DNA of 64,000 bases from Teichococcus coralli (GTDB lineage Bacteria; Pseudomonadota; Alphaproteobacteria; Acetobacterales; Acetobacteraceae). Below are positions 1-64,000 of this stretch, in pieces. Location of the stretch: NCBI RefSeq assembly GCF_009829925.1, contig NZ_SNVJ01000004.1, forward strand, positions 62,001 through 126,000. Reading direction: 5' to 3'. The position numbers and the translations under genes are program-made. Position 1 is the stretch's first letter; the number at the start of each line of letters is the position of its first letter. Under the pieces are notes generated by a model. That model was not told the origin of the DNA, did not search any database, and saw only the letters and a program-made list of their open reading frames with translations.

Positions 1-412
1 CGACGCCCAGGCCGGTGCCGGGCCCCAGCACCACCAGCGGCCGCTCCGGCTGCGGCTGGCCGGGCTTGAGCACCCGCAGGTCCTCCGCCGACATCAGGCC
101 GATGGCGGCCGCCTGGGCGACGAAGTCGTTGATCACCGTCAGCCGCTCCAGGCCCAGCGCGCGCTGCGCCTCCCGCACCGAGAAATGCCAGTCGTTGTTG
201 GTGAAGGTGATGGCATCGCCGCCCACCGGCGTGGCGACGGCAAAGACCGCCTCCTCCACATGGCGGCCCTCCAGGTAGGCACGGGCGGCGGCCACCACGC
301 CGGGATGGTCGGCCACCGCCAGCTTGCGCTCCTCCCGCGGCGGGCCGCCATCCTCGCTCAGCGCGAAACGGGCATTGGTGCCGCCGAGATCCGCCAGCAG
401 CCGCCGGGTCAC
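1..412 (-). CDS. glk: Glucokinase (partial, C-terminus off window)
   Basis: ATP-dependent phosphorylation of glucose to glucose-6-phosphate in the cytoplasm. The visible N-terminal ~137 residues open with LLADLGGTNARFAL, the phosphate-1 motif of the bacterial glucokinase (Glk) family, and continue through TFTNNDWHFS, VINDFVAQA and LGPGTGLGV, all typical of Glk rather than of ROK kinases. The start is a GTG whose first four bases (GTGA) overlap the stop of pfkB, so the two are translationally coupled. The gene leaves the window at its left edge, so length and C-terminus are unknown. Pairing with pfkB suggests a hexose-phosphorylation operon; zwf lies about 38 kb away in this window. Confidence 0.9.
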   Translation of the reverse strand, partial: MTRRLLADLGGTNARFALSEDGGPPREERKLAVADHPGVVAAARAYLEGRHVEEAVFAVATPVGGDAITFTNNDWHFSVREAQRALGLERLTVINDFVAQAAAIGLMSAEDLRVLKPGQPQPERPLVVLGPGTGLGV

Positions 413-1365
413 GGCAGGATCCCCGCCATCTGCGGCACGGAGGTGATGCGGGCGCGCAGCGCGCCCACTTCCGCCCGCGTGGGATGCGCCGTGCCGGCAT
501 TGGAAACCGCCGCCGCTCCGGCAGCGACGCCCCAGGCAAAGGCGTCCGTGGGCATGTCGCCGCGGGCCAGGGCGAGCGTCATGGCGGCGAGGAAGCTGTC
601 CCCCGCGCCCACCGCGCCGCGCACCACCACGTCGAGCGCCGGCAGGCGCAGCGTGCCGTCCGCCGTGGCCAGCAATGCGCCGTCGCCCCCCAGCGTCACC
701 GCCACCATCCGGGCGCCGCCGCCGCGGACCACTTCCATCGCCGCCGCTTCCTGCGCCGCCGCCTCGCGCAGCGGCCGGCCCATCAGCGTCTCGAACTCGC
801 CAAGGCTCGGCTTGATCAGCTCCAGCCCACCCTGCCGCAGCGCCAGCTCCAGCCCCTCGCCGGACGTGTCGAGCACGCAGTGCAGCCCCTGCCGGGAAGC
901 CTGGGCGGCCAGCCGGGCGTAGAAGTCGGCCGGCACGCCGGGCGGCAGGCTGCCGCTGGCCACCAGCCAGCCTTCGCGCAACTCGGCCATGGCGGCCAGG
1001 GCGGCCTCCCATTCCGGCGCGGAAATGGCCGGCCCCTCCGCCACGAAGCGGTATTCCAGCCCGGTTTTCCGCTCCAGCACCGTATGGCTGATGCGGGTGC
1101 GCCCGGCGATCGGGATGGCGCGGTGCGGCACGCCGCCTTCCTCCAGCAGCTCCTCCAGGAACCGCCCGGTGACGCCTCCGGCCAGGATGATGGCGAGCGT
1201 CTCCCCGCCCAGCTCCCGCACCACCCGCGCCACGTTGACGCCGCCGCCGCCGGGATCCTGCCGCTCGCCATGGGTGCGGATCTTGCGGACCGGATGCACT
1301 GTCTCGGCCTCGCTGGCGAGGTCGATGGTGGGGTTCAGGGTCAGGGTCGCTACGAACGAGGACAT
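409..1365 (-). CDS. pfkB: 6-phosphofructokinase II / 1-phosphofructokinase (PfkB family)
   Basis: A ribokinase-fold sugar kinase of 318 residues phosphorylating fructose-6-phosphate (or fructose-1-phosphate/tagatose-6-phosphate). The start ATG at 1365 is chosen because AGGAG lies 10 nt upstream and the product then begins MSSFVATLTLNPTID as family members do; an in-frame extension to 1461 has no such support. Diagnostic motifs are DPGGGGVNVARV near the N-terminus, SGSLPPGVP in the middle and VGAGDSFLAAM with the catalytic Asp near residue 260. The LEYRF element and overall spacing look closer to E. coli PfkB than to FruK, but substrate cannot be settled from sequence. The stop overlaps the GTG start of glk by 4 nt. 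Confidence 0.88.
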   Translation of the reverse strand: MSSFVATLTLNPTIDLASEAETVHPVRKIRTHGERQDPGGGGVNVARVVRELGGETLAIILAGGVTGRFLEELLEEGGVPHRAIPIAGRTRISHTVLERKTGLEYRFVAEGPAISAPEWEAALAAMAELREGWLVASGSLPPGVPADFYARLAAQASRQGLHCVLDTSGEGLELALRQGGLELIKPSLGEFETLMGRPLREAAAQEAAAMEVVRGGGARMVAVTLGGDGALLATADGTLRLPALDVVVRGAVGAGDSFLAAMTLALARGDMPTDAFAWGVAAGAAAVSNAGTAHPTRAEVGALRARITSVPQMAGILP

Positions 1366-1609
1366 CGTGCCGGCACTCCTTGCTGGCCCCGACATATGGC
1401 GCGGGACTTGGTGTGTGTCATGGCGTGAGGCGGCGGAAGCCCGAAGGGTTGCCCCGCCCATGCCTCACCGCATCTTTACGAAGCCCTGGCGGCACCACGA
1501 TATTGTTGCGGTTCGGCCCAGCCCGGAAGGAAGGCTCCTTGCGCACCACGCCCCGCCCACGTGTTTCCGTTCTGGCCGGCGCCCATGGGCGCCATGGAGG
1601 CTCCGGGCG

Positions 1610-2452
1610 ATGCGCGTGAAGATGCGCACGCGGCGGTTCACGGGTGTGTTCCAGCCCTGGACGGATATCTGGTCCCGCTCCGGCTGGCGGGTGCAGACGC
1701 ATTGCAAGACCGGCCTCGGCCGGGCGGTGGACCCCTTCGGTGGCATCGCGCTGACCGGGGCGGCGGAGGCCTGCCTCGCGCAGGCGTCGCGCCTGGCGCG
1801 CCCCGCCGGCTGCCGCCGCGCGGTGGTGGTGCTGCATGGGCTCGGGCACCATCCCGGCGGCATGGCGCGGATGGCCGGCGCGCTGGCCGATACCGGCTGG
1901 GCGGTGGCGAATATCGGCTATGCCAGCCTGCGGCAGTCCCTGGAGCACCATGCGCGTGCGGCCAGCCGCGTTGCCGCCGCGCTGGCGGAGGATGGGGCCG
2001 GCGAAGTCGCCTTTGTCGGGCACAGTCTGGGCGGGCTGGTGGCGCGGGCCGCCATGGCGCGCGCCGCCGAGGATGGCTGGCGGCCGGGGCGGCTGGTGCT
2101 GATCGGCTCGCCCGCGCGGGGTGCCGGAATCGCGGGGATGGCCACCCGGGTGGCCGCCTACCGGGCGCTGACCGGAAGCTGCGGCCAGACGGTGACGCCC
2201 GCGGGCGCGGCCTTGGTGCCTGTGCCGGATTGCCGTGGCCTGGCGGTGATCGCCGGAGGCACGGGCGGACGGGGCTTCAACCCGTTGCTGCCCGGCGACA
2301 ACGACGGCATTGTCACCGTCGAGGAGACCCGCCTTCCCGGCCGGGAGGATGCCTTCACCCGCGTGCGCGCCCTGCACACGCCGCTGGCCGCCAGCCCCGG
2401 CGCCGTGATCTCGGCGATGAGCTTTCTGGAAAGCGGCCGGATGGCGGCCTGA
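1610..2452 (+). CDS. Alpha/beta hydrolase, triacylglycerol lipase-like
   Basis: Probable esterase or lipase of 280 residues. It shows the strand-loop AVVVLHGLGHHPGGM (oxyanion-hole region), the nucleophile elbow GHSLGG with its serine near residue 140, and a late acidic/His region (DNDGIVTVEET and LHTPL) that could supply Asp and His. The start ATG has GGAGG nine bases upstream; no signal peptide is evident, so the product may be cytoplasmic. It stands alone, divergent from pfkB across about 245 bp and followed by a gene-free gap. Substrate unknown; the family includes lipases, PHA-related and cell-envelope esterases. Confidence 0.75.
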   Translation: MRVKMRTRRFTGVFQPWTDIWSRSGWRVQTHCKTGLGRAVDPFGGIALTGAAEACLAQASRLARPAGCRRAVVVLHGLGHHPGGMARMAGALADTGWAVANIGYASLRQSLEHHARAASRVAAALAEDGAGEVAFVGHSLGGLVARAAMARAAEDGWRPGRLVLIGSPARGAGIAGMATRVAAYRALTGSCGQTVTPAGAALVPVPDCRGLAVIAGGTGGRGFNPLLPGDNDGIVTVEETRLPGREDAFTRVRALHTPLAASPGAVISAMSFLESGRMAA

Positions 2453-2833
2453 GCACCCAGGGCCAAGGGGCTCGCTGCCGCAAAGCCTGCTTCTTCCGCG
2501 GCCGGTCTTCCGGCCGGAGAGCGGAGGCGGAACGCGGCGCTGACTTGGGGATGGGGAGGGTGCGGCCTTCCCGGCGCCTCTCTGGAGGAGGCGAGCATGC
2601 TCAACACCCGGGCCGTGCCCGCACGGGGTCGCAGCGGGCGCATGGGCGGCCAGGCCTGCCCGCGGGAACGCCGCCGTGAACGACGCGGACGCGCCCGCCG
2701 CTCCTCCGAACGACCGGTTGCCGCCGAAGCTGGCGCGGCTTCCGTTCGCCTTGGCGCACTTCAGCCGCTCCAGCCTTCTGTTTTGACGCGCATCTTCACC
2801 CAACCAGCCGGTGCCATCTGATCGGGATCTGCT
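2453..2833. other. Gene-free gap with a small hairpin
   Basis: About 380 bp with no convincing gene between the hydrolase and the convergent ABC operon. A 7-bp perfect stem with a TCTT loop lies at 2499-2516 (CGGCCGG/CCGGCCG). It has no T-tract and is only a weak terminator candidate. A 74-codon frame at 2597-2821 has Arg-rich, low-complexity composition and is not credited. Confidence 0.4.
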
Positions 2834-3631
2834 CTAAGCCTCCGCGAAGGTGTCCTGCTCGGCGGCAGGCCGGTACCCGATGCTGGCGGCGAGAAGGGCC
2901 CGGCTGTACGGATCCGTCGCCTGCCCGGCGCGCAGCGCCGCGGCCGTCATTTCCTCGACGATGCGGCCGCCGTTCATGATGGCCAGCCGCTCGCAGAGAT
3001 GCGCCACCACCGCGAGGTCGTGGCTGACCATCACGTAGGTGAGGCCCCGCTCGGCGCGCAGCCGGTGCAGGAGGTTGAGGATCTCGGCCTGCACGGAAAC
3101 GTCGAGCGCGCTGGTCGGCTCGTCCAGCAGCAGGATCTTCGGCTCCAGGATCAGGCAGCGCGCGATGGCGACGCGTTGCCGCTGCCCGCCGGAGAGCTGG
3201 TGCGGGTAGCGGAAGCGGAAGGCGGGCCCGAGCCCCACCGCCCGCAGCACCTCGTCCACCCGCTGCTGCGGCCGGTCGAGCCCATGGATGACCAGGGGCT
3301 CCAGCAGCACCTGGTTGACCATCTTGCGCGGGTGCAGCGAGCCGTAGGGATCCTGGAAGACCATCTGCGTCTGCCGGAAGAACGCCTTGTCCCGCACCGC
3401 CGGCAGTTCCTGCCCGTGCAGCAGGATGGCGCCCCGGTACTCCGTGTTCAGGCCGGATAGGGCGCGGAGCACGGTGGACTTGCCCGAACCGGACTCGCCG
3501 ATCAGCCCATAGGCCTCGCCCGGCGCGACGCGGAAGGCGACGCGCTGCACGGCGTGATTCGCCTTGGCGCCGCGGCCGAAGGTGATGTTGAGGTCGATGA
3601 CCTCCAGCGCCGGCGGGATGGGAAGCGTCAT
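2834..3631 (-). CDS. Peptide/nickel-type ABC transporter ATP-binding protein (DppF/OppF-like)
   Basis: Second ATPase subunit of the importer encoded by the next four genes. The 265-residue product carries Walker A (GESGSGKST), Q-loop (VFQDPYGSLHP), signature LSGGQRQRVAIAR and Walker [12 protein letters not shown] followed by the switch His (SHDLAVV). VFQDPYGSLHPR is characteristic of the Opp/Dpp F-subunit. The start MTLPIPPALEVIDLN is chosen because upstream in-frame sequence runs through the intergenic repeat and reads as noise. It is shorter than typical DppF (about 320), closer to NikE-type subunits. It is the last gene of the operon and is separated from the D-subunit gene by a copy of the window's dispersed repeat. 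Confidence 0.88.
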   Translation of the reverse strand: MTLPIPPALEVIDLNITFGRGAKANHAVQRVAFRVAPGEAYGLIGESGSGKSTVLRALSGLNTEYRGAILLHGQELPAVRDKAFFRQTQMVFQDPYGSLHPRKMVNQVLLEPLVIHGLDRPQQRVDEVLRAVGLGPAFRFRYPHQLSGGQRQRVAIARCLILEPKILLLDEPTSALDVSVQAEILNLLHRLRAERGLTYVMVSHDLAVVAHLCERLAIMNGGRIVEEMTAAALRAGQATDPYSRALLAASIGYRPAAEQDTFAEA

Positions 3632-3657
3632 GCCGTGTGAACCCTGGTCCAAGAGGC

Positions 3658-3727
3658 CGGGGGCGGGAATTCCCCAGGAACACACGGAAAAAAGAAGGGG
3701 GTTCGGGGGAATCCCTTCCTCCGATCT
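3658..3727. repeat. Dispersed hairpin/pyrimidine repeat, single arm (copy I)
   Basis: Fills most of the 103-bp gap between the two ATPase genes. Read on the minus strand it gives a GGAAGGGATTCCCCC hairpin-like start, CCGAACCCCC, then CTTCTTTTTTCCG, matching the arm seen at eight other places in this window. It lies directly after the stop of the D-subunit gene in that gene's reading direction. A short palindrome GGGAATTCCC sits at 3664-3673. Confidence 0.7.
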
Positions 3728-3734
3728 TGCTTTT

Positions 3735-4613
3735 TCATGCCAGCGCCTCCAGCCGATAGGTCGGCCCATCCCGCCAGGCGGGGTCGCGCGTCGGCACCGC
3801 CAGCTCCTCCACGGGCTGGTCGAGCCGCGGCAGGCTGCGCAGCAGGGCCTGGGTATAGGGATGCCGTGCGCTGTGCAGGTCCGCCGCGCGCAGCTCCTCG
3901 ACGATCCGCCCGGCATACATCACCAGCACGCGGTCGCAGAACTCGGCGACGAGGTTGAGGTCGTGGCTGATGAAGATGAGGCCGACGCCGCGCCGCGACA
4001 CTAGCTCGTCGAGGATGGTGAGCACCTGCCGGCGGATGGTGACGTCCAGCGCCGAGGTCGGCTCGTCGGCGATGATGAGGTCCGGCTCGGTGACCAGCAT
4101 CATGGCGATCATGATGCGCTGGCCCATGCCGCCGGAAACCTCGTGCGGGTAGAGGTCAAAGACGCGGCGGGGGTCGCGGATATGCACCGCCTCCAGCATG
4201 GCCATCGCCTTGGCGTTGGCCTCGGCGCGGCCGGCGCGCTGGTGCAGCCGGCAGGTCTCGGCGATCTGGTGGCCGACGCGCATCAGCGGGTTCAGCGAGT
4301 ATTTCGGGTCCTGCAAGATCATTGAGATGCGGGCGCCGCGCAGGCCGCGCATCCGCCGCTCCGAGGCGGCCAGGAGGTCGATGCCGGCGAAGTCCAGCCG
4401 CTCGGCGGTGACGCGCGCCGCCTTGGGCGAGAGCTTCAGCAGCGCGCGGCCCGTCATGGACTTGCCGGAGCCGCTTTCGCCGACGATGCCGAGCTTCTCG
4501 CGGCCGACGTCGAAGGATACGCCGCGCACCGCCTCGATGGGGCCGCTGGGGGAGGGAAAGGCGATGCGCAGGCCGCGCACGCGGATCAGGGGGGAGGTAT
4601 CCGGGTCAGCCAT
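3735..4613 (-). CDS. Peptide/nickel-type ABC transporter ATP-binding protein (DppD/OppD-like)
   Basis: First ATPase subunit, 292 residues. Motifs in order: Walker A GESGSGKSMTGRALL, Q-loop MILQDPKYSLNP, signature VSGGMGQR, Walker [15 protein letters not shown], switch His in FISHDLNLV. QDPxxSLNP and the SGGMxQR variant signature are typical of OppD/DppD. Its start overlaps the 3' end of the upstream permease gene by 8 nt. The C-terminal RLDQPVEELAVP segment belongs to the oligopeptide-transporter extension, but the protein is some 30 residues shorter than classical DppD. Confidence 0.9.
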   Translation of the reverse strand: MADPDTSPLIRVRGLRIAFPSPSGPIEAVRGVSFDVGREKLGIVGESGSGKSMTGRALLKLSPKAARVTAERLDFAGIDLLAASERRMRGLRGARISMILQDPKYSLNPLMRVGHQIAETCRLHQRAGRAEANAKAMAMLEAVHIRDPRRVFDLYPHEVSGGMGQRIMIAMMLVTEPDLIIADEPTSALDVTIRRQVLTILDELVSRRGVGLIFISHDLNLVAEFCDRVLVMYAGRIVEELRAADLHSARHPYTQALLRSLPRLDQPVEELAVPTRDPAWRDGPTYRLEALA

Positions 4614-5523
4614 GGCGCGGGTCCAGGATGTCGCGCAGCCCGTCGCCGAACAGGTTGAAGGCGAGGCTGGTGAACAGGATGGCGCAGCCGGGGATGGCGG
4701 CGATCCACCAGCTCGTCATGACGAACTGCCGCCCCGTGGAGAGCATGGCGCCCCATTCCGGGCTGGGCGGCTGCGCGCCGAGGCCGAGGAAGCCGAGGCC
4801 CGCGGCGGTGAGGATGATGCCCGCCATGTTCAGCGTGATGCGGACGATGACCGAGGGCAGGCACATCGGCACGACATGGTGCAGGATGATGCGCAGGCGG
4901 GAGGCGCCCTGCAGCCGCACGGCGGCGATGTAGTCGGACTTGCGCACCGTCAGCGTCTCGGCCCGCGCCAGCCGCGCGATCGGCGGCCAGGCGGCGAGCG
5001 AGATGGCGATGATGGCGTTCTCGATCCCCGGGCCGAGCGCGGCGACGAAGGCCAGCGCCAGGATCAGGCTGGGAAAGGAGAGAAAGATGTCCACCAGCCG
5101 CATCAGGATGGTGTCGGTCCAGCCGCCGAGATAGCCGGCGGTGGTGCCGATGACGAGCCCCAGCGGCGCCGCGATCAGCGCCGCCAGGAAGGCGATGTAG
5201 AGGGTGATGCGGGAGCCGAAGACGAGGCGGCTGTAGATGTCGCGCCCGAGGTCGTCGGTGCCGAGCCAGTGCGCGGCGGAGGGCGGCCGCAGCCGCGCCG
5301 TCAGGTCCTGGGCGTAGATGTCATGCGTGGCCAGCAAGGGAGCGGAAACGGCCACGGCGACCAGCAGCAGCAGGATCGCCGCGCCGGCCAGCGCCGGCGG
5401 GTTGCTGCGCAGCCGGCGCCAGCCGAGCCAGAGCGCCTGCATCCGCGCCTGGAAGGGCGAGGCGGGCACCGGCGCGCGCAGCCAGGCGCCGAGCGAGGAG
5501 GTGGGGAGGGAGGCGTCGGACAT
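4606..5523 (-). CDS. Peptide/nickel-type ABC transporter permease (DppC/OppC-like)
   Basis: Inner-membrane permease of 305 residues, about six membrane segments after a cytoplasmic N-terminus. The start MSDASLP at 5523 lies 2 nt after the stop of the DppB-like gene. Typical DppC features are HWLGTDDLGRDIYSRL after the first transmembrane helix, and the cytoplasmic EAA loop YIAAVRLQGASRLRIILHHV that docks on the ATPases. The final GDGLRDILDPR is the standard DppC C-terminus. It pairs with the next gene upstream to form the channel. Confidence 0.92.
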   Translation of the reverse strand: MSDASLPTSSLGAWLRAPVPASPFQARMQALWLGWRRLRSNPPALAGAAILLLLVAVAVSAPLLATHDIYAQDLTARLRPPSAAHWLGTDDLGRDIYSRLVFGSRITLYIAFLAALIAAPLGLVIGTTAGYLGGWTDTILMRLVDIFLSFPSLILALAFVAALGPGIENAIIAISLAAWPPIARLARAETLTVRKSDYIAAVRLQGASRLRIILHHVVPMCLPSVIVRITLNMAGIILTAAGLGFLGLGAQPPSPEWGAMLSTGRQFVMTSWWIAAIPGCAILFTSLAFNLFGDGLRDILDPRHG

Positions 5524-5525
5524 GT

Positions 5526-6596
5526 TCAGCGGGTCCGCGGATCGAGCAGGCGGTAGAGCAGGTCGGCCAGCAGATTCAGCGCGACGAAGATGATGCCGAC
5601 AAGCAAGGTGCAGGCGACCACGGCGTTCATGTCGCCCGCCAGCAGGGCGTTGGTCAGATAACGGCCGAAGCCCGGCCAGGCGAAGACCGTCTCGGTCAGC
5701 ACCGCGCCCTCCAGCAGGAAGGCATAGGCCAGCGCCACCACGGTGATGACCTGCACCACCACGTTGCGGAAGGCGTGCACCCAGACCGTGCGCATCCAGG
5801 AGAGCCCCTTCACCCGCGCGGCGATGACGTATTCCTGCGCGAGCTGCTCCAGCATGAAGGAGCGCGTCATGCGGCTGATATAGGCCAGCGCGCCGAAGCC
5901 GAGGATGGAGGCGGGCAGGATGATGTGGCTGAGGACGTTCCGGAAGATCTCCCACTGCCCGGCCATGGCGGTGTCGAGCAGCAGAAGGTCGGTCACCGGC
6001 TCGATGTCCCACTGGTAGGCGGTGTCGATCCGCCCGGGACCGCCGACCCAGCCGAGATTGGCGTAGAACAGCACCAGGCCCATCAGCCCGAGCCAGAAAT
6101 TCGGCGTGGAATAGCCGAGCAGGCCGAAGATCCGGACGAAATAGTCGAGCGGCGTGTCGCGATGGGCGGCGGCCAGCACGCCCAGCGGGATGCCGAGGCC
6201 GGTGCCGATGAGGATGCCCACCGTGGCCAGCTCGATGGTCGCCGGGAAGACGCGGGCGATGTCCTCCAGCACCGGCTTGCCGGTGGTCAGCGCGGTGCCG
6301 AAGTCGAGCCGCAGCACGTCGCCGACATAGCGGCCGAACTGGATCCACAGCGGCTGGTCCAGGCCGAGCTGCGCCCGCATCGCCTCATAGGCTTCCTGCG
6401 TGGCGTTGTCGCCCAGGATGGCGGCGACGGGATCGAGCGGCAGCAGCCGGCCGATCAGGAAGGTCAGCGCCATCAGGCCGAACAGCGTGACGGCGATCGA
6501 GACGACCAGCCGCAGCGCCGTGCCGGACCAGGAGGGCAGGGCGGCGGCGGCACCGCCGCCGCTCCGCCGGGCGGGTGTCGCCGCCGCCTCAGCCAT
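5526..6596 (-). CDS. Peptide/nickel-type ABC transporter permease (DppB/OppB-like)
   Basis: Inner-membrane permease, 356 residues with six predicted membrane helices, the first near residues 28-52. DppB marks are QLGLDQPLWIQFGRYV after helix 1, STPNFWLGL in the middle, and the EAA-loop region YVIAARVKGLSWMRTVWVHA. An Ala/Gly/Arg-rich N-terminal tail of about 25 residues precedes the first helix. It begins 7 nt after the stop of the substrate-binding protein gene, so it belongs to the same transcript. Confidence 0.92.
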   Translation of the reverse strand: MAEAAATPARRSGGGAAAALPSWSGTALRLVVSIAVTLFGLMALTFLIGRLLPLDPVAAILGDNATQEAYEAMRAQLGLDQPLWIQFGRYVGDVLRLDFGTALTTGKPVLEDIARVFPATIELATVGILIGTGLGIPLGVLAAAHRDTPLDYFVRIFGLLGYSTPNFWLGLMGLVLFYANLGWVGGPGRIDTAYQWDIEPVTDLLLLDTAMAGQWEIFRNVLSHIILPASILGFGALAYISRMTRSFMLEQLAQEYVIAARVKGLSWMRTVWVHAFRNVVVQVITVVALAYAFLLEGAVLTETVFAWPGFGRYLTNALLAGDMNAVVACTLLVGIIFVALNLLADLLYRLLDPRTR

Positions 6597-6603
6597 GGGA
6601 GCC

Positions 6604-8244
6604 TTACTCCTTGGAGGCCAGGTCGTAGTAGGCGCCGAAGCCGTTCCAGGTCCAGTTCTTCAGCGTGTCGCGCACGCCGGCGAGCATGATGGACTGGAAC
6701 ATGATCGCCGTCGGGCCGCGCTGCATCATGTCGCGCTGCAGCTCGTGGTACATCTCCGCGCGCTTCTCCTCGTCCTGCTCCAGCAGGGCGGCCTGGACCA
6801 TCTTGTTGGCCTTCTCGTCCTGGAAGGAATGGCGCCAGGACGGGTACTGCGTCAGCTTCGCCTCGGCGCGGTTGTCGGGGTTGTAGATCTGGCGCGAGGC
6901 GTTGCCGTGCGCGTCCGGCACGCTGGTCTGCCAGGCCAGCATCGCCGTCTCGAACTCGCGGCCGCGGTGGCGGGCGAAGAGCTGCGCGTTGGCCATCTGC
7001 TCCAGCTTGATGCGCACGCCGATCTTGGAGGCGTTCTGCTGGATATGCTGCGCGATCGGCGCCGCATAGGGCAGGGTGCCGAAGATCATCGTCGCCTCGA
7101 AGCCGTCGGGATAGCCGGCCTCGGCGAGAAGCTGCTTCGCCTTCGCGGGATCGAGCCTGAAGGGCTGGCCTTCCTTCTCATCCAGCGCGCCGAAGGCGCC
7201 GAGCTGCGCGAAGCTGGCGCGCGGCACGCCGTTATAGGCCATCACCGTCTTGCCCAGGCCCTCGTAGTCGATCAGGTAGCGCATGGCGAGGCGCACCTTC
7301 TCCTTGGCGAAGATCGGGTTGGCGTTGTTGAAGCCCCAGTAGACGATCTGCGGCTTCAGCGTGCGCGAGAGGGTGATGCCGGGCATCTTCTCGATGGCCT
7401 GCATGTCCTCCGGCGTCAGGTCGCGCGCGATGTCCACATCGCCCTTCTCCAGCAGCAGGCGCTGCGTGCCGGCCTCGGCGACGTGGCGGATGATGACGCG
7501 CTTCAGCTTCGGCGCCGGGCCCCAGTACTTCGGGTTGGCCTCCAGCACCACGCTCTCGCCGGCGTTCCACTGACGCAGGTGGTAGGGGCCGACGCATTCG
7601 GTGTGCGTCGCGAGGTACTTGTTGCCGAGGTCGCCGTTCACCTCGTGCTTCATCACCGTCTCGCGGTCGAGCAGGGTGGCGACGCGGTTGGCGGCGACCG
7701 CCTGCAGCACGAGGTTCACCGGATAGGGCTTGTCCAGCTTCATCACCAGCGTACGGTCGTCCGGCGCGACGATGCGCTCGGCCGCGCTGTCCTTGGTGAA
7801 GCCGTATTCGGTCAGCGTCGCGGAGTTGCCGAAGCCGAGCTTCACCACGCGCTGCATGGACCAGGCGAGGTCCTTCGCCGTCGCCTTGTTGCCGGAAGGG
7901 AAGACCAGGTTGTCGCGCAGGTGGAAGGTGATCTGCTGCCTGTCGGGCGAAACCTCCCAGCGCTCGGCCAGGGCGGGGACGAGCTTTGATTCGTCCTTCG
8001 GGTTGAAGGCCACCAGCGAATCGCAGGTGTTCTGCATCAGCTCGCTGGTCACCACCTCGCCGATCTGCGCCGGGTCGAAGGTGCTGATGGCATCGATGTT
8101 CCAGGCCATCACCATGGCGTTGCCGGGGGTCGCGGCCTGCGCACCGCCGGTCAGCGCCGCCAGGCCGGTGCCGGCCAGCAGGCTCAGGGCGAGGCGCTGC
8201 CAAGGGCGCCGGATGGCGGCGCGGCCGGGATGGTGTTCGGTCAT
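6604..8244 (-). CDS. ABC transporter substrate-binding protein, family 5 (DppA-like)
   Basis: Periplasmic solute receptor of 546 residues and first gene of the importer operon. The N-terminus has basic residues, a hydrophobic stretch (LALSLLAGTGLAALTGGAQA) and likely cleavage after AQA. The family-5 signature region follows: LVPALAERWEVSPDRQQITFHLRDN, then YPVNLVLQ and the C-terminal lobe GYPDGFEATM. The start at 8244 is supported by AGGGA eight bases upstream; ATG at 8262 in the same frame is an alternative. The ligand is probably a short or modified peptide, inferred from the divergent peptidase genes at 8390 and 9422, but family 5 also carries nickel, heme, opines and sugars. Confidence 0.9.
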   Translation of the reverse strand: MTEHHPGRAAIRRPWQRLALSLLAGTGLAALTGGAQAATPGNAMVMAWNIDAISTFDPAQIGEVVTSELMQNTCDSLVAFNPKDESKLVPALAERWEVSPDRQQITFHLRDNLVFPSGNKATAKDLAWSMQRVVKLGFGNSATLTEYGFTKDSAAERIVAPDDRTLVMKLDKPYPVNLVLQAVAANRVATLLDRETVMKHEVNGDLGNKYLATHTECVGPYHLRQWNAGESVVLEANPKYWGPAPKLKRVIIRHVAEAGTQRLLLEKGDVDIARDLTPEDMQAIEKMPGITLSRTLKPQIVYWGFNNANPIFAKEKVRLAMRYLIDYEGLGKTVMAYNGVPRASFAQLGAFGALDEKEGQPFRLDPAKAKQLLAEAGYPDGFEATMIFGTLPYAAPIAQHIQQNASKIGVRIKLEQMANAQLFARHRGREFETAMLAWQTSVPDAHGNASRQIYNPDNRAEAKLTQYPSWRHSFQDEKANKMVQAALLEQDEEKRAEMYHELQRDMMQRGPTAIMFQSIMLAGVRDTLKNWTWNGFGAYYDLASKE

Positions 8245-8267
8245 TCTGAGTTTCCCTCGCATGGCAT

Positions 8268-8281
8268 AAGCGCTTGCGCTT
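8268..8281. promoter_or_regulatory. 14-bp perfect palindrome in divergent promoter region
   Basis: AAGCGC-TT-GCGCTT is a perfect inverted repeat located 24-37 bp upstream of the substrate-binding protein start, inside the only 145-bp region that can hold promoters for both the importer operon and the divergent hydrolase/M81 genes. Position and symmetry suit a repressor operator; no regulator gene is adjacent. Confidence 0.35.
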
Positions 8282-8389
8282 GGCCGTCCGGCCAGCAAAC
8301 CATGTGCCAGACTTTTCCCGTCTGTTTTCCCTGGCGCCATCCTTGCATCGGTCAGGGCGCCTGTAAAACGGTCAAAAGGAACAAATCCC

Positions 8390-9394
8390 GTGCAGAGAGC
8401 TCTCGGCGATGGAGATGCGGCGGAGGCCGAGCTCGGCGCCTGGCCGCGCTGGAACAGCCCGGAGGATGCCGGCTGGTCCGCGGCCGGCCTGCGGGCGGCG
8501 CTGGAGGATGCGGCGAACACGGACACCGCCGCCCTGATGGTGGTGGTGCGCGGCCGCGTGCTGCTGTCCGCCGGCCGGGTCGCCGCGCGGTTCAACGCCC
8601 ATTCCATCCGCAAGAGCCTGCTCTCGGCCCTGATCGGCATCCACGCGGAAGCAGGGCGGATCGACCTGGAGGCCAGCCTGGAGGATCTCGGCATCGACGA
8701 CCAGCTCGGCCTGACGCCGCGCGAGAAGCTGGCCACGGTGCTCGACCTGCTCTGCGCCCGCTCCGGGATCTACCACCCGAGCGGCTATGAATCGCCCTGG
8801 ATGCTTTCCATCAAGCCGGCGCGGCACAGCGCCGGGCCGGGCACGGCCTGGTGCTACAACAACTGGGACTTCAACGCCCTGGGCACGATCTTCCGGCAGT
8901 GCACGGGCGCCGACATCTTCCGGGACTTCGCGGCGCGCATCGCCGCGCCCTGCGGCATGGAGGACTTCCGCCCGGAGCAGGACGGCGCCTATGTGCCGCT
9001 GCCCGAATCGCGCCACCCCGCCTATCCCTTCCGCCTGACGGCGCGCGATCTCGCCCGCTTCGGCCAGCTCTTCCTCGACGGCGGCCGCGCCGATGGCCGG
9101 CAGGTGGTGCCGGAGAACTGGATGCGGATGAGCGTGCTGCCGGTTTCCGAGGCCGGGCACCACGGCGCCTATGGCTACATGTGGTGGGTCGCGCGGCAGG
9201 GGGTGATGTTTCCCAACGTCGTGGTGCCGGAGGGCAGCTATGCCGCGCTCGGCACGCGCGGCCATGTGCTGCTGGTGCTGCCCGCCCTGCAGGCCGTGGT
9301 GGTCCACCGTGTTGATACCGACCAGCCCGGCCCCTCCGTCTCCTACGCCCGCTTCGGCCGCCTGCTGCGGCACCTGCTGGCTGCGGCGCCCTGA
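8390..9394 (+). CDS. Serine hydrolase, beta-lactamase/penicillin-binding fold
   Basis: A 334-residue member of the class-C beta-lactamase/DD-peptidase superfamily. The catalytic SxxK reads S72-I-R-K75 and the YxN motif reads Y156-N-N158 (CYNNWDFN). The third motif (usually HxG/KTG) is not obvious; the TRGHVLLVLP stretch near the C-terminus occupies its place. It starts with GTG preceded by AAAAGGA. No export signal is visible. It is the first gene of a two-gene unit with the M81 peptidase (27-nt gap), divergent from a peptide-type ABC importer. Likely an esterase, amidase or D-peptidase acting on imported compounds. Confidence 0.8.
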   Translation: MQRALGDGDAAEAELGAWPRWNSPEDAGWSAAGLRAALEDAANTDTAALMVVVRGRVLLSAGRVAARFNAHSIRKSLLSALIGIHAEAGRIDLEASLEDLGIDDQLGLTPREKLATVLDLLCARSGIYHPSGYESPWMLSIKPARHSAGPGTAWCYNNWDFNALGTIFRQCTGADIFRDFAARIAAPCGMEDFRPEQDGAYVPLPESRHPAYPFRLTARDLARFGQLFLDGGRADGRQVVPENWMRMSVLPVSEAGHHGAYGYMWWVARQGVMFPNVVVPEGSYAALGTRGHVLLVLPALQAVVVHRVDTDQPGPSVSYARFGRLLRHLLAAAP

Positions 9395-9421
9395 ACTGCC
9401 CCATCCGGAAGCGAATCCCGC

Positions 9422-10969
9422 ATGCGCAACAATCCCCGCATCGCCCTGCTCGGCTTCATGCTGGAGGCGAACGGCTTCGCGCCGGCCGCCGAGGAAGCCG
9501 AGTTCCGGCAGAAGCTCTGGCTCGAAGGGCAGGAACTGCTCGACGACGCGCGCGCCGCCCGATCGCGCGATCCCGGCGGCATCAAGGGCTTCGTGGAGGT
9601 GCTGGATGCCGCCGGCCCCTGGCGGCCGGTGCCGCTCGCCATCACCTCGGCCGGCGCCAGCGGCCCGGCCGAGCAGGGCTTCTTCAAGCGCTACCTCGCC
9701 CGCTTGGCGGAGGGGCTGAAGGCGGCAATGCCGCTGGACGGCGTCTTTGTCGAGGCGCACGGCGCCGCCTCCGCCACGGCCGAGCCGGACCCGGAGGGCG
9801 CCCTCTACGCCATGGTGCGCGGCATCGTCGGCCCGGAGGTGCCGGTCGTCTCCACGCTGGACCTGCACGCCAATGTCAGCCCCGCCATGGTGCGCAACAC
9901 GGACCTGCTGATCGCCTTCCTGACCAACCCGCATGTGGACATGCGCGAGCGCGGCCAGGAGGCGGGGCGGGCGATGCTGGAACTGCTGGACGGGGTGAGG
10001 ACGGCGAAGGCCTTCATCAAGCTGCCGCTGCTGCCGCCGTCCGTCTCGCTGCTGTCGGACCGCGGCCCCTATGGCGCGGCCATCGCGCGCGGGCAGGAGC
10101 TGTGCCGGGGCAGCATCCTGAACGTCTCCGTGCTGGCCAATTTCAGCCTCGGCGATTCGCCCAAGAACGGCATGAGCGTGATCGTCACCGCGCGGGGCGA
10201 TCAGGCGGCCGCCGATGCGGTGGCGCGCGAACTCGCGGCCCTGCTCTGGTCGCGGCGCGAGGAACTGGCCGCGCGGCTGACGCCGATCCAGGAGGCGGCG
10301 CAGCGCCTCAGGGCCGCTTGCGACGACCCCGCCCTGCCGGCCCTGCTCTTCGCCGACGTGGCCGACAATCCCGGCGGCGGCGCGCGCGGCAACACCACCG
10401 ACCTCCTGCGCGCCTTTCTGGAGGCCGGCGTCACCGAGACCGCCTTCGCCATCCATTACGACCCGGAGCTGGCGGTGGAGGCGCATGCGCGGGGGCAGGG
10501 CGCCCGTTTCCGCGCCGTGCTGAACCGCGCCGAGACGCAGGCGGACAGCCGGCGCCTGGAAGCCGGGGCGGAGGTGATGGCCCTGAGCGACGGCCACATC
10601 ACCGGCCGGCGCGGCACCATCGCCGGCCGCCCCTACGCCCTCGGCCCCACCGCCTGGCTGCGGCTGGAGGGGCGGATCGACGTTGTCTTTGTCTCGATCC
10701 GCCACCAGTGCCACGATCCGGCGATGCTGGAGCATCTCGGCATCGACCTGCGCCGCCTGCGTGGGCTGGTGGTGAAGTCGCGCGGGCATTTCCGGGCCGG
10801 CTTCAACGATCTCTTCGCGGATTCGCAGATCCTGGAGGTGGATGGGCCGGGGCTGGTGACGCCGGTGCTGACACGCGTGCCCTTCCGCCAGGTGCCACGC
10901 CCGATCTGGCCGCTGGATCCCGCCATGACCTGGGAGGTGCCGGCCGCGCCGGCCATCGGCCCGGCCTGA
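9422..10969 (+). CDS. M81 family metallopeptidase (MlrC/microcystinase C-like)
   Basis: Zinc enzyme family whose best-known member, MlrC, cleaves the linear tetrapeptide from microcystin breakdown. The 515-residue length fits. The N-terminal DUF1485 domain contains FVEAHGA, STLDLHANVSP (metal-ligand Asp/His region) and LTNPHVDM (His). The C-terminal MlrC domain begins near ALLFADVADNPGGGARGNTTD and includes DVVFVSIRHQC and VVKSRGHFRAGF. The first motif reads GFMLEANGF where many M81 members have an His-Glu-Thr-Asn type sequence, so the usual His is Leu. It lies downstream of the serine hydrolase and opposite the peptide importer, suggesting intracellular hydrolysis of an imported peptide-like compound. 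Confidence 0.88.
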   Translation: MRNNPRIALLGFMLEANGFAPAAEEAEFRQKLWLEGQELLDDARAARSRDPGGIKGFVEVLDAAGPWRPVPLAITSAGASGPAEQGFFKRYLARLAEGLKAAMPLDGVFVEAHGAASATAEPDPEGALYAMVRGIVGPEVPVVSTLDLHANVSPAMVRNTDLLIAFLTNPHVDMRERGQEAGRAMLELLDGVRTAKAFIKLPLLPPSVSLLSDRGPYGAAIARGQELCRGSILNVSVLANFSLGDSPKNGMSVIVTARGDQAAADAVARELAALLWSRREELAARLTPIQEAAQRLRAACDDPALPALLFADVADNPGGGARGNTTDLLRAFLEAGVTETAFAIHYDPELAVEAHARGQGARFRAVLNRAETQADSRRLEAGAEVMALSDGHITGRRGTIAGRPYALGPTAWLRLEGRIDVVFVSIRHQCHDPAMLEHLGIDLRRLRGLVVKSRGHFRAGFNDLFADSQILEVDGPGLVTPVLTRVPFRQVPRPIWPLDPAMTWEVPAAPAIGPA

Positions 10970-11756
10970 GGAGAGGGGTGCCGGGAAGCCACGAACCCGG
11001 TGCCGCCCGGGCGGGCGAAGGATCGCGCTCGCCCCGCCTTCGTCGTCCCCGCTTCGTCAACCCGGAACCGCGGGCGTCGTGCGCGCGTGGTGTTGCCATG
11101 ACAACACACCTGGGCGGGCCGGAAAGCGGCGCGTGAATCTCTCCTCCTGAAACGAACGCGCCGTGCTGTTCACAGAGTTGGGCGGGCTGCGGAGAATGAG
11201 ACTTTCAATTCCTTGGCGCGGAAATTCAGCAAACGCGCCTTGTTCTGAGACTTTGACTCGTGGGCCGGAGTAATCCTCCGCTGTCGAAGCGGCTCAGATC
11301 CGCCAGCCCTCCAAAGCCCGGCGGAGGGGACCTTCTCTGGCGGCTTGCGGGAACCCGGCGCTGGCATGGCGAGAAGGTGGTTCTTCTCGAGGCGAGAAGG
11401 AAGCTTCGCGGCTCTGGTTCCGGCCGGCAGCGTCCAGGAGTCCTGATGCGGAAAGGGGGTTCGTCAGCCGCACGTCCCGACGCTGATGGTCTGCTGTTGA
11501 AACGATCCCATCTTTTCGACGTCCGTCTAAAATTCCAGGAATTGCCGTTTCGAAAGATACTATAGCCACCGGGCGACCTTCTGCGCTGCCTTCAAGACAA
11601 CACCGGGAAAAGCAGGGGATTGCTACGAAAAATCCCTTGCGAGTGTTCAACCCCAGCTAGATTATCTTGTTTATCACGGATTCGTGAGTTAACCTCTGCT
11701 TGTTGGAGCCAGGAGGCTCTGACCTTCACCGCCAGCGAAAATCGCAAGGACGGGCC
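10970..11756. other. 787-bp gene-free region, locally AT-richer
   Basis: No gene is supported here. From about 11190 the DNA is visibly less GC-rich than its surroundings. It contains a 13-bp palindrome AATTCC-A-GGAATT at 11531-11543. At 11689-11694, 68 bp before the CtrA-like gene, is TTAACC followed by CTCTGCTTGTT, resembling one half of a CtrA box (TTAA-N7-TTAA). The second half is degenerate. Short frames on both strands have no coding character. Confidence 0.45.
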
Positions 11757-12539
11757 ATGTACATTCTCCTCGCCAGCATCTTTGAGGATAAGTCGCGGTT
11801 GCGGGACAGCCTGATCCAAAAAGGATATGGCTGCGACCTCGCCCTCCCGTTCGCGGAGACGGCCGCGATCGCCCAGCACAGCGGGCCCTATGACGTCATC
11901 CTGCTGGAGGTGGACGAGATCCGCCTGCAGGCGCTGGCGATCCTGCGGGACATCCGCCGCCGCGGGGTGCAGGCGCCCGTTCTCGTTCTCGGAACGGCCC
12001 CGACGCATGACGAGGAGGTGGCGGCGCTGGAATTCGGCGCGGACGACGTGCTGCGCCGCGCCGTGCCGCTGGCGCTGCTGCATGCCCGGATGCAGGCGGT
12101 GCTGCGGCGCGGCTGCGGGCATGCCAGCGCACAGCTTCGCTGCGGCAACGTCGTGCTGGACCACACCCGCCGCACCGTGGCGGTGGATGATCGCCCGGTC
12201 CGGATCACCTGCCGCGAGTTCGACGTGCTGGAAATGCTCATGCTGCGGCGCGGCACGCTGCTCACCAAGGAGCACTTCATGGCCCGCTCCTACGGTGCCG
12301 AGGATGGGCCGGACCAGCGCATCCTCGACGTGTTCGTCTGCAAGCTGCGCCGCAAGCTGGCGGCCGCCGGCTCCGCCGAGATCGTGCGCACCATCTGGGG
12401 GCGAGGCTATGTGCTGGAGGAGCCGACCCCCGCCGCCCTTGAAGCGGCACGGCTGCGCTACCAGGCCGCGGCCCCGCGCACCCCGCGGGCACATCCCGGC
12501 CTCGGTGCAAGCGGCGGCCTGGCGATGGCCGTCGCCTGA
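11757..12539 (+). CDS. CtrA-like response regulator with degenerate receiver domain
   Basis: OmpR-type DNA-binding regulator of 260 residues. Residues ~125-225 form a winged helix close to the CtrA cell-cycle regulator: EFDVLEMLMLRRGTLLTKE, ILDVFVCKLRRKLAA and IWGRGYVLEEP. The receiver (1-115) keeps the fold but has lost its chemistry. Position 51, Asp in CtrA, is Glu (LLEVD); the acid pocket EDD at 7-9 is Ser-Ile-Phe; the Lys-Pro pair is Arg101-Ala102. It is therefore unlikely to be phosphorylated normally. AAGGA precedes the ATG. A 35-residue Ala/Pro-rich tail follows the DNA-binding domain. It is monocistronic with its own terminator, and no kinase is adjacent. Its targets are unknown. Confidence 0.85.
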   Translation: MYILLASIFEDKSRLRDSLIQKGYGCDLALPFAETAAIAQHSGPYDVILLEVDEIRLQALAILRDIRRRGVQAPVLVLGTAPTHDEEVAALEFGADDVLRRAVPLALLHARMQAVLRRGCGHASAQLRCGNVVLDHTRRTVAVDDRPVRITCREFDVLEMLMLRRGTLLTKEHFMARSYGAEDGPDQRILDVFVCKLRRKLAAAGSAEIVRTIWGRGYVLEEPTPAALEAARLRYQAAAPRTPRAHPGLGASGGLAMAVA

Positions 12540-12607
12540 CCGCCCGTCGCTTGACCGCCCGTCCGCCGCCCGCCGCGATTTCGCGGCGCCCCGCTCCGCG
12601 CTGACAT

Positions 12608-12647
12608 GCCGGCCTTCTCCCGATGGAGAGGGCCGGCTTCTTGTTTT
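12608..12647 (+). terminator. Rho-independent terminator of the CtrA-like gene
   Basis: A 13-bp stem (GCCGGCCTTCTCC at 12608-12620 with GGAGAGGGCCGGC at 12625-12637, one G-T pair) closes a CGAT loop and is followed by TTCTTGTTTT. It lies 69 bp after the regulator's stop codon. Confidence 0.85.
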
Positions 12648-12898
12648 CGCCGCCGCCCTCACTGGCATGTGTCGCCGCTTCTCCGCCACGGCCCGCCGCG
12701 CCGGTTGAGCGCCGGGGCGATATGCCCGAGGCTTTGCCCTCTTCCCGGCCGGCAGGCCTGGCCGGAATGCCCGGAACAGGAGGCAGCGCATTCCCGCTGG
12801 CCGCTCTTGCCCGCTCTGCCGAAAGCCTGTCCTATGACGTCAGACAAGTGCGGCGTGGCAGGAGATGGCCCGCCGCCCGAGCCACAAGGAACCACCGC
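12648..12898. other. Upstream region of the aldehyde dehydrogenase
   Basis: About 250 bp between the terminator and the dehydrogenase start. The frame of the dehydrogenase stays open through it, but the upstream residues are Pro/Arg/Ala-rich and the AAGGA site at 12887-12891 marks the real start downstream. A promoter must lie here; no clear -35/-10 pair stands out. Confidence 0.4.
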
Positions 12899-14479
12899 AT
12901 GGCCCTCACCGGCGAGATGCTGATCGGCGCCACGCGCCTGCGCGGGACGGAGCGCCCGGTCCGCGCCATCAATCCCTCCACCGGCGAGGCGATGGAGCCA
13001 GCCTATGGCGGCGGCACCGCGGCCGAGGTGGAGCGCGCCTGCGCCCTGGCCTGGGCGGCCTTCGACACCTACCGCGCCACCACCCTGGAGCAGCGTGCCA
13101 GCTTCCTGGAAACCGTCGCGCAGGAGCTGATGGAGCTTGGCGACGAACTGGTCGAACGCGCGGTGGCCGAGAGCGGCCTGCCGCGCGGCCGCATCGAGGG
13201 CGAGCGGGCGCGCACGGTCGGCCAGCTTCGCCTCTTCGCCCAGGTGGTGCGGGATGGGCTGTGGCTGGACGCCCGCATCGACCCCGCCCTGCCCGACCGC
13301 AAGCCGCTGCCGCGCCCCGACCTGCGCCAGCGCCAGATCCCGCTCGGTCCTGTCGCGGTGTTCGGCGCCAGCAACTTTCCGCTGGCCTTCTCGGTGGCGG
13401 GCGGCGACACCGCCTCGGCGCTGGCCGCGGGCTGCCCGGTGGTGGTGAAGGCGCATTCGGCGCATCCCGGCACGTCCGAGCTGGCCGGCCGAGCGGTGCA
13501 GGCGGCGGTGCGGAAATGCGAGCTGCCGGAGGGCGTCTTCTCCATGCTGTTCGGCGCCGGCAGCGTGGTCGGGCAGGGGCTGGTCGCCGATCCGCGCATC
13601 AAGGCGGTGGGCTTCACCGGATCGCGCGCCGGCGGCGTGGCGCTGATGAAGACCGCCGCCGCCCGCCCCGAGCCGATCCCGGTCTATGCCGAGATGAGCA
13701 GCATCAACCCGGTCTTCCTGCTGCCGGCCGCCATGAAGGCGCGGGCGGAGGCGATCGGCAAGGCCTTTGTCGGCTCGCTGACAATGGGGGCCGGCCAGTT
13801 CTGCACCAATCCCGGCCTGGTGCTGGCGGTGGAGGGGCCGGAGCTCGACCGCTTCGTCGCCGCCGCCGCCGAGGCGCTGGGCGCCGCCCCGGCCGCCACC
13901 ATGCTGACGCCGGGCATCCTGAAGGCCTACCAGGAGGGCGTCGAGCGCCTCTCCAACGCGCCGAAGGTGCAGAAGGTGGCCGAGGGCCTGCTGCACAACG
14001 GCCCGACCCAGGGCCAGGCGGCGCTGTTCATGACCGACGCCGCCAGCTTCGCCGCCGACCCCGGCCTGGAGGAGGAGGTCTTCGGCGCCGCCTCCCTCAT
14101 CATCCGCTGCCAGGACACCGGCACCATGCGGGACGTGGCGGAGAAGCTGGAAGGCCAGCTCACCGCCACCCTGCAGATGGAGAAGGAGGACGTGGAGGAG
14201 GCCCGCGCGCTGCTGCCGGTGCTGGAGCGCCGCGTCGGCCGCATCCTGGTGAACGGCTACCCGACGGGTGTCGAGGTCAGCCACGCCATGGTGCATGGCG
14301 GGCCCTATCCCTCCACCGCGGATGGGCGCAGCACCTCGGTCGGCACGCTGGCCATCCGGCGCTTCCTGCGCCCGGTCTGCTACCAGGACTTCCCGGCGGA
14401 GCTGCTGCCGGAGGAGCTGCGCGACAACAGCCCGCTGCACCTGCTGCGGCTGGAGGACGGCAAGCCCGTCCAGCACTGA
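12899..14479 (+). CDS. Aldehyde dehydrogenase, 2,5-dioxovalerate (ketoglutaric semialdehyde) type
   Basis: NAD(P)-dependent oxidation of an aldehyde, most likely 2-oxoglutarate semialdehyde to 2-oxoglutarate, the last step of glucarate/galactarate, arabinose or hydroxyproline breakdown. The 526-residue product has the subgroup marks [20 protein letters not shown] and [18 protein letters not shown] (cofactor site), the general-base Glu in [11 protein letters not shown] and the nucleophile Cys in [15 protein letters not shown] lies 8 nt before the ATG. No other gene of those pathways is next to it, so the physiological substrate is inferred from family resemblance only. A paired copy of the dispersed repeat follows the stop after 8 bp. 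Confidence 0.87.
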
Positions 14480-14487
14480 GGAAAGGT

Positions 14488-14684
14488 CGGGGGAACGAAG
14501 TCCCCCGAACCCCCTTCTTCCTTCTGTCAGTTTCCGGTTTCGCCCCGGGTGGCGCCTCTCTGGCCGCTCTCATGGGGGCCGTCGCCGGGACGGTTTCCGT
14601 CGCGGCGCGGGCGCGTGCCGGCAGCGCTGGAAACCGGCAGAAAAGAAGAAGAAGGCGTCGGGGGGAGAATTCATTCTCCCCCGG
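14488..14684. repeat. Dispersed hairpin/pyrimidine repeat, inward-facing pair (copy A)
   Basis: Left arm: hairpin CGGGGGA/TCCCCCG (14488-14507), then CCCCCTTCTTCCTTCTGTCAG and TTTCCGG. Right arm (reverse complement): perfect 10-bp stem GGGGGAGAAT/ATTCTCCCCC (14661-14682) joined to the same pyrimidine tract, here read as purines (CAGAAAAGAAGAAGAAGG), and GGAAACCGG at 14629. A GC-rich core of ~90 bp separates them. It exactly fills the gap between two convergent genes, so each transcript meets hairpin-then-U-rich tract just after its stop. Confidence 0.85.
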
Positions 14685-14693
14685 TTGTCGACG

Positions 14694-15983
14694 TCAGGAC
14701 AGCCCGAGCCGGTCCTTGACCCGCCCCTTCGCCACCGTTGCCGCGACGCCCAGCCGCCAGAAGCGGTGGAAGGGAATGGGGCGGATCGGCCGCAGGGGCA
14801 TGTCGAGCGCCTCGGCCGGCGTGCCGAGCAGGCGGCGCGCCAGTTGGCCGCCCATGGCAGTGGCCATGGCGACGCCGCGCCCGTTGTAGCCCAGCGCCGC
14901 GAGCAGGCCCGGCGCCGGCTCGTGCAGGTGCGGATAGTGGTCCTGCGTCATCGCGAGCTGGCCGTTCCAGCCATGCGTCCAGGTGGCGCCCTTCAGCGCC
15001 GGCCACAGGCGCTCGGCGTAGCGCAGCAGGTACTGGACGGGGCCGGTGTCCTGCATCGGGCGCTGCGGGCCGCGCCCGCCCATCAGCAGGCGGTTCGCCT
15101 GGTCGAGCCGGTAATAGACGGTGATGTTGCCGCTCTCGTAGACCGAACCGCGCAGCGGCAGGATGCTCCGCGCCACGGCGTCCGGCAGCGGCGCGGTGGC
15201 GGCGATCGAGCTGAACACCGGCGCCAGGCTGCGGCGCAGCCCGGGCCAGAGGTCGCCGGTATAGCCGTTGGTGGCCAGCACCACCTGCTCCGCCAGCAGG
15301 CTGCCCTGCGGGGTGGCGATGCGCCACAGGGCGCCTTCGCGGGCGAGGGAGAGGGCCGGCGTTGCGCCATGGATGCGCGCGCCGCGCTGCGCCGCCGCCC
15401 GCGCGAGGCCGCGCGCGTAGGAGAGCGGGTTGAGGTCGCCGCCACGGCGGTCGAGCATCGCGCCGGCATAGCGGTCGGTGCCGGTCAGGGCGGCGACGGC
15501 GGCGCGGTCGAGATACTCCACCGGCATGCCGCGCCGGATGCACTGCGCCGCCGTGGCTTGGACGGCACTGGCGTTGGCCGGCGTGATGGCGGCGCGCAGC
15601 GTGCCCTGCTGGCGCGCGTCGCAGGTGATCTGGTGGCGCCGGATGATGTCAAAGACAAGCTCCGGCGCGCCGTAGGAGAGGGCGATCATTCGCGCCCCCA
15701 GCTCGGGGCCGAAATCGGCCTGCACCTGGTCGGGGTCCCATTTCAGGCCGGGATTGACCTGCCCGCCATTGCGGCCGGAGGCACCCCAGCCGGGTTCCGA
15801 AGCTTCGATCAGCGTCGGCGCGACGCCCTGCTCGGCGAGGTGCAGCGCGGTGGAAAGGCCGGTGAAGCCGCCGCCCACGATGGCCACCGGCACCCGGTGC
15901 TCGCCCTCCAGCGGCGGCGCGGGGAAGCCGGGCGCGGCGGTCTCGGCATAAAGGGAGGGCGGCAGGGGCGCGGGGGAGGGCAT
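14694..15983 (-). CDS. FAD-dependent amine/amino-acid oxidoreductase (DAO family, PuuB-like)
   Basis: Oxidative deamination of an amine or imino compound by a 429-residue DadA/OrdL-type flavoprotein. The FAD-binding motif VAIVGGGFTGLSTALHLAE lies near residue 33, GWGASGRNGGQVNPG follows (typical of gamma-glutamylputrescine oxidase and relatives), and the C-terminal GYNGRGVAMATAMGG closes the FAD site. The ATG at 15983 is chosen; a TTG at 16001 would overlap the stop of the upstream ATPase gene (TTGA) and is plausible. It is the last gene of an operon with a polar amino-acid ABC importer, suggesting that the imported amine or amino acid is its substrate. Confidence 0.85.
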   Translation of the reverse strand: MPSPAPLPPSLYAETAAPGFPAPPLEGEHRVPVAIVGGGFTGLSTALHLAEQGVAPTLIEASEPGWGASGRNGGQVNPGLKWDPDQVQADFGPELGARMIALSYGAPELVFDIIRRHQITCDARQQGTLRAAITPANASAVQATAAQCIRRGMPVEYLDRAAVAALTGTDRYAGAMLDRRGGDLNPLSYARGLARAAAQRGARIHGATPALSLAREGALWRIATPQGSLLAEQVVLATNGYTGDLWPGLRRSLAPVFSSIAATAPLPDAVARSILPLRGSVYESGNITVYYRLDQANRLLMGGRGPQRPMQDTGPVQYLLRYAERLWPALKGATWTHGWNGQLAMTQDHYPHLHEPAPGLLAALGYNGRGVAMATAMGGQLARRLLGTPAEALDMPLRPIRPIPFHRFWRLGVAATVAKGRVKDRLGLS

Positions 15984-15997
15984 GCGGTTCGGCCTGT

Positions 15998-16735
15998 TCA
16001 ATCCAGCGGCCGCAACACGCGGCGGAGGAATTCCTGGGTGCGCGGCTCGCGCGGGGTGGCCAGCACCTCGTCCGGCGGCCCCTCCTCGACGACGACGCCA
16101 TGGTCCATGAAGACCACATGGTCGGCCACCTCGCGGGCGAAGGCGATCTCGTGCGTCACCACCATCATGGTCATGCCCTCGCGGGCCAGGTCGCGCATGA
16201 CGGCCAGCACCTCGCCCACCAGCTCGGGGTCGAGGGCGCTGGTCGGCTCGTCGAACAGCACGGCCTGCGGGCGCATGGCCAGCGCGCGGGCGATGGCGAC
16301 GCGCTGCTGCTGCCCGCCCGAGAGCTGCGCGGGGTAAGTGCCCTCCTTGCCGGACAGGCCGACCCGCGCCAGCAGCTCGCGCCCGCCCGCCTCGGCTTGC
16401 TGGCGTGGTTCGCCGAGGGCGTAGATCGGGCCCTCCGTGACGTTCTCCAGCGCGGTGCGGTGGCCGAACAGGTTGAAGCGCTGGAACACCATGCAGACGC
16501 GCTGCCGCACCGCGCGGATCTCCGCCTTGCGGCCGCGGTCCACAAGCCGCCCGTCCACGCGGATGGCGCCGCCCTGGTAGCCCTCCAGCCCGTTCACGCA
16601 GCGCAGCAGGGTGGACTTGCCGGAGCCGGAGGGGCCGATGACGCAGACCACCTTGCCCTCCGGCACGCGCAGCGAGATGCCCTTCAGCACCCGCAGCGGC
16701 CCGTAGCTCTTCTCGACCGCCTCGATCTCGATCAT
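15998..16735 (-). CDS. Polar amino acid ABC transporter ATP-binding protein (GlnQ/HisP-like)
   Basis: ATPase of 245 residues energising the importer with the next two genes. Motifs: Walker [17 protein letters not shown]-loop [17 protein letters not shown] (typical of polar amino acid transporters), signature [15 protein letters not shown], Walker [16 protein letters not shown] and switch His in [13 protein letters not shown]. Its ATG overlaps the permease stop by 4 nt. Confidence 0.93.
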
Positions 16736-17391
16736 GCCCGGCCGAACCTCTTCTCCAACTGCCCGACCAGGATGATCAGCGGCACGCTGAGCGCCAGGTA
16801 GAGCAGCGCCGCCAGGGTGAAGACCTCCTGGTTCTTGAAGGTGGAGGCGGCGATCAGGCGGGACTGCGTGGAGATCTCGGCGACGGTGATGACGCTCGCC
16901 TGACTGCTGTCCTTCAGCATCATGATCAGCATGTTGCCATAGGGCGGCAGGACGATGCGCACGGCCTGCGGCAGCACCACCCGCGTCATGATGCGGAAGC
17001 GCGGGATGCCGAGGCTCTCCGCCGCCTCCACCGCGCCGGGATCGACCGCCAGCATGCCGGAGCGGAACACCTCGCCCATATAGGCCGAATAGGCGACGCC
17101 GAGGCCGATGACGCCGGCCTGGAAGGCGGTGAGGTCCAGGCCGAGCTCGGGCAGCACGAAGTAGATGTAGAAGAGCTGCACGATGATCGGGATGCCGCGC
17201 AGCGTGTTCACCACCGCCTTGGCCGGCCATTCCAGCCAGCGCGTGCCGGAGGTGCGCATCAGCGCCCAGAGCAGCCCGAGCAGGGTGGCGAGCACCAGGG
17301 CGCAGAGCGTGAGGGCGATGGTCACCCACACGCCCTGCAGCAGGATCGGCAGGAAGTCCCGTGCCGAGGTCAGGAAGCTTTCGAAGCTCAT
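16732..17391 (-). CDS. Polar amino acid ABC transporter permease (GlnP/HisM-like)
   Basis: Inner-membrane permease of 219 residues with about five helices. The family motif [21 protein letters not shown] follows the first two helices, and the EAA loop reads [23 protein letters not shown] overlaps link it to the binding-protein gene before it and the ATPase gene after it. Only one permease is encoded, so it probably works as a homodimer. Confidence 0.93.
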
Positions 17392-18152
17392 CCCTGCGCG
17401 GCGGGCGGCAGGTTCCACTTGGCGATCAGCTTGTCCACCGTGCCGTCGGAGAGCGCCTTGTGCAGCCCGTCGTTGATCTTCGCCATCACCGGGTCGCCCT
17501 TGCGGGTGCCGATGTTGATGGTGCCGACCACCGAGGGCTTGTAGCCCGGCAGCAGCTCGACGCCCTTGAAGCTGCCCTGGGCGATCTGGTAGCCGACGAT
17601 CGGCCCGTCGCCGAAGCCCACCTGGATGCGGCCGAGCGAGACGTCGCGGATGATGTCGGCCACGCTGTCATAGGTGCGGACCTCGAGCCCGGCCTTCTTC
17701 GCCGCCTCGGCATAGGTGGTGCCGAGCTGCGCGCCGGCGGTGAGCCCCTTCATCTCCGCCATGGTCTTGCCGGGCAGCGTCGCGCCCGGCTTCACCACCG
17801 CGCCCTCGCCATAGGAATAGACCGGGTCGGAGAAGTCGATCTGCTCGCGCCGCGCCGGGGTCGCCGTCATGGCGGCGGCGATGATGTCGATGCGGCTGGT
17901 GGTGAGGGAGGGGATCAGCGCCGCAAAGGGCGTCGCCTGCACATCGACGGCGAAGCCCTGGCCCTTCCCGATCGCCTCGATCAGATCGACCATGAAGCCG
18001 GTGATGGTGTTGGTCTTGGTGTCGAGGAAGGTGAAAGGCACGCCGGTCGGCGTCGAGCCGACCTTCAGCGTCTGTCCCTGGGCGCGGGCCGGCAGCGCGG
18101 CTGCCCCCAGCGCCAGTGCGGTGCCACCCAGCAAGGCCCGGCGTGCGATCAT
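17388..18152 (-). CDS. Amino acid ABC transporter substrate-binding protein, family 3
   Basis: Periplasmic receptor of 254 residues. An N-terminal RR-containing signal ([25 protein letters not shown]) suggests Tat or Sec export. The family-3 signature appears as [13 protein letters not shown] with preceding GVPFTFLD, and [29 protein letters not shown] follows the usual order. GGGGAG lies seven bases before the ATG. First gene of the four-gene unit, divergent from the XRE-cupin regulator. The ligand is not identifiable from sequence; a polyamine-derived or imino acid would fit the adjacent oxidoreductase. Confidence 0.9.
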
Positions 18153-18219
18153 CGCCAACTCCCCCTTCGCTTGAACGCTCGCGTGATTGGCGCACAGGGG
18201 CGCTGGCCTCGCAAGGCGA

Positions 18220-18239
18220 AATTTCATATCCATGAAATT
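18220..18239. promoter_or_regulatory. Palindromic operator candidate between importer operon and XRE-cupin gene
   Basis: A perfect 8-bp inverted repeat AATTTCAT-ATCC-ATGAAATT lies in the 129-bp divergent region, 68 bp from the binding-protein start and 43 bp from the regulator start. It is AT-rich in otherwise very GC-rich DNA. HTH-cupin regulators commonly control the neighbouring divergent operon through such a site. Confidence 0.6.
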
Positions 18240-18281
18240 CCAGGAAGGGACTTCATCTCGGTGGAAACTGCGGCGGAGCGC

Positions 18282-18860
18282 ATGGTGGACCCCCTTGACG
18301 CCTCGATGGGCGGCCAGCTGCGGCGGCTGCGGCGGCAACGGGGCCTGTCCCTGCAGGAGGTGGCGGCGCGGGCGCAGCTTTCGCTCGGCTTCCTCAGCCA
18401 GATCGAGCGCGGGCTGTCCTCGCCCACGCTACGCGACCTGATCCGCGTCGCGGAGGCGCTGGAGGCCACCCTGGCCCAGCTGCTGGAGCCCGTGCAGCCC
18501 GCGGCGGAGCCCGCCGGGCCGGTGGTGCGGGTGGCGCAGCGGCGGGACGTCGCCTTCCACCAGGGCATCAGCAAGCAGGCGCTGACGCCGCCGGGCGCGC
18601 CCGGCCTGACGCTCTACCTGGTGACACTGGAGCCCGGGGCGCGCACGGGGGAGGGGCTCTATGCCCATGCCGGGCAGGAGGCGGGCATGGTGCTGCAGGG
18701 CCGCCTGCTGCTGACGGTGGACCGCACCGACCACTGGCTGAACGAGGGGGACAGTTTCGGCTTTCCCAGCACCGTGCCGCACGGCTTCGCCAATGCGGCC
18801 GCCGGTGTCACCCGCGTGCTGTGGAGCAACGCCACGCTGCCAGGGCCGGCCGACGCATGA
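18282..18860 (+). CDS. XRE-family transcriptional regulator with cupin sensor domain
   Basis: 192-residue regulator: helix-turn-helix at the N-terminus (LRRLRRQRGLSLQEVAARA, then LSLGFLSQIERGLSSPTLRDL) and a cupin_2 ligand domain (residues ~115-185) with YAHAGQEAGMVLQGRLLL and GDSFGFPSTVPHGFAN. This architecture matches PuuR-type repressors of amine/amino-acid catabolism. The ATG at 18282 is preferred; an in-frame GTG at 18261 with AGGAAGGGA upstream would add seven residues. It is transcribed away from the importer/oxidoreductase operon, its likely target together with its own promoter. Confidence 0.88.
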   Translation: MVDPLDASMGGQLRRLRRQRGLSLQEVAARAQLSLGFLSQIERGLSSPTLRDLIRVAEALEATLAQLLEPVQPAAEPAGPVVRVAQRRDVAFHQGISKQALTPPGAPGLTLYLVTLEPGARTGEGLYAHAGQEAGMVLQGRLLLTVDRTDHWLNEGDSFGFPSTVPHGFANAAAGVTRVLWSNATLPGPADA

Positions 18861-18891
18861 CGGGCCGGGGGCGCTGCCGCCCCCGGCCCGT
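18860..18891. terminator. Bidirectional hairpin between convergent genes
   Basis: A perfect 14-bp stem (ACGGGCCGGGGGCG / CGCCCCCGGCCCGT) with a CTGC loop begins at the last base of the regulator's stop codon and lies 24 bp before the stop of the convergent ssuA-like gene. No T-tract is present on either side, so termination efficiency is uncertain. Confidence 0.65.
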
Positions 18892-18914
18892 GCCGCGTGC
18901 TCCGTGCGGGCGCC

Positions 18915-19880
18915 TCAGCTCGCCTTGAGCCCGGCCTGGACCGCGTCGTTGAAGCTGCGGTCGAGGATGTCGGCGGCCTTCACCGGACGGCGCACCAGCT
19001 TCGCGCGGGTGTAGAGGTCGATGTTCCACTGCTCGTCCCGCACCACGCTGTCGTCGATCGGCACGACGCGGGTGCGCGCGCGCTCGAACCAGCGCTGCGC
19101 CACCGGCTCGGGGACGTTCATCAGCCCCGACCAGGTGTTGGCGTAGGAGGGGATGTTGTCGTTCGCCCAGGCGCGCGCCGCGGCCAGCCGGCGGACGAAG
19201 TCGGCCAGTTCCGGCCGGCGGGCCTTGATGGCGTCCTCGCGCGCCGCCTGGAAGCTCATCCGCGCCATCTTCAGCGCGCCGCTGTCCACCACCGCGCGCG
19301 AGCCGGCCAGCACCTCCTCCTGCGAGACATAGGGCTCCCAGGTGGACCAGGCCTCCACCGCGCCGCTGCTGTAGGCCGCCTTGGCGTCGGAGGGCAGCAG
19401 GAAGACGAGCTGCACCGCGTCCTGCGGCCAGCCGGCATGCTCCAGCGCCGCCAGCACGAGCTGGTGGCCGATCGAGCCCCGCCCGGTGGCGATGCGCTTG
19501 CCCTTCAGGTCGGCGAAGCTCCGCGCCGGGCTGTCCTTCGGCACCAGGATGGCGAGGCCCTCGCCGCCCTCGCGCGTGGCGGCGATGGCCTTGATCGGCA
19601 CGCCGGCGGCGGCGCCGAAGGTGAAGGGCGCGTCGCCCACCAGCCCGGTGTCGATGGCGTCGGCGTTCAGCGCCTCCACCAGCGGCGCGGCGGCGGGGAA
19701 CTCGCTCCAGGCGATGCGGCCCTCGATGTCCTTCAGCACACCGGCCGCCTGCATCACCGCGCGGGCATTGCCGCGCTGGTCGCCGACGCGCAGCGGGGTT
19801 TCGGCGCGCAGGAGGCGCGGCGCGGCGAGGGTCAGCAGGCCGGCGCCGCCGGCGGTGAGGAAGGTGCGTCGTTGCAGCAT
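18915..19880 (-). CDS. ssuA: Aliphatic sulfonate-type ABC transporter substrate-binding protein (SsuA-like)
   Basis: Periplasmic receptor of 321 residues with a signal peptide (RRTFLTAGGAGLLTLAAPRLLRAE). It shows the SsuA/NitT fold order: LRVGDQRGNARAVMQAAG, FPAAAPLVEALNADAIDTGLVGDAP, and KGKRIATGRGSIGHQLVL near residue 130. The ATG at 19880 has GGAG 5 nt upstream; a GTG at 19886 overlapping the ssuD stop (GTGA) is the alternative. It is the last gene of the sulfur operon, an unusual position, since ssuA normally precedes ssuD. Confidence 0.85.
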   Translation of the reverse strand: MLQRRTFLTAGGAGLLTLAAPRLLRAETPLRVGDQRGNARAVMQAAGVLKDIEGRIAWSEFPAAAPLVEALNADAIDTGLVGDAPFTFGAAAGVPIKAIAATREGGEGLAILVPKDSPARSFADLKGKRIATGRGSIGHQLVLAALEHAGWPQDAVQLVFLLPSDAKAAYSSGAVEAWSTWEPYVSQEEVLAGSRAVVDSGALKMARMSFQAAREDAIKARRPELADFVRRLAAARAWANDNIPSYANTWSGLMNVPEPVAQRWFERARTRVVPIDDSVVRDEQWNIDLYTRAKLVRRPVKAADILDRSFNDAVQAGLKAS

Positions 19881-19882
19881 GG

Positions 19883-20995
19883 TCACTCCGCCGCCTGAAG
19901 GTTGTTGTTGCGGCGGGCGAGGCGCTCGGCCACCAGCCGCCTGGTGAGGGGCAGCAGCGACCGCCCGTATTCCACGGCGTCCTCCAGCGGCTCGAAGCCG
20001 CGGATCAGGAAGGTGGTGACGCCGAGGTCGTGGTATTCGAGGAAAGCCTCCGCCACCTGCTGCGGCGTGCCGACCAGCGCGGTGGTGTTGCCGCGCGCGC
20101 CGGTCTCGCGGGCGATGGCGGTGTAGAGCCGCCCCTCCGGCCGGTCGCCCAGCGCGGCGGCGGCGAGCAGGCGCTGCGAGCCGGCGTTCTGCGGCCCGGG
20201 GCCGCGCCCGAGCGCCGCCTGGCCGCGCACCGCACGCACGCGCTGCAGGATGGCGTCGGCCTTGGCCCAGGCTTCCTCCTCGGTTTCCGCCAGGATCGGG
20301 CGGAAGGAGAGGCTGAAGCGCACCTCGCGCCTGTGCTTCGCCGCCTCGGCGCGCACGCGGGTGACGATCTCGCGCACCTGGGCATGCGTCTCGCCCCAGA
20401 GCGCATAGACGTCGGCATGCCTGCCGGCGACGCGCAGCGCGGCCTCCGAAGCGCCGCCGAAATAGATCGGGATGCGCGGCTGCTGCACCGTGCGCACCTC
20501 GGGCGAGGCGCCCTTGATGCGGTAGTAGGCGCCCTCATGGTCCACCGGGCCGCTGCCGGTCCAGACCGATTTCAGGATGGAGACGTACTCGTCCGTGCGG
20601 GCGTAGCGGTCGTCCTTGCCGAGCCAGTCGCCGTCGCGCGCCTGGTCGGCGTCGTCGCCGCCGGAGATGACGTGGATGGCGGCGCGGCCATTGCTGAGCT
20701 GGTCCAGCGTGGCGAAGGCGCGGGCGGCGTTGGTGGGCGACTGGAAGCCCGGCCGGTGGGCCACCAGGAAGCCGACCTTCGAGCTGTAGGCCGCCGCGTG
20801 CGAGGCGAGCAGCAGCCCGTCCGGCCCGTTGCTGTACCAGCCGATCAGGATGCGGTCGAAGCCGCCCTGGTCATGCGCCTCGACCGAGGCGCGCAAATAG
20901 CCGGGGTCGATCGCCGGGCCCTGGGCCGGATGGATCTCGGACTGCTGGCGCGGCTGCACCATGCCGATGAATTCGACGTCCGTTGCTTGCGTCAT
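19883..20995 (-). CDS. ssuD: FMNH2-dependent alkanesulfonate monooxygenase (SsuD, LLM class)
   Basis: Releases sulfite and an aldehyde from alkanesulfonates using O2 and FMNH2 supplied by a reductase. The 370-residue bacterial-luciferase-like protein shows RILIGWYSNGPDG, VGFLVAHRPGFQSPT, LSNGRAAIHVISGG and the family SsuD stretch RPYARTDEY-like (DDRYARTDEYVSILKSVW), then PIYFGGASEAAL. It is co-transcribed with the ABC subunits; no SsuE flavin reductase is in the operon. Confidence 0.9.
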   Translation of the reverse strand: MTQATDVEFIGMVQPRQQSEIHPAQGPAIDPGYLRASVEAHDQGGFDRILIGWYSNGPDGLLLASHAAAYSSKVGFLVAHRPGFQSPTNAARAFATLDQLSNGRAAIHVISGGDDADQARDGDWLGKDDRYARTDEYVSILKSVWTGSGPVDHEGAYYRIKGASPEVRTVQQPRIPIYFGGASEAALRVAGRHADVYALWGETHAQVREIVTRVRAEAAKHRREVRFSLSFRPILAETEEEAWAKADAILQRVRAVRGQAALGRGPGPQNAGSQRLLAAAALGDRPEGRLYTAIARETGARGNTTALVGTPQQVAEAFLEYHDLGVTTFLIRGFEPLEDAVEYGRSLLPLTRRLVAERLARRNNNLQAAE

Positions 20996-21006
20996 GGGGT
21001 CCTCCT

Positions 21007-22149
21007 TCAGCTTTGGCCGAGGGCGAGGCGCCCGGCGGCGAGATGGGCGGCATCGGGTTGCGGGGTATGGATGCGGGCGCAGAGCACGTCGCGCAGGTGG
21101 CGCTCCAGCGGGTTGCCGCGCGCCAGGCCGTGGTTGCCGCAGAGCGCGATGGCCTGCTGCACCACCTCGATGGCGTTCTCGGCGGCGATGGTCTTGATCA
21201 GCCCGGTCTGCGCGGCGGAGAGGCCCTCGCCGCGATCCTCCGCGGCGGCGGCATCGGCGGCCAGCCGGTCATTGGCCAGCAGCCGCGCCTCGATGCGGCC
21301 GACCGCCTCCTGCATGCGCGGCAGGGTGGCCAGCGCGGCGCCGAGGTTGGCGGGCCTGCGCGCGTTCAGGAACTCGACCAGCCAGTTCCGCGCGGCGCGC
21401 GCCACGCCGGTGTAGAGGGCGGCGATCAGCAGCGTGTTCCAGGCCGCCTGGCTGGCGTCCGGCCGGCCCCATGCGGCGGAAGGGCGCAGGTCGGGGGCGT
21501 TCTCCGGCGGCAGGGCGACGCCCTCGAACACCACGTCATGGCTGCCCGAGGCGCGCAGCCCGGCCTGGTCCCAGCTTTCCTCGATGCGCACGCCGCGGGC
21601 ATTGGCCGGCACCAGCACGAGGCCGGTGCGCGGCTCGTCCTCCTCGGTGGCGGCGAAGACCAGCATCCAGTGCAGGCCCGGCGCGCCGGTCGCGTAGATC
21701 TTGCGGCCGGAAAGCACCCAGCCCTCGCCGTGCCGGCGCAGCCGGGTGGCCGGCAGGCCGCCGCGCGCCGGGGTGCCGAGCTCGGGCTCCACCCGCAGCG
21801 CGTTGACCAGCTCGCCGCGCCGCGCGGCGCCCTCGCCGAGCCGGGCGGCGAGCCCTGCCCAGCCGGCCTCGCGGCCGATCATGTGGTGCTGGATGAGCTG
21901 CATGGCCAGCACCAGGGCGGTGGCCGGGCAGCCCTCGGCGATGGCGCCGACCACGGCGGCGCTCCGCGCCAGCCCGCCGCCGCCGCCGCCATGCTCGCGC
22001 GGCACGGTCAGGCCAAGCAGCCCGGCCGCGTGCAGCGCGCGGAAGTTCTGGCGCGGGAAGCTGGCCTCGCGGTCGTGCCGCGCGGCGGTGGCGGCGAAGT
22101 CCCGCGCCAGGGTCTGGAAGGAAGGCGGGCGCAGCAGCAGGCCGTCCAT
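21007..22149 (-). CDS. Acyl-CoA dehydrogenase-family flavoprotein (SfnB/DszC-like)
   Basis: A 380-residue protein of the acyl-CoA dehydrogenase fold: N-terminal helical domain with LGLTVPREHGG, middle beta-domain with LSGRKIYATGAPGLHWMLVFA, and C-terminal four-helix bundle. Its place between ssuB and ssuD suggests it belongs to the SfnB/DszC branch, reduced-flavin monooxygenases or dehydrogenases in sulfur-compound use, not to beta-oxidation. The start ATG lies within the stop of ssuB (overlap); a GTG one codon upstream is possible. Exact reaction unknown. Confidence 0.78.
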   Translation of the reverse strand: MDGLLLRPPSFQTLARDFAATAARHDREASFPRQNFRALHAAGLLGLTVPREHGGGGGGLARSAAVVGAIAEGCPATALVLAMQLIQHHMIGREAGWAGLAARLGEGAARRGELVNALRVEPELGTPARGGLPATRLRRHGEGWVLSGRKIYATGAPGLHWMLVFAATEEDEPRTGLVLVPANARGVRIEESWDQAGLRASGSHDVVFEGVALPPENAPDLRPSAAWGRPDASQAAWNTLLIAALYTGVARAARNWLVEFLNARRPANLGAALATLPRMQEAVGRIEARLLANDRLAADAAAAEDRGEGLSAAQTGLIKTIAAENAIEVVQQAIALCGNHGLARGNPLERHLRDVLCARIHTPQPDAAHLAAGRLALGQS

Positions 22150-22895
22150 CACGCCGCCTCCTGCTGGTCCACGCCGAGTTCCGTCAGCAGGCGGCGGCGC
22201 AGCGCCGCGAAGCCGGCATCGGCATGGGCGCGCGGGCGCGGCAGGTCCACCGCGATGTCGGCGGCGATGCGGCCGCCATCCAGCACCAGCACGCGGTCGG
22301 CCAGCAGCACCGCCTCGTCCACGTCATGGGTGACGATCAGCGTGGTCGGCCCGTGGTGGCGCCAGAGGTCCAGCACCAGCGCGTGCATGCGGATGCGGGT
22401 CAGCGCGTCCAGCGCGGCGAAGGGCTCGTCGAGCAGCAGCAGGCGCGGCTCGCGCACCAGGGCACGGGCCAGGGCGGCGCGCTGCGCCTCGCCGCCGGAA
22501 AGGGTGGCAGGCCAGACGTCCTGGCGGTGGTCGAGGCCGACCTCGGTCAGCGCCTGCGCGGCGCGGCGGCGCGCGCCGGCCGAGGGCAGCCCGAGCACCA
22601 CGTTCTGCCAGACCTTCTTCCAGGGCAGCAGGCGCGGCTCCTGGAACACCACCGCCGCGGGGCGGGGCAGGTCGAGCCGCGCCTCGTGCGGCGCCTCGTC
22701 CAGCCCGGCCAGGGTGCGCAGCAGCGTGGTCTTGCCCGAGCCGCTGCGGCCGAGGAGCGCGGTGAAGCTGCCGGGCGCGAGGTCGAGGTTCAGCGCGTCC
22801 AGCACCGTGTTCTCGCCGAAGCGGCGGGTCAGGTTGCGGACCCGCAGCGGGTCGTGCGTGGCGAAGGCGGGGGCGTGCATGTCCATCGGTCTCAT
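22149..22895 (-). CDS. ssuB: Sulfonate-type ABC transporter ATP-binding protein (SsuB-like)
   Basis: 248-residue ATPase: Walker A GRSGSGKTTLLRTLAG, Q-loop VFQEPRLLPWKKVWQNV (PWxxVxxNV is typical of the nitrate/sulfonate/taurine group), signature LSGGEAQRAALARALV, Walker B LLLDEPFAALDALTR and switch His in VTHDVDEAV. The first ATG overlaps the permease stop as ATGA; further in-frame ATGs lie at 22886 and 22880. Confidence 0.92.
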   Translation of the reverse strand: MRPMDMHAPAFATHDPLRVRNLTRRFGENTVLDALNLDLAPGSFTALLGRSGSGKTTLLRTLAGLDEAPHEARLDLPRPAAVVFQEPRLLPWKKVWQNVVLGLPSAGARRRAAQALTEVGLDHRQDVWPATLSGGEAQRAALARALVREPRLLLLDEPFAALDALTRIRMHALVLDLWRHHGPTTLIVTHDVDEAVLLADRVLVLDGGRIAADIAVDLPRPRAHADAGFAALRRRLLTELGVDQQEAA

Positions 22896-23749
22896 GCCTT
22901 CAGCAGGCCGGGGCGCCAGGCCAGGGCGCGGCGCTCGACCAGGCGCACCAGCGCGTCGGCGCCGAGGCCGAGCAGTGCGTAGACCACCAGGCCGACCACG
23001 ATGACGTCGGTGCGCAGGAACTCGCGCGCATCGTTGATCAGGAAGCCGATGCCGGCGGTGGCGTTGATCTGCTCGGCGATCACCAGGGAGAGCCAGGCGC
23101 TGCCGAGCGCGTAGCGCAGCCCGACCAGCGCCGAGGGCAGGGCGCCGGGCAGGATGACGTGGCGGATCAGCCCGCGCCGGTCGAGGCCGAAGACGCGGGC
23201 GGCCTCGGCCAGCTTCGGGTCGGTGCCGCGGATGCCGGCGAACAGGGTGAGATACACGGGGAAGGTGGCGCCGAGCGCGACGAGCGCGATCTTCGGCGTC
23301 TCGCCGATGCCGAACCACAGGATGAAGAGCGGCACCAGGGCCAGGAAGGGCATGGTGCGCAGCATCTGCATCGGCGCGTCCACCACCTCCTCGCCGAGGC
23401 GGGACAGGCCGGCGACCAGCGCCAGCGCGGCGCCGGTGGTGACGCCGAGGGTGAAGCCGGTCAGCACGCGGCCGAGCGAAACCAGCAGGTGATAGGGCAG
23501 CTCGCCGGTCTCGATCAGCTCCCAGGTGCTGGCCAGGACGGTGGTCGGCGCGGCCAGGGTGCGCGGCGGGATCAGCCCGGCCATGGAGGCGGCCTGCCAG
23601 AGCACCACCAGCACCAGCGGCGAGGCGAAGCGGCGCCAGCGCTGGGCGGCGGGCTTGCGGGCGGTGGCCGGAAGGCGGGCCGGCGCGGTGGTGGCGGAGG
23701 CGCGGGGCGCGAGCTGGCGCGGGGCGGCCGCCACTTGGGTGTCGGGCAT
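22892..23749 (-). CDS. ssuC: Sulfonate-type ABC transporter permease (SsuC-like)
   Basis: 285-residue inner-membrane permease with about six helices after an Ala/Arg-rich cytoplasmic N-terminus of ~40 residues. It contains LRTMPFLALVPLFILWFGIGETPKI, hallmark of SsuC/TauC, and an EAA loop around LAEAARVFGLDRRGLIRHVI. First gene of a five-gene unit (permease, ATPase, flavoprotein, SsuD, binding protein) with overlapping or near-overlapping junctions. Sulfate-starvation control would be expected from the family, but no CysB-type site was recognised. Confidence 0.92.
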   Translation of the reverse strand: MPDTQVAAAPRQLAPRASATTAPARLPATARKPAAQRWRRFASPLVLVVLWQAASMAGLIPPRTLAAPTTVLASTWELIETGELPYHLLVSLGRVLTGFTLGVTTGAALALVAGLSRLGEEVVDAPMQMLRTMPFLALVPLFILWFGIGETPKIALVALGATFPVYLTLFAGIRGTDPKLAEAARVFGLDRRGLIRHVILPGALPSALVGLRYALGSAWLSLVIAEQINATAGIGFLINDAREFLRTDVIVVGLVVYALLGLGADALVRLVERRALAWRPGLLKA

Positions 23750-23892
23750 GCGGGCTCCTTCGCGGCCGCGGCCGCGTTCAGGGCGGGTTCGGAGGCGGGG
23801 GCGAGGGTTGGCGGGTCAGCGCCGACAGCGCATCGCGGGGTCGGCCCTGCCGCGCGCCAGCCAGGACACCGGCAGGGGGGCGGGATGTTGCA

Positions 23893-23928
23893 TCGCCAAA
23901 AAAGCTAAGGATCGCAGGGCTTTGGCGA
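23893..23928. promoter_or_regulatory. Inverted repeat upstream of the sulfur operon
   Basis: TCGCCAAA at 23893-23900 and TTTGGCGA at 23921-23928 form perfect 8-bp arms separated by 20 bp, 144 bp upstream of the ssuC start, in the 251-bp gap with the convergently placed Lrp gene's 3' end. The spacing suits a dimeric regulator on two helical turns; otherwise the gap holds no gene. Confidence 0.35.
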
Positions 23929-24000
23929 AAGAGAGGTGTTTTTCAAACTTTCCCGGCGCCGCAGCATGATCTTGTCGTCGCGAGGCCCGTGAAGGAAATT

Positions 24001-24498
24001 CTATTCCTTCGCCGGCTCCGGCGCGGCGCGGTCGCGGAAGGCGGGGCCGCCCAGCGGGTAGGCGGTGGTGTGCTTGATCCGCTCCATGGCGAATCGCGAG
24101 GTGACATCGCGCATCGGCACGGCTTCGACCAGCCGGCGGTAGAAGGCGTCATAGGCCGCCATGTCGGCCACCGCGACGCGCAGCATGTAGTCCACCTCGC
24201 CGGCCATCCGGTACACCTCCATCACCTCCGGCATGGCGGCGACCGCCTCGCGGAAGCGGGCCATCCAGGCCGGGCTGTGCTCGCCCGCCTCGATGGCGAC
24301 GAAGACATGCAGGCCGAGCCCCACCGCCTCCGGCGCGACCAGCGCCACGCGGCGGGTGATCACGCCGGCGGCCTCCAGCTTCTGCACCCGCTTCCAGCAG
24401 GGGGTGGGGGAAAGCCCCACCCGGTCGGCGAGCTGGGCGACGGAGAGGGTGGCATCCGCCTGCAGCAAGGCCAGCAGCCGGCGGTCAATGTCATCCAT
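24001..24498 (-). CDS. Lrp/AsnC family transcriptional regulator
   Basis: 165-residue regulator with an N-terminal winged HTH (MDDIDRRLLALLQADATLSVAQLADRVGLSPTPCWKRVQKL is the standard Lrp layout) and a C-terminal RAM ligand-binding domain containing VMEVYRMAGEVDYMLRVAV. The C-terminus carries an extra tail of ~15 residues. It is monocistronic, tail-to-head upstream of the ssu operon on the same strand, and divergent from the sensor kinase. The effector is probably an amino acid; targets are not shown by the sequence. Confidence 0.9.
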   Translation of the reverse strand: MDDIDRRLLALLQADATLSVAQLADRVGLSPTPCWKRVQKLEAAGVITRRVALVAPEAVGLGLHVFVAIEAGEHSPAWMARFREAVAAMPEVMEVYRMAGEVDYMLRVAVADMAAYDAFYRRLVEAVPMRDVTSRFAMERIKHTTAYPLGGPAFRDRAAPEPAKE

Positions 24499-24754
24499 GA
24501 AGCGGCGCCTCCCGTAGGTGTTGGCGGAGGGGGTGTGCTGCGGCGTTCCGGCCGGGCGCCGGCAGGCTCGGAGTGATGGCGGGAAGCTTTGGCCCGGCCT
24601 GGAGGTTCAGCGCGGGCGCGGGCGTGCCGGTGAAGAGTTTATTCACTTTTCCGTGCTCAACCTCGCCGCGAGAACAGCATCACAACGGGCACACAGCTCC
24701 GCGGCCACCTTCAGCGGTTGACGGCGGTCGCGAGAACACAGGTCGAGGCGAACC

Positions 24755-26920
24755 ATGCGCGGACGGCAGGGACTGGGCAAGCTGCTGCGGCCGAAGCATC
24801 CGCGCGGACTCTGGCTCCCGCTCCTCGTCCTGGCGCTTGTCGCGCTGGTGCCGGCGCTTTCCGTGGGCGCGGCCGGCGCCTGGCTGGCACTGGCGTCGTA
24901 CGACCGTGCCCTGCAGGACCGCCTGCAGGACACCACCCGCGCGCTGGGGCTCGCCGTCGAGCGCGAGATGGAACGGCACCGGGGCGTCGTGGCGAGCCTG
25001 GCGGCCTCGCCGGCGCTGGATGCGGGGCTGGAGGGCGACCTCGCGTTCTTCAACAGTCATGCCCGCCGCGCGGCGGAGGCGGTCGGGGCGTCGATCGCGC
25101 TGATCGGGCCCGACCTCCGCATCCGCCTCGACACCGGCAACCCCCTGGGCGCCACGCTGCTTGCCCCCCCGGCGCTTGCCCCCTCGGCGGCCGCCGCGGC
25201 GCGCATGGCCCTGGATGCCGGGCGCCCCGCGGTCAGCGCCCTGCTGGCGGGCCCGGCTTCCGGCCCCCCTACCGTGATGGTGAACAGCCCGGTGGTCCGG
25301 GACGGGCAGGTCCTGGCGGTGGTGAGCGGCAGGATCGAGCCGGCCAGCCTGTCCCGCCTGCTGGCGACGCCCGATCTGACGGGGGAGACCTTCGCCGCGC
25401 TGATCGACAGCCGCCACATCCTCGTCGCCCGCTCGCGCGCCGCCGAGCGCCTCAGCGGCGCCGCCATCCCGGCAACGCTGGTCCAGGCGATGCAGCACCG
25501 CAGCATGGGCGGCGGCGAGGGGCGGACGCTGGAGGGCGAGGAGGTGCTCTACGCCTTTCGCACCATCGCGGGGCTGCCCGGCTGGAACATTGTTGTCGCC
25601 GCGCCGCTCGCGGCCTCGCGGGCCACCTGGAACCGCCCGCTGATGGCGCTCGCCTTCGGCGGACTGGCCGCGGCGCTGCTGGCGATGCTGGCTGCGCGGC
25701 AGCTCGGCCGGCGCGTGCTGTCGCCGGTGGCGGTGCTGCAGCGTCAGGCGGAGGCGGTCGCGCAGGGCAGGGACCTCGCCCTGCTCGCCGCGGTGGCCGA
25801 GACCTCGGACGTCAAGGAGTTCGCCGCCCTGCAGCGCGCCCTGGCCGCCGCCGCGGTGACGCTGCGGCGGCAGATGGAGGCGGAGCGGCGCGCGGTGGAG
25901 GCGCTGAGGGCCAGCGAGCGGCGGTGCCGCGCCCTGGCCGAGGCCGGAGCGGTCGCGCTGTGGCAGGCCGATGCGGCCGGCAACGTCCTGGAAAGCCGCG
26001 GCTGGGAACTGCTGACCGGGCAGACGCGGGAGCAACTCCAGGGCACCGGCTGGACCGCCGCCCTCCACCCGGAGGACGCGGTTCCCGTCCTGACGGGCTG
26101 GCGCGCCGCCTTCGCGGGGCGCCGGCCGGTGGACGTGCAGTTCCGCGTCCGACGGCGCGACGGCGCCTGGCTCTGGGTCCGCAGCCGCGGTGTGCCGGTG
26201 CTCGGGCCGGAGGGCCGGCTGCTGGAATGGGCGGGGGTGGTGGAGGACACCGACGCCCAGCGCCGCGCCGCCGAGCTGCAGCGGCTGCTGGCGCGCGAGG
26301 TGGACCACCGCGCCAGGAACGTGCTCTCCGTCGTGCAGTCCGTGGTGCGGCTGACCCGGACGGAGGAGCCGCGGGCATTCGTCGCCGCCGTGGAGGCGCG
26401 CATCGCCGCGCTGGCCCGCGCCCATGCGCTGCTGGCGCAGGAGGGCTGGACGGGAGCCGAGCTGCGCGCCATCGCCGAGCGGGAATTCGCCCCCTATGCG
26501 ACGGTGCGGTGCCATGCCGGCAGCAGCATCCGGCTTGAAGGGCCGCCGGTGCCGCTGGCCGCCGCGGTGGTGCAGCCGCTGGCCATGGTCCTGCACGAGC
26601 TGGCCACCAATGCCGCGAAATACGGCGCCCTTTCCCGGCCGGACGGCACCCTGACCCTGCGCTGGACCATCGACCCGGAGGCGGACCGGCTGGTGCTGGA
26701 CTGGCTGGAGGGCGGCGGCCCCGTCCTGCAGGGACCGCCGGGCCGAAGCGGCTTCGGCTCCCGCGTCATCGAGACCTCCCTGCGCAGCCAGCTGCGCGGC
26801 CAGCTGGAGCGGCGGTGGGAAAGCGCCGGGCTGGCCTGCCGGATCACCCTGCCGCTGGGCCGGACGGTGCTGGCCGAAGCCGGGCAGCAGGGCCGCCGGA
26901 TGCTGGTGGCCACGGGCTGA
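24755..26920 (+). CDS. HWE-family sensor histidine kinase with extracytoplasmic sensor and PAS domain
   Basis: Membrane kinase of 721 residues. Helix 1 lies at ~20-46, a periplasmic PDC/CHASE-like sensor at ~50-295 and helix 2 at ~300-322. A HAMP-like linker follows, then a PAS domain (~390-505; ALWQADAAGNVLES, FRVRRRDGAWLWVRSRG). The kinase core has the HWE H-box EVDHRARNVLS with H518, the N-box LHELATNAAKYGAL and the diagnostic WxE in DWLEGGG. The GFGSRVIETSLR loop is the G-box region. HWE kinases usually drive PhyR-type general stress signalling or CheY-like regulators; no response regulator or anti-sigma gene is adjacent, so this is an orphan. The ligand is unknown. Confidence 0.88.
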   Translation: MRGRQGLGKLLRPKHPRGLWLPLLVLALVALVPALSVGAAGAWLALASYDRALQDRLQDTTRALGLAVEREMERHRGVVASLAASPALDAGLEGDLAFFNSHARRAAEAVGASIALIGPDLRIRLDTGNPLGATLLAPPALAPSAAAAARMALDAGRPAVSALLAGPASGPPTVMVNSPVVRDGQVLAVVSGRIEPASLSRLLATPDLTGETFAALIDSRHILVARSRAAERLSGAAIPATLVQAMQHRSMGGGEGRTLEGEEVLYAFRTIAGLPGWNIVVAAPLAASRATWNRPLMALAFGGLAAALLAMLAARQLGRRVLSPVAVLQRQAEAVAQGRDLALLAAVAETSDVKEFAALQRALAAAAVTLRRQMEAERRAVEALRASERRCRALAEAGAVALWQADAAGNVLESRGWELLTGQTREQLQGTGWTAALHPEDAVPVLTGWRAAFAGRRPVDVQFRVRRRDGAWLWVRSRGVPVLGPEGRLLEWAGVVEDTDAQRRAAELQRLLAREVDHRARNVLSVVQSVVRLTRTEEPRAFVAAVEARIAALARAHALLAQEGWTGAELRAIAEREFAPYATVRCHAGSSIRLEGPPVPLAAAVVQPLAMVLHELATNAAKYGALSRPDGTLTLRWTIDPEADRLVLDWLEGGGPVLQGPPGRSGFGSRVIETSLRSQLRGQLERRWESAGLACRITLPLGRTVLAEAGQQGRRMLVATG

Positions 26921-27128
26921 GAGCCCGTTTGAGAATGGCTGCGGGTCGGTCTGGCGGGTCGTTTCCGCGCCGGGGGCGTCAGACCCTTGCCCCGGCGCCC
27001 CGCATCGGGGCGGCAGGATCTTCCGGCATGGCACGAAAAATCCCTCGCCCGCCTTCCGCCGCCCCCTTCCCGAACGGCTTCTGAGGCGCGCCGGCGCCGC
27101 GACGCACCTCCAAGCGCCGCCTCCGCCT

Positions 27129-27371
27129 TCAGGAGGCGCTGCGGAAATAGGGCTCCACCGGACCCTGCAGCTTGACGGTCATCGGATTGCCCTTGCGGTC
27201 CATGGTGGTGCCCACGGTCAGCCGGACCCAGCCTTCGCTGACGCAGTACTCTTCCACGTTGTTCTTCTCGACGCCCTTGAACCGCACGCCGATGCCGCGC
27301 TCCAGCAGGGCGGCGTCGTAGAAGGGGCTGCGCGGGTTGCTCGACAGGCGATCGGGCGGGGTCTCGGTCAT
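27129..27371 (-). CDS. DUF3297 family protein
   Basis: Small soluble protein of 80 residues. DRLSSNPRSPFYD at the N-terminus and GVRFKGVEKNNVEEYCVSEGW are characteristic of the DUF3297 family, of unknown function, found in many proteobacteria. It ends LQGPVEPYF as relatives do. The ATG at 27371 is chosen because the 21 codons upstream lack conservation-like character. Monocistronic or with the membrane protein gene 76 bp upstream. Confidence 0.85.
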   Translation of the reverse strand: MTETPPDRLSSNPRSPFYDAALLERGIGVRFKGVEKNNVEEYCVSEGWVRLTVGTTMDRKGNPMTVKLQGPVEPYFRSAS

Positions 27372-27447
27372 CGTCTGGCTCTTTCTCCGGCGGGGATGAG
27401 GGCGGGTGATAGCCAAGCCGCCCCGCGCTGCCAAATCGGCCCCCGGC

Positions 27448-27828
27448 TCAGCTCTCGCGGGCGATGATGCCGTTCACCGTGCGGCAGGCTGCCACCACCG
27501 CGAGCAGCAGCAGGCCCTGCCGGATCAGCCCGCCCGGGGTGAACAGGTACCCGCCTGCCCGCAGCTGGCCGGGGACGTAGTGCAGGAACTGCTGCAATTC
27601 CGGGTCGAGCGGCAGGCTGCCCAGGGCCTGCAGGCCCAGCCACCACAATGCGCCCACCAGCAGCAGCAGAGGGCCGGCCAGCTCCGCCACCAGCTCCACA
27701 AAGGTGAGGCCGAAGGTCACCAGCCCCCAGAACAGGATCGAGGCCCCGCGCAGAACCAGCCGGGAACTGCGGCCGCGGCTCGGGCGATAGGCGGCGAAGC
27801 TGTCGGAACGGGCCGGGGCGGTGGGCAT
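27448..27828 (-). CDS. Hypothetical membrane protein
   Basis: 126 residues with two hydrophobic segments: ~30-62 (ILFWGLVTFGLTFVELVAEL and following LLLLVGALWWLG) and ~104-118 (GLLLLAVVAACRTVNGII). The N-terminus is basic and likely cytoplasmic. AAGGAAA precedes the ATG by 9 nt. No family is recognised. It precedes the DUF3297 gene on the same strand. Confidence 0.65.
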   Translation of the reverse strand: MPTAPARSDSFAAYRPSRGRSSRLVLRGASILFWGLVTFGLTFVELVAELAGPLLLLVGALWWLGLQALGSLPLDPELQQFLHYVPGQLRAGGYLFTPGGLIRQGLLLLAVVAACRTVNGIIARES

Positions 27829-28102
27829 GGCGGCGTTTCCTTCTGGAAGAGGCCGCCCCGCAGGCGCCGGGCGGACCCGTCGGTCCCTGCGGCGCGGCGG
27901 GCCTGCAAGCCATACCTGCAAAGGTGTCGGCGTTCAAACCAATCGCGCGTGTTGAACCGCATGCCTCGCCAAGCGGCGCCGGAATGGGCATGCTGGCACG
28001 AGGGTTGCTCCGGCTCAATCGCGCATGGCGGAGGCGGGCGCGGATCGTCGGGCCGCGGAGAGGCAGCCGGACGGGCGGTCCAGGAACGCAGGGAGACAGA
28101 AG

Positions 28103-30190
28103 TTGAGTTTGAGTTCGAACGTGCGGCTGGCGGCGGATATCGGCGGCACCTTTACCGACATCGTCCTCGATGCCGATGGCACGCGCCGCACGCGCAAGGT
28201 GCTGACCACGCCCGCCGCCCCGGAGGAGGGCGTGCTGCAGGGCATCTCCCTGGTTCTGCAGGATGCCGGGCTGCGCTTCTCGGACATCGACGTCTTCGTG
28301 CATGGCACGACGCTGGCCACCAACGCCATCATCGAGCGGCGCGGTGCCAGGACGGCGCTGATCGCCACCGAGGGCTTCCGCGACGTGCTCGAGATCGGCA
28401 CCGAGAGCCGCTACGACCAGTATGACCTGACGCTGGAGAAGCCGGTGCCGCTGGTGCCGCGCGAGTTGCGCTTCACCGTGCCGGAGCGGATGGACGCCGA
28501 GGGCCGCGTGCGCCTGCCGCTGGACGGGGCGGCGCTGGATGCGCTGGTGCCGGCGCTGCAGGAGGCGGGGGTGCAGAGCGTCGCCTTCGCCTTCCTGCAC
28601 GCCTATGCCAACCCGGCGCACGAGGCCGCCGCCGGGGCCCGGCTGAAGGCCGCCATGCCCGGGCTCTCCATCACCCTCTCGCACGAGGTCTGCCCGGAAG
28701 TGCGCGAGTACGAGCGCACCTCGACGGCGGTGGCCAACGCCTATGTGCAGCCGCTGATGGAGGGCTATCTCGGCCGCATGGCCGCCGCCCTGCGCGAGCG
28801 GCAGTATCGCGGCGCCACCTACCTGGTGACCTCCGGCGGCGGCCTCACCGCGCTGGAGACGGCGCAGAAGTTCCCGGTGCGGCTGGTGGAATCCGGCCCC
28901 GCCGGCGGCGCCATCTTCGCCGCGCAGATGGCGCTGCGGGCGGGCGAGCCGAAGGTGCTCTCCTTCGACATGGGCGGCACCACCGCCAAGATCTGCCTGA
29001 TCGAGAAGGGCGAGCCGGCCACCTCCCGCTTCTTCGAGGTGGACCGCACGGCGCGCTTCCTGAAGGGCTCCGGCCTGCCGCTGCGCATCCCCGTCATCGA
29101 GATGGTCGAGATCGGCGCCGGCGGAGGCTCGATCGCCCAGGTGGATGCGCTGCAGCGCGTCACGGTGGGGCCGGAGAGCGCCTCCTCCGTGCCTGGTCCG
29201 GCCTGCTACGGCCATGGCGGCACCCGCCCGGCGGTGACCGACGCCGACGTGGCGCTCGGCCTGATCGAGCCGGAAGGCTTCGCCGGCGGCAGCATGACGT
29301 TGCAGCCCGAGCTCTCCCGCCAGGCGCTCGGCGCCGAGATCGGCGAGAAGCTCGGCCTCTCGCCCGACATGGCGGCCTATGCCGTCTACGAGATGGTCTG
29401 CGAGAACATGGCCAGCGCCGCCCGCGTGCACGCCGCCGAGCGTGGCGCCGTGATCGGGCAGCACACCATGATCGCCTTCGGCGGCGCCGCGCCGCTGCAT
29501 GCCGCGCGGGTGGCCGAGAAGGTCGGCGTGCCGCGCGTGGTGGTGCCGCCCAATGCCGGCGTCGGCTCGGCGGTGGGCTTCCTGGCCGCGCCGGTGGCCT
29601 ATGAGATCGTGCGCAGCCGCCACGCCCTGCTGGACGAGAGCTTCGACGGCCCGGCCATCTCGGCGCTGTTCGGCGAGATGGGGGACGCGGCCCGCGCCCT
29701 GGTGGAGCCCGGCGCGCGCGGCGCCCCGCTGTTCGAGCGGCGCACCGCCTTCATGCGCTATGTCGGCCAGGGCCACGAGATCACCGTGACCCTGCCGAAC
29801 CGCGAGCTGGCCGCCGAGGACGTGGCCGAGCTGCGCCGCATCTTCGAGGCGGAGTACGCGGCGCAGTTCGCCCGCGCCATTCCGGCGGCGGCGATCGAGG
29901 TGCTGAACTGGTCGGTGCTGGTCTCCACGGTGGCCGAGCCGCCGGCGGTGACGCCGCCCGTCGCGCCCGCCCCCGCGCCGGAGCCCGCCGGGCGGCGGCG
30001 GGTCTTCGACGGCCGCAGCGAGAAGGCCGTGGAGGTGCCGGTCTACCACCGCACCGCCATGGCGCCCGGCGCCGTGGTGCCCGGCCCGGCGCTGATCGCC
30101 GAGGACGAGACCACCACCTACGTTTCCGGCAGCTTCGATGCCCATGTGGACGGCAGCGGCTGCATCGTGATGGAGCAGAAGGCGGCATGA
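28103..30190 (+). CDS. hyuA: Hydantoinase/oxoprolinase subunit A
   Basis: ATP-dependent ring-opening enzyme subunit (N-methylhydantoinase A, 5-oxoprolinase or acetophenone-carboxylase family), 695 residues. The N-terminus RLAADIGGTFTDIVLDADG and FVHGTTLATNAIIERRGA are the ATPase fold marks of the Hydant_A_N domain. SFDMGGTTAKICLIEKG (near residue 290) opens the hydantoinase_A domain, with GAGGGSIAQVD after it. The start is TTG at 28103: GGGAG lies 8 nt upstream and all other in-frame starts place noise before the LSLSSNVRLAADIGG beginning. It overlaps hyuB by 4 nt. The substrate is not decidable among hydantoins, oxoproline and related cyclic amides or ketones. Confidence 0.9.
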   Translation: MSLSSNVRLAADIGGTFTDIVLDADGTRRTRKVLTTPAAPEEGVLQGISLVLQDAGLRFSDIDVFVHGTTLATNAIIERRGARTALIATEGFRDVLEIGTESRYDQYDLTLEKPVPLVPRELRFTVPERMDAEGRVRLPLDGAALDALVPALQEAGVQSVAFAFLHAYANPAHEAAAGARLKAAMPGLSITLSHEVCPEVREYERTSTAVANAYVQPLMEGYLGRMAAALRERQYRGATYLVTSGGGLTALETAQKFPVRLVESGPAGGAIFAAQMALRAGEPKVLSFDMGGTTAKICLIEKGEPATSRFFEVDRTARFLKGSGLPLRIPVIEMVEIGAGGGSIAQVDALQRVTVGPESASSVPGPACYGHGGTRPAVTDADVALGLIEPEGFAGGSMTLQPELSRQALGAEIGEKLGLSPDMAAYAVYEMVCENMASAARVHAAERGAVIGQHTMIAFGGAAPLHAARVAEKVGVPRVVVPPNAGVGSAVGFLAAPVAYEIVRSRHALLDESFDGPAISALFGEMGDAARALVEPGARGAPLFERRTAFMRYVGQGHEITVTLPNRELAAEDVAELRRIFEAEYAAQFARAIPAAAIEVLNWSVLVSTVAEPPAVTPPVAPAPAPEPAGRRRVFDGRSEKAVEVPVYHRTAMAPGAVVPGPALIAEDETTTYVSGSFDAHVDGSGCIVMEQKAA

Positions 30191-31860
30191 GCACCGAGAC
30201 CCGCCCGCAGGCGAGCCTGATCGACCTGCAGATCATGTGGAACCGCCTGATCGCCGTGGTCGGCGAGCAGGCGCAGGTGCTGATCCGCACCGCCTTCAGC
30301 CCGATCGTGCGCGAATGCGGCGACATCTCCGCCGGCATCTTCGACCTTGAGGGGCGGATGCTGGCGCAGGCCGTCACCGGCACGCCGGGCCATGTCAACT
30401 CGATGGCGGAATCGGTGAAGCACTTCCTTCGCCACTTCCCCGTCGAGACGATGAAGGAAGGCGACGCCTACATCACCAACGACCCGTGGATGGGCACGGG
30501 CCACCTGAACGACTTCGTCATCACCACGCCGGCCTTCCACCGCGGCAAGCTGGTCGGCCTGTTCTCCTGCACCAGCCACCTGATGGACATCGGCGGCATG
30601 GGCAACGGCCCCGAGGCCTCCGATGTCTTCATGGAGGGCCTCTACATCCCGATGCTGAAGCTCATCGACCAGGGCCGCGTCAACGAGACGCTGATGGCGA
30701 TGATCCGCGCCAACACCCGGCTGCCGGTGGACACCGAGGGCGACACCTACTCGCTGGCCGCCTGCAACGACGTCGGCGCGCGCGCCCTCTCCGCCATGAT
30801 GGAGGAGTTCGGCATCGACACGCTGGCGCCGCTCGCCGAATACATCATCGCGCGCTCGCGCGAGGCGGTGCTGGCCGAGGTGGCGAAGCTGCCCAAGGGC
30901 ACCTGGCGCTACAGCATGACGGTGGACGGCTACGACCACCCGCTGACCCTGGAAGCCGCGCTGACCGTCTCCGAAAGCGGCATCCATGTGGACTATACCG
31001 GCACCTCGGAGCAGGTGCGGCGCGGCATCAACGTGCCGCTGGCCTATACCACGGCCTATACGGTGTTCGGCCTGGGCTGCGTGGTCGCCGCCGAGATCCC
31101 GAACAACGCCGGCTCGCTGGCGCCGCTCACCGTTTCCGCGCCGCGCGGGGTGGTGCTGAACGCGCCAAAGCCGGCGCCGGTCTCCTCGCGCCACATCCTC
31201 GGCCAGATGCTGCCGGACATGGTCTTCGGCTGCCTGCGGCAGGCGATCCCCGATCGCGTGCCGGCGGAAGGCACCTCCTGCCTCTGGAACATCACCGTGC
31301 GCGGCGAGCGGCGGGAGAGCCGCGGGCCGAACCATGGCTACGCGCTGACCATCACCACCAATGGCGGCACCGGCGGCCGCCCGGCGCAGGACGGGCTCTC
31401 GGCCACCGCCTTCCCCAGCGGCGTGCAGGGCACGCCGGTCGAGATCGTCGAGATCCAGACGCCGCTGATCTTCTGGCGCAAGGAGCTGCGGCCGGACAGC
31501 GGCGGCGCCGGCGCGCATCGCGGCGGGCTCGGGCAGGTCATGGAGATCGCCAGCAACGAGGAGGCGCCCTTCGAGCTGCTGGCCGCCTTCGACCGCATCA
31601 CCTATCCGCCGCGCGGCGCGGCGGGCGGCGCCGGCGGCGCGGCGGGCCATGTCGGGCTCGCCTCGGGCGCCACGCTGCGCGGCAAGGGGCTGCAGGTCAT
31701 CCCGCCGGGCGACCGGATGGTGGTGCTGACCCCCGGTGGCGGCGGCCTCGGCGACCCGAAGGCGCGCCCGGCGGCGCAGCTCGCGGCCGACCTGCGCAAC
31801 GGGCTGGTGACGCCGGAGGCGGCGGCGCGGCTCTACGGGGCGCCACAGGCCGCCGAATAG
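30187..31860 (+). CDS. hyuB: Hydantoinase/oxoprolinase subunit B
   Basis: Partner subunit of 557 residues, hydantoinase_B family. Marks are LQIMWNRLIAVVGEQAQVL at the start, ECGDISAGIFD, GDAYITNDPWMGTGHLNDF, then FSCTSHLMDIGG and the C-terminal glycine-rich VLTPGGGGLGDPKAR. ATGA overlap with subunit A implies a coupled complex. A TRAP importer follows 73 bp downstream, which probably supplies the substrate. Confidence 0.92.
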   Translation: MSTETRPQASLIDLQIMWNRLIAVVGEQAQVLIRTAFSPIVRECGDISAGIFDLEGRMLAQAVTGTPGHVNSMAESVKHFLRHFPVETMKEGDAYITNDPWMGTGHLNDFVITTPAFHRGKLVGLFSCTSHLMDIGGMGNGPEASDVFMEGLYIPMLKLIDQGRVNETLMAMIRANTRLPVDTEGDTYSLAACNDVGARALSAMMEEFGIDTLAPLAEYIIARSREAVLAEVAKLPKGTWRYSMTVDGYDHPLTLEAALTVSESGIHVDYTGTSEQVRRGINVPLAYTTAYTVFGLGCVVAAEIPNNAGSLAPLTVSAPRGVVLNAPKPAPVSSRHILGQMLPDMVFGCLRQAIPDRVPAEGTSCLWNITVRGERRESRGPNHGYALTITTNGGTGGRPAQDGLSATAFPSGVQGTPVEIVEIQTPLIFWRKELRPDSGGAGAHRGGLGQVMEIASNEEAPFELLAAFDRITYPPRGAAGGAGGAAGHVGLASGATLRGKGLQVIPPGDRMVVLTPGGGGLGDPKARPAAQLAADLRNGLVTPEAAARLYGAPQAAE

Positions 31861-31933
31861 CGGTTTTTCTGGATTCCACAGGGAAAAGCCGGGCCGCAGA
31901 GCCCGGCGCAGAGCTTCACGGGAGACTTTACGA

Positions 31934-32932
31934 ATGACCACGCGTCGCATCCTGATGACGGCGGCCCTCGGCACGCTCGCCGCCCCCGCCCTGATCCGCT
32001 CCGCCCGGGCGGCCACCCAGCTCGACCTGGCCACTGTCTGGCCGGACGGCAACTTCCACACCCAGAACGCCAAGCGCTTCGCCGCCGAGGTGGGCAAGGC
32101 GACCGACAATGCCGTGCAGATCACCGTCCATTCCGGCGGCGCGCTCGGCTTCAAGGGACCGGAGCTGCTGCGCTCCGTGCGCGATGGCCTGGTGCCGATG
32201 GCCGACGTGCTGAACAACCAGCAGATCGGCGACGCGCCGATCATGGGCATCGAATCGATCCCCTTCCTGATCGGCTCCTTCAGCGAGCTGAAGGTGCTGG
32301 ATAAGTACCTCGTGCCGGAATACGACCGCGTCACCAAGGCCAACAACCAGAAGATGCTCTACACGGTGCCCTGGCCGACGCAGTACATGCACCTCAAGAC
32401 GCCGATCAACTCGCTCGACGGGCTGCGCGGCGTTCGCATCCGCGCCTCGGACAAGGGCGTGGCCGACATGTGCACCGCGCTCGGCGCCGCCGGCACCATG
32501 ATGCCCTGGGGCGAGGTGGTGCCCGCGCTGGCGTCCGGCCGCATCGACGGCGTCTGCACCTCGGCGACCTCGGGCGTGGACGGGCGCTTCTGGGAGTTCA
32601 TGAAGATCGCCTACCGCACCAACCACACCTTCTCCTCCCAGCTCGTCACCATCAACCTCGACACCTGGAACGAGCTTTCCGCCGCCAACCGCGAGAAGAT
32701 CGAGGCGCTGGCCAAGAAGCTGCAGCCGGAGTTCTGGGATGTCGCCGCCAAGGACGACACCACCAGCGTGGCGCGGCTGACCAAGGAGGGCATGCAGGTG
32801 GTGGACGTGGATCCGGCCATGCTCGCCGAGATGCGCAAGCGCACCGCCTTCATGAAGGACGAGTTCATCAAGCGCGTGCCCTCGTCCAAGCCGATCATCG
32901 AGGCCTACCTGGCCGAGCTCGGGAGGGCCTGA
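31934..32932 (+). CDS. TRAP transporter substrate-binding protein (DctP family)
   Basis: Periplasmic receptor of 332 residues with an RR-containing signal peptide (TTRRILMTAALGTLAAPALIRSARA). The DctP fold is shown by HTQNAKRFAAEVGKATDNAVQITVHSGG, the conserved Arg region LDGLRGVRIRASDKGVADM and WGEVVPALASGRIDGVCTS. A Shine-Dalgarno GGGAG is 9 nt upstream. Family ligands are mostly carboxylates or amino-acid derivatives; here a hydantoin or oxoproline-like compound is inferred from hyuAB. Confidence 0.9.
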   Translation: MTTRRILMTAALGTLAAPALIRSARAATQLDLATVWPDGNFHTQNAKRFAAEVGKATDNAVQITVHSGGALGFKGPELLRSVRDGLVPMADVLNNQQIGDAPIMGIESIPFLIGSFSELKVLDKYLVPEYDRVTKANNQKMLYTVPWPTQYMHLKTPINSLDGLRGVRIRASDKGVADMCTALGAAGTMMPWGEVVPALASGRIDGVCTSATSGVDGRFWEFMKIAYRTNHTFSSQLVTINLDTWNELSAANREKIEALAKKLQPEFWDVAAKDDTTSVARLTKEGMQVVDVDPAMLAEMRKRTAFMKDEFIKRVPSSKPIIEAYLAELGRA

Positions 32933-32933
32933 T

Positions 32934-33524
32934 TTGGCCTCTCCCGTGCTGCATCCGGCACGGGCGGCGCCATCCTCCGGGGTGGCGCCGGCGGTGCTGC
33001 GCTTCTCGGACGGCATCGCCACGGCCAGCGGCGCCTTCGCCTCCCTCTGCCTCGTGGCGCTGCTGCTGCTGATCCTGGCCGAAGTGGGGGCCGGCCTGCT
33101 CGGCAAGCTATTCCCCGGCTTCGGCGGCGAGATCACCGTCGCCTGGGAATACGGCGCCTACCTGATGGGGGCCGTCTTTCTGTTCGGCGCGGCGGCGGGG
33201 CTGCGCGCCGGCACCCATATCCGCGTCGCCATCCTGCTCGCCCGCGCCGGGCGCGGCTTCACCCTGGTGCTGGAACTGGCGGCGACGCTGATCGGCCTCT
33301 TCGTCACCGGCTTCCTTGCCTGGGCGCTGGTGCAGTTCGCCCTGCGCGCCTGGAGCAGCGGCCGCCTCTCCAGCGGCAGCCTGACGCCGCTCTGGATCCC
33401 CGACGCCGTGCTGGCGCTCGGCGCCATCCTGCTGGCCGTGCAGATGGCGACGCGGCTGGTGCGGGTGCTGCTCGGCCTGCCCACCGAGGATGAGAGCCTG
33501 AAGGCCGGGAGCGTCGGCGAATGA
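32934..33524 (+). CDS. TRAP transporter small permease (DctQ family)
   Basis: Four-helix membrane subunit, 196 residues; helices near 38-60, 75-95, 115-140 and 155-175. The central WEYGAYLMGAVFLFGAAAGLRAGTHIRV matches the DctQ consensus (aE..a...m....laa...r...HI.v). It starts with TTG one base after the receptor's stop (GGGAGG upstream) and overlaps the large permease by ATGA. The basic/Ala-rich N-terminus of ~30 residues is longer than usual. Confidence 0.88.
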   Translation: MASPVLHPARAAPSSGVAPAVLRFSDGIATASGAFASLCLVALLLLILAEVGAGLLGKLFPGFGGEITVAWEYGAYLMGAVFLFGAAAGLRAGTHIRVAILLARAGRGFTLVLELAATLIGLFVTGFLAWALVQFALRAWSSGRLSSGSLTPLWIPDAVLALGAILLAVQMATRLVRVLLGLPTEDESLKAGSVGE

Positions 33525-34825
33525 CGGGCGTGATGGGCGCGCTCTTCGCCGCGCTGTTCGGCATGCTGGCGGTCGGCGCCTGGGTCGGCATCGCGCTGAT
33601 CGCCACATCGCTGGTGCTGCTCTGGGGCTTCCGCAGCCTGCCGGTGGACCGGCTGCTGGCGCAGTACACCTTCAACATCCTGACCACCTCCGAGCTGGTG
33701 GCGCTGCCGCTCTTCATCCTGATGGGCGAGTTCCTGTTTCGCACCCGGCTCTCGCGCTCGCTGTTCAACGGGCTCGCCCCCTGGGCGGCGCTGCTGCCGG
33801 GGCGGCTGCTGCACGTCAACGTGGTGGGCTGCACCATCTTCGCCGCGATCTCCGGCTCCTCGGCCGCGACGACGCAGGTGGTGGGCCGCATCGCGCTCAG
33901 CGAGCTGAAGGCGCGCGGCTACGACCGGCGGATCGCCATCGGCAGCCTGGCGGGGGCGGGCACGCTCGGCTTCCTGATCCCGCCCTCCAGCGTGATGATC
34001 ATCTACGGCGTGCTGGCCGACGAATCGGTGCTGCGGCTATTCACCGCCGGCTTTCTGCCGGGCATGCTGCTGGCCGGCTGCTTCATGGCCTGGGTGATGC
34101 TGCACAGCACGCTGCAGCCGGGGCTGCTGCCGCCGCAGAGCGCCGAGGAGCGCGGCATGCGCTGGGGCCAGCGCTTCGCCGCGCTGCGCGAGCTGGCGCC
34201 GACGCTGTTCCTGATCCTCTGCGTGCTGGGCTCGATGTATGCCGGCATCGCCACGCCCTCCGAGGCGGCCGCGGTGGGCGTGCTGGGCGCCGTGCTGGTG
34301 AGCGGCCTGCAGGGCGAGCTGAACTGGCCGACGCTGCGCGCCATCGGCCTTGGCGCGGCGCAGACCTGCGGCATGATCGGGCTCATCGTGCTCGGCGCCT
34401 CGATCCTGGGCAATGTCGCGGCCATCCTCGGCGTGCCGCGCCAGGTGGCGGAGATCGTCACCAGCTGGGGCCTCTCGCCGCTGATGCTGATCGTGGCGCT
34501 GACGCTGCTCTACCTGATCCTCGGCTGCTTCCTCGACGGCTTCTCGATGATCGTGATGACGCTGCCGGTGGTGCTGCCGCTGGTCACGGCGGCGGGCTTC
34601 GACAAGCTGTGGTTCGGCGTCTACCTCGTCGTCGCCGTGGAGATGGCGCAGATCACGCCGCCGGTGGGGTTCAACCTCTTCGTCATCCAGGGGCTGACGG
34701 GGGAATCGCTCGGCACCATCGCCCGCGTCACGATGCCCTACCTGCTGATCATGACGGGCTTCGTCATCCTGCTGGCATTGGTGCCGGGCATCGTCAGCCT
34801 GGGACCGTCGTTGCTGCTCGGATGA
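33521..34825 (+). CDS. TRAP transporter large permease (DctM family)
   Basis: Twelve-helix ion-coupled permease, 434 residues. Family motifs are LVALPLFILMGEFLFRT, AISGSSAATTQVVGRIALSELKARGYD (split to ISGSSAATT and LSELKARGYDRRIA), and LGFLIPPSSVMIIYGVLADES, with LGCFLDGFSMIVMTLPVVLP late in the protein. Sodium is the usual coupling ion. Final gene of the hyuA-hyuB-dctPQM operon; the inward-facing repeat pair (copy B) begins 5 bp after its stop. Confidence 0.93.
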   Translation: MTGVMGALFAALFGMLAVGAWVGIALIATSLVLLWGFRSLPVDRLLAQYTFNILTTSELVALPLFILMGEFLFRTRLSRSLFNGLAPWAALLPGRLLHVNVVGCTIFAAISGSSAATTQVVGRIALSELKARGYDRRIAIGSLAGAGTLGFLIPPSSVMIIYGVLADESVLRLFTAGFLPGMLLAGCFMAWVMLHSTLQPGLLPPQSAEERGMRWGQRFAALRELAPTLFLILCVLGSMYAGIATPSEAAAVGVLGAVLVSGLQGELNWPTLRAIGLGAAQTCGMIGLIVLGASILGNVAAILGVPRQVAEIVTSWGLSPLMLIVALTLLYLILGCFLDGFSMIVMTLPVVLPLVTAAGFDKLWFGVYLVVAVEMAQITPPVGFNLFVIQGLTGESLGTIARVTMPYLLIMTGFVILLALVPGIVSLGPSLLLG

Positions 34826-34830
34826 AACGC

Positions 34831-35016
34831 CGGGGGAGAATGAATTCTCCCCCCGGACCCCCTCTTCTTTTTTCTGGCAGTTTGGCTGCGCTGGTTCCGC
34901 GCGCGCACGCCGGGGCTCAAACAGCCCCAGCGGTTGTGTTCCGGCGCGACCCTTGCCGCGGGCGTGGGGACTCGAAGAAAGAAGATGGGGGGGCGGGGGG
35001 AATTCTTTCCCCCCGA
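34831..35016. repeat. Dispersed hairpin/pyrimidine repeat, inward-facing pair (copy B)
   Basis: Left arm: perfect stem GGGGGAGAAT-GA-ATTCTCCCCC (34832-34853), then CGGACCCCCTCTTCTTTTTTC and TGGCAGTTTGGC. Right arm inverted: CGAAGAAAGAAGATGGGGGGG followed by stem GGGGGGAA/TTCCCCCC (34995-35014). The core is ~75 bp. It fills the gap between convergent dctM and the FAH-fold gene. Confidence 0.85.
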
Positions 35017-35024
35017 CCTTTTCC

Positions 35025-35714
35025 TCACCCCGCGTAGGTGACGCGCACCTCGCCGACGCCCTCGCAGGTGCCGTGCAGGCTGTCGCCCGGCTTTACGGCG
35101 CTGACGCCGGCCGGCGTGCCGGTCATCAGCAGGTCGCCCGGCAGCAGTTCCACGTAGCGCGAGAGGTAGGCGATGCTTTCCGGCACGGACCAGATCATCT
35201 GGTTCATGTCGCCGGTCTGCTGCACCTTGCCGTTCACGCTGACCTCGATCTTGCCCTTGCCGGGATGGCCAATCTTGGCGGCGGGAACGATGGCGCTGAT
35301 CGGGCAGGACTGGTCGAAGCCCTTGGACAGTTCCCAGGGCCGGCCGAGCTTCTTGGCTTCCGCCTGGATGTCGCGCCGGGTCATGTCCAGGCCGACGGCA
35401 TAGCCATAGACGTGCGAGAGCGCGTCCTCCACGGCGATGTCCTTGCCGCCCTTGCCGATGGCGACGACCAACTCGATCTCGTGGTGCAGGTCCTTGGTCT
35501 GCACGGGGAAGGGCAGGCTGCCGCCGCCGGGCACCACCGCCGTCGCCGGCTTGGCGAAGAAGAAGGGCGGCTCGCGGTCGGGGTCGTGGCCCATCTCGCG
35601 GGCGTGGTCGGCGTAGTTGCGCCCGACGCACCAGATGCGGCGCACCGGGAAGACGGCGGTCTCGCCCTCGACCGGCACGGTGGCCGGCTGCGGGGCCTCG
35701 ATGACGTACTGCAA
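35025..35714 (-). CDS. Fumarylacetoacetate hydrolase family protein (fumarylpyruvate hydrolase-like)
   Basis: Metal-dependent C-C hydrolase or decarboxylase fold of 229 residues. IWCVGRNYADHAREMG opens the domain; metal ligands lie in HHEIELVVAIG (Glu-x-Glu) and the Asp of GYAVGLDMTRRD. The C-terminal LLPGDLLMTGTPAGV is the family GTPxG motif. The start is TTG: GGAGGA lies 6 nt upstream and the product begins with QYVIEAPQP. Size and FFFAKPATAVV resemble fumarylpyruvate/acylpyruvate hydrolases of gentisate-type pathways, but no other such gene is nearby. Confidence 0.87.
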   Translation of the reverse strand: MQYVIEAPQPATVPVEGETAVFPVRRIWCVGRNYADHAREMGHDPDREPPFFFAKPATAVVPGGGSLPFPVQTKDLHHEIELVVAIGKGGKDIAVEDALSHVYGYAVGLDMTRRDIQAEAKKLGRPWELSKGFDQSCPISAIVPAAKIGHPGKGKIEVSVNGKVQQTGDMNQMIWSVPESIAYLSRYVELLPGDLLMTGTPAGVSAVKPGDSLHGTCEGVGEVRVTYAG

Positions 35715-35889
35715 GGCAGGTCCTCCCCTGGCCCGCTGCCGGGCCGGTCCAAGCGGTTGCCCGGATGGGTTAGGAGTGCCCGGAAATCCCGTCAAGCCAG
35801 CGGCCCTGCGCGCGCCGCCGGGGCGCAATCCGGTGTTGGCCGCGGGGAGGGGAATGCTAGGCTGGCCGCCTCTGCGGAGGGAGGTGGCG

Positions 35890-37290
35890 ATGGGCCGCTA
35901 TGTCAGCGACTTCCGGGGCGAGCGGCACCGCTTCGACGACCTGCGGGCGGTGCTGGTCAAGGCCTCCCCCCGCCGATCGGGCGACGAGCTGGCCGGGCTG
36001 GCGGCCGAGAGCGACGCCCAGCGCATCGCCGCCCGCGCCGTGCTGGCCGACCTGCCGCTGACCCGCTTCCTGGAGGAGCCGCTGGTCCCCTACGAGCGGG
36101 ACGAGGTGACGCGGCTGATCCAGGACACGCAGGACCTGGCCGCCTTCGCCGCCGTCCGGCACCTCACGGTGGGCGGGCTGCGGGACTGGCTGCTCTCCGA
36201 CGCGGCCTCCGCCGAGGCGCTGGCCGCCCTGGCGCCGGGGCTGACGCCGGAGATGGCCGCCGCCGCCTCCAAGCTGATGCGCAACCAGGACCTGATCGCG
36301 GTGGCGCGCCGCTGCCGGGTGGTCACCGCCTTCCGCAGCACGGTCGGCCTGCCCGGGCGGCTGGCCACCCGCCTGCAGCCCAACCACCCGACGGACGACC
36401 TGCGCGGCATCGCCGCCGCCACGCTGGACGGGCTGCTGCTCGGCGCGGGCGATGCGGTGATCGGCGTCAACCCGGCCACCGACAGCCTGCCCAACTGCCT
36501 GGCGCTGCTGGAGATGCTGGACGGGCTGCGCGCCCGCCACGCCATCCCGACGCAGACCTGCGTGCTGACGCATGTGACCAACGCCATCCGCCTCGTCGAG
36601 CGCGGCGCGCCGGTGGACCTGGTGTTCCAGTCCATCGCCGGCACCGAGGCGGCCAATGCCGGCTTCGGCGTCAGCCTCTCCGTGCTGCGGGAGGCGCGGG
36701 AGGCCGCGCTGGCCCTCAAGCGCGGGACGGTGGGCGACAACGTCATGTATTTCGAGACCGGCCAGGGCGCCGCCCTTTCCGCCGAGGCGCATCACGGCAT
36801 CGACCAGCAGACGGTGGAGGCCCGCAGCTACGCCGTCGCGCGCGCCTTCCGCCCGCTGCTGGTGAACACCGTGGTCGGCTTCATCGGGCCGGAATACCTC
36901 TATGACGGCAAGCAGATCATCCGCGCCGGGCTGGAGGACCACTTCTGCGCCAAGCTGCTCGGCGTCCCGATGGGGGTGGACGTCTGCTACACCAACCATG
37001 CCGAGGCCGACCAGGACGACATGGACACGCTGATGACGCTGCTCGCCGTCGCCGGCTGCAACTTCATCATCACCGTGCCGGGCGCCGACGACGTCATGCT
37101 CAACTACCAGAGCACCTCCTTCCATGACGCGCTCTATCTCCGCTCCACGCTCGGCCTGCGCGCCGCGCCGGAGTTCGAGGCCTGGCTGGAGGCGATGGGC
37201 ATGATGGACGATGCCGGCCGCATCCGCCCCCTGGCGGAAGCCCCGACGCGCCGCCTGCTGGCGGGCGGAGGCGTCGCCGATGCCGCCTGA
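35890..37290 (+). CDS. eutB: Ethanolamine ammonia-lyase large subunit
   Basis: Adenosylcobalamin-dependent cleavage of ethanolamine to acetaldehyde and ammonia; EutB holds the TIM-barrel active site. 466 residues, usual for the family. Seen: KLMRNQDLIAVARRCRVVTAFRSTVG, RLQPNHPTDD, VIGVNPATDS, QSIAGTEAANAGFGVSL, YFETGQGAALSAEAHHGIDQQT, YTNHAEADQDDMD and FIITVPGADDVMLNYQSTSFHD, all matching EutB. GGAGG lies eight bases before the ATG. It overlaps eutC by 11 nt. No cobalamin riboswitch was recognised upstream, and no carboxysome-like shell, EutA, EutH or regulator gene is adjacent. Confidence 0.96.
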   Translation: MGRYVSDFRGERHRFDDLRAVLVKASPRRSGDELAGLAAESDAQRIAARAVLADLPLTRFLEEPLVPYERDEVTRLIQDTQDLAAFAAVRHLTVGGLRDWLLSDAASAEALAALAPGLTPEMAAAASKLMRNQDLIAVARRCRVVTAFRSTVGLPGRLATRLQPNHPTDDLRGIAAATLDGLLLGAGDAVIGVNPATDSLPNCLALLEMLDGLRARHAIPTQTCVLTHVTNAIRLVERGAPVDLVFQSIAGTEAANAGFGVSLSVLREAREAALALKRGTVGDNVMYFETGQGAALSAEAHHGIDQQTVEARSYAVARAFRPLLVNTVVGFIGPEYLYDGKQIIRAGLEDHFCAKLLGVPMGVDVCYTNHAEADQDDMDTLMTLLAVAGCNFIITVPGADDVMLNYQSTSFHDALYLRSTLGLRAAPEFEAWLEAMGMMDDAGRIRPLAEAPTRRLLAGGGVADAA

Positions 37291-38029
37291 GCGCGACACC
37301 CCTGCGACCGATCCCTGGACCCCGCTGCGGCGGATGACCCCGGCGCGCATCGGCCTCGGCCGCCGCGGCGACGCGCCGCCGCTGGAGGCGGTGCTCGACT
37401 TCCAGCTCGCCCATGCCCGCGCCCGGGATGCGGTTCATGCCGCATTGGACGTCGATGCGCTTGCCGCCGCGCTGGAAGGGCGGCCGCATGTCGCCGTGCG
37501 CAGCCAGGCGCCGGAGCGCGGCACCTATCTGCGCCGCCCGGACCTCGGGCGCCGGCTTGAACCGGCCTGCCTGGAGGCGCTCCCGCGCGGCGAGTGGGAT
37601 GCGGTCTTCGTGCTGGCCGATGGACTTTCCGCCACGGCGGTGCAGCGGCATGCCGTTCCGTTGCTGAATGCCACCCTGGCCCGGCTGCCGGGTTTTCGCG
37701 TCGCGCCCGTCGTCATCGCCACCCAGGCACGGGTGGCGCTGGGCGACGAGATCGGCGCCGCCATTGGCGCGCGGCTCTGTGCCATGCTGATCGGTGAGCG
37801 GCCCGGGCTTTCGGTGGCGGACAGCCTGGGCGTCTACCTCACCCATGCCCCGCAAAGCGGGCGGCGGGACTCGGAGCGCAACTGCATCTCCAACATCCAC
37901 CAGTCCGGCGGGCTCTCCTATGCGGCCGCGGCCGACAAGCTCGCTTGGCTGATGGCCGAGGCGCTGCGGCTGAAGCTAACGGGGATCGGGCTGAAGGACG
38001 AGCAGCAGGCGGCGCTGCCGGAAGCGTAA
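37280..38029 (+). CDS. eutC: Ethanolamine ammonia-lyase small subunit
   Basis: Small subunit, 249 residues, contributing to cobalamin binding. Typical pieces are DPWTPLRRMTPARIGLGRRG, HARARDAVHAALD, VRSQAPERGTYLRRPDLGR, PGLSVADSLGVYLTHAP and DSERNCISNIHQSGGLSYAAAADKL. The ATG is inside eutB with GGAGG upstream. Its TAA stop is part of the stem of the following terminator. Confidence 0.95.
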   Translation: MPPERDTPATDPWTPLRRMTPARIGLGRRGDAPPLEAVLDFQLAHARARDAVHAALDVDALAAALEGRPHVAVRSQAPERGTYLRRPDLGRRLEPACLEALPRGEWDAVFVLADGLSATAVQRHAVPLLNATLARLPGFRVAPVVIATQARVALGDEIGAAIGARLCAMLIGERPGLSVADSLGVYLTHAPQSGRRDSERNCISNIHQSGGLSYAAAADKLAWLMAEALRLKLTGIGLKDEQQAALPEA

Positions 38030-38065
38030 GGCCGGGGAAGTTCCTTCCCCGGCCTTCCCCTTTTC
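38028..38065. terminator. Bidirectional Rho-independent terminator, eutC/zwf
   Basis: Perfect 13-bp stem AAGGCCGGGGAAG (38028-38040) and CTTCCCCGGCCTT (38044-38056) with a TTC loop, followed on the plus strand by CCCCTTTTC. It lies between the convergent stops of eutC and zwf and overlaps both gene ends. Confidence 0.82.
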
Positions 38066-39542
38066 AGTCCTCGCTCTCGTACCAGGTGCGCCCGTCACGC
38101 TCGATCATGGCGATCGCCGCGGTCGGCCCCCAGCTTCCCGCGACATAGGGGCGCGGTCCCTCCGGGCGCTCGGCCCAGGTCTCCAGCAGCGGCTCGACCC
38201 AGCCCCAGGCGGCCTCCACCTCGTCGCGCCGCATGAAGAGGGTGGTGTTGCCGCGCACCACGTCCATCAGCAGGCGCTCATAGGCGTCGGGGTAGCGGAT
38301 GCCGAAGGTCTTCTCGAAGCTGATGTCGAGGCCGGTCGGGCGCAGGTGCAGGCCGCCGGGGCCGGGCTCCTTGGTCATCATCTCCAGCCGCATGCCTTCC
38401 TCGGGCTGCAGGCGGATCAGCAGGCGGTTCGGCTGCAGGTCATGCTGCTCGCGCGGGAAGATGCTGAAGGGCGGCGTGCGGAACTGGATGACGATCTCGG
38501 AAACCTTGCGCGGCAGCCGCTTGCCGGTGCGCAGGTAGAAGGGCACGCCGGCCCAGCGCCAGGAGTTCACCTGCACCTTCAGCGCCACGAAGGTCTCGGT
38601 CAGGCTGCGTTCGGTGCCGCCGATATCGGCGAGATAGCCGGGCACCGGGTGGCCGTTGGCCGCCCCCGCCGTGTACTGGCCGCGCACGGTGAAGCTGTTC
38701 ACCTCGTGCGGCTCCACCCGGCGCAGGGCGCGCAGCACCTTCAGCTTCTCGTCGCGCACCGCGTCGGCGTCGAGCGAGATCGGGCTTTCCATGGCCAGCA
38801 GGCAGAGCAGCTGGAGCATGTGGTTCTGCACCATGTCGCGCAGCGCGCCGGAGCGGTCGTAGTAGCCGCCGCGCCCCTCCACGCCGACCGTCTCGGCCAC
38901 CGTGATCTGCACGTGGTCGATCATGTCGGCGTGCCACAGCCGCTCGAAGATCGGGTTGGCGAAGCGCAGCGCCAGCAGGTTCTGCACCGTCTCCTTGCCG
39001 AGGTAGTGGTCGATGCGGAAGATCTGCGACTCCGGCATCACCTCGCCCACCGCGTTGTTGATGGCGCGCGCCGAGGCGAGGTCGTGGCCGATCGGCTTCT
39101 CCAGCACCACGCGGGAAAGCGGGTGCAGCCCGCCATGCCGCGCGAGCTTCTGGCAGATCGGGCCGTAAAGCTCGGGCGAGGTGGCGAGGTAGAAGGGCCG
39201 CACCTGCTCCGGCCGCTCCTTGAGGATGGCGACCAGGGCCGCCCAGCCCTCGTCGGAAAGCGCGTCCACCGTCTGGTAGCGGATCAGGGCAAGAAAGCCC
39301 TGCAGCGTCTCGGCATCGAGGCTGGCCGGAGTGACGAACTGGCGCAGCGCCGCCTCCGCCTTGGCGCGGTATTCCTCGGTCTCCATGGCGGTGCGCGCGA
39401 CGGCGATGATGCGGCTGGTCGGAGAGAACTGCCGGTCCCGGAAACGGTCGTAGAGCGCGGGCAGGAGCTTGCGCATCGTCAGGTCGCCCGTCGCGCCGAA
39501 GACGACGCAATCGAAAGGCGCTACGGGTAGAAATCGGGCCAT
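38064..39542 (-). CDS. zwf: Glucose-6-phosphate 1-dehydrogenase
   Basis: NADP-dependent oxidation of glucose-6-phosphate, entry to the Entner-Doudoroff and pentose phosphate pathways. 492 residues. The nucleotide motif VVFGATGDLTMRKLLPALY is near residue 14, and the active-site signature RIDHYLGKETVQNLLALRF near residue 175 contains the catalytic His/Asp and Lys. ANPIFERLW and FYLRTGKRLPRK are further landmarks. GAGG lies about 10 nt before the ATG at 39542. No pgl, edd or gnd is adjacent, so it is detached from its usual cluster. Confidence 0.96.
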   Translation of the reverse strand: MARFLPVAPFDCVVFGATGDLTMRKLLPALYDRFRDRQFSPTSRIIAVARTAMETEEYRAKAEAALRQFVTPASLDAETLQGFLALIRYQTVDALSDEGWAALVAILKERPEQVRPFYLATSPELYGPICQKLARHGGLHPLSRVVLEKPIGHDLASARAINNAVGEVMPESQIFRIDHYLGKETVQNLLALRFANPIFERLWHADMIDHVQITVAETVGVEGRGGYYDRSGALRDMVQNHMLQLLCLLAMESPISLDADAVRDEKLKVLRALRRVEPHEVNSFTVRGQYTAGAANGHPVPGYLADIGGTERSLTETFVALKVQVNSWRWAGVPFYLRTGKRLPRKVSEIVIQFRTPPFSIFPREQHDLQPNRLLIRLQPEEGMRLEMMTKEPGPGGLHLRPTGLDISFEKTFGIRYPDAYERLLMDVVRGNTTLFMRRDEVEAAWGWVEPLLETWAERPEGPRPYVAGSWGPTAAIAMIERDGRTWYESED

Positions 39543-39688
39543 GCTGCCGCTCCTCAAGGATCAGAGGGAGGGCGCAAGGTAGCGTGCTGCGGCGCGAGGC
39601 TCCACGCGTGATCTGCGCTGTCGCTGCGGCCCATGGAAGGGGCGGGGCGGGCCAGCGATCTGGCCTGTCATCTGTTTGCCCCCGCCGC

Positions 39689-39718
39689 GGTTGACAACGC
39701 GCCGGTTGACAACGCGCC
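39689..39718. repeat. Tandem 15-bp repeat in divergent promoter region
   Basis: GGTTGACAACGCGCC occurs twice head-to-tail. Each unit contains TTGACA, a perfect -35 hexamer, and the near-palindrome GTTG-A-CAAC. It sits 147 bp upstream of zwf's start and 65 bp upstream of the serine hydrolase in their shared divergent region. This could be a duplicated operator or a promoter duplication. Confidence 0.5.
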
Positions 39719-39782
39719 TGGGATCGGGCGGAGCGAAGCACGGCGGCCGTGGTCCGCCCGGAACAGTGGGGAAGCTGCGACG

Positions 39783-41276
39783 ATGTCTCTCTCCTGGCGG
39801 CAGGCGGCGTCCTGCGCGGCCGAGTTGGTATCGGGCTGGAGGGCGGACGAGCCGGGGGGCCTGGTGCTCGGCTTCGACGCCTCCGGACCGCGCTTCGTCG
39901 AGGCGCGCGGCCTCGCCAGCATCGAGCACGGCCTGCCCTTCGGCCTCGCGACGCCGACGCGGCTGGCCTCCATCACCAAGCATGTGTTCTGCGCCGTCGC
40001 CTTGCGCGAGGGGATGGACATGGCGGCCCCGCTCGGCGCGCTGGTGCCGGACCTGCCGGAGGCGGTCGCCGCCGTGCCGCTCGGCCGCGCGCTGGGCATG
40101 ACCGGCGGCCTGCCGGACCTGGTGGAGAGCTTCGGCCTCCTGGGCGTGCCCGCCAGCGCGAGCTTCGGCCGCGCCACCCTGCTGGCGATGGCGCGCGCCC
40201 TGCCCAGGCTGAACTTCGCGCCTGGCGCCAGCATCTCCTACACCAACACCGGCTACCGGCTGGCCGAGTCGGCGCTCCCCGCCCCCTTGGGCGCCTTGCT
40301 GGAGCGGCACTTCCCAGGCCTCGGCTTCTTCTATCCGGAAGACGAGACGGTGCCGGTGCCCGGCCTCGCCACCGGGTACTGGCGCGACGCCGGGCTTGGC
40401 TGGCGGCGCGGCCGCTACGGGCTGAACTACTCGGCCTCGGGCGGCCTCGCCTGCTCGGCCGAGGCGCTGATGCGCTGGTCCTTGCGCCTGCTGGCCGGGC
40501 AGGGCGGCACGGCCGGGCTGTGGGAGGCGCTCACCCGCTCCGGCAAGCTGCGGGACGGGCGCGAGACCGGCTATGGCCTCGGCCTCTCCCGCGTTCCGCT
40601 GGAAGGGCCGGTGCTCTGGGGCCATGGCGGCTCGCTGCCGGGCTACAAGAACCACCTGCTGCTGGCCCCGGAGCTGGGCGCCGGCGTCATCGTCCTCAGC
40701 AACCGCGAGGAGACCGGCGCCTATCGCCTGTCCCTTGCGGTCATGGCGGCGCTGGCGGGGCTGACCCTGCCGCCAGCCGGCCGTCTTCCCGCCGGCCTCT
40801 TCGCGCAGGCGGATGGCCCGTTCTGGGTGGAATCCACGGGCGACTCGCTTTTCCTGCTGGGCGCGCAGGAGGCCCTGACCCAGGGAGGCGGCGGGCTGGT
40901 GCATGGGTTGCAGGCGCATCTGGCCTTCGCCGTGCGGGCGGCGGCGGACGGCACGCTGGAAGGCAGCCTCGGCCACCAGGAATGCCGCCTGCTGCCCGTG
41001 CCGGAGGACGCCGCGCTCGATCCGCGCCTGCTCGGCGACTGGGTGGGCGAGGAACTGGGCTGCGAGGCCCGGCTGACCGTGGCCGAGGGAGGCCGCCTAT
41101 GCCTGCCTGGCCAGCCCCGGCAGTGGACGGCGTTGCGCCCCCTCGGCCCCGGCAAGGCGCTGGCGGAGCGTGCGTCCCCGCCCTCGCGCAGCCGCTTCGC
41201 GCTCTGGCTGGCGGCGCCCGACGAGCTGCGCCTTGTCTCGCAGCGCAGCCGGGTGCTCACCTTCCGGCGCGGCTGA
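39783..41276 (+). CDS. Serine hydrolase of the beta-lactamase/D-aminopeptidase family
   Basis: 497-residue hydrolase: an N-terminal penicillin-binding-type catalytic domain (~1-330) and a C-terminal domain rich in predicted beta strands (~340-497), the layout of Ochrobactrum D-aminopeptidase (DAP). Catalytic motifs: SxxK as S63-I-T-K66 (RLASITKHVF), YxN in ISYTNTGY, and HxG in WGHGGSLPGYKNH. The beginning is set by ATG at 39783 with GGGGAAG upstream. No export signal. Function may be D-aminopeptidase, amidase or esterase. A degenerate single arm of the dispersed repeat and a 9-bp tandem repeat follow its stop. Confidence 0.85.
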   Translation: MSLSWRQAASCAAELVSGWRADEPGGLVLGFDASGPRFVEARGLASIEHGLPFGLATPTRLASITKHVFCAVALREGMDMAAPLGALVPDLPEAVAAVPLGRALGMTGGLPDLVESFGLLGVPASASFGRATLLAMARALPRLNFAPGASISYTNTGYRLAESALPAPLGALLERHFPGLGFFYPEDETVPVPGLATGYWRDAGLGWRRGRYGLNYSASGGLACSAEALMRWSLRLLAGQGGTAGLWEALTRSGKLRDGRETGYGLGLSRVPLEGPVLWGHGGSLPGYKNHLLLAPELGAGVIVLSNREETGAYRLSLAVMAALAGLTLPPAGRLPAGLFAQADGPFWVESTGDSLFLLGAQEALTQGGGGLVHGLQAHLAFAVRAAADGTLEGSLGHQECRLLPVPEDAALDPRLLGDWVGEELGCEARLTVAEGGRLCLPGQPRQWTALRPLGPGKALAERASPPSRSRFALWLAAPDELRLVSQRSRVLTFRRG

Positions 41277-41331
41277 AAAGATGGGGGAAAGAAAGAACTC
41301 CCCGGCTTCCCCTCCTCTGGCCCGTTCTGGC
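41277..41331. repeat. Dispersed hairpin/pyrimidine repeat, degenerate single arm (copy C)
   Basis: GGGGGAAAGAAAGAACTCCCC followed by GGCTTCCCCTCCTCTGGCC and GTTCTGGCG, seven bases after the stop of the serine hydrolase. It matches the left-arm layout (stem, C-rich, T/C-rich, CTGGCG end) but the stem is imperfect. Confidence 0.55.
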
Positions 41332-41340
41332 GCTGTCCGC

Positions 41341-41385
41341 CAGGAGCGCAGGGAGCGCCAGGAGCGCAGGGAGCGCAGGGAGCGG
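41341..41385. repeat. Short tandem repeat, 9-bp unit x5
   Basis: Five head-to-tail copies of a 9-bp unit alternating CAGGAGCGC and AGGGAGCGC; the first 18-bp dimer (41341-41358) is repeated exactly at 41359-41376. It occupies what would be the core of a repeat element in the 297-bp gap before nadE. The remaining gap (41386-41573) shows nothing further except the nadE leader. Confidence 0.8.
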
Positions 41386-41573
41386 CGGAGGAGGAGGGAG
41401 GAGGCAAGGCGCCCCATCCCTGCCGGCCCGCACTGCCCGTGCGGACACCCCCCAGGCTTGGCCGGGCCGGTCCTTTTCACGGCGGGAAAGGGAACCCCCG
41501 GCGGAGCCGCCGCGTTCCCCTTGCGCGGGCAGGTGACTGGACGGAAAGCCCGCTGCAAGGGCAGGCTGCGCGC

Positions 41574-43613
41574 ATGAGCTTCCACGCCATCTATCGCCAC
41601 GGTTTCGCGCGCGTCGCGGCCTGCACCACGCGCTGCACCCTGGCCGATCCCGCCGCCAATGCCGAGGCCATCCTGGCGGCCGCGCGACAATGCGACGCCG
41701 AGGGGGCCGCGCTCGCGGTTTTCCCCGAGCTGTCGCTCTCCGGCTACGCCATCGACGACCTTCACCTGCAGGACACGCTGCTGGACGCGGTGGAACGGGC
41801 CATCGGCACGCTGCTGGCGGCCTCCGCCGCGCTGCGCCCGGTGCTGCTGGTCGGCGCGCCGCTGCGGCATGGACGGCGGGTGTACAACACCGCCGTCGCC
41901 ATCCAGCGCGGTCGGCTGCTCGGCGTGGTGCCGAAGCTCCACCTGCCGAATTACCGCGAATTCTACGAGCGCCGCTGGTTCGCCTCCGGCGCCGGCACCG
42001 AGGGCGGCGAGATCGCCCTCGGCGGCCAGCGCGCGCCCTTCGGCCCGGACCTGCTCTTCGCCGCCGAGGACCTTCCCGGCCTCGTGCTGCACGCCGAGAT
42101 CTGCGAGGACTTCTGGGTGCCGGTGCCGCCCAGCGCCACGGCCGCCCTGGCCGGCGCCACCGTGCTCGCCAACCTTTCCGCCAGCAACATCACCGTGGGC
42201 AAGGCGGACACGCGCCGGCTGCTCTGCCAGTCGCAATCCGCCCGCTGCCTGGCGGCCTACCTCTACGCCGCGGCGGGCGTGGGGGAATCCACCACCGACC
42301 TCGCCTGGGACGGCCAGGTCTCGATCTTTGAGAACGGCGCCATCCTGCAGGAGAGCGACCGCTTCCCCGAGGCCGACCAGGTCGTCGTCGCCGACGTGGA
42401 CCTCGACCTGCTGCGCCAGGAGCGTGCCCGCCAGGGCAGCTTCGACGACAACCAGCGCCTGCACGCCCGCGACTTCCGCACCGTGGCCTTCCGGCTCGAC
42501 CCGCCAATGGAGGACATCGGCTTCCGCCGCGCGGTGGAGCGCTTCCCCTTTGTCCCGGCCAATCCGGAGCGGCTGAGCCAGGACTGCTACGAGGCCTACA
42601 ACATCCAGGTCTCCGGCCTCGTCCAGCGCTGCCAGGCGACGAACAACCGCAAGATCATCATCGGCGTCTCGGGCGGGCTCGACTCCACCCAGGCGCTGAT
42701 CGTCGCCGCCAAGGCGCTGGACCGCATGGGGCGCCCGCGCAGCGACATCATCGCCTACACGCTGCCCGGCTTCGGCACCTCCGCCGGCACCAAGACCAAC
42801 GCCCACCGGCTGATGGAATCGCTCGGCGTCACCGCGCACGAGCTGGACATCCGCCCGGCCGCCCGGCAGATGCTGGCCGATCTCGACCACCCCTTCGCCA
42901 GGGGCGAGCCGGTCTATGACGTGACCTTCGAGAACGTCCAGGCCGGCCTGCGCACCGACTACCTGTTCCGCGCCGCCAACCGCCACGGCGGCATGGTGCT
43001 CGGCACCGGCGACCTGTCCGAGCTGGCGCTGGGCTGGTGCACCTATGGCGTGGGCGACCAGATGTCGCACTACAACGTCAATGGCGGGGTGCCGAAGACG
43101 CTGATCCAGCACCTGATCCGCTGGGTCATCGCCTCCGGCCAGTTCGAGGCGGGCGTGAACGAGACGCTGCAATCCGTGCTGGAGACCGAGATCTCGCCCG
43201 AGCTGATCCCGGCCGACGACGAGACCCAGCAGCTCCAGAGCACCGAGGCCAGGATCGGCCCCTACGCGCTGCAGGACTTCAACCTGTTCTACACGCTGCG
43301 CTACGGCTTCCGCCCTTCCAAGATCGCCTTCCTGGCGCTGCAGGCCTGGGGCGAGGCGGCGCGCGGCACCTGGCCGCCCGGCTTCCCGGAGGCCAGCCGC
43401 AAGGCCTACGACCTGCCGACCATCCGGCAGTGGCTGGAGGTCTTCCTGCAGCGCTTCTTCGGCTTCGCGCAGTTCAAGCGCTCGGCCCTGCCCAATGGGC
43501 CGAAGGTGGTGGCGGGCGGCTCGCTCTCCCCGCGCGGCGACTGGCGCGCGCCTTCGGATGGCAACGCCAACGCCTGGCTGGCCGAGCTGCGGAACAACGT
43601 GCCGGGCGAGTGA
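41574..43613 (+). CDS. nadE: Glutamine-dependent NAD+ synthetase
   Basis: Last step of NAD synthesis: amidation of nicotinate adenine dinucleotide with ammonia channelled from glutamine. 679 residues. The N-terminal nitrilase-type glutaminase domain carries Glu in [13 protein letters not shown], Lys in [17 protein letters not shown] and Cys in [10 protein letters not shown]. The synthetase domain begins near residue 355 with the P-loop [14 protein letters not shown] and continues through [12 protein letters not shown] and [16 protein letters not shown]. This long type resembles the mycobacterial and E. coli-unlike enzyme. The ATG is preceded by AAGGGCAGG. It is monocistronic and convergent with the DUF2254 gene. 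Confidence 0.96.
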
Positions 43614-43623
43614 GGCAAGGCCT

Positions 43624-43664
43624 GAGGGGAGGGATTCCCCCGGACCCCGTCGTCTTTCTGTCAG
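43624..43664. repeat. Dispersed hairpin/pyrimidine repeat, single arm (copy D)
   Basis: GGGGAGGGATTCCCCC (43626-43641), CGGACCCC, then GTCGTCTTTCTGTCAG, ending two bases before the stop of the convergent DUF2254 gene. It is one arm only, oriented as a terminator for nadE, with no core or partner. Confidence 0.75.
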
Positions 43665-43665
43665 C

Positions 43666-44913
43666 TCATGCGGCGGTCTGCGGTTCGGTGAGCGCCAACT
43701 CGCGCAGGATCCGGCGCTCGGAGGCCATGCCGAGCGCCTTTTCCGCATGCTCCAGGGCCGCCTGCGAATGCCGCCGGGCAGTGAACCGGAACCCGCCGAG
43801 TGGCGCCAGCATCTGCAACGTCTTTTGCAGCCGGATGCCCACCTCCAGCATGGCCGCCCCATCGCGCGCGATGGGCTGGAAGAAGTCGTCGAACAGGTCC
43901 TCCGCCGAAAGGCTGGGCGCATGGACATGCGGCAGCGGGCCTTCCGGCCGGACGCGCGCCTGGCCTTCCGCCCATTCGGCGAGCAGCTGCCCGCCCGCGG
44001 TGAGCACGCCGATCGCCGTGCCGGGGTCGTTCACCGCCGGCGAAAGGGCGCGGGAGGCGATCTCCGAGAGCACGATCATCCCGAAGCGCGGGTCCTGGTC
44101 GTAGGAGCGGTTGCTGCCGAGGGTGAAGGCCGCGCGCAGATGCTTGGCCACATCCTCCTCGCAGGGGCTTTCCAGCCAGAGCATCGCCCGGTGCGGGTGC
44201 AGGTAGGTGCCGGGAAGCGCCAGCAGATGCACCGCCTGCCCCATCTCCTCGCCCAGCTCGGAAAGCCGGCCAAGATCGACATGCTGCAGGTAGCCCCGCT
44301 CCTCCGGAAAGACCTGGTGCGCGGCCTCCGGCTGGGGCACGGAGGGTCGGGCTCCCAGATGGGGCCGGTCCACCCATTGCCGCAGCGCCTGACGCGTCGC
44401 CTCCTGCACGCGCATGACCGTCTCCTCGACGCGGCCCAGCCCGGAGAGCCGCTCGATCCAGCGCAGCAGGGTGACCACGATCCAGGCGATCACCAGGATG
44501 GTGACGACGAACAGGATGACCCGCCCGTTCTCGCCATAGATCCCCGTGCTGAGCGCGACGATGCCGGCGACGCTGAACAGGAAGCTGCCGAGGAAGGTGG
44601 CGATGGCGTTCTGCGCCGTCCGGTCCTCGATCACCAGGCGGGTCGCGCGGGGGGTGGTGTTGTTGGTGACGGCGGAATAGGCCGAGACCATGGCGGTGAG
44701 GGAGAAGGTGGTCACCGCCAGCATGCTGGAAGCCAGGATGCCGAGGATGTTGTCCACCGCCTTGGCGCCGATGCTGACGGTGATCTTGTAGGGAATGAAA
44801 GGCTCGGCCACCGAGGCCACCAGGGCGGTGGCCACGGCGAGCAGCGTGAACAGCGCCGCGCGGAACCACAGGCGACGCGTCAGCCGCCGCCAGAGCCATT
44901 GCCAGCGACTCAT
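43666..44913 (-). CDS. DUF2254 family membrane protein
   Basis: 415-residue integral membrane protein. Four hydrophobic helices occupy the N-terminal half (~15-40, 55-80, 100-122, 130-150): FRAALFTLLAVATALVAS, MLAVTTFSLTAMVSAYSAV, ATFLGSFLFSVAGIVAL and ILFVVTILVIAWIVV. A soluble C-terminal domain follows. NNTTPRATRLVIEDRTAQNAIATFLG and ALSPAVNDPGTAIGVL are hallmarks of DUF2254, whose role is unknown. AAGGAGG precedes the ATG at 44913. Stands alone. Confidence 0.87.
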   Translation of the reverse strand: MSRWQWLWRRLTRRLWFRAALFTLLAVATALVASVAEPFIPYKITVSIGAKAVDNILGILASSMLAVTTFSLTAMVSAYSAVTNNTTPRATRLVIEDRTAQNAIATFLGSFLFSVAGIVALSTGIYGENGRVILFVVTILVIAWIVVTLLRWIERLSGLGRVEETVMRVQEATRQALRQWVDRPHLGARPSVPQPEAAHQVFPEERGYLQHVDLGRLSELGEEMGQAVHLLALPGTYLHPHRAMLWLESPCEEDVAKHLRAAFTLGSNRSYDQDPRFGMIVLSEIASRALSPAVNDPGTAIGVLTAGGQLLAEWAEGQARVRPEGPLPHVHAPSLSAEDLFDDFFQPIARDGAAMLEVGIRLQKTLQMLAPLGGFRFTARRHSQAALEHAEKALGMASERRILRELALTEPQTAA

Positions 44914-45004
44914 GCGGGCCTCCTTCCGATACGTGCCGGCTGAACCCGCCATGGCCTCGGGAAGTTGCCGCGCCACAGGCCGGGAGGATCAGCGCCGCCG
45001 CGCC

Positions 45005-45053
45005 GGGAACTGGCAGAAGAAGGCGGGGGGAGGGGGGAGTTCACTCCCCCAAG
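45005..45053. repeat. Dispersed hairpin/pyrimidine repeat, single arm (copy E)
   Basis: On the minus strand: perfect stem GGGGGAGT/ACTCCCCC (plus coordinates 45033-45050), C-rich stretch, CTTCTTCTGCCAGTTCC. It starts 50 bp after the trpA stop in trpA's reading direction, so it can serve as the trp operon's terminator. Confidence 0.8.
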
Positions 45054-45102
45054 CTTGCCTTGTCCGGCGAACCAGGGGCCCTGGTTTGCCCGGCGCGCGG
45101 CT

Positions 45103-45933
45103 TCAGGCGGAAACGCGCGCCCCGCGCACCGCCTCGGCGAGGCCGCGCACCTGGTCCAGCACCTTGCGCAGCGTGTCCGGCCGGGCGCGGCCCTTCTCGT
45201 CCAGGCTGGCGGCGAGGGTCTCGATCAGCGCCGAGGCGACCACGGCGCCGTCCGCCACCTGCACCGCCTCGGCGGCCTGCTGCGGCGTGCGCACGCCGAA
45301 GCCGATGGCGATCGGCAGGTCGGTATGCCGGCGCAGGCGCGGAATGGCCGCGGCCAGCGCCTCCTGCGTGGCGCTGCGCGTGCCGGTGATGCCGGTGATG
45401 GCCACGTAGTAGATGAAGCCGCTGGTGCCTTCGAGCACCTTGGGCAGCCGCGCGTCATGGGTGGTGGGGGCGACGAGGCGGATCAGGTCCAGCCCCTGCT
45501 CGCGCGCCGGCCCGGCCAGCTCGTCGGCTTCCTCCGGCGGCATGTCCACCACGATCAGCCCGTCCACGCCGGAATCGGCGGCGCAGGTGCAGAAGCTCTC
45601 GATGCCATAGGAGAGGATGGGGTTCAGGTAGCCCATCAGCACCACCGGCGTCTCGTCATCCTCGCGGCGGAAGTCGCGCACCATGGCGAGCGCCCCGGCC
45701 AGGCTGCCGCCCGCCTTCAGCGCCCGCTGCCCGGCGCGCTGCACGGTCGGTCCGTCGGCCATCGGGTCGGTGAAGGGCACGCCGATCTCGATCAGGTCCG
45801 CCCCCGCGCCAGGCAGGCCGCGCAGCAGCGCCATGGAGGTCGCGGGATCGGGGTCGTAGGCCTCCAGGAAGGGCATCAGCGCGCCCCGGCCCTCCGCCTT
45901 GAGCTGCGCGAAGCGGGCGGCGATGCGGCTCAC
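45103..45933 (-). CDS. trpA: Tryptophan synthase alpha chain
   Basis: Cleaves indole-3-glycerol phosphate to indole and glyceraldehyde-3-phosphate; indole is tunnelled to TrpB. 276 residues. Catalytic Glu and Asp lie in [41 protein letters not shown] and [11 protein letters not shown] are standard TrpA landmarks, with the phosphate site in [12 protein letters not shown]-type overlap (ATG within the trpB stop). Confidence 0.96.
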
Positions 45934-47171
45934 AGCGACTCTCCCAGGTGCTTGGCGACGGTGAAGATGTCCTTGTCGCCGCGGCCGGACAGGTTGAGGA
46001 CGATGATCTCGTCCTTGGCCATGGTCGGCGCGAGCTTCAGCACATGCGCCAGCCCATGCGCCGATTCCAGCGCCGGGATGATGCCCTCCAGCCGCGAGCA
46101 GAGCTGGAAGGCGTCCAGCGCCTCCTGGTCGGTGATGGCCACATATTCCACGCGGCCGATCTCGTGCAGCCAGGAATGCTCCGGCCCGATGCCGGGATAG
46201 TCCAGCCCGGCGGAGATCGAATGCGCCTCCTGGATCTGCCCGTCGCCGTTCTGCAGCAGGTAGGTCTTGTTGCCGTGCAGCACGCCCGGGCGCCCGCCGC
46301 CGATGGCGGCCGCGTGCTCGCCCGATTCCATGCCGCGCCCGGCCGCCTCGACGCCGATGATCCGCACCTCGGCGTCATCGAGGAAGGGGTGGAACAGCCC
46401 CATGGCGGAGGAGCCGCCGCCAACGGCGCAGACCAGCGCGTCCGGCAGGCGCCCCTCGGCGGCCAGCACCTGCTGCCGCGTCTCCTCGCCAATCACGCAC
46501 TGGAAGTCGCGCACCATCTGCGGGAAGGGGGCGGGGCCGGCGACGGTGCCGATGCAGTAGTAGGTGTCGGCGACGTTGGCGACCCAGTCGCGCATCGCCT
46601 CGTTCATCGCGTCCTTCAGCGTGCCGGCGCCGGAGGTGACGGGGATCACCTCGGCCCCCAGCAGCTTCATGCGGAAGACGTTGGGCTGCTGCCGCTCGAC
46701 GTCGGTGGCGCCCATGTAGACGATGCACTTCAGGCCGAAGAGGGCGCAGGCGGTGGCGGTGGCCACGCCGTGCTGCCCGGCGCCGGTCTCGGCGATGATG
46801 CGCGGCTTGCCCATGCGCCGGGCCAGCAGGATCTGGCCGAGCACGGCGTTGATCTTGTGCGCGCCGGTGTGGTTCAGCTCCTCGCGCTTGAAGTAGACCT
46901 TGGCGCCGAGGTCCGGTCCCGCGCTGCCCGCGCGAAGGTGCTCCGTCAGCCGCTCGCAGAGCCAGAGCGGGCTGGGGCGGCCGACATAGTCCTTCAGCAG
47001 CCGTCGCCATTCCTGCATGAAGGCCGGGTCCTGACGCGCGGCATTGTAGGCCTGTTCGACCTCCTGGATGACCGGCATCAGCGTCTCGGCGACATAACGT
47101 CCGCCGAACTGACCGAAACGGCCCCGCGTATCGGGGCCCTGGCGCAAGGAATTGGGCAGAGGCTGGTTCAC
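45930..47171 (-). CDS. trpB: Tryptophan synthase beta chain
   Basis: PLP enzyme condensing indole with serine to tryptophan. 413 residues. The PLP lysine is in [14 protein letters not shown], the catalytic Glu in [13 protein letters not shown], and the phosphate cradle in [16 protein letters not shown]. The start is taken as GTG at 47171, with GGAGGGAAGC just before it, giving [20 protein letters not shown]; an ATG at 47213 would add 14 unconserved residues. A repeat pair (copy F) separates it from trpF. Confidence 0.96.
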
Positions 47172-47234
47172 GCTTCCCTCCAGACGGCACCGACTGTTAG
47201 CGCGCCCTGCCATATGGGGATAGGGGAAGGAAAA

Positions 47235-47358
47235 GCGCGGGGGAATGAATTCCCCCGGACCCCCTGCTTCTTTTTGTCAGTTCTGGCGCGCGCGGGCGGC
47301 TTGGGCGGGAAACTCGGAAAAGGAAGACGGGGGCTTGGGGGAATTCCTTCCCCCAGCC
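47235..47358. repeat. Dispersed hairpin/pyrimidine repeat, inward-facing pair inside the trp operon (copy F)
   Basis: Left arm: perfect stem GGGGGAAT-GA-ATTCCCCC (47239-47256), then CGGACCCCCTGCTTCTTTTT and GTCAGTTCTGGCG. Right arm inverted: GGAAACTCGG-like core edge, AAAAGGAAGACGGGGGC, stem GGGGGAA/TTCCCCC (47337-47354) four bases from the trpF stop at 47362. The core is only ~25 bp, the shortest pair in the window. It separates trpF from trpB, both on the minus strand. Confidence 0.85.
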
Positions 47359-47361
47359 TTT

Positions 47362-48030
47362 CTACTCCTGCTCCGCATGCGCGGCCGCGACGAAGGCGGC
47401 GATCAGCACCGGGTCCTTCACGCCGCGCATCCGCTCGACGCCCGAGGACACATCCACCGCGGGAGCGCCGGTCGCGCGGATGGCGGAGGCGACGTTGGCC
47501 GGCGTCAGCCCGCCGGCCAGCATCCAGGGGCGGGGGATCGGGTGCCCGGCCAGCAGGGACCAGTCGAAGCTGGCGGCGTTCCCGCCCGGCAGGGCGGCGC
47601 CGCGCGGCGGCTTGGCATCGAGCAGAAAGCGGTCCACGGCCGGAGCATAGGCCTCCAGCAGCCCGAGATCCTCCGGCGTGGCGATGCCAAGCGCCTTCAT
47701 GACGGGCAGGCCGAAGCGCGCGCGGATGGCGGCGCAACGTTCCGGGCTCTCCATGCCGTGCAACTGCAGGAGGCTGAGCGGCGCGGACTTCAGCACCTCG
47801 CCGATCTCGGCATCGCTGGCGTCCACCAGCAGGCCGACGCAGAGCGGGCGGCGCCCGGTGCCGCCGCGTGCCGCCAGTTCGCCGGCCTCCTCGGGCGTCA
47901 CCGCTCGGGGAGAAGGCGGGTAGAAAACGAAGCCGACCCAGTCGGCCCCGGCGTGGCAGGCCGCGTCATAGGCCGCCGCGTCGTTGATGCCGCAGATCTT
48001 GACCTGCACCTTGGGGAGAGGACCGCTCAT
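47362..48030 (-). CDS. trpF: Phosphoribosylanthranilate isomerase
   Basis: Amadori rearrangement of phosphoribosylanthranilate in tryptophan synthesis. 222 residues, single TIM barrel. The catalytic Cys is in VKICGIND at the N-terminus; DWVGFVFYPPSPRAV, LQLHGMESPERC and the catalytic Asp of AVDVSSGVERMRGVKD identify TrpF. It begins 1 nt after pyrF's stop, so it is co-transcribed with pyrF. Confidence 0.95.
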   Translation of the reverse strand: MSGPLPKVQVKICGINDAAAYDAACHAGADWVGFVFYPPSPRAVTPEEAGELAARGGTGRRPLCVGLLVDASDAEIGEVLKSAPLSLLQLHGMESPERCAAIRARFGLPVMKALGIATPEDLGLLEAYAPAVDRFLLDAKPPRGAALPGGNAASFDWSLLAGHPIPRPWMLAGGLTPANVASAIRATGAPAVDVSSGVERMRGVKDPVLIAAFVAAAHAEQE

Positions 48031-48031
48031 C

Positions 48032-48742
48032 TCAGCCTGGCAGGCTGCCGGCGATGGCGGCCGCCGCGGCGGCAGGATCGGGCGCGGCGGTGATCGGGCG
48101 CCCCACCACCAGCCAGTCCGCCCCGGCGGCGGCGGCGTCCTCGGGCGTGGCGACGCGCGCCTGGTCGCCCTTGTCGCTGCCCGCCGGCCGGACGCCGGGC
48201 ACCACCAGCAGCGGCGCCTGGCCAAAGGCGTCGCGCAGGCGGGAGATCTCATGCGGCGAGCAGACCAGCCCGTCCGCACCGGCCTCCAGCGCCAGCCGTG
48301 CCAGGCGCAGCACCTGCTGCACCGGGCCGCCGGCGACGCCGGTCTCGGCCAGGCCGGCGGCGGTGAAGCTGGTCAGCACCGTCACCGCCAGAATGGCGGG
48401 CCTCGCCTCGCCCAGGCTGTCCTCGGCGGCGCGGCGGGCGGCCTCGATCATGGCGCCGCCGCCGCCGCCGTGCAGGGTCAGCATGGCCGGGCGGGTGGCG
48501 CAGACCGAGCGCACCGCCCCGGCCACGGTGTTCGGGATGTCGTGGAACTTCAGGTCCAGGAAGACCGGCCGCTGCGCGGCGATGCGGGACACCACCGCCG
48601 GGCCGGCGGCGCAGAACAGCTCCAGCCCCACCTTCACCAGCCCGACATGCGGCGCCACCGCGCGTGCCCAGGCCTCGGCCCGAACTGCGTCGGGCGTGTC
48701 AAGCGCGGCGATCAGGCCGGTGCGATTGGGCTTGGCGCGCAT
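48032..48742 (-). CDS. pyrF: Orotidine 5'-phosphate decarboxylase
   Basis: Final step of UMP synthesis. 236 residues; the active-site signature [18 protein letters not shown] holds the Asp-Lys-Asp catalytic network. [20 protein letters not shown] and the phosphate-gripper [21 protein letters not shown] confirm it. Its ATG begins one base after the lapA-like stop. The pyrF-trpF linkage after ihfB/lapA is usual in alphaproteobacteria. Confidence 0.96.
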
Positions 48743-48743
48743 C

Positions 48744-49088
48744 TCAGTGGGTCGGCGCCAGGGCGGTGGAAGCCGCCGGCGCGGTGGAGGGAACCGGGCT
48801 GGCCGCATCCTGCTGCGCGCGGATCTCGGCCAGCTCGGCTTCCAGCAGCTGCGCGGCCCGCTGCATCCTGCGGGCGCGGCGGCGGTAGTGCAGGGCGCTG
48901 CCCCAGGTCAGCAGCGCGCCCAGCAGAAAGGCGAGCGCTGCGGCACCGAGCACCGCACCGGCCAGCGGCACCTCCCAGCTCACGTCAAAGGGCCAGAGCT
49001 GCAGCGCCACCGGCGCGGCGTTGGAGACGGCGAAGAGCACCAGCACCAGCAGCAGCAGGGCGGTGAGCAGGAGGCCGATGATGGTCAT
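48744..49088 (-). CDS. LapA-domain (DUF1049) membrane protein
   Basis: 114 residues: two hydrophobic helices (3-23 and 41-64), a [14 protein letters not shown] segment typical of LapA between them, then a charged helix with [21 protein letters not shown] and an Ala/Pro/Ser tail. LapA (YciS) acts with LapB in lipopolysaccharide assembly control in E. coli. No lapB is adjacent here. Its start overlaps the ihfB stop by 4 nt. Confidence 0.82.
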
Positions 49089-49414
49089 GGAGAGGTCACC
49101 GTGGTGCGGGGGCTGCGCTTCGGCGCCTGCAGCGGGCCGCCATTGACGCGCTCGCGCAGTTCCTTGCCGGGCTTGAAATAGGGAACGGACTTGCCCGCGA
49201 CCGGCACGGACTCGCCGGTGCGCGGGTTGCGGCCGGTGCGCGGGTCGCGCTGCTTGGCGGAAAAGGCGCCGAAGCCGCGCAGCTCCACCCGGTCGCCGCG
49301 GGCCAGCGCGGCGGTGATCTCGTCGAAGATGGTGCTGACGATCAGCTCCACGTCCGGTTGGCGCAGATGCGGGTTGGCCGCGGCCAATTGCGCGATCAGT
49401 TCGGATTTGGTCAT
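49085..49414 (-). CDS. ihfB: Integration host factor beta subunit
   Basis: DNA-bending nucleoid protein, partner of IhfA. 109 residues: [30 protein letters not shown] opens the helical body, and [26 protein letters not shown] includes the beta-arm with the intercalating-proline region. A 15-residue basic tail ([13 protein letters not shown]) exceeds the E. coli length of 94. AGGAGG lies 6 nt before the ATG. Confidence 0.95.
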
Positions 49415-49499
49415 GGCCCGCCTGCCTCCTGCCCCGCGCCGGAACCCCGGCCGGAAGATTGCCACCCCGCCGCAGGACCGCAAGCGCGCCCGCGGCACC

Positions 49500-50411
49500 T
49501 CATCGCGGAAGCTGCCAAACAGCCTGCGGGCCGTCAATTGCAAGCCATTCTGATATCAGGCTTTTTGTCAGCGCATGCACGGAGAAGCCAAGCGCGCGCT
49601 CCACCGCGTCGCGCGGGTCGAGGTCGCGCACGCGCAGATCGGCCGGGATGTCATGCGTGCCCGCGAGCCAGGCGCGCGCCTCCGGCTCGCCGCCGATGGC
49701 ATCCACCAGCTTGAGGTCCAGCGCCTGCCGGCCGGTGTAGATGCGGCCATCGGCCAGCGCCTCCACCTGCTCGCGCGGCAGCTTGCGGCCCGCCGCCACC
49801 ATGCCGACGAATTGCCCGTGCAGGTCGCGCAGCACGGCCTCCAGCACGGCCTGGCCCTCCGGAGCGAGCGGGCGGAAGGGGCTCGGCACGCCTTTCAGCG
49901 GCCCGGAGGTCAGCATCTCCGCCTGCACGCCCAGCATGGTCAGCAGCTCGCTGACGTCGAAGGACTGCAGGATCACCCCGATCGAGCCGGTGACGGTGGA
50001 CTCGCGCGCGAAGATCCGCTCCGCCGGCAGGGCGATCATGTAGGCGGCCGAGGCGGCGGTGCCGCGCATCACCGCCACCAGCGGCTTGCGCGCGCGGAAG
50101 CGGGTGAGCGCGGCGTGCAGCCCCTCGCCGCCGGCGACCGTGCCGCCGGGGCTGTCGATGGACAGGATCATGCCGCGCACGGCCGGGTCGCGCGCCGCGC
50201 GGGCGATGGCCTCGGTGATGCGGTGGTCGTCCCCGATGGCGCCCTCTACGCTGAAGCGCAGCAGATGCGCCCGCGTCGTCTCCAGCTTCGTGCCGAACAG
50301 GGCGAACAGCGCCGCCGCGGCCAGCATGACGGCCGCCACGCGCCAGCCGAGCAGGCGGCGCTTGAGGCGGCGGCGATCGACCAGCAGGTCGTGTTCCAGG
50401 GGGGCGCTCAT
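49500..50411 (-). CDS. sppA: Signal peptide peptidase SppA (S49 serine protease)
   Basis: Membrane-anchored protease degrading cleaved signal peptides, short (303-residue) form. One N-terminal helix (~24-41) follows a basic stretch [13 protein letters not shown]49 motifs: [17 protein letters not shown], the Ser nucleophile in [23 protein letters not shown] and the likely catalytic Lys in [11 protein letters not shown]. It lies between rpsA and ihfB, a common alphaproteobacterial order. Confidence 0.92.
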
Positions 50412-50480
50412 GCTGCGCGCATCAATGGCGGCGGGCGGGCCGCCGGGTCAAGGCTTGCCCTCGCACCGCGCCGGGGGCAC

Positions 50481-50521
50481 CGCGAAAAGCAAACGCCCCG
50501 GGTGGCGGACCACCCGGGGCG
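50481..50521 (-). terminator. Rho-independent terminator of rpsA
   Basis: Perfect 12-bp stem CGCCCCGGGTGG (50494-50505) with CCACCCGGGGCG (50510-50521) and a 4-nt loop. On the minus strand it is followed by TTTGCTTTT. It lies 32 bp after the rpsA stop, separating rpsA from sppA. Confidence 0.9.
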
Positions 50522-50552
50522 CTGCGGTTCCTCCAGAAGGAAGAGCCGACGA

Positions 50553-52274
50553 TTACTCGTCGCCCGCCATCTGGTTGCGGCGGCGGATGGCCGCGCCGAG
50601 GATGTCGCCCAGGGAGGCGCCGGAGTCGGCGGTGCCGTACTCCTTCATCGCCTCGCGCTCCTCCTCCACTTCCTTGCCCTTGATGGTCAGGGCCAGGCGG
50701 CGGGCGGCGCGGTCCACGGCGGTGACCTTCGCATCGACCTTCTCGCCGATGGCGAACTTGTCGGGGCGCTGGTCGCCACGGTCGCGGGCCAGCTCGGCGC
50801 GGCGGATGAAGCCGGTGAGCACGTCCTCGACCTTCACCTCGATGCCGTTCTGCTCGACCTTCGTCACGATGCAGGTGACGATGTCGTTCTTGCGGACGCG
50901 GTCCAGCACCTCGGCGGCGGGGTCGGCGGCCAGCTGCTTGATGCCGAGGGAGATGCGCTCCTTCTCGACGTCAACGTCCAGCACCTTGGCCTTGACCATG
51001 TCGCCCTTCTTGTAGTCGGCCATGGCCTGCTCGCCAGGGACGTCCCAGGAAAGGTCGGACATGTGCACCATGCCGTCGATCTCGGGAGCCAGACCCACGA
51101 ACAGACCGAACTCGGTGATGTTGCGGATCTCGCCCTCGACGATGGAGCCCGGCGAGTGCGCCTCGAGGAACAGCTCCCAGGGGTTGCCCTGGGCCTGCTT
51201 GAGGCCGAGGCTGATGCGGCGCTTCGGCTCGTCCACGTCCAGGATCATCACGTCGACCTCCTGCGAGGTGGCGACGATCTTGCCCGGATGGACGTTCTTC
51301 TTGGTCCAGCTCATCTCGGAGACGTGGACCAGGCCCTCGACGCCCGGCTCCAGCTCCACGAAGGCGCCGTAGTCGGTGATGTTGGTCACGCGGCCGGTGA
51401 ACTTGGCGCCGACCGGGTACTTGATCGACACGCCCTCCCACGGGTCGGACATCAGCTGCTTCATGCCCAGCGAGATGCGCTGCGTCTCGGGGTTGAAGCG
51501 GATGACCTGCACGCGGACCTGCTGCCCGATGGACAGCGCCTCGGAGGGGTGGTTGATGCGGCGCCAGGCGATGTCGGTGACGTGCAGCAGCCCGTCCACG
51601 CCGCCCAGGTCCACGAAGGCGCCGTAGTCGGTGATGTTCTTCACCACGCCGTCCAGGATCATGCCTTCCTTGAGGCCCTGGATCAGCTCGCTACGCTGCT
51701 CGGCGCGCGTCTCTTCCAGCACCGCGCGGCGGCTGACGACGATGTTGCCGCGGGCGCGGTCCATCTTCAGGATCTGGAAGGGCTGCGGCGAGCCCATCAG
51801 CGGCCCGACGTCGCGCACCGGGCGGATATCCACCTGGGAACCCGGGAGGAAGGCCACGGCGCCGCCGAGATCGACGGTGAAGCCGCCCTTCACGCGCCCG
51901 AAGATGACGCCATTGACGCGCTGCTGCGCGTTGAACGCCTTCTCCAGGTTGGTCCAGGCTTCCTCGCGGCGCGCCTTCTCACGCGACAGGACGATCGAGC
52001 CGTCCTTGTCCTCATAGCGCTCGACGAACAGCTCGACGGTGTCGCCGGCCTTCACCTCGGGCTTCTGGCCCTGCGGCGCGAATTCCTTGAGGGGCACCCG
52101 CCCCTCGCTCTTCAGCCCGACATCCACGACCGCGAAATCGTCGTCGACCCGGACCACCTTGCCGGTGACGACCGAGCCGGCGAAGCCGGTGTCGGCGCCC
52201 AGGGTGGCGTCGAGCAGGGCGGCAAAGTCCTCGCCACCGGCCGGGGTCATGGAAAGGCTGTCGGCATGTGCCAT
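50553..52274 (-). CDS. rpsA: 30S ribosomal protein S1
   Basis: mRNA-binding ribosomal protein of 573 residues with six S1 (OB-fold) repeats. The repeats are recognisable by their beta-strand openings such as GSVVTGKVVRVDDDFAVVDVG, GVVKNITDYGAFVDLGG, GRVTNITDYGAFVELEPG, GEIRNITEFGLFVGLAPE and later divergent copies. The start MAHADSLSM at 52274 has GGAGG-rich sequence upstream. It is followed by a strong terminator and separated from cmk by repeat copy G. Confidence 0.97.
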   Translation of the reverse strand: MAHADSLSMTPAGGEDFAALLDATLGADTGFAGSVVTGKVVRVDDDFAVVDVGLKSEGRVPLKEFAPQGQKPEVKAGDTVELFVERYEDKDGSIVLSREKARREEAWTNLEKAFNAQQRVNGVIFGRVKGGFTVDLGGAVAFLPGSQVDIRPVRDVGPLMGSPQPFQILKMDRARGNIVVSRRAVLEETRAEQRSELIQGLKEGMILDGVVKNITDYGAFVDLGGVDGLLHVTDIAWRRINHPSEALSIGQQVRVQVIRFNPETQRISLGMKQLMSDPWEGVSIKYPVGAKFTGRVTNITDYGAFVELEPGVEGLVHVSEMSWTKKNVHPGKIVATSQEVDVMILDVDEPKRRISLGLKQAQGNPWELFLEAHSPGSIVEGEIRNITEFGLFVGLAPEIDGMVHMSDLSWDVPGEQAMADYKKGDMVKAKVLDVDVEKERISLGIKQLAADPAAEVLDRVRKNDIVTCIVTKVEQNGIEVKVEDVLTGFIRRAELARDRGDQRPDKFAIGEKVDAKVTAVDRAARRLALTIKGKEVEEEREAMKEYGTADSGASLGDILGAAIRRRNQMAGDE

Positions 52275-52604
52275 GTAGCAGTGTGTTCCTGATCCGCCCG
52301 GGAGGCTCCCGGAGGGATTCTTGCGCCCCCGCCTGCGCGAGCACGACTTGGCCGGGCGCCTGCCTCTGCAGGCGGCGCCGTTCGGCCCTGTTGCGATAAG
52401 CGGAATTGCGGCCCGCCCGTTCCGGTCCGGTGGCGCGGGCGCCTGGTCAGCGCACCGCAGAGAGCCGGACACCCCGGCACCGGCCGGTGACAGGGTTCAG
52501 CGTTCGCCTAGGCCAGTCAGCCCCTCGGCGTCAAGGGGATTCGGACAGGAGCGCAACGTTTCGCCGACGCGTGAAAACCGGAGCGGTGAGCCCCTTTCCA
52601 AAGA
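52275..52604. other. rpsA leader region
   Basis: About 330 bp between the rpsA start and repeat copy G, without a credible gene. It should contain the rpsA promoter and the 5' untranslated region, which in this family is often autoregulated by S1. No clear promoter hexamers were picked out by eye. Confidence 0.35.
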
Positions 52605-52785
52605 AGCGGGAGGAGAATGAATTCTCCCGCAGACCCGCACTTTTTTCTTTTCCATCAGCCTGTTGCATCGGCGGCGCGCGCTCGCGCCGGAGCGGGCGCC
52701 GCGCTTGCGGCCAGAACCGTTCTCGCCGTCGGCGAAACCGAAAACTGACAGAGAAAGAAGAAGGTTTGGGGGGTGGGCGCCGCCT
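52605..52785. repeat. Dispersed hairpin/pyrimidine repeat, pair with eroded right arm (copy G)
   Basis: Left arm: GCGGGAG-G-AGAAT-GA-ATTCTCCCGC (52605-52629), then AGACCCGCACTTTTTTCTTTTCC and ATCAGCC. Right arm keeps only the pyrimidine part and end (reverse complement CCAAACCTTCTTCTTTCTC, TGTCAGTTTTCGG, about 52735-52775); its hairpin is missing. It lies between cmk and rpsA. The paired C/G changes in the left stem preserve base pairing. Confidence 0.75.
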
Positions 52786-52833
52786 GGCGCAGCTCTCCCA
52801 TTCCAGTCTGGGCCAGGAAGCGGAGGACCGGCC

Positions 52834-53499
52834 TCAGAGGCCGAGGCGCTCCGCCACCAGGGCGCGCGCGGCCCGGAAGGCGGCTTCCGCATCCAAAGCG
52901 GTGGTGTCCAGCAGCAGGGCATCGGCCGCCGGCTTCAGCGGCGCCACGGCGCGGCCGGCATCCTGCGCGTCCCGCGCGCGGAGGTCGGCCAGCACCGCCG
53001 GCAGCTCGGCTGTCACGCCACGCCCCCGCAGTTCCAGCCAGCGGCGGCGGGCGCGCTCCTCGTCGCTGGCGGTGACGAACAGCTTCACCGGCGCGTCGGG
53101 AAAGACCACGGTGCCGATGTCCCGCCCGTCCAGCACCGCGCCATGGGTGCGGCCGAAGCCGCGCTGCCAGTCCAGCAGCGCGGCGCGCACGGCGGGAATG
53201 GCGGCAACGGCGCTGGCCGCGCGGTCGGCCTCGGGGCCGCGCAGGTCCGGGCGCTCCAGGTCGGCGGGGGAAAGGGAGCGGGCTGCCGCCTCGGCGGCGA
53301 GGGTGTCCCGCGGGTCGGCCCCGGCATCCAGCAACCGGCGGCCGGTGGCGCGGTAGAGCAGGCCGGTGTCGAGGTAGGGCAGGCCCAGCTCGGCGGCGAG
53401 GCGGCGGGCCAGCGTGCCCTTGCCAGCCGCCGCCGGCCCGTCCACGGCGATGACGACCCCGGCGAGGCCGCGGCCGCCGGCGTCCGGCGTGGGGTTCAC
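52834..53499 (-). CDS. cmk: Cytidylate kinase
   Basis: Phosphorylates CMP/dCMP. 221 residues; P-loop [20 protein letters not shown] near residue 16, [17 protein letters not shown] (CMP site), [23 protein letters not shown] and [20 protein letters not shown] are standard. It begins with GTG overlapping the aroA stop (GTGA), so it is coupled to aroA. Confidence 0.95.
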
Positions 53500-54881
53500 G
53501 CCCGGGCCGGGCGGTTCAGGCGCTGCAGGGCGTCGCCGCCCGCCGCGCGGTTGATCAGCTCGGCGAAGCCGGGGAAGGAGGTGTCGATGAAGCTCGAGTC
53601 ATCCACCGCCACCGGCGCCTCGGTCGTCAGTCCGAGCACCAGGGCGCTCATGGCGATGCGGTGGTCCATGTGCGTGACGACCCGGCCGCCGCCGGGCGGC
53701 GCGCCACCCACGCCGTGCACCAGCATGTCGTCGCCCTCGATCTCCACCTTCACCCCGTTGGCGGCGAGCAGCGCGGCGGTGGCGGCCACGCGGTCGCTCT
53801 CCTTCACCCGCAGCTCGGCCAGGCCGCGGAAGCGGCTGACGCCCTGGGCGCAGGCGGCCGCCACGGCCAGGACCGGGTACTCATCCACCATGGAGGGCAC
53901 CCGCTCGGCCGGCACGTCCACCGCGCGCAGCGCGCCGTGGCGGGCGGTGAGGTCGCCCATCGGCTCGCCGCCTTCGGTGCGCGCGTCGCTGACCTCCAGC
54001 GTGGCGCCCATCTCGCGCAGGGTGGTGAAGAGCCCGGTGCGCAGCGGGTTCAGCCCGACGCTCTCCACCGTCACCTCGGAGCCCGGAACCAGCAGCGCCG
54101 CCACCAGCGGGAAGGCGGCGGAAGAAGGGTCGCCCGGCACCGCCACCGGCGCGGCGACCAGCTCCGGCTGGCCCTCCAGCTCGATGACGCGGCCATGCCC
54201 CTGCGGCGCCACCCGCACGGTGGCGCCGAAATGGCGCAGCATGTTCTCGGTGTGGTCGCGACTCGCCTCCGGCTCGACCACGCGGGTCACCCCGCGCGCG
54301 CCCAGCCCCGCCAGCAGCACGGCCGACTTCACCTGCGCCGAGGCCATCGGCAGGGTGTAGTCCAGCGGCAGCGGCTCGGCGGCGCCCTTGATGGCGAGCG
54401 GCAACCGGCCGCCCTCGCGGCCGGCGAAGCGGGCGCCGCAGGCGGCCAGCGGATCGGTCACGCGCTTCATCGGCCGCTTGCGCAGCGAGGCGTCGCCGGT
54501 CAGCACGGCGAAGATCGGGTGGCCGGCGATGAGGCCGCAGATCAGCCGCGCGGCGGTGCCGGAATTGCCCATGTCCAGCACGTCGGCCGGCTCGGTGAGG
54601 CCGCCGACGCCGCGCCCGGCCACCTGCCAGTGGCCGGGGCCCAGCCGCTCCACCGTGGCGCCGAGCGCGCGCATGGCGGCGGCGGTGCGCAGCACGTCCT
54701 CGCCTTCCAGCAGCCCGGTGATCTCGGTGCTGCCGACGGCGAGGGCGCCGAACATCAGCGCGCGGTGGCTGATCGACTTGTCGCCGGCGACGGTGAGGCG
54801 GCCGGAGAGGCCCTTCTGCGGCCGGGTGGCGCGCAACGGCCGTGCATTCGCTTCGTGTTCCACGGAGCGAGGGTTTGACAT
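53496..54881 (-). CDS. aroA: 3-phosphoshikimate 1-carboxyvinyltransferase (EPSP synthase)
   Basis: Shikimate-pathway enzyme transferring enolpyruvate from PEP to shikimate-3-phosphate; target of glyphosate. 461 residues. Phosphate and substrate sites: [49 protein letters not shown], and the catalytic region [19 protein letters not shown]-terminal [27 protein letters not shown] with an Ala following GNSGTA resembles class II enzymes. ATG at 54881 starts MSNPRSVEH; upstream codons are noise. Confidence 0.96.
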
Positions 54882-54963
54882 GGAGCCGGGGGGCGTGGCA
54901 ATGCGCGCCCCTGTTTCGCGGCCGGCCCGCGCCTGGCCCCTTTTTCCCGGGATACTCACGCTG

Positions 54964-55281
54964 ATGGCCAAGCCCGAACTGGGTCTGAAACGCACCTGCG
55001 TCGCCTGCGGCGCAAAGTTCTACGACCTCGCCCGCCAGCCTGCCGTTTGCCCGAAATGCGGCACCGAGCAGCCGGCCGAGCAGCCGCGCCTGCGCCGCGC
55101 CGCCGCGCCGGTGGAGGAGAAGGTCAAGAAGCGCCCTGCCCCCGAGGCCGACAGCGACGATGTCGACCTGGAGGACGTGGACACCGACGAGTCGCTGGAC
55201 GACTCCGAGGACCTCGAGGACAGCGAGGACGACATCGACACCGACATCGAGGTCGAGACGGACCGCGAGGAAGAGAACTAG
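54964..55281 (+). CDS. FYDLN-acid family protein (TIGR02300)
   Basis: 105 residues in two parts: a zinc-ribbon-like head with CVACG (~12-16) and CPKCG (~29-33) flanking the family motif KFYDLARQP, a basic linker ([18 protein letters not shown]), then a tail of ~45 residues that is almost wholly Asp/Glu/Ser. Family function is unknown; the gene is conserved in alphaproteobacteria and commonly divergent from aroA as here (82 bp apart). The zinc site and polyanionic tail suggest a protein- or RNA-polymerase-binding role, but that is inference. Confidence 0.9.
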
Positions 55282-55310
55282 GCCGCGCCGGCCCGCAGGG
55301 GCGGCGGAAC

Positions 55311-55508
55311 CGGGGGAGAATTCATTCTCCCCCGAACCTCCTCTTCCTGCTTTTCTGTCATTTTGTCGCTCTGGCTAGACGCGCCCACGCCGGGGCCGCG
55401 ACAGCTTCGGCGGCCATCCGTGCGCTGATCATCGGACGCGCCTTCGCCGCAAGCCGCGCCGGGAATCGACAGAAAAAGGAGGGGGTCTGGGGGAGTTCAC
55501 TCCCACAG
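55311..55508. repeat. Dispersed hairpin/pyrimidine repeat, inward-facing pair (copy H)
   Basis: Left arm: perfect stem GGGGGAGAAT-TC-ATTCTCCCCC (55312-55333), CGAACCTCCTCTTCCTGCTTT, TCTGTCATTTTG. Right arm inverted: CGACAGAAAAAGGAGGGGG, TCTGG, stem GGGAGT-TC-ACTCCC (55491-55504). It fills the gap between the convergent FYDLN-acid and dehydrogenase genes; its right stem ends 6 bp from the latter's stop. The core of ~110 bp includes GCGCCCACGCCGGGG, also seen in the core of copy B as GCGCACGCCGGGG. Confidence 0.85.
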
Positions 55509-55510
55509 CC

Positions 55511-56422
55511 TTATTTTTCATCCCCCGCCTCTTCATCCCCCGGCAGGGCGATCCCCGTCATCGCCTGCCAGACGCGGATGACGAACCCGTCGTCCTTCTG
55601 GCCCTGCCCCATGGCATGGGCGGCGGTGAAGAGCTGCTGCGCCTGCGCCGCCAGCGGCACCGGGAAGGCCAGCGCGCGCGCCATCTCCGTCACCAGCCCC
55701 AGGTCCTTGACGAAGATGTCCACCGCCGAGCGGGGGGCATCGTCGCCGGTCAGCACCCGCGCCATGCGGTTCTCGAACATCCAGGAGTTGCCGGCGGCCG
55801 AGGTGACCACGTCGTAGAGCGCCTTCGGGTCCGCCCCGGCGCGGATGCCGAGCGCCATGGCCTCCGCCGCCACCGCGATGTGCACGCCCGCGAGGAGCTG
55901 GTGCACCACCTTCACGGTGGCGCCGATGCCGGGCTGCTCGCCCAGCCGCCAGACCTTGGTGGCGATGGCCTCCAGCACCGGCGCCGCCTTGTCGAAGGCC
56001 GCGGCGCCGCCGGCCGCCATCACCGTCATGGCGCCCTCGCGCGCCTTGGCCGCGCCGCCGGAAACGGGGGCGTCGAGCGGCAGCATCCCGGCCTGTTCCA
56101 GTTTCGCGGCGATGGCGCGGGCCGCGTCCGGCGCCATGGTGGCGCAGGAGAGCACCGCCGCGCCCGAGGCCAGGCGGGGCAGGGCGCCCTCCGGCCCGAA
56201 CAGCGCCGCCTCGGTCTGCGCGGCGTTCACCACCAGCACCACCAGCGCCTCGGTGCCCTGCGGCAACGCGCCGGCGCTGGCCACCGCCCTCCCGCCGGCC
56301 GCGATGAACTCCTCCCGCGCCGCCGGGCGGGGGTCGCACCCCGTCACCTCCAGCCCGGCCCGCAGCAGCGACCGCGCCGCGCCCATCCCCATGCTGCCCA
56401 AGCCGATGACGCCCACCCGCAT
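55511..56422 (-). CDS. NAD(P)-dependent beta-hydroxyacid dehydrogenase (3-hydroxyisobutyrate/L-threonate dehydrogenase-like)
   Basis: 303-residue dehydrogenase. The Rossmann motif VGVIGLGSMGMGAARSLLRAG opens the protein, LDAPVSGGAAKAREGAMTVMAAGG is the substrate-binding signature and the catalytic Lys is in GATVKVVHQLLAG. The VVNAAQTEAALFGPEG region and HQLLAG variant recall L-threonate 3-dehydrogenase (LtnD) more than MmsB, but no ltn kinase or aldolase gene is adjacent. ATG at 56422 lies at the glycine-rich fold start with AGGAGG upstream. Confidence 0.85.
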   Translation of the reverse strand: MRVGVIGLGSMGMGAARSLLRAGLEVTGCDPRPAAREEFIAAGGRAVASAGALPQGTEALVVLVVNAAQTEAALFGPEGALPRLASGAAVLSCATMAPDAARAIAAKLEQAGMLPLDAPVSGGAAKAREGAMTVMAAGGAAAFDKAAPVLEAIATKVWRLGEQPGIGATVKVVHQLLAGVHIAVAAEAMALGIRAGADPKALYDVVTSAAGNSWMFENRMARVLTGDDAPRSAVDIFVKDLGLVTEMARALAFPVPLAAQAQQLFTAAHAMGQGQKDDGFVIRVWQAMTGIALPGDEEAGDEK

Positions 56423-56543
56423 GGCCGCCTCCTCCCGTTCCTGCGCCACAGGGTGGCGCCGGGCACGCCGGCTGCCAAGGCGCCCCCTTCGCAAGGGCCG
56501 CGGGATGCCCGCTCATGCGGTCGCCACCGCCGAAGGACCGCGC

Positions 56544-57266
56544 ATGCCACCTGATGCCGCCGCCATCGCCCGCCTGGCCGGCAGGGCCGGCCAGCCGCAC
56601 CCCGTGCCTGGCGTGAAGTTCGCCCGGAGTGGCGCGCCGCTGCCTTTCCCGGGCAACACGGTGCTCTGCCTGCTGCCGGCGGAGGCGCCGGAACACGCAG
56701 CCCTGGCCGCCATGGCCGCCGAACTGGCCCGGGCACCCGGCTGGGGCGCGAAGCTGGCGCCGCTGGATCCCGCCAGCTTTCACATGACGGTGTTCAACGG
56801 CGTGCACGACCGCGCCCGCCGGCCACGGGACTGGCCGGCGGGCCTGCCGCTCGACGCGCCAATTCCTGAGGTGACGCGCGCCTTCGCCGAACGCCTGGAC
56901 GGGCTGCGGGCACCCGGCGGCTTCGCCATGCGCCCGGCCGGGCTGGGTCCGACCTCCGGCGGGGGCACCGTGCTGTGGCTGGAGCCGTGCGACGCCGCCA
57001 CCGCGGGGCGGCTCGCCGCGCTGAGGGAGGACCTGGCGCGGGCGCTCGGCCTCCGGCAGCCCAACCATCGCCGCCACGCCTTCCACCTGACGCTGAACTA
57101 TTCCCTGGCCTGGCTGGACCCGGCCGAGGCAGCCGCGCTCGCGGCGGCGCAGCGCCGGATGGGGGAAGGCTTCGCCACCCGCCACCCGGTGCTGCGCTTC
57201 CCCCCACCCGCCCTTTGCGCCTTCGAGACGCTGGGCGCCTTCCACCCGGTGCTGCGACTCGGTTGA
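56544..57266 (+). CDS. DUF1868 / 2H phosphoesterase superfamily protein
   Basis: 240 residues. Two His-x-Thr motifs, SFHMTVFNG near residue 79 and HAFHLTLNYSL near residue 180, place it in the 2H phosphoesterase fold (RNA ligase/cyclic phosphodiesterase type), and PFPGNTVLCLLP with the overall layout fits DUF1868. The likely chemistry is hydrolysis of a cyclic phosphate, substrate unknown. AAGGA lies 7 nt before the ATG at 56544; another ATG is at 56505. Its promoter region overlaps the divergent dehydrogenase's leader. Confidence 0.8.
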   Translation: MPPDAAAIARLAGRAGQPHPVPGVKFARSGAPLPFPGNTVLCLLPAEAPEHAALAAMAAELARAPGWGAKLAPLDPASFHMTVFNGVHDRARRPRDWPAGLPLDAPIPEVTRAFAERLDGLRAPGGFAMRPAGLGPTSGGGTVLWLEPCDAATAGRLAALREDLARALGLRQPNHRRHAFHLTLNYSLAWLDPAEAAALAAAQRRMGEGFATRHPVLRFPPPALCAFETLGAFHPVLRLG

Positions 57267-57331
57267 ACACCCCGCGCGGCAACCGGGCGGCGCTTCCTCA
57301 CGTTGCAGGCGGGCGCAGCGGAGATGGCGAA

Positions 57332-57847
57332 ATGGCAGGAACGGCGGAAAAGACCGACCCCGCGCTCTGGAACAAGGTGAAGCGGGCGGTCACGCGCGGG
57401 GCCAAGGGCGGCAAGCCCGGCCAGTGGTCGGCCCGCAAGGCGCAGCTCGCGGTCAGCGAATACAAGGCGGAAGGCGGCGGCTATCGCGGCCGCAAGTCGG
57501 CCGACAACCACCTGGAGCAGTGGCAGCGCGAGGACTGGGGCACCAAGTCCGGCCGCAAGAGCGGCAGCACCGGCGAGCGCTACCTGCCCCGCAAGGCGCG
57601 CGAATCGCTTTCCGACGAGGAATACCGCCGCAGCACGGCGAAGAAGCGCGCCGACAGCCGCCAGGGCCGCCAGTTCAGCGCCCAGCCCAAGGACGTGGCG
57701 CGCAAGGCCGCCAAGGCGCGCCATGCCGCCGATGCCGGGGGAACCACCAAGGCGGCGCTGATGGCCGAGGCGCGCAAGCGCGACATTCGCGGCCGCTCCC
57801 GCATGACCAAGGGCGAGCTGGCCAAGGCCCTGGGACATGCCGCATGA
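57332..57847 (+). CDS. DUF5872-domain basic protein
   Basis: 171 residues, strongly basic. LWNKVKRAVTRGAKGGKPGQWSARKAQLAV and the TGERYLPRKARESLSDEEY segment match DUF5872 as remembered. The C-terminal ~35 residues (TKAALMAEARKRDIRGRSRMTKGELAKAL) form a Rho-N/SAP-like helical motif used for nucleic-acid binding. It overlaps the DUF3140 gene by ATGA. Function unknown; charge and the C-terminal motif suggest nucleic-acid association. Confidence 0.82.
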   Translation: MAGTAEKTDPALWNKVKRAVTRGAKGGKPGQWSARKAQLAVSEYKAEGGGYRGRKSADNHLEQWQREDWGTKSGRKSGSTGERYLPRKARESLSDEEYRRSTAKKRADSRQGRQFSAQPKDVARKAAKARHAADAGGTTKAALMAEARKRDIRGRSRMTKGELAKALGHAA

Positions 57848-58206
57848 CGGAGGCGGCGGACCGCAAGGAGACCCTCGCCGAGTTCCGCCGGGTGGTGAAC
57901 ATGACCCCCGCCAAGCTGCGCCACTGGCTGGAGAGCGAGGAAAGCCGCTCGGTCGGCATGGCGCCGGGCGGCAAGAAGGTGACCGGCCCGGAGCAGCACG
58001 AATCGGTCGGCCACCACATGGGCGAGCGGATCCTGGCGATCAAAGCCCGCAAGCAGGACGAGCTGACCGAGGCCGACTGGGCCGACATGCGCAAGGTCAT
58101 CGGCTACGTGCATCGCCACATGGCGCAGCGGCCGAAGGGCGACGTCCGCGACACCCGCTGGCGCAGGTCGCTGATGAACTGGGGCCATGATCCGCTGGAA
58201 GATTGA
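57844..58206 (+). CDS. DUF3140 family protein
   Basis: 120 residues. LAEFRRVVNMTPAKLRHWLESEESRSVG, then GHHMGERILAIKARKQDELTEADWADMRKVIGYVHRHMAQRP and WRRSLMNWGHDP, are the DUF3140 core. Mostly helical, basic, soluble. It is translationally coupled to the DUF5872 gene, and the two families are small DNA-associated-looking proteins of unknown role. Confidence 0.85.
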   Translation: MTEAADRKETLAEFRRVVNMTPAKLRHWLESEESRSVGMAPGGKKVTGPEQHESVGHHMGERILAIKARKQDELTEADWADMRKVIGYVHRHMAQRPKGDVRDTRWRRSLMNWGHDPLED

Positions 58207-58234
58207 GCGGGGGCACCCATGAATGTCGGGGTCA

Positions 58235-58286
58235 GGGGTGGTTCAACCACCCCGGCGGGTGGCTCCGGGGAGGGCGCCGCCCTCCC
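58235..58286. terminator. Two adjacent perfect palindromes after DUF3140
   Basis: GGGGTGGTT-C-AACCACCCC (58235-58253) and GGGAGGGCG-C-CGCCCTCCC (58268-58286), each 9-bp arms with a single central base, lie 29 and 62 bp after the DUF3140 stop. They can form stems but lack T-tracts, so a terminator role is only likely, not shown. Confidence 0.45.
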
Positions 58287-58294
58287 TGGCCGCG

Positions 58295-58384
58295 CTATCC
58301 CAGGGCATGGACGGCGATGCGGATGAGAGCGCTCACCACCAGCAGCGCGAGCACGATGCGGGAGAGGGTGGAAACCGGCGGCAT
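58295..58384 (-). CDS. Possible 29-residue single-pass membrane peptide
   Basis: An ATG-to-TAG frame encodes MPPVSTLSRIVLALLVVSAL followed by IRIAVHALG: one clean hydrophobic helix with a flanking Arg/His. No Shine-Dalgarno is obvious. It lies antisense to the leader of the methyltransferase gene, in the only stretch of the DUF3140-methyltransferase gap not taken by palindromes. It could be a real microprotein or chance. Confidence 0.25.
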   Translation of the reverse strand: MPPVSTLSRIVLALLVVSALIRIAVHALG

Positions 58385-58462
58385 GGCGGGGAGATGGGCG
58401 CCCTGAGCCCGAACGGGAAGCCCGCTGGCGCGCCCGCCGCGCATCGCCTATCCCAGCAGGCC

Positions 58463-59701
58463 ATGGACGCCACCGATGCCCGCCTCGCCGCGCAGTACGA
58501 AGCCTACCCCTACCCGCAGCGCCACCCGCGCGAGGAGGCGAGGCGGCTGATCGTCGGCAGTCCCAGCCACCTGCGCGAAATCGACCACTGGATCTTCGGC
58601 GCCCGCCGCCCGGCAAGCCAGCCCCTGCGGGCGCTGATGGCCGGCGGCGGCAGCGGCGACGGCACCATGATGCTGGCGCAGCAGATGGCCTGGGCCGGCC
58701 GGCCGGGCGAGGTGGTCTGGCTCGACCGCTCGGCGGCGGCGCGCGAGGTGGCGGAGGCGCGGGCCAGGGCGCGCGGCCTCACCAACATCCGCTTCGTCAG
58801 CGGCTCGCTCCTGGACCTGCCGGAACTTGGCCTCGGCGCGTTCGACTACATCGACTGCTGCGGCGTGCTGCACCACCTGCCCGACCCGGCGGCGGGGCTG
58901 GCGGCGCTGGCGGGCGCGCTGGCGCCCGGCGGCGGCCTGGGGCTGATGGTCTATGCCCCGCATGGCCGCACCGGCGTCTACATGCTGCAGGACGCGCTGC
59001 GGCTGCTCGCCCCGGATACCGAGCCGCCGCCCGAGCGCGTGGAGGCCGCCAGGCGCCTCTGGAAGCAGGCGCCCGAGACCGCCTGGCTGCGCCGCAACCC
59101 CTGGATCACCGACCACATCGATGGCGGCGATGCCGGCCTTTACGACCTGCTGCTGAACCCGCGGGACGTCGCCTTCACCGTGCCGGCACTGGCGCGGCTG
59201 ATCGAGGGCGCCGGGCTCACGCCGCGCTGCTTCGTCGAGCCGCTGCGCTACGACCCCGACCGCTACCTGAACGACCCGAGGCTGCGCGCCCGCACCGCGC
59301 GGCTGGACCCGGTGGCGCGCGCCGCATTGGCCGAGGCCATCACCGGCAACATGGGCATCCACATCGCCTACTGCACGCGGGGCCCCGCACCGCTGCCGGA
59401 CTGGGAGGATCCCGCCGCCATCCCTGTGCTGCGCGAGCTGGATGGTCCCGCCCTCGCCAAGGGCCTGCCGGCGGACGGCATGCTGCGCGTCACTTTCGAC
59501 GGGCTGCGCGTCGGCGTGCCGGTGCCACGCCTGGCGGCGGCCATCCTGGGCCAGGTGGACGGGCGCCGCAGCCTGGGCGAGATCGGCGACGTGCTGGCCG
59601 CGCGCGGCATCGCCCGCGAGGCCTATGCGCGCGACCTCGCCGCGCTGCGCGCCGCCATGGAGCCGCTGAACCGCCTCCTGCTCGCCGCCCCGCCCGGATG
59701 A
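58463..59701 (+). CDS. Class I SAM-dependent methyltransferase with C-terminal PqqD-like segment
   Basis: 412 residues. YEAYPYPQRHPREEA precedes the Rossmann domain, whose SAM motif is LMAGGGSGDGTMMLAQ (Gly-rich loop near residue 60), with FDYIDCCGVLHHLPDP (motif IV) and GALAPGGGLGLMVYAP (motif VI). The middle region (~170-330) resembles methyltransferase regulatory domains. The last ~60 residues, VPRLAAAILGQVDGRRSLGEIGDVLAARG, look like the winged-helix PqqD/peptide-carrier type fold. The ATG at 58463 is used; upstream in-frame ATGs exist. Substrate unknown; the YPYP motif is seen in methyltransferases of Rhodospirillales-type bacteria. Confidence 0.82.
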   Translation: MDATDARLAAQYEAYPYPQRHPREEARRLIVGSPSHLREIDHWIFGARRPASQPLRALMAGGGSGDGTMMLAQQMAWAGRPGEVVWLDRSAAAREVAEARARARGLTNIRFVSGSLLDLPELGLGAFDYIDCCGVLHHLPDPAAGLAALAGALAPGGGLGLMVYAPHGRTGVYMLQDALRLLAPDTEPPPERVEAARRLWKQAPETAWLRRNPWITDHIDGGDAGLYDLLLNPRDVAFTVPALARLIEGAGLTPRCFVEPLRYDPDRYLNDPRLRARTARLDPVARAALAEAITGNMGIHIAYCTRGPAPLPDWEDPAAIPVLRELDGPALAKGLPADGMLRVTFDGLRVGVPVPRLAAAILGQVDGRRSLGEIGDVLAARGIAREAYARDLAALRAAMEPLNRLLLAAPPG

Positions 59702-59711
59702 CCCGGCACCC

Positions 59712-60212
59712 GTGACCCGCCCGGCCATCATCATCTTCGGCGCGGCCGTGCGCGCGGATGGCGGCCCGAGCCTGACCCTCCGCCGCCGGGTGATGGCCGC
59801 CGCCAGCTTCGGCGCCACGCTGGAGGACCCGCTCTACATCCCCACTGGCGGCCAGGGCCGCCACGGCCCGCCCGAGGCCGAGGTGATGGCGCGCCTGCTG
59901 CAGGATCTCGGGGTTCCGGCCGCGGCGATCCGGCTGGAACTGACCGCCACCGATACCTTCAGCTCCGCCCGCGCCTGTGCCCGCATGTTGCGCGGCCATG
60001 ATGGTCCGGTCTTCGCGGCCAGCAGCGGCTACCACCTGCCGCGCTGCGTGATGCTGCTGCGCGCCTTCGGCCTGCCGGCCCGCGCCGCGCCGCCACCGGA
60101 GGCGGCGCATGGCTGGCAGGAGCGCTGGTGGTGGCGCGGGCGGGAAGCGCTGGCGCTGCCCTATGACGCCGTGCTGGCGGGCTGGGAAAGGCTGCGGCGG
60201 CGCCGGAGCTGA
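59712..60212 (+). CDS. YdcF-like (DUF218) family protein
   Basis: 166 residues. The DUF218 fold shows as AIIIFGAAVRADGGPSLTLRRRV at the start, IPTGGQGRHGPPEAEVMARLL (acidic site) and the T-x-D-T-F-S-S-A-R motif in ELTATDTFSSARACARML, then SSGYHLPRCVMLL. YdcF binds SAM; SanA/ElyC relatives act in envelope permeability. No membrane helix is present. GTG start 10 bp after the methyltransferase stop suggests co-transcription. Confidence 0.85.
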   Translation: MTRPAIIIFGAAVRADGGPSLTLRRRVMAAASFGATLEDPLYIPTGGQGRHGPPEAEVMARLLQDLGVPAAAIRLELTATDTFSSARACARMLRGHDGPVFAASSGYHLPRCVMLLRAFGLPARAAPPPEAAHGWQERWWWRGREALALPYDAVLAGWERLRRRRS

Positions 60213-60289
60213 GGAACCGGCCGCGGGCATGGAACAGTGCCTCCGCTCCGGCGTTCCGGAAGGGTATTCCAGGCACAAGGGAGCCCAGC

Positions 60290-60475
60290 ATGACGGTAAA
60301 GCCACCGGAAGGCCCGAAGGCCCGCTATCCCGCCGAGAAGGCCTCGGAAGGATATATTCCGAAACCGCCCTCGAAAGGCGAGACGGACCGGATCAGCGAG
60401 CAGCAGGGCCTGATCACCGACGAATGGACGGGCGAGCCGCCCGCCGCGGGGAAGCCCGGCAAGCGCGGCGCCTGA
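60290..60475 (+). CDS. Small hypothetical protein
   Basis: 61 residues, hydrophilic and Pro/Lys/Gly-rich, with no membrane or zinc features: MTVKPPEGPKARYPAEKASE, then GYIPKPPSKGETDRISEQQG and an acidic ITDEWTGEP. GGGAG lies 7 nt before the ATG and codon use is ordinary. Probably disordered. No family recognised; too short for firm assignment. Confidence 0.65.
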   Translation: MTVKPPEGPKARYPAEKASEGYIPKPPSKGETDRISEQQGLITDEWTGEPPAAGKPGKRGA

Positions 60476-60557
60476 GCGTGGATTGAGGGCCGCCCCTCCC
60501 TGGCCGCGCCCTGCCGCCCATGGCAGGCTGCGCCGACCCGACGGGGAGAGAAGCCTG

Positions 60558-61514
60558 ATGATCCAGAACGAGACGCCCTGGGAGCCGAGCCAGCGCTACC
60601 CGGACCCGCGCTTCCGCGCCTTCCACCCCTCCTTCCATCGCTTCCGGGCGATGAACGGGGCGGTGGAGAAGCTGGCCGGCGGCTGCCGCTGGGCCGAGGG
60701 GCCGGTCTGGTTCGGCGACCACCGCGCCCTGCTGTGGTCCGACATCCCGAACGACCGCATCCTGCGCTGGGACGAGGTGACCGGGCAGGTCAGCGTGTTC
60801 CGCCAGTCCTCCAACTTCGCCAACGGCAACACGCGGGACCGGCAGGGCCGCCTCGTCACCTGCGAGCATGGCGGCCGCCGCATCACCCGCACCGAGTATG
60901 ACGGCCGCATCACCGTCCTCGCCGACCGCTACGACGGCAAGCGGCTGAACTCGCCGAACGACATCGTGGTGAAGTCGGACGGCAGCGTCTGGTTCACCGA
61001 CCCGCCCTTCGGCATCGCCGGCCATATCGAGGGCGAGAAGGCCGAGGCCGAGTTGCCGCACGGCGTCTACCGCATCGACGGCCAGACCGGCGCCGTGACG
61101 CTGCTGACCGACGAACTGGCCGGCCCCAATGGCCTCGCCTTCTCGCCCGACGAGCGCATCCTCTACGTGGTGGAGAGCCGCGCCGAGCCGCGCCGCATCG
61201 TCGCCTATGACGTGACGGAGGATGGCCGCATCGCGAACCGCCGCGTCGCCGTGCAGGGCGAGCCGGGCGACACGCCCGACGGCTTCCGCGTGGACACCGA
61301 GGGCAACCTCTGGTGCGGCTGGGGCATGGGAGGGCCGGAATTCGACGGCGTGCGCGTGTTCAGCCCGCAGGGCGAGCCGCTCGGCCATATCGACCTGCCG
61401 GAACGCTGCGCGAATGTCTGCTTCGGCGGCCGCCACCGGAACCGGCTGTTCATGGCGGCCTCGCGCTCGATCTACAGCGTCATGCTGACCGTGCAGGGCG
61501 TCGCGGGCGGCTGA
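60558..61514 (+). CDS. SMP-30/gluconolactonase family lactonase
   Basis: Calcium-dependent six-bladed propeller hydrolase of sugar lactones, 318 residues. Metal ligands by family: Glu in GCRWAEGPVW, Asn in RLNSPNDIVVKSDGSVWFTDP, Asn in AGPNGLAFSPDE and Asp in GDTPDGFRVDTEGNLWCG. The N-terminus carries an aromatic PSQRYPDPRFRAFHPSFHRF stretch before blade 1. GGAGAG is 8 nt from the ATG. Natural lactone unknown. Ten bases after its stop begins a run of 44 G residues. Confidence 0.9.
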   Translation: MIQNETPWEPSQRYPDPRFRAFHPSFHRFRAMNGAVEKLAGGCRWAEGPVWFGDHRALLWSDIPNDRILRWDEVTGQVSVFRQSSNFANGNTRDRQGRLVTCEHGGRRITRTEYDGRITVLADRYDGKRLNSPNDIVVKSDGSVWFTDPPFGIAGHIEGEKAEAELPHGVYRIDGQTGAVTLLTDELAGPNGLAFSPDERILYVVESRAEPRRIVAYDVTEDGRIANRRVAVQGEPGDTPDGFRVDTEGNLWCGWGMGGPEFDGVRVFSPQGEPLGHIDLPERCANVCFGGRHRNRLFMAASRSIYSVMLTVQGVAGG

Positions 61515-61523
61515 AGGGAAGTG

Positions 61524-61785
<262 letters not shown>

Positions 61786-61792
61786 AGGCCTG

Positions 61793-62089
61793 TCACTGCG
61801 CTGGGCGCGGCGACTCGACGCCGCCCGGCGCGGCGAGGCCGTTGCGGCGCAGGCAGTCGCGGTAGGCGCGCAACTCCGCCACCCGCATGTCGTGGGTCAC
61901 CCGTTCGCGGTTGTTGACGTTGTTCATGTTCATCTGCCTGGCGAAGTCGTCCACCGGCTGCGCATTCCGCGCCTCCTCCCGGCAGGCGGCCTGAACGGGC
62001 GAGAGCGGCTCGTCGGCGAGGATCGGGGCGGGCGCCCTGGCGCAGGCGGCGAGCAGCGGCAGCAGGGCCAGAAAGGAAAAGGCGCGCAT
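61793..62089 (-). CDS. Hypothetical lipoprotein
   Basis: 98 residues. A short signal ends in a lipobox (FLALLPLLAACARAP, Cys16), so the mature protein is probably lipid-anchored. The body contains two Cys (AACREEARNA and YRDCLRRNGL) that could pair, an Asn-rich MNMNNVNNRER and RVAELRAYRDC. TGATG links it to the nudC stop. No family recognised; small Cys-containing periplasmic lipoproteins of this type are common in Acetobacteraceae. Confidence 0.75.
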   Translation of the reverse strand: MRAFSFLALLPLLAACARAPAPILADEPLSPVQAACREEARNAQPVDDFARQMNMNNVNNRERVTHDMRVAELRAYRDCLRRNGLAAPGGVESPRPAQ

Positions 62090-63015
62090 CACTCGGCCTC
62101 CAGCCAGTCCTCGATCAGCCGCCGCGCGATCGAGTCGAGCCGCGGCAGCGCGAAGCCGTGCTGCTCCGGCGCGCGGATCTGGGCGCGGGTGAACCAGCGG
62201 GCATCCCGCAACTCCTCCGGATCGATCTGGATCGCGTCGGAGAGCGCCTCGGCGTGGAAGCCGAGCATGATCGAGGCGGGAAAGGGCCAGGGCTGCGAGG
62301 AGTGGTAGTGCACCGCCCCGACCTTGACGCCGACCTCCTCCAGCACCTCGCGCCGCACCGCCTCCTCCAGGCTCTCGCCCGGTTCCACGAAGCCGGCCAG
62401 CGTCGAGTACATCACGCTGTTGGGGAAGCGGGTGGAATGGCCGAGCAGGGCGCGCTTGCCGTCCGTCACCAGCATGATCACCGCCGGGTCGGTGCGCGGG
62501 AAGTGCTGCGCGCCGCAGGCCGTGCAGGCCATGGCGTTGCCGGCCGAGCGCGGCTCGCAGGCGCCGCCGCAGACGCCGCAGAAACGGTGCCGCACACGCC
62601 AGTGCATCAGGCCGCGGGCATGCGCCAGCACGCTGGCCTCGCCCGCCGGCAGCAGGCCGGCCACGGCGCGCAGGTCGGTGAAGCCGCCAAAGCCCTCGGG
62701 CAGCAGGGGGAGCGGGTCCTCGGCGGCGGAGCAATCCACCGCGAAGACGGGGCGGCCGTCCCATAGGCCCAGGAAGGCCCAGGGGCCGCCGGCCATGCGC
62801 ACCGCCTCGGCGGCGGCAGGGGAGAGCAGGATGGCCTCGGGATGGCCTTCCTCCACGCCGCGCATCAGCGAGCGGCTGCGCCAGACCGGCACGTAGAGCG
62901 CCTCGGGCGAGCCCAGGGCGGCGTTGATGAAGCCGGCATCCTCCCGCCGGCCGGAGGCGCGGTCGAGGGGGCTGCCGGTATAGGCGTTGGGACGGGAAGC
63001 CGGGATGGACAGCAT
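62089..63015 (-). CDS. nudC: NAD(+)/NAD-capped RNA diphosphatase (Nudix)
   Basis: Hydrolyses NADH/NAD+ and removes NAD caps from RNA. 308 residues: N-terminal NUDIX-like domain, zinc ribbon with CGVCGG and CTACG near residues 152-172, then Nudix box GFVEPGESLEEAVRREVLEEVG (written GFVEPGESLEEAV and REVLEEVG) with the catalytic Glu residues, and the NudC-specific SQPWPFPASIM. ATG at 63015 gives MLSIPASRPNAYTG. The lipoprotein gene is coupled downstream. Confidence 0.93.
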   Translation of the reverse strand: MLSIPASRPNAYTGSPLDRASGRREDAGFINAALGSPEALYVPVWRSRSLMRGVEEGHPEAILLSPAAAEAVRMAGGPWAFLGLWDGRPVFAVDCSAAEDPLPLLPEGFGGFTDLRAVAGLLPAGEASVLAHARGLMHWRVRHRFCGVCGGACEPRSAGNAMACTACGAQHFPRTDPAVIMLVTDGKRALLGHSTRFPNSVMYSTLAGFVEPGESLEEAVRREVLEEVGVKVGAVHYHSSQPWPFPASIMLGFHAEALSDAIQIDPEELRDARWFTRAQIRAPEQHGFALPRLDSIARRLIEDWLEAE

Positions 63016-63080
63016 GCTGCCCCGGACCCTGCCACGCGGCGGCGGCCCCGGCAACCGGCCGGGAGTTGCGCGGTCCCCCC

Positions 63081-63109
63081 TTGCCCCGAAGGGGGCCAGG
63101 GCCGATATT
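63081..63109 (+). promoter_or_regulatory. Probable promoter of ffs (and dnaX)
   Basis: TTGCCC (63081-63086), a 17-bp spacer and GATATT (63104-63109) form a plausible housekeeping promoter; the predicted start falls about 63116, at the 5' end of the SRP RNA helix. Confidence 0.5.
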
Positions 63110-63110
63110 G

Positions 63111-63216
63111 GGTGCCGGAAGGTCGGCGGCGGACAGGCGCCTCGCCAACCCGGTCAGGTCCGGAAGGAAGCAGCCGCAACGAGTTTCCGTCTGGGTCGTT
63201 CCGCCGGTCTTCCACC
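63111..63216 (+). ncRNA. ffs: Signal recognition particle RNA, small bacterial type (4.5S)
   Basis: The conserved SRP domain IV sequence GGTCAGGTCCGGAAGGAAGC (63152-63171), followed by AGCC, contains both the GGAA tetraloop and the Ffh-binding symmetric loop. The flanks pair: GGAAGGTCGGCGG at the 5' side with CCGCCGGTCTTCC at the 3' side, with two mismatches. Ends are estimated from this pairing (about 97-106 nt). The RNA binds Ffh to target nascent membrane proteins to FtsY. Its position just before dnaX is the usual one in alphaproteobacteria. Confidence 0.95.
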
Positions 63217-63297
63217 GGAGGCCTCCCCCATCAGGCGGCCTTCCAAACTCCCGCTCCACGGCCCGCCGCGGCCAGCACCGGATCTTCGCCGCGCGCC

Positions 63298-64000
63298 ATG
63301 CCAAGCGACCTGCTCCCCGACGATCTCGACCAGCCGCCCCCGCCCGAGGGGCCGGGCCTGTTCGGCGAGGAGCCCACGCCCGCAGCGCCGCCGGCCGCCA
63401 CGCCCGAGGCGCCGGCCACGCCCTACCGCGTCCTGGCCCGCAAATACCGCCCGCAGACCTTCGCCGACCTGATCGGCCAGGAGGCGCTGGTGCGCACCCT
63501 GCGCAACGCCTTCGCGCAGAACCGTGTGGCGCATGCCTTCATGCTCACCGGCGTGCGCGGCGTCGGCAAGACCACCACCGCCCGCATCATCGCCCGCGCG
63601 CTGAACTGCGTCGGGCCGGATGGCCAAAGGAACCTGAGTCGCGGCCCGACCGCCGACCCCTGCGGCGTCTGCCCCGAGTGCCAGGCCATCCTGGCCGACC
63701 GCCACCCGGACGTGCTGGAGCTGGACGCCGCCTCCAACAACGGGGTGGACAACATCCGCGAGCTGCGCGAGGCGGTGCGCTACCGCCCGGCCCGCGCGCG
63801 CTTCAAGGTCTATATCCTGGACGAGGTCCACATGCTTTCGACGGCGGCGTTCAACGCGCTGCTGAAGACGCTGGAGGAACCGCCGCCGCAGGTGAAGTTC
63901 CTCTTCGCGACCACCGAGATCCGCAAGGTCCCGACCACCATTCTCTCGCGCTGCCAGCGCTTCGACCTGCGCCGCGTGCCGCAGGAGCAGCTCCGCGCGC
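63298..64000 (+). CDS. dnaX: DNA polymerase III subunits gamma and tau (partial, C-terminus off window)
   Basis: Clamp-loader ATPase. The visible 234 residues start with an acidic/Pro-Ala-rich leader of ~42 residues, then YRVLARKYRPQTFADLIGQEALVRTL, Walker A GVRGVGKTTTARI, the zinc module (ALNCVG ... CGVCPEC), ELDAASNNGVDNIRELRE, Walker B ILDEVHMLS and the sensor region TTEIRKVPTTILSRCQRF. It is cut at the window end before the tau-specific domains. The ATG at 63298 is the first after the SRP RNA; the weak ribosome-binding site leaves some doubt about it. Confidence 0.95.
   Translation, partial: MPSDLLPDDLDQPPPPEGPGLFGEEPTPAAPPAATPEAPATPYRVLARKYRPQTFADLIGQEALVRTLRNAFAQNRVAHAFMLTGVRGVGKTTTARIIARALNCVGPDGQRNLSRGPTADPCGVCPECQAILADRHPDVLELDAASNNGVDNIRELREAVRYRPARARFKVYILDEVHMLSTAAFNALLKTLEEPPPQVKFLFATTEIRKVPTTILSRCQRFDLRRVPQEQLRA

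Follow-up and report, generated by a model that had tools for sequence, protein, structure and literature searches.

A CtrA-derived regulator with a dismantled phosphorylation site in Teichococcus coralli, and the flagellar gene neighbours of its relatives

The gene, its signals and its protein

The stretch analysed, hereafter the window, is 64 kb of Teichococcus coralli DNA (assembly GCF_009829925.1, contig NZ_SNVJ01000004.1, positions 62,001 to 126,000). It contains a gene for an OmpR-type regulator of 260 amino acids, whose coding part spans 11757-12536 and whose features are collected in Table 1. Four neighbouring genes are annotated in the source genome, for an M81 metallopeptidase, an aldehyde dehydrogenase and two parts of ABC transporters; no histidine kinase was found among these four.

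Table 1. Features of the regulator gene and its flanks (positions in the window)
Feature	Position	Strand	Remarks
Inverted repeat TCACG-N4-CGTGA	11674..11687	.	upstream of the gene, just before TTAACC
TTAACC, proposed half-box	11689..11694	+	not conserved in orthologues
Leader GCGAAAATCGCAAGGA, possible 4-bp hairpin joined to the Shine-Dalgarno sequence	11735..11750	+	orthologue comparison, folding
CDS of the CtrA-type pseudo-receiver regulator	11757..12539	+	260 aa plus stop, ATG start
Receiver-like domain, residues 1-118	11757..12110	+	receiver fold without phosphorylation pocket
Codon 51, GAG (Glu), phospho-acceptor position	11907..11909	+	sequence and alignment
CtrA-type winged-helix DNA-binding domain, residues 126-222	12132..12422	+	Pfam, NCBIfam, alignment, model
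C-terminal tail, residues 223-260	12423..12536	+	predicted helix 225-238, low-confidence end
Intrinsic terminator, 13-bp stem and T-rich tail	12608..12647	+	stem 12608-12637

The protein passed the Pfam model Trans_reg_C (65.4 bits, cut-off 26.2) and missed Response_reg (25.4 bits, cut-off 30.2). Its top NCBIfam model was that of CtrA, NF045991, the best of 44 matches, with 172.5 bits where the cut-off is 350; no Rem/FtcR model was present among the best 25 of the 44. In the AlphaFold2 model (mean pLDDT 86.8, below 50 at residues 242-260), a receiver and a winged helix are followed by an additional C-terminal helix; the receiver fold is also borne out by PDB matches to residues 1-125. The best full-length structural match was CosR on DNA (Z 23.0, rmsd 3.2, 216 aligned), followed by PmrA on DNA (Z 22.7). 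This fold search was a re-scoring of Foldseek's own matches, mostly receiver domains, and the absence of a structure from it is uninformative. Short Ala/Val-rich C-terminal tails were seen in many members of the clade described below, as in the canonical CtrA of the genus; going by the known turnover of CtrA, we assume that they could be ClpXP degrons.

The ATG start codon and the Shine-Dalgarno sequence were kept across close orthologues. An 11-nt core of the leader, GCGAAAATCGC, was found unchanged in 12 of the 38 clade members, both paralogue groups included, with unconserved DNA around it, and the hairpin with its ribosome site occurs a single time in the genome. Folding of the 33-nt hairpin stretch was modestly better than that of shuffled sequences (z −2.3), and that of the 79-nt leader no better (z −0.35). 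Downstream, the strong terminator of its own that the sequence-only reading had given to the gene was recovered, with 10 GC among its 13 pairs and the tail TTCTTGTTTT. Leader hairpin and terminator together would fit a control of the amount of regulator. The inverted repeat is more conserved than the neighbouring TTAACC, being kept in the four Glu51 genomes of the lineage and partly in the four Asp51 ones; five such sites were counted genome-wide, compared to one for the reversed control, and it may possibly be bound by some regulator.

Descent from CtrA and loss of the phosphorylation site

In Alphaproteobacteria, CtrA is the textbook case of a cell-cycle regulator controlled by phosphorylation. 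A canonical ctrA, which the sequence-only reading had advised to look for, was found elsewhere in the same genome, on contig C12 (L002). Its product scores 369 bits on NF045991, which passes the cut-off of 350, so that the window gene is not the only CtrA of the genome. In the alignment, L002 keeps E7-D8-D9, D51 and K101-P102 intact, whereas the window protein has S-I-F, E and R-A at these places, exactly as read from the letters alone. The two receivers are 26% identical and the two DNA-binding domains 50% (over 100 positions), and the recognition-helix region is almost CtrA-like (IIDVFICKLRKKL versus ILDVFVCKLRRKL in CtrA). The two thus have in common an OmpR-type architecture, a DNA-recognition region and, as shown below, a supported ancestry. 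The window protein nevertheless falls short of the family's bit score and lacks all the residues named. Judged from these comparisons, it is of CtrA-lineage descent and yet no CtrA by the family's own criteria.

TTAA is the core of the CtrA box. The hexamer TTAACC upstream of the gene had been proposed as a half-box hinting at autoregulation or at control by canonical CtrA. It is indeed there, and it holds the single TTAA of the window, where 9.5 are expected from dinucleotide shuffles and 0.7 from trinucleotide counts. The regulatory hint did not stand: the 90%-identical orthologue of G014 reads GTAGCT at this position, the Asp51 lineage also lacks the hexamer, and TTAA was not enriched in the 300 nt upstream of the 38 clade genes (13 observed, 15.6 expected). 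Genome-wide, TTAACC was counted 77 times versus 225 for its reversed control. On the lack of conservation and of enrichment and on these counts, TTAACC was rejected as a CtrA box. TTA and TAA are both avoided in the 64-kb window, matching the rarity of TTAA. GGTTAA or its complement was found within 100 nt before flgK in 3 of 6 flagellar clusters, a result reached by 0 of 20000 mononucleotide shuffles; such shuffles ignore neighbouring bases, and we retain it as a weak lead only. The longer GGTTAAC precedes flgK in only 3 of the 6 clusters. These promoter counts yielded no established binding site for the regulator, a point against the explanation that we prefer below.

Because the recognition-helix region is so nearly that of CtrA, overlapping binding sites are plausible, and the regulator could be an antagonist of canonical CtrA, acting as a repressor or a decoy at shared sites instead of an activator. 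The rarity of TTAA in the window and its lack of enrichment upstream of the clade genes speak against such a role, which we consider unlikely.

Relatives of the regulator were searched in three genome samples. In the genus, the gene is present in 7 of 17 genomes, the source genome (G000) included, with identities of at least 56%. In the family, 33 of 397 genomes matched at 1e-46, and 31 were left after G259 and G288 were dropped, as their receivers are intact and group with CtrA. In the class, 17 of 385 genomes matched at 1e-45, one of them the source genome; of the other 16 matches 11 were inspected, and all 11 have an intact CtrA receiver. Since the inspected matches are canonical CtrA, the clade appears confined so far to the family of the source genome (Roseomonas and kin). 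Divergent members escape these thresholds (G381_2 and G385_2 came to light solely as neighbours), and the counts of carriers are therefore lower bounds; the family searches scored six candidates per genome, by which matches may also be missed. All seven of the closest named relatives from the species-genome collection bear the title Roseomonas or Pseudoroseomonas; NCBI now files them as Roseomonas/Teichococcus in Roseomonadaceae, Acetobacterales.

In a tree of 58 proteins, 38 members formed one clade (95/92) which joined the CtrA group (99/97), to the exclusion of the genome's other OmpR-type regulators and of Rem. A second tree, with 22 of the 38 members and five Rem-like proteins, gave 100/99 for the clade and 100/97 for clade plus CtrA group. 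On these trees the pseudo-receiver clade is sister to CtrA. Together with the NF045991 match and the 50% identity, they bear out the claim of a CtrA-type DNA-binding domain.

Further paralogues were observed. L033 (G011:C9:23037-23570) is likewise a CtrA paralogue whose receiver has degenerated, having E-E-K at 7-9, Gly at 51 and Ala-Pro at 101-102; it groups with canonical CtrA, outside the clade, and represents a second, independent receiver loss in the genus. Within the clade, paired members lie side by side on opposite strands in G381 (L128, 335-1108 on the minus and 1572-2315 on the plus strand) and in G385 (L115, 3001 on the minus with 4025 on the plus strand), the second member being far more diverged in both pairs. 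In G208 and G396 (L118, L119), two members about 9 kb apart flank one flagellar cluster; each pair has one Glu51, the other member having Ala51 in G208 and Ser51 in G396.

Among the 38 aligned members, a set which leaves out canonical CtrA, Rem and other regulators and counts identical proteins once, residue 51 is Arg in 12, Glu in 8, Asp in 8, Ser in 3, Gln in 3, Val in 2, and Ala and Leu in one each. No member has an acidic residue at position 7 or a Lys at 101 (0 of 38 for both). Within the genus, Glu51 is found in G000 and G014, Asp51 in G004, G005, G012 and G015, and Gln51 in G002; among named relatives, P. oryzae (GAA) and P. vastitatis (GAG) have Glu, and Roseomonas sp. MO-31 has Ser. 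A sequencing error at codon 51 was ruled out by the same GAG in G014 and by the Glu of P. oryzae and P. vastitatis. Orthologues with Asp51, which the sequence-only reading had taken as a sign of such an error or of a recent mutation, do exist in the four genus-mates, but these lack the pocket as well.

The Asp51Glu form of CtrA is an activating one. The Glu of the window protein had accordingly been read as a natural phosphomimetic, locking a CtrA-like protein in its active state, in which it would compete with CtrA-P at CtrA boxes. The 50% identity of the DNA-binding domains agrees with this, and Glu51 is common to a supported lineage of four genomes (99/93 in the 58-protein tree) and recurs in the paralogue group G381/G208a/G396a/G385. 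In section 18 of PMC12632262, Glu is also reported to be the most frequent residue at the acceptor position of receivers that lack the aspartate, and to mimic phosphorylation partially in many regulators. Against it, residue 51 changed at least nine times, including to Arg and Val, on a tree of 27 rows (22 clade rows and 5 CtrA-type rows), and sister lineages with Asp, Gln, Ser, Arg, Val, Leu or Ala have the same dismantled pocket, close Asp51 relatives among them. A mimicking Glu is thought to act via two contacts, a conserved T and K (same section of PMC12632262). The Lys is gone in 38 of 38 members, as is the acidic residue 7, and a Thr or Ser is left at position 79 in 9 of 38, the window protein having Gly. 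We consider a phosphomimetic very improbable, and as a defining trait of the clade it was ruled out, residue 51 varying freely.

A variable residue 51 next to a lost pocket is, in our reading of the alignment, a site without its old function, and not a conserved mimic. The whole clade consists of pseudo-receiver proteins, and a phosphorylation-independent regulator is supported. With the receiver dismantled and canonical CtrA encoded separately, phosphorylation by the CckA relay is implausible, in line with the absence of CckA control suggested before; control by level or by a partner is the natural alternative.

Selection was estimated between G000 and G014, where dN/dS is 0.13 for the receiver and 0.05 for the DNA-binding domain; the canonical CtrA of these two genomes has no replacements in either domain. 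The receiver evolved faster than the DNA-binding domain in 10 of 10 clade pairs, with dN/dS of 0.43 and 0.52 in the two more distant pairs. By these ratios both domains are under purifying selection in the G000-G014 pair. The faster evolution of the receiver also fits a slow decay.

Flagellar genes beside the regulator in related genomes

The loci of 34 genomes were searched by tblastn (E up to 1e-5) with flagellar proteins of the clusters and of S. meliloti; flanks were only about 1.5 kb long at 10 of the 34 loci, and some others end with the contig. The regulator adjoins flagellar genes in 14 of the 34 genomes, a lytic transglycosylase only in 15, and neither in 5 (G000, G014, G078, G152 and G385). 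The last two counts are points against the explanation preferred below, as is the Asp51 kept in 8 of 38 members. The most complete arrangement, with flgK-flgL, lytic transglycosylase, regulator, motB-motA and flgE in this order, was found in G002, G012 and G015. At the other extreme, an FlbT-like gene is the sole flagellar neighbour in P. oryzae, P. vastitatis, MO-31/G297 and G273. The transglycosylase of the 15-genome group is 58-70% identical to one lying within the clusters of G396 and G208.

A similar picture was obtained from MotA. The MotA type of the cluster is present in 6 of the 17 genus genomes (G002, G003, G004, G005, G012, G015); five have the regulator adjacent to it, and a run of N occupies this place in G003. 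Among the 34 genomes, MotA lies beside the regulator in 9 (G002, G004, G005, G012, G015, G110, G208, G301, G396), 7 of which have two MotA matches. In the 397-genome sample, the regulator was found in 10 of 16 genomes with two MotA matches versus 21 of 381 others (Fisher p 1e-8, uncorrected for kinship); among those 10, it lies beside a transglycosylase and not MotA in G221, G281 and G307, and beside FlgK in G381. The flagellar linkage of the clade is a new finding of these genome comparisons, and it is not visible from the window alone.

In the source genome the situation is different. When 24 query proteins of the flagellar clusters were compared with the 64-kb window, no match was found except that of Rem, on the regulator itself, and a flagellar role there is consequently argued from relatives. 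The single MotA match of G000 is of the other type (49% identity), and G014 likewise has only this other type. The matching MotA being absent and the neighbours unrelated, the regulator is an orphan in its genome. It could then be a relic, decaying after the second flagellar cluster was lost and without present function in the source strain. Its retention in G000 and G014 without the MotA type of the cluster would fit, as would the lack of any flagellar neighbour at the source locus and a receiver less constrained than the DNA-binding domain. The genus can also do without the regulator: 9 of its 17 genomes, one just 71% complete, show neither the regulator nor the MotA type. However, the intact frame, the conserved leader and Shine-Dalgarno sequence, the terminator and the low dN/dS of both domains between G000 and G014 point to continued purifying selection, and we hold a relic to be rather improbable.

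Comparison with Rem and proposed mode of action

A close parallel is Rem of S. meliloti, also an OmpR-type regulator in a flagellar cluster, adjoining a lytic transglycosylase and near motB and flgE-flgK-flgL, as in relatives of the window gene. Rem reportedly lacks the aspartate and is active without phosphorylation (excerpt of PMC9812332), and it is inhibited by MirA (excerpts of PMC12632262 and PMC9812332). Rem-like regulators have also been described in Brucella (FtcR) and Azorhizobium (ActR), and FtcR-like regulators lie near motility genes (PMC8639532, in part). The order motB-motC-fliK-transglycosylase-rem-flgE-flgK-flgL was found in S. meliloti and Phyllobacterium; at those loci the regulator is annotated merely as a response regulator, and was called Rem on the strength of its position and identity. 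In Microvirga, a more distant Rem-like protein sits away from flagellar genes.

There are differences, though. S. meliloti Rem keeps D7, D8 and K101, which the clade lacks or mostly lacks, its DNA-binding domain is unlike that of CtrA, and its gene order differs from that of the clade clusters. A joint group of clade and Rem was rejected (p-AU 0.017, with 22 of the 38 clade members and 5 Rem-like proteins), a value to be read with caution as branches are long and the group was named after the first tree had been seen. In this first tree the single Rem had a branch of 3.75, and four more Rem-like proteins were then added. Orthology to Rem was rejected on this test. As far as sequence tells, the window regulator works like Rem but is not Rem.

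CosR, which we take to be an atypical response regulator, and the pseudo-receiver regulators ChxR, HP1043 and GlnR are likewise of OmpR-type fold with an incomplete phosphorylation site; these four are not known to derive from CtrA, and they have other regulons. The regulator looks like a CtrA-derived form of the pseudo-receiver OmpR-family regulators. Among the literature matches listed, no description of a CtrA-derived pseudo-receiver clade was recognised. In Cereibacter sphaeroides, a CtrA-type factor is tied to Fla2, one of two flagellar systems (excerpt of PMC11999139); there it is CckA/ChpT/CtrA that acts, whereas here a paralogue without phosphorylation site lies inside the cluster. CgrA of Rhodospirillum centenum was considered as a lead on CtrA paralogues and dropped.

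If phosphorylation does not switch the protein, something else might. The pseudo-receiver could be a sensor: by binding a small ligand, a flagellar protein or an anti-activator, it would switch DNA binding, much as Rem is switched by MirA, and activity would then not be set by expression alone. The predicted intact receiver fold and the purifying selection on its sequence are both consistent with a sensor. Against it, no ligand pocket was identified. We regard this as possible, short of probable.

Our preferred explanation, which we think is probably correct, is an orphan, phosphorylation-independent transcription factor derived from CtrA, from a clade most likely dedicated to a flagellar cluster. 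The lineage would have split from CtrA and retained its type of DNA-recognition domain, by which we infer that the regulator binds and activates its targets. Its receiver would have become a pseudo-receiver, which kept the fold, may dimerise or bind a partner, and should escape phosphorylation. The ancestral job of the clade was most likely to regulate flgK-flgL / lytic transglycosylase / regulator / motB-motA / flgE, a cluster that often forms the genome's second flagellar system. The regulator would act when made. As with Rem, its output would depend on transcription, translation and turnover or on an anti-activator, and CckA-ChpT would have no part in it. In the source genome it would have been retained as an orphan, acting perhaps on the remaining flagellar system or on other CtrA-type promoters.

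More broadly, we tentatively suggest, as an idea with a fair amount in its favour but not yet a probable one, that an aspartate-less flagellar master regulator arose at least twice in Alphaproteobacteria, once as Rem/FtcR in Rhizobiales and once from the CtrA lineage in the Roseomonas family. The second would free one flagellar system from CckA-ChpT-CtrA, and in lineages of the source type it would have outlived its flagellum and been rewired. If true, the regulator would in both cases have come to lie next to hook and motor genes and a lytic transglycosylase. The mechanisms which switch bacterial pseudo-receivers are called a mystery in a 2025 review (PMC12632262, in part). The clade offers a natural series at the acceptor position (Asp, Glu, Gln, Ser, Arg, Val, Leu, Ala) for asking whether this residue matters in a pseudo-receiver, and, given the likeness to Rem, flagellar control would be well suited for studying why phosphorylation is lost from receivers. 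CtrA paralogues which keep the DNA-reading head without the phosphorylation site suggest a route by which flagella may be uncoupled from the cell cycle.
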